DNA of 11,179 bases from Stephanodiscus triporus (lineage: Eukaryota; Bacillariophyta; Thalassiosirophyceae; Thalassiosirales; Thalassiosiraceae): NCBI GenBank assembly GCA_036939755.1, contig JALLAZ010000940.1:1-11179 (forward strand), read 5' to 3'. Within the stretch, counting starts at the first letter, position 1. The number at the start of each line of letters is the position of its first letter. A program made the translations under genes and the position numbers. Positions 1 to 11,179 of this stretch are shown piece after piece. The notes under the pieces are model-generated. The model ran no database searches and had not been told where the DNA came from. It saw only the letters and a program-made list of their open reading frames with translations.

Positions 1-176
1 GTCAAACTCAATGATTCTTTTGTCAGAGCAGTCTGCGTTGTGCCATTATGTACAAGACCACGCCTTGCGAAAACAAAATCATACGTCCAAGAGAAGGTGA
101 AGCGAACTCATCCGTGATTAAGCCTCCTCGGCATATCATGCGTCCAAGACCACGAGGGGAAGGGAGCGGCAGACAT
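1..176. other. 3' flank of transporter gene, no gene seen
   Basis: This stretch lies downstream of the minus-strand transporter stop codon. I see no convincing gene in it. It contains three loosely related short direct-repeat units: CAAGACCACG at 53-62 and again at 145-154, and ATCATRCGTCCAAGA (R = A or G) at 78-92 and 135-149. No AATAAA-like polyadenylation signal is apparent on the minus strand. It probably contains the transporter 3' untranslated region, which is an inference from position only. Confidence 0.4.
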
Positions 177-2351
177 TCACAGCGTAGGCCCCAGCGACGC
201 TTGCTCGGGGTCATCGCGTCGCTTTTTAGCCAGCTCGGCCTCGTATCGCAAGTACCTGCCATCGAAGGTCGCGAAGTAAACGGCGGAAATCGCGGAAATC
301 ACGATGAGCAGATAGAAGGAGAAGGTGTACGGCGGACGTCCGCTCCCCAGCACCAGCGCGTCGTCCGTCGTTGTTGCGTCGGCGGCGGCAACCCCCACAT
401 CTCGCACGACCTTGAAAAGCGGTATGAAAAGCGCGCTGAAGAGGTTGCAGCTAAGCTGCATAATCACCAGGACCGTGTTCTCGCTCAACGGATGGGCCAA
501 CTCCACCGCCAACTCCGCCACCACGGGAAGCAACGGGCCGAGGCACCCCGACACCGCCAGGAGCGACCAGCGCACGTCTCCCGCGCGATGCTCGTCGAGG
601 CTGACGCCGCACTCCGCGAGCGCGACGACGCTCAGCACCATGAGGACCAACGTGACCACGAAGTACGATCGCGTCCTGTCGGTGAAGGACCCGACGACCA
701 TCGAGGAGAGCATGATGATGAGCTGGAACAGCGCGCCGATGATCGCCACGTATACGGACGCCGTGGATACGCCCCCCCCCGACGACCCCCCGTCGCCGTT
801 CGCGCCGCCGCCGCCGCCGCCCGCGTCGCCGTATTTGTGGTAGTCGCCCCGGACCAGATAATCGAGGTACGTGGACAGGACGTTGACGACGACCCCGACG
901 CAGGTGAACACCGCCAGGCACTGCGAGAAGCCCCTACGGGAGAAGCACGCCCTTGCCGCGAGGAATATCTGATCGTCTCGGATGTCGATCTCCAGATGGT
1001 GAGGAGTTTGGGTGAGCGTCGGCTCGGCGCCATCGCACTCGGCGCAGAAGAACGACGATCCGTCGACGGAGTAGGGAGACGCGAGGTCGAAATAGGGCGA
1101 CGCGGCGCGGTCGTGCCGCGCCGACATGGGGGGATCGGGGGGGCGTCGGGAGGACGAGGACGATCGCGTCGGCGATTCGCCCTCGCGATGGGAAACGTGC
1201 CGACGAAGGAGGGAGCGCGCCGACGCGTCCAGGGCGCTGCCCGACGACGCGATGATCGGATCGTCGTCCGCCCCGACGTATCCGCCGCCGGCATCATCGT
1301 CGCGACGACTATGATCATCGCGCATGATGCGGCGATCGCCGCCCACGAGCAGTCTCGACGACGCCCTCCGCAGCACGTCCCTGACGCTCACCTCCAACGT
1401 CCCCCTCATGATCCTCGAGCTGCCGCTGGGCGGCGTGGGCGGCGCGTCCTCCAGCTGCGTCGCCGTGCCGACGAACGCGAGGACGCCGAACGCGCTGAGC
1501 AGTCCGAAGTAATTCGCGATCTGCGACGGCGACTGGACGTAGAGGGCACCCACGACGAACGCCAGTCCCACCCCGAGCTGGTTCGCGTTGAGCGCGATCG
1601 ACGTGGCGAGCGTGCGCTCCTCCCGTGGGAACCACGCCGCCGACAGGAGGGAGGGGGTGCACTGGAAGAGCGGATTCGCGAGGCCCACGAGGAAGAACCC
1701 CGCGTACAGGGCGCGCGCGCCGGGCATGCCGTGGTGCAGGTCGGTCACGTGCAGGAACGGCGGCAGTCCGCCGCTCTTGATCAGGTTGCCGATCATGTTG
1801 CAGAACGCCCCGAGGACGATCGTACGACGCAGGCCGAGACGGCCGAGTATCCACGGCTCCAGGGCCGTGCCGACGCTGCTCGCGACGAGGAAGCAGGTGA
1901 CGAGGGCCTCCGGCTGGACGTACGCGCGCGCGTCGTTGTCGTTCATGTAGACGTAGTCGTCGTCGGCGCCGTACGCGCGTGACGTGATGGTGGAGATGGG
2001 AGCGACGCTCAGTCCAGTCCAGTCGGAGAGCAGGTTCAGGACGGACAGGTAGAACAGCATCACCCATCGCTTCGGGTACACGCGGTAGCCATAGCCTGAT
2101 CCCGCGTCGTCGTCGTCGTCGTCGCCGTCGCCGCCGCCGCCGAGATTGTCGAATTTTTCGTAACCGTCGTCGTCGTCGTCGTGATTCGTTGGTTTATTGG
2201 GGCGGATGGCGGACGTCGTCGTCGACGAGGGGGGACCATCGTCGACGTCGAGGAGAAGAGTCGACGGCGATGACGAGGCGGTCCCTCCTCCTCCTCCTCC
2301 TCCTCCTCCTCCTCCTCCTCCTCCTACTCTCCCCCCCAGTCGGGATCTCAT
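177..2351 (-). CDS. Major facilitator transporter, FLVCR/SLC49-like
   Basis: This encodes a 724-residue polytopic membrane protein of the major facilitator superfamily. Numbering is from the ATG at 2351; an in-frame GTG lies two codons upstream, and the frame is open back to about 2426. Residues 1-94 are a low-complexity, presumably cytosolic tail with a 14-Gly run and two Asp runs. Helices 1-6 lie at about 95-300. A long Ser/Arg/Asp-rich loop follows at about 300-475, and helices 7-12 at about 476-697. The segment at about 207-272 (GL.NP.FQ, then an AAWFP-EER-LATSIALNANQLG stretch) closely resembles helices 4-5 of FLVCR/SLC49 carriers, which move haem, choline, ethanolamine or related solutes. 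The substrate here cannot be read from sequence. The gene has no visible intron and ends at TGA 177-179. It is divergent from the retroelement, whose leader shares its upstream spacer. Another MFS branch is possible. Confidence 0.82.
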   Translation of the reverse strand: MRSRLGGRVGGGGGGGGGGGGGGTASSSPSTLLLDVDDGPPSSTTTSAIRPNKPTNHDDDDDGYEKFDNLGGGGDGDDDDDDAGSGYGYRVYPKRWVMLFYLSVLNLLSDWTGLSVAPISTITSRAYGADDDYVYMNDNDARAYVQPEALVTCFLVASSVGTALEPWILGRLGLRRTIVLGAFCNMIGNLIKSGGLPPFLHVTDLHHGMPGARALYAGFFLVGLANPLFQCTPSLLSAAWFPREERTLATSIALNANQLGVGLAFVVGALYVQSPSQIANYFGLLSAFGVLAFVGTATQLEDAPPTPPSGSSRIMRGTLEVSVRDVLRRASSRLLVGGDRRIMRDDHSRRDDDAGGGYVGADDDPIIASSGSALDASARSLLRRHVSHREGESPTRSSSSSRRPPDPPMSARHDRAASPYFDLASPYSVDGSSFFCAECDGAEPTLTQTPHHLEIDIRDDQIFLAARACFSRRGFSQCLAVFTCVGVVVNVLSTYLDYLVRGDYHKYGDAGGGGGGANGDGGSSGGGVSTASVYVAIIGALFQLIIMLSSMVVGSFTDRTRSYFVVTLVLMVLSVVALAECGVSLDEHRAGDVRWSLLAVSGCLGPLLPVVAELAVELAHPLSENTVLVIMQLSCNLFSALFIPLFKVVRDVGVAAADATTTDDALVLGSGRPPYTFSFYLLIVISAISAVYFATFDGRYLRYEAELAKKRRDDPEQASLGPTL
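2105..2182. repeat. CGT/CGC trinucleotide microsatellites encoding Asp/Gly runs
   Basis: Two pure or near-pure CGT runs (about 2105-2124 and 2165-2182), with a CCG run at about 2130-2141, lie inside the transporter gene. On the minus strand they are read as GAC and GGC codons, giving two Asp tracts and a Gly tract in the N-terminal tail. Their length is likely to vary between alleles, which is an inference. Confidence 0.85.
2285..2325. repeat. (CTC)n microsatellite encoding a 14-Gly tract
   Basis: An uninterrupted CTC/TCC repeat of about 41 bases lies just inside the transporter start. Read on the minus strand as GGA codons, it encodes 14 consecutive Gly residues from about residue 10. The repeat is purine-rich on the coding strand and is a plausible replication-slippage site. 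Changes in multiples of three would leave the frame intact. Confidence 0.9.
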
Positions 2352-2424
2352 TGACACATCTTTCGACTTGCTTGGGGGATCGACTGTCTGACTGAGGTGA
2401 GTCGTCGTCCTGATCCTCCTCTCT

Positions 2425-2455
2425 CTCTAGGTGGCACTAGGTAGAACTCCTAGAG
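2425..2455. repeat. 7-bp inverted repeat, possible element-end motif
   Basis: CTCTAGG at 2425-2431 is the exact reverse complement of CCTAGAG at 2449-2455. Inside it is a direct repeat of CTAGGT (2427-2432 and 2437-2442). The position, about 75 bases upstream of the transporter start, would suit either a transporter regulatory site or the outer edge of the retroelement. Neither is proven. Confidence 0.35.
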
Positions 2456-2526
2456 GTACGTAGCTATCTCACCACAGCGTGCCAAGGGGCTAAGCGGGTC
2501 TTAAGCCTCCAAGACGAGACAAGCAA

Positions 2527-2578
2527 GGCACGAAGTGCCAAGCGTTGTGATGTTTCCGTCCTGCCCCGAAGCTCGGGG
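2527..2578. repeat. Two compact hairpins
   Basis: GGCAC-GAA-GTGCC (2527-2539) is a perfect 5-bp stem with a 3-base loop. CCCCGA-AGC-TCGGGG (2564-2578) is a perfect 6-bp stem with a 3-base loop. They are 24 bases apart. Such tight paired hairpins suggest structured RNA or a terminal-repeat region of the retroelement. No known RNA family is recognised. Confidence 0.45.
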
Positions 2579-2720
2579 ACATGGCAATGACGTGGCCGAT
2601 GGGTTTTAACTCCCTGATCCCCGCCGCAGAAGGTAGGATGGAACTCGAAGCGACCCCGAAAGATTCTGACGTGTCTCAGAAATAAACAAGTGGGAATCTT
2701 ATGGGAGGGCACGCGGGAAT

Positions 2721-2793
2721 CACTATGTTTTATTTCGAAATAGTGGGTACGCGAAAGGCCGCGAGCCTACGAAGGATCTCCACTATTCGAAAT
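2721..2793. repeat. Imperfect 14-15-bp inverted repeat in element leader
   Basis: ATTTCGAAATAGTGG (2732-2746) is matched in reverse complement by CCACTATTCGAAAT (2780-2793), with one base missing. The left arm is itself paired with CACTAT at 2721-2726 (ATAGTG at 2740-2745). The CACTAT motif therefore occurs three times around a TTCGAA core. This is the strongest inverted repeat in the spacer. It may be part of a terminal or recombinase-recognition structure, or an RNA hairpin of the leader. Confidence 0.6.
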
Positions 2794-2908
2794 CAGGTTC
2801 GGAAAGGCGGGGAACGGAGTATCGGAGCGGCGGGGTCACGCTTCACCGATAAATCCACTCGCCTCCCCAAACCAAGCAAACAGTGCGAAGGCACCCAGGC
2901 AACGAGCT

Positions 2909-2933
2909 CACTTCATCAAGTTTAATTGAAGTG
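2909..2933. repeat. 7-bp inverted repeat in element leader
   Basis: CACTTCA (2909-2915) and TGAAGTG (2927-2933) are perfect reverse complements separated by an 11-base AT-rich loop. The site is about 180 bases upstream of the Gag start codon and would lie in the leader RNA if transcription starts upstream. A role in recombination or translation is only a guess. Confidence 0.45.
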
Positions 2934-3112
2934 CATCGCGTTGCCTTCGTCTCTGCCGTCGACTGCTTGTCGGAAGGAATTGGGAGGGGTCAAACGGCAC
3001 CTTCACGGCGGCCTAATTACCCGACACAGGGCCGACATTCTCCCCCAAATTTTCTTCTGCGGTCGTCGGCTACTCTTCGCGCGCCGTCGTCCCGTGCCAC
3101 CCACTTGTTCTC

Positions 3113-5773
3113 ATGTCAGCGGACCGCCGGCCCGAGGGGGGCGTCCCGCCTCCGGCGGGGCGCCTTTCCTCTGCGCTTTCTTCGCTTCAAGGTCGCTTTG
3201 CCGCGGCTGCGAGTTCTCCTGTTGGGGGGACGCCGGTGCCGAGAGGTGAGTCGTTTGCTTCGTCGGTCGCGTCGGTTCTCGGAGGGAGTTATGTTTTGCC
3301 GGGGGGGTTGGGGGGGAGGGGGTCATCGGTCGGAGGCGCCACCATCATCGAATCCGCGAGGGGGTCTTCGCCGAGCGCGAATGGCAGCACGGCCTTCGAG
3401 GTGATGGCGGGGTTTCGAGACCAGGTTATCTCCCCCTACTCAGCGGTGGAGGAAAATGAGGTACTCTTCTCCACGCCGACTGGCGCGGGGGTTGGACGCG
3501 AGGGAGTCCAAGATCCCACCTTCACGCTCGGGGCCACCCTTCACGAGATGAATGTGAAGGCTGCTGCGGGCCCTCCACGCACGCGCCGGCAGACAGCGCT
3601 CGAACAAGCCATGGGGCCCTTGGGGGGGGTACCAAGGCGCGAGGACGATGGATCTGTGAGCGGGGGGGACAACGACGGTGGGCGCCTCAAGGACCCTCCC
3701 CTGCTGGGGCCAAGCGCCGCGGAGGGGCTTCAGGGGGCATCCTCAAGCGTCAGGCTGTTTAGATACGACAAGACCGGGCCAGCTTTCTGCGGGGGCATAG
3801 TTGGAGGCTCGAAGAAGGCCCCGAAGCGGTTTTGTATTTCGCCCAACTGCGGAGCCGCGCACGCAAGGAAGGTCTTCGCACTGCTGGGCGACGGGGACTA
3901 CTACATCATCGAGCCTGCTCCTCGGGGGGGCTTAAGCCAAACTCTACGAGCATATCTTGACCCACCGCTCACCAAAGCGGCGGCCGAGTTCTCGCACGAC
4001 AACAAGGAGGTCCTGGAAGGGACCAACTCCCTGGAGGGCTGGCTGTCACTCTTCCGGTACTTGACTGATGCCGCCACCCGCGGGGACGCCGGGGCTGCGA
4101 CCACGGAGCTGGTGGGCTTCGCTTCGCGGGCTCGCCAGTCCGCGTTCAAGACTCCTCTGCGCGCCAACACGAGGCGGGCTCGGGAGGATGACTCGTTGGA
4201 CGAGGAGGACGGACCACCCCCCATCGTCCAAGATCTGCAAGACGCTATCTTAGGCGTTCAAGGGGAGCTGGGGGTGCGCCACCCAACGGCATCGTACGTC
4301 ACGATCCACGGGGGCCTCAAGAACCTCGAGGAGGACATCCGATCCGTCCAGGAGGGAGTGGAGGCACAGTTCAGGAGTGTGCTCTCAAGTAACCAAGCGA
4401 CGCTGGGGGCCCTCCAGTTCGAAACGTCCCAAGCCTCGGCAAGGAGTCAGGAGGTGAAGCGTTGGATGGAGCATTATCAAGCCACGGGGGGGGGGGCGGC
4501 TGAACTCTCCTCCAAGACGCAGGAGCTACAGGCGGAAGCAGCGGCCCTCCGGGGTCGTTGCGACTTCTTGGAAGGGGCCGTCACGCAGATGGCGTCCTAC
4601 GTCTCCGCGCTCAAGGACAGAGTCGACGCTGGGGGCGGTTTGGGGCCTGGCACCGCCACCACGCTCTCGCAGGTGACGCGAGGGGAATTTGACACCCACG
4701 TGCGAACAGTGCAGGTTGCACTGCAGGGCCTCCGCCAAGAGATGAAGGGAGCCCCGGTGGAGTTCGGAGGCTACAGCTTTCAGGGGTTAGATGCCTGCGT
4801 GGCATGGGCCAGGACCAACATGCCCGAGAACACCTATCAGTGCATCCCGGGGATGTTTTATGGACTTTGCCTTATCCGGGAGTCGGTGCTCTACAAGCAA
4901 GACATGAGGGAGGATGACATCCAAGCTCACAGGGTGCAGCGATCCCCCATGCAGTCGACGGTGGTGGAGTCGGTGAACACAGCCATCCCCTCCATCCTCG
5001 AAGGACCGAAGACTAATGCCATCAAGGATCCCAAGTATGACTTCGGGGCCATGAAGACGTATGCGGAGTGGAAGCCTACGAACGGCCAACCAGGCGTCTC
5101 GACCCGCTTGAAGGAAGGGCTCGAGGCATCGTGGCAACAGATACGGGGCGCAATCGATATGTTCCTGAGTACGAGCCCAGTGGCCAGGGGGGTCATGAAC
5201 GAGATGCTGGCCGAGTACAAGATCCTCTCTTCTCAGCTCTTGGTCACAGAAATCACGCTCTACTACGAGGAGATCTTATCCAAGACGGGAGGCGATCCCC
5301 CGCACAGCAAGGAGGTGAAGGAGTCCTGTTGGGCCCTGGTGACCAAGCTTTTAAGGACGGTACTCAAGGAGGTCCACAAAGTGCGCCGTTTTGCCGCCGA
5401 GGCGGTGTCTATTGGCTCGGACTCCCTCAGGACAAATGGGATGTTCCTCTACGCTGCCATGGAGGAGCTCCGCGTGTTACGGGAGTTTTCGGAGTGTGAC
5501 TGGCGGAATCACCCCAAGTTCAACCAGAGCATAGTTAGACATCTGTTCGAGACGTGTCTCCCCCGAGCGGTGTACGAGAACAGGAAGGAGGGCTCGCACA
5601 TTTTGAAATTTAACACGCTCGTGGCCACGGACGAGCGACAACAGGCGTTGATCAATGGCCTCTCAACGGGGCTTGGGGAGTTGCGCGCTAAGGTTGGGCT
5701 CCCACCGGCGAAGAAGAAAACCAAGTTCGCTCTGGGGTCCGCGGGGGGAGATCAGGTGGAACAGATCGAATGA
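3113..5773 (+). CDS. Gag-like protein of DIRS-order retrotransposon (ORF1)
   Basis: This encodes an 886-residue protein that would form the RNA-packaging particle. The role is inferred from its place upstream of RT, since no family is recognised. The ATG at 3113 is the first in a frame that is open from 3017. Residues 1-200 are low in complexity and rich in Gly, Ser, Pro and Ala. A Cys/His cluster, C226-x14-C241-x4-C246-x3-H250, sits in a small conserved-looking segment and could bind zinc. It is not the usual CCHC knuckle. An acidic stretch at 358-368 precedes a predominantly helical, probably coiled-coil region (about 370-545), followed by a helical globular region (about 550-850). Near the end is a basic patch, PAKKKTKF (865-872), which could be a nuclear localisation or nucleic-acid-binding signal. 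It ends at a single TGA (5771-5773) in the same frame as Pol, so a Gag-Pol readthrough product is likely. Confidence 0.75.
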   Translation: MSADRRPEGGVPPPAGRLSSALSSLQGRFAAAASSPVGGTPVPRGESFASSVASVLGGSYVLPGGLGGRGSSVGGATIIESARGSSPSANGSTAFEVMAGFRDQVISPYSAVEENEVLFSTPTGAGVGREGVQDPTFTLGATLHEMNVKAAAGPPRTRRQTALEQAMGPLGGVPRREDDGSVSGGDNDGGRLKDPPLLGPSAAEGLQGASSSVRLFRYDKTGPAFCGGIVGGSKKAPKRFCISPNCGAAHARKVFALLGDGDYYIIEPAPRGGLSQTLRAYLDPPLTKAAAEFSHDNKEVLEGTNSLEGWLSLFRYLTDAATRGDAGAATTELVGFASRARQSAFKTPLRANTRRAREDDSLDEEDGPPPIVQDLQDAILGVQGELGVRHPTASYVTIHGGLKNLEEDIRSVQEGVEAQFRSVLSSNQATLGALQFETSQASARSQEVKRWMEHYQATGGGAAELSSKTQELQAEAAALRGRCDFLEGAVTQMASYVSALKDRVDAGGGLGPGTATTLSQVTRGEFDTHVRTVQVALQGLRQEMKGAPVEFGGYSFQGLDACVAWARTNMPENTYQCIPGMFYGLCLIRESVLYKQDMREDDIQAHRVQRSPMQSTVVESVNTAIPSILEGPKTNAIKDPKYDFGAMKTYAEWKPTNGQPGVSTRLKEGLEASWQQIRGAIDMFLSTSPVARGVMNEMLAEYKILSSQLLVTEITLYYEEILSKTGGDPPHSKEVKESCWALVTKLLRTVLKEVHKVRRFAAEAVSIGSDSLRTNGMFLYAAMEELRVLREFSECDWRNHPKFNQSIVRHLFETCLPRAVYENRKEGSHILKFNTLVATDERQQALINGLSTGLGELRAKVGLPPAKKKTKFALGSAGGDQVEQIE
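3301..3322 (+). other. Potential G-quadruplex in Gag coding strand
   Basis: Three G runs of seven, seven and five, separated by TT and A, give at least four GGG blocks in 22 bases. This is the classic intramolecular G-quadruplex pattern in both the sense DNA strand and the mRNA. It lies about 190 bases after the Gag start codon and encodes Gly/Leu/Arg. Function is not known. Confidence 0.55.
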
Positions 5774-5833
5774 CAGGGGGGGCCTTCCCCGCTCGTAGCG
5801 GCTGTAAACCTAGTAAGCTCTGGCATTACTGCC
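5771..5833 (+). promoter_or_regulatory. Gag-Pol TGA readthrough site with downstream RNA structure
   Basis: TGA (5771-5773) is the only stop between Gag and Pol, and both lie in the same frame. It is followed by C, a +4 base that makes UGA leaky in many eukaryotes. A seven-G run comes next (5776-5782), able to pair with CCCC (5787-5790). Then comes a perfect hairpin, CCGCT-CGT-AGCGG (5789-5801), and a small one, GGCA-TTAC-TGCC (5822-5833). The first two helices share bases, so they are alternatives or could switch. The layout resembles programmed readthrough sites between gag and pol in some retroelements. The mechanism is inferred. Confidence 0.55.
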
Positions 5834-8800
5834 CACGAACCCTTGTGTTTATGGTCGGGACGGACGGGGGGGCGGATTGATCCTCACTCCGATCAGCTTT
5901 TGGTTCGAGGTTTCCTCAAATATCGTGCTACGCGCGGGTGGTGCGAGATCAGGGCCGCCGGCCCCAACCTGTGGTTTGCCGCGGTGCAGGCGTTGGGCTT
6001 CCAGATCGCCTCAATTCGGAGCAATTACACGCCCTTTGTGGATCTCATCCGCCCGTTCTGCGGGAGCGCGCGTGTTCTCTCGGCGCAGCCACGGCGCTTC
6101 AACTCGCTCCCGGACATTGTCTTCCTGGATCTTGGGTCGCTGCCGTGGGGCCAGGGATCCGACAAGTATTGGGAGGGCTGGCGCACGACACATGTCTTCT
6201 TCTGTTCGGGCGAGGACACGGACGCCGACGATGGGGTGCGGGCCGCTCCCCCCCCTCCGTGCCCCCCGGGGTGGTCCTCACGGTCGGTTGCCCTCTCCCA
6301 CCACGAGGCAGGGGGGACAACCTCGGGTAGATGGACTGTGGTTGCTTGGTACCCGCCTCTCATTCCCTTCTCGGAGCCCGTGCCGGTGGTCCCACAGTCT
6401 TGGTTTCCCCTGTTTAGCTACATCAAAGACAGGGAACGGGCCACACCCCACCCACCCCCGCCTGACGGTGGGGTCCTTGCAGAGGCCTCTGTGGTCCGGG
6501 TGGATGGTTTGGTCCAAGACTGGGGGCTCTTCCCCGCGTCCGATTTGGCCTCGGAGGTCCTTGTGCAATGCTCTTTCAGTCCTACGGGGTACGGTTCTCG
6601 GCGTCTCACGGGGCCTGAACTCGGGGGTTTGTGGGATTTGCCCATTTCAGTGCTGGATACACTGCAAGGACAGGACTCAACAACGATTTTGCAAGGTTTC
6701 TTTCAGTCGGCCCCTACCAAGATCCTCTTCGCGGGGGCCGATTTCTTGCTGACTGCGTCTTTCCGGGGGGGTTTAGGTGGTTTAAAGAGGGGGTTACAAC
6801 AGGGTCCGGTGGGGGGGCCCAGGCCGATTTTGGACTCCGCTCTCGGGCTCGCTCGGCCATTGGACCACACTTTCGAGCTTGCGGAGGTGGTAAAGGGGGA
6901 TTCTCAGAAGGCAGATGACGCGGCTGTCCCTGATCAACTGTGGCTCCACGCTTTTTTGAGGGGATACGCCGACCGGGACCCCCCTTCCGGTTGGCAGGCC
7001 TCTATGCCAGGATTCAGGGCTTTCGGGTTGCGGTATTGGAGGCGGCGAGCGGTCCGGGGTTATTTTAAATGGCGCCATTCAAACATACCATGGCAGTCCA
7101 ACCTGCCCACCCCAGCGCAGATGGTCCGCTGGAGGATGGGGATGGCGTTTGGACACCTTCGGCCAGTGTATGAGTGGACCGCCAAAGGCAGGTTGGCCTA
7201 CAACAAACAATGGGCCCTGCTTCGGAACTCGGAGGAGGGCGCGGCCACGGTGGAGGCAGGTTTTGACGCCATCCGGCGTTGCGCAAACGCCAGCTGGTTC
7301 GAATGGTTGGAGGGGTCGGCACCCCTATTTTGGAATTGGCCCAAGGAGTACCAAAGGGAGGTCAGAGATGGCCAGCCGCACTTTATCACTGGTTCGTTCG
7401 CCCCCCCGTACCTCCGCCCTCAGACGAAGCACAAGGACCCGGCAAAGCAAGAGTTGATGCGGGCCAAGGTGGTGAAGGTACGAAGGCTGGAATACATTAG
7501 GGCTGGAAGGGTGGTGAGTGGGACGAGCTTCTTCAGTGTGGACAAGGGGGCAACTGACATCAGGATGGTCTACAATGGGACCAGCTGTGGTCTTAACGAT
7601 GTCCTCTACGCCCCACACTTCGGGTTGCCCACTGTTCGAGCGACGCTGAGGGCAATATTACCGGGTTACTTCCAATGCGACCTAGATGTGCAAGACCAGT
7701 TCCTGAATTACAAGCTTCACAAGAGTTTGCGGGAGTATTCGGGGGTGGACGTCCGGGGGGTACGCTCGCTGGCCGCCGAGGATGCGGTTTGGGAAAAGCC
7801 ACGGCCTGCAAGGTGGGAGCGCTGGGAAAGGAACTGGATGGGTCTCAGGGACTCGCCTTACAGAAGCCTTCAATGGCAGGTCCGCCTGAAGCTGGTGGCC
7901 TATGGGGACCGGAAGAACGTCGCGAATCCATTTCATTGGGACCGTGTCGTGCTCAACTTGCCAGGTTCGCCGGGCTACAGGGCTGATCTGCCGTGGGTGA
8001 TGAAAATACGCATAGACGGCCACATCGCTGCAGAGATATTCGTGTATGTGGACGACGCACGGGCCATAGGGCACTCAGCTGAGATGGCTTGGCGAGTCGC
8101 TAGGTGCTACGCGGCCACTTGTGCTAGGCTCGGGGTACAAGACGCGGCGCGAAAGCGTACTTCGGCCTCGAGGACGCCAGGGCCGTGGGCCGGCACGGTC
8201 ACACACACGGACCAGGACCAAGTTTGTGGAATGGTCTCGCAGGAAAAGTGGGACAAGACACAAGCCTTGATACGGGAGCTTGACGGGATGTTAGCTCGGG
8301 ACCTCCTTCCTTTACAACGCCTCCTAGAGATCAGGGGTTTCTTGATCTATGTGGTGCGAACGTACCCCTGGTTAAACCCCTACATCAAGGGCCTGCACCT
8401 TACAGTGGATTCCTGGAGGCCAGGGCGGGCGGCGTCAGGTTTTAAGCTGAAAGGGGAGGAGTTGGAACAAGCCATGGCAATTTGGACTGCCAGTCGGGGA
8501 CTGCCATGTCGAAGGGAGGACGAGGATGGGCTTGAAGAGGCCAGCCCCACCCCCCTGCATTCCTCAGACGAGCCCCCGGGAGACGTAAGACCCGTGGCAA
8601 GGCTGAGGCGGGACATAGATTGCTTGCTCGAGCTGACCAAGTCGCAGCAACCCCCGCGACAGTTGTATAGAGCCAAACACGTCACGGCTTTCTTCGTCAT
8701 TGGGGATGCCAGTGGGGCGGGAAAGGGGGTCGCGGTGGTAGAGCAGTACGGCGTGGACTATGAGGCCGGGTCCTGGAAGGTGCAGTGGAGGAAGGAGTCC

Positions 8801-9841
8801 TCCAACGTGAGGGAGGCGGAGAACTTGACCGACCGTATCGAGAGGCTGTCGGAAGGGGGCACATTATTCGAACATGAGGTATTCGTGCTGACAGATAACT
8901 CAGCCTTTGAGGGGGCGTATTACAAGGGCCACTCACCAAGCGAGAAGTTGAATGCCATCGTATTCAGACTGCACAAGACGGAGCGCGATGGGGGCTTCAT
9001 TTTGCGAGTCCTTCACATTTCGGGGAAGAGGATGAAGGCTACAGGGGTGGACGGCCTCTCACGAGGGGATCTAACAGAAGGGGTGCTCGCCGGGGTAGAC
9101 CCTTTCACATTCCTCCCTTTTAACCTGGGGGCGGATGAGAGGTCCAAGGGTGCAGTGAGCACTTGGGTGCGGAGCTGGTGGAGGACCAAGAAAGGAGAGG
9201 ACTGGGGCGGTCTCTCGTTGGAAGAAGTCACAGCCGAATCCATGTTCGAGCTCAAGAACCTGGAGGCGGGAAGGCTGTGGCTTGTGGCCCCAGCAGTCAT
9301 GGAGACGGCCCTGGAGCTGTTTTGCGAGGACCGGATGGCCCACCCCCAGTGGCCGCACGTGTTTGTAATCCCACGTTTGATGACGCATATGTGGAGGAAA
9401 GACTTGGGGAAGGATGCAGATGTACTTTTCACCGTTCCTGCGGGTGTAAATTTTTGGGCCTCTGGCCAGTTCGAGCCTCTAATAATTGCCATCGTTTTCC
9501 CCCTTGCGCATGTACCAAGGTATACAGGACCCTGGCTGGTTAAGGGAACTGACGAAGGGGCACGATACGAACGGGCTCTTACTGACGGGTTCAGGGGAGA
9601 TGACCCAGGGGAATTACATGAGCTGGGAGGGAGCTTGCAACGCGTGTGGGAAGATGCGGCGAGCGGGTCACGGGCTGTTCTGCAGCAACTTCTTGCTTGG
9701 GCGGGGGGATTTTCGCCCGTGCAGAAATGTTTGGTGCGGTCCGTGTTACCGAGAGGCCTCAAGCGATCCCTTTCCGAGACTGGACAAGAACGGAGATGCA
9801 AACGGCTCCGACCTGGATCTGGGCACACAAGAGTCGCCTGA
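5774..9841 (+). CDS. Pol: reverse transcriptase and RNase H of DIRS-order element (ORF2)
   Basis: This frame opens directly after the Gag TGA and has no ATG until 7004, so it is most likely translated as a Gag-Pol fusion. An ATG start at 7004 would remove about 410 residues but keep RT. The N-terminal region (about 5774-7300) is unassigned. RT lies at about 7430-8212. Motif A is DVQDQF with the catalytic Asp at 7685-7687, a motif B-like MGLRDSP lies at about 7838-7858, and YVDD is at 8045-8056. RNase H lies at about 8675-9076. Its acidic residues are Asp at 8705 (GDAS), Glu at 8813 (NVREAE), Asp at 8894 (LTDNS) and Asp at 9050 (GVDGLSRG), with a preceding His in LHISGK. A further unassigned domain (about 9140-9540) has W-RKDLGKDADVLFTVPAG and EPLI-AIVFP motifs. 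The last 332 bases overlap the recombinase gene in another phase. No aspartic protease or DDE integrase motif is evident. The RT/RNase H call is firm; the start is not. Confidence 0.88.
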   Translation, partial: QGGPSPLVAAVNLVSSGITAHEPLCLWSGRTGGRIDPHSDQLLVRGFLKYRATRGWCEIRAAGPNLWFAAVQALGFQIASIRSNYTPFVDLIRPFCGSARVLSAQPRRFNSLPDIVFLDLGSLPWGQGSDKYWEGWRTTHVFFCSGEDTDADDGVRAAPPPPCPPGWSSRSVALSHHEAGGTTSGRWTVVAWYPPLIPFSEPVPVVPQSWFPLFSYIKDRERATPHPPPPDGGVLAEASVVRVDGLVQDWGLFPASDLASEVLVQCSFSPTGYGSRRLTGPELGGLWDLPISVLDTLQGQDSTTILQGFFQSAPTKILFAGADFLLTASFRGGLGGLKRGLQQGPVGGPRPILDSALGLARPLDHTFELAEVVKGDSQKADDAAVPDQLWLHAFLRGYADRDPPSGWQASMPGFRAFGLRYWRRRAVRGYFKWRHSNIPWQSNLPTPAQMVRWRMGMAFGHLRPVYEWTAKGRLAYNKQWALLRNSEEGAATVEAGFDAIRRCANASWFEWLEGSAPLFWNWPKEYQREVRDGQPHFITGSFAPPYLRPQTKHKDPAKQELMRAKVVKVRRLEYIRAGRVVSGTSFFSVDKGATDIRMVYNGTSCGLNDVLYAPHFGLPTVRATLRAILPGYFQCDLDVQDQFLNYKLHKSLREYSGVDVRGVRSLAAEDAVWEKPRPARWERWERNWMGLRDSPYRSLQWQVRLKLVAYGDRKNVANPFHWDRVVLNLPGSPGYRADLPWVMKIRIDGHIAAEIFVYVDDARAIGHSAEMAWRVARCYAATCARLGVQDAARKRTSASRTPGPWAGTVTHTDQDQVCGMVSQEKWDKTQALIRELDGMLARDLLPLQRLLEIRGFLIYVVRTYPWLNPYIKGLHLTVDSWRPGRAASGFKLKGEELEQAMAIWTASRGLPCRREDEDGLEEASPTPLHSSDEPPGDVRPVARLRRDIDCLLELTKSQQPPRQLYRAKHVTAFFVIGDASGAGKGVAVVEQYGVDYEAGSWKVQWRKESSNVREAENLTDRIERLSEGGTLFEHEVFVLTDNSAFEGAYYKGHSPSEKLNAIVFRLHKTERDGGFILRVLHISGKRMKATGVDGLSRGDLTEGVLAGVDPFTFLPFNLGADERSKGAVSTWVRSWWRTKKGEDWGGLSLEEVTAESMFELKNLEAGRLWLVAPAVMETALELFCEDRMAHPQWPHVFVIPRLMTHMWRKDLGKDADVLFTVPAGVNFWASGQFEPLIIAIVFPLAHVPRYTGPWLVKGTDEGARYERALTDGFRGDDPGELHELGGSLQRVWEDAASGSRAVLQQLLAWAGGFSPVQKCLVRSVLPRGLKRSLSETGQERRCKRLRPGSGHTRVA

Positions 9842-11108
9842 CAGATACCGCTGTGGCCGGAACGGTGATCATTTGATGGGGGTCCCGTTCGAGTGCGACC
9901 TATGCTCGTTTCGAAATGTGACCGGGAGGGATCCAGTGCTAGGAGACTACAATGACCACTTCACTCTGGTGTCTATACGGAGGGTGCTATTGGATGTAAT
10001 GTGGGCAAGGGAGCCTGACACAGTAGCCGGGAACTGGGCACGGAGCCGCAGGGATTACGTGACTGCCGTAAGCCATCTAAGCCTCCGCACCGAGTCCCTA
10101 CTGCCTGCGTTGGGCAACCCTACTGTTAGCGACAGACTGGGCCTTGGAGTCGCTATACTCACGGTAGTCACATCGCTGCGGGCAGGTCAGAACTCGTTGA
10201 CCATTCAGTACGACACCATGCGGAAGACGCAGACCTGGTATGGGAATGCTTTTGATGCAGGGAGGGAATACGCCTGCGACACGGTTGTGGGGCTAGACCA
10301 AAAGAAACAGTATCTGTCCCACAGCCACACGTTCGGAAAGTGGTTCAGCAGGTTCATGAGGGGTGCCCGCCTTCGGATGGGAATGATCAGGAGACAGAAC
10401 GAGGCACTGACCTCAGCTATGGTGCTTGCGATGTGCAGGCGGGCCGAGGCGGATTGGAGGACGGCGCAGAGTGCGGGGAGGAGGATCGAGGTCGAGGATA
10501 CAGTTTGTTTCATGCTACTCGGGTTCGGGTCCGGACTGAGGGGGGAAGAGGTACCGTTGGTAAGCCTGGAGGGACTGCTTACCTTCTGGAAAGAGACCAG
10601 GGAGGAGGAGGACAAATATATGATGATCACCCTGAGAGGGAGGTTCAAGGGGGAGGTGGATGAACGGTGGCACATCGTGCCGATCTGCGACGAGACCCGA
10701 TCCGGAATCCCCTTCCGCCTTTGGATGGAGCGCATAATGTACCGACGCGTGGCACTTCAGGGCAAGACCACCGGGTGGCTATTTGAGGAGAAGACAGGCA
10801 AGAGGGCAAAATTTGGGAAATACCAGGACTACTTCAGGTCTCTGATTGAACGCGTGAGAGAGGAGGACCCGAAGCTTCTGCCAAGTGCCATAGAAACAAC
10901 GGACTTTAGCCTCTGGCGCTCACTCCGCCGGGGGGCAGTGCTGGAGACCACGAACCATGGAGTTGATGTGCAGGTGATCGAGCTCATCAACAGGTGGCGC
11001 AAGAAAGAAGCAGCTCGTGGGTCAGAGGCGGGGCTCCCCATGCGCCAGGTGTATACTCAAGTGCGGAGCACCTTGCCCACCATGAAGGAATTTTCGAGAG
11101 CGTTGTAA
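9510..11108 (+). CDS. Tyrosine recombinase with Cys-rich N-terminus (ORF3)
   Basis: This encodes a 532-residue protein from the first ATG of a frame that opens at 9486. It would integrate the circular DNA intermediate by covalent Tyr chemistry in the nucleus. Residues 43-79 hold a Cys array (C43, C46, C58, C71, C76, C79), followed by a GDHLM....ECDLCSFRN segment (C115, H121, C129, C132), so a zinc-binding module is likely. A helical core-binding region follows (about 150-310). The catalytic domain shows box I Arg (GLRGEE, codon 10539), box II RSLRRG (Arg codon at 10926), W in NRWRKK (10995-10997) and Tyr in QVYTQV (11052-11054). The box II position usually held by His carries Arg. The start overlaps Pol by 332 bases in the +1 phase, so translation may use internal initiation, frameshifting or a separate mRNA. 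Stop TAA is at 11106-11108. Confidence 0.85.
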   Translation: MYQGIQDPGWLRELTKGHDTNGLLLTGSGEMTQGNYMSWEGACNACGKMRRAGHGLFCSNFLLGRGDFRPCRNVWCGPCYREASSDPFPRLDKNGDANGSDLDLGTQESPDRYRCGRNGDHLMGVPFECDLCSFRNVTGRDPVLGDYNDHFTLVSIRRVLLDVMWAREPDTVAGNWARSRRDYVTAVSHLSLRTESLLPALGNPTVSDRLGLGVAILTVVTSLRAGQNSLTIQYDTMRKTQTWYGNAFDAGREYACDTVVGLDQKKQYLSHSHTFGKWFSRFMRGARLRMGMIRRQNEALTSAMVLAMCRRAEADWRTAQSAGRRIEVEDTVCFMLLGFGSGLRGEEVPLVSLEGLLTFWKETREEEDKYMMITLRGRFKGEVDERWHIVPICDETRSGIPFRLWMERIMYRRVALQGKTTGWLFEEKTGKRAKFGKYQDYFRSLIERVREEDPKLLPSAIETTDFSLWRSLRRGAVLETTNHGVDVQVIELINRWRKKEAARGSEAGLPMRQVYTQVRSTLPTMKEFSRAL

Positions 11109-11179
11109 GGGAAGACCTTCAAGAAATCTGTACGGGGGGGTTTTTCTCATAGTTTATGATTCATCTTTGGACTTGTTGA
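11109..11179 (+). other. Start of element 3' region, cut by window edge
   Basis: The 71 bases after the recombinase stop contain no gene. They include a seven-G run joined to a five-T run (11134-11145) and then AT-rich sequence. In this order of elements the terminal repeats follow the recombinase gene, so they should begin here or just beyond. A 16-base segment at 11162-11177 matches 2357-2372 at 14 positions, which is only suggestive. Confidence 0.4.

Follow-up and report, generated by a model that had tools for sequence, protein, structure and literature searches.

Probable programmed UGA readthrough between gag and pol in DIRS-like retrotransposons of thalassiosiralean diatoms

Described readthrough systems and the DIRS-like setting

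Readthrough of UGA has been described for alphaviruses, tobraviruses and coltiviruses, while the retroviral sites carry UAG (PMC3542737). UGA sites followed by CGG or CUA, often with a stem 6–12 bases downstream, have been described (PMC11166343). For ilarviruses, the argument for readthrough combined an in-frame extension with a leaky UGA-C context and the absence of any in-frame AUG that is conserved, and the evidence presented below follows the same logic (PMC11166343). We analyzed a stretch of 11,179 nucleotides from Stephanodiscus triporus (contig JALLAZ010000940.1 of assembly GCA_036939755.1, hereafter the window), in which gag and pol of a DIRS-like retrotransposon are separated by an in-frame UGA (Table 1). 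This junction resembles the type II sites of alphaviruses, tobraviruses and coltiviruses in its UGA-C, and a stem-loop downstream, as at those sites, is predicted in part of the copies, but the classical 3' triplet is CGG or CUA, whereas the window has CAG, and both the host and the gene are different (PMC3542737, PMC11166343). With UGA CAG, the window is therefore not classed as a classical type II site; UGA CGG was present in only one of nine related copies (contig C37), which also has the strongest predicted stem. As in murine leukaemia virus, a gammaretrovirus, gag and pol form one frame with one stop, and Pol would be a minor fusion product. However, the virus uses UAG, a spacer and a compact pseudoknot (PMC3542737), whereas here UGA is combined with a long predicted stem in part of the copies. 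Where gammaretroviral type III sites have UAG, the stop is TGA in the window and in 9 of 11 copies overall.

Among retrotransposons, Tca2 of Candida albicans also carries an in-frame UGA between gag and pol, and the absence of readthrough when this junction was placed in a yeast reporter is a warning against the readthrough reading proposed here (PMC2194720). Tca2 differs from the present element in being an LTR element. Soybean SIRE1, another LTR element, is similar in that it is a retrotransposon with an in-frame stop between its ORFs. A paper on diatom retrotransposons mentions LTR elements in which gag and pol are separated by a single stop codon or frameshift, or by none (PMC2806351). DIRS1, PAT and Ngaro share with the present element a gag-like ORF, reverse transcriptase/RNase H and, in many of them, a recombinase ORF that overlaps pol; they differ in that they are presented with three ORFs, some of them with a methyltransferase domain, and that no readthrough of a gag-pol stop is described in the available parts of the overview (PMC3266345). 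The same parts of this DIRS overview, and the available parts of reports on decapod DIRS elements (PMC2685390), Cafeteria Ngaro (PMC8547959), VIPER/TATE (PMC6681497), Dictyostelium (a review, PMC5633606) and Chlamydomonas genomes (PMC8226300), describe neither a gag-pol stop nor readthrough, and these excerpts of the DIRS literature do not address how the ratio of Gag to Pol is set. Readthrough in DIRS-type elements was also not found in the titles and abstract openings among the literature matches listed, which is no proof of absence. The kind of recoding is established, and it is its setting in DIRS-like elements for which these sources yielded no description. If our reading is true, retroviral-style readthrough would extend to tyrosine-recombinase retrotransposons and to diatoms, the junction could serve in algae as a reporter of readthrough provided by nature, and in the annotation of these genomes gene callers would divide a single polyprotein between two genes.

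Table 1. Features of the DIRS-like element in the window (positions within the 11,179-nucleotide stretch).
Feature	Position	Strand	Remarks
DIRS-like retrotransposon	2470..11179	+	left boundary about 2470; right end outside the window
gag ORF, 886 aa, terminal codons ATC GAA TGA	3113..5773	+	ORF call; 14 gag relatives
In-frame UGA, followed by CAG GGG GGG	5771..5773	+	
pol frame, 1355 codons	5774..9841	+	without in-frame ATG before 7004
5' arm of predicted long stem	5778..5813	+	inside linker codons 1–25 (weak protein constraint)
Earlier proposed 5-bp hairpin	5789..5801	+	present, not conserved
3' arm of predicted long stem	5845..5890	+	encodes LWSGRTGGR, where conserved pol begins
Reverse transcriptase and RNase H region, modelled	7391..9553	+	structure model and fold matches
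RNase H within the modelled region	about 8678–9070	+	fold matches
Third ORF, probable tyrosine recombinase	9486..11108	+	+1 relative to pol, overlaps pol

Conservation of the junction and alternative routes to Pol

An earlier note on this DNA had read gag and pol as one frame divided by a lone TGA, followed by C and a run of G, with the first ATG of the Pol frame at position 7004. Our analysis bears out each of these points: the TGA closes gag, the same frame stays open up to a TGA at 9839–9841, CAG and the G run follow the stop, and the ATG at 7004 is codon 411 of pol. Programmed readthrough, which the note had proposed for this arrangement, is supported by an in-frame conserved stop in all 11 copies with a recognizable junction, from which we infer the mechanism. 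We assign a probability of about 0.8 to the reading that programmed UGA readthrough generates Gag-Pol in this DIRS-like retrotransposon of thalassiosiralean diatoms. Most ribosomes would terminate at the UGA and release Gag, and a minority would insert an amino acid and continue to Gag-Pol, by which a low Pol:Gag ratio would be fixed from a single RNA. The leaky UGA-C context, present in 6 of 9 copies, would raise the frequency of readthrough, as would, in several elements, a stem that begins a few bases 3' of the stop.

The copies were identified by searches of the same 21.65-Mb assembly, for which gag and pol and also more distant versions of both, in the case of pol a piece, served as queries. 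At least 21 contigs matched, and both sides of the junction were recognizable in 11 of these 21. In all 11 copies, which are mutually related and whose junction DNA comes entirely from one genome, gag and pol lie in one frame with an intervening stop; a sense codon or a shift of frame in most relatives, which the earlier note had named as counting against readthrough, was found in none (0/11 each). A single TGA is present in nine copies (the window, C578, C1133, C1315, C1086, C1304, C807, C714 and C37), followed by C in six, by T in two and by G in one. The other two copies are decayed: C636 has TAA, with its last gag codons, recognized by eye, coming after a frameshift, and C679 has TAG-GAC-TGA at the junction and another TGA later in the linker. 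Outside this count are C293, C140 and C252, which end inside pol, C83, C907, C332 and C1263, in which the stretches examined contained no recognizable junction, as well as C706, and C1202, which has a gag piece only. C1319 contains only the end of gag, again with TGA CAG GG, in a gag frame that is broken upstream of the TGA. Both gag and pol are fully open only in the window and in C1133 (2/11), and both of these copies keep TGA CAG GG. The pol sequences of the distant group share about 30–39% protein identity with that of the window. TGA is also frequent at the other stops of these elements (4/6 pol ends and 3/5 third-ORF ends), so that where the stop stands carries more weight than its being a TGA. 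The motif TCGAATGACAGGG, with one mismatch allowed, occurs at 33 places in the genome, with exact matches only in C578 and C928, and is not specific by itself, since the reversed control gave 18 places. Relatives were not found in the public viral and prokaryote contigs that were scanned.

In the close group, the linker between the stop and the first conserved block of pol comprises 25, 26 and 22 codons; both members of the C1315 group have 48 codons and those of the C1304 group 41, 49, 45 and 44, and across these nine copies the differences in length are whole codons. Summed over the nine linkers, there are 18 stops in frame +1 and 11 in frame +2 but none in frame 0 (9/9 stop-free). In the comparison of the window with C578, pol codons 1–25 had a dN/dS of about 0.64, indicating weak protein constraint, and codons 26–75 a dN/dS of 0.08, indicating strong constraint. 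The 171 aligned codons from codon 26 up to codon 197 of C578 gave a dN/dS of 0.11, and by this sequence-based measure pol codons 26–196 are under purifying selection. The first in-frame ATG of C578 is codon 198, against codon 411 in the window, so that the constrained codons precede the first in-frame ATG of both elements and the conserved protein starts where no AUG of the same frame can begin it.

Alternatively, pol would be translated separately, from a non-AUG start, by internal entry, by reinitiation after gag, or from its own transcript, with the promoter lying at the junction. In the window and in C578, the stop is part of an ATGA overlap, which would suit such a route, as would the minor promoter activity and the lack of readthrough that were seen for the Tca2 junction in yeast (PMC2194720). 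However, separate translation would leave the frame and the length of the linker free, yet all 11 copies are in frame and frame 0 of the linker is stop-free in all nine copies. Furthermore, the first in-frame ATGs are spread over codons 5 to 411 and not common to the copies, and the ATG of the ATGA overlap lies outside the pol frame and is replaced by GTGA in C1133. We consider separate translation of pol unlikely.

Somewhat more doubtful still is splicing by which the UGA or the greater part of gag would be excised, with the CAG after the stop serving as 3' splice site. TGACAG/G is present in the window, C578 and C1133, all of which have a GT at -15 that would form a frame-keeping pair of 21 nt. 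An intron joining the two frames had been raised in the earlier note; when the 150 bases to each side of the stop were compared among the three closest elements, no GT-AG pair other than this 21-nt one had the same offsets in all of them. Against its use stands that 21 nt are too short for an ordinary intron, that none of the upstream GTs within 150 bases passed a simple donor filter, and that CAG directly after the stop is missing in six more distant single-TGA elements, in which the in-frame TGA is nevertheless kept. Recoding of the UGA as selenocysteine or its alteration by RNA editing would agree with the absence of any stop other than UGA from 9 of 11 copies and with the fact that diatoms possess selenoproteins. 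Nevertheless, Rfam, which includes SECIS families, returned no match at the gathering threshold for the window and the C1133 locus, and Cys or another sense codon was found at the stop site in 0/11 copies, leaving this explanation highly improbable. Although several copies are damaged elsewhere, a private disabling mutation is ruled out, and an origin of the TGA from such a mutation or from an assembly error has next to no probability, because the same stop occurs in nine diverged copies, the fully open C1133 among them.

Predicted RNA structure after the stop

As a possible stimulator of readthrough, the earlier note had pointed to CCGCTCGTAGCGG at 5789–5801. The perfect 5-bp hairpin is indeed present in the window but, judged by eye like the pairing itself, it is conserved in neither C578 nor C1133, which argues against a role as signal. 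According to our structure predictions, a longer stem between the bases after the stop and about 5845–5890 should replace it as the proposed stimulator. When the window, C578 and C1133 were folded independently, the post-stop bases paired with the same conserved pol codons approximately 65–120 bases downstream. Comparison with shuffled sequences gave z-scores of -2.64 for C578 and -3.85 for C1133, and for the junction of the window whole-region folding was no better than shuffles (z -0.30; lowest -0.40 in the ranking described below).

We ranked the junctions against 630 sampled positions from the nine elements, using the lowest z of three folding lengths. The lowest values were -5.88 for C37, -3.41 for C1133, -3.11 for C578, -3.03 for C1315 and -2.86 for C807, and these five of nine junctions match the top 2.5% of the 630 positions. 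Values for C1086 (-1.92), C714 (-1.27), C1304 (-0.63) and the window were unremarkable. Combined over the nine junctions, Fisher's method gave p = 1e-5 and a rank test p = 0.0002. With randomization of synonymous codons as control, the signal dropped to a Fisher p of 0.0016, and only C37, C1133 and C578 remained below 0.05.

Tested against 2000 shuffled versions of the 5' arm, the natural pairing between the two arms was stronger, with p = 0.004 for the window, 0.003 for C578 and 0.0005 for C1133. The element's own 3' arm was the best partner of the 5' arm in 3/3 elements, with a margin over the next best of only 0.8 kcal/mol in the window and 1.2 kcal/mol in C1133. RNAalifold, applied to the same three sequences, predicted a stem of 28 pairs joining the same two regions. 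In this small sample (n = 3), 92% of the stem cells were standard-paired, compared to 51–60% when the alignment was slid by 1–3 columns, and four pairs were changed on both sides, a number reached by 9 of 500 shuffles. In the single folds, the partners in the middle of the stem drift by about four bases between elements, and what we claim is therefore less a set of fixed pairs than a pairing that is maintained between two regions. Alignment of copies had been suggested in the earlier note to look for a conserved TGA together with conserved downstream pairing: the TGA is found in 9/11 copies and the stem is predicted in the closest three, but by whole-region z the window does not stand out.

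Extending this model, we are inclined, with clear reservations, to think that the whole radiation of diatom DIRS-like elements, down to about 30% identity in pol, makes Gag-Pol by an ancient programmed UGA readthrough. The linker would then mainly represent one arm of an RNA stem, with conserved pol coding sequence as the other arm, and would be constrained by RNA pairing rather than by protein sequence. Within the 3' arm, TTATGGTCGGG at 5849–5859 is identical in the window, C578 and C1133 and includes a TTA codon in otherwise GC-rich DNA; this sequence identity hints at a constraint on the RNA.

Third ORF, protein relatives and element ends

Two features of DIRS elements were found in the window, namely reverse transcriptase plus RNase H in pol, as indicated by the structure model and fold matches, and an overlap of pol with the putative recombinase ORF, which spans 9486–9841. 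The third ORF is in frame +1 relative to pol in 5/5 copies examined. Arginine, lysine, arginine and tyrosine blocks, which we take to be the tyrosine recombinase motif, are kept in most of 8 aligned third ORFs, and on this sequence pattern the third ORF is probably a tyrosine recombinase. Pfam gave no match in five third ORFs, the structure model failed to fold (pLDDT 32), and the single hit in PHROGs, to a family without assigned function, was weak (E 0.076). Neither the pol profile nor the third ORF matched a solved structure in a sequence search. Pol had no Pfam match, and thus none to a methyltransferase domain, although divergence may hide one. The pol frame does not run into the third ORF past its own stop, as the two are in different frames. 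At the pol stop of the window (9839–9844) the sequence is likewise TGA CAG, as in C293, and C1133 has TGA CGC at this place.

Relatives of the gag and pol proteins were scored, in each search, among the approximately 8000 candidates with most shared words. For gag, at least 14 relatives were found; the nine of them that extend to the C-terminus end in Ile-Glu in seven cases, in Ile-Lys in one and differently in one (P0047). A fusion of gag to pol was not found, with 0 of the 50 pol relatives listed matching any of 20 gag queries and proteins of more than 2371 aa lying outside the candidates of the main pol search; a further search enlarged the set by six short fragments of pol. In the metagenomic pol protein P0019, the first residues fit the junction DNA in another frame, so that the UGA and pol seem to be out of frame in this copy, which by its sequence seems to be a contrary case to the in-frame junction. 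In P0023, a protein from Conticribra weissflogii, pol is joined to third-ORF sequence and the start lies inside pol, which suggests that gene callers misread these elements.

The left boundary of the element was placed where homology to C578 and C293 starts (2470–2471), and at this point C293 has a 3' end adjoining a 5' end. DIRS elements have inverted terminal or split direct repeats and lack LTRs; here, repeats of at least 22–25 nt were not found at the element ends in the stretches of the window, C1133, C140, C578 and C1315, several of which lack an end, and none were shared by the two ends of C578. At about 4572 on the reverse strand of C293, two copies meet, with the 3' end of one lying immediately next to the 5' end of the other, an arrangement that would fit a tandem insertion or a circle-junction intermediate. 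Nine palindromic units of 24 bases, of the ATGATACGAATTCGTATCAT type, occupy positions 12–228 of C578, approximately 100 bases to the left of where the element begins, at about 330.
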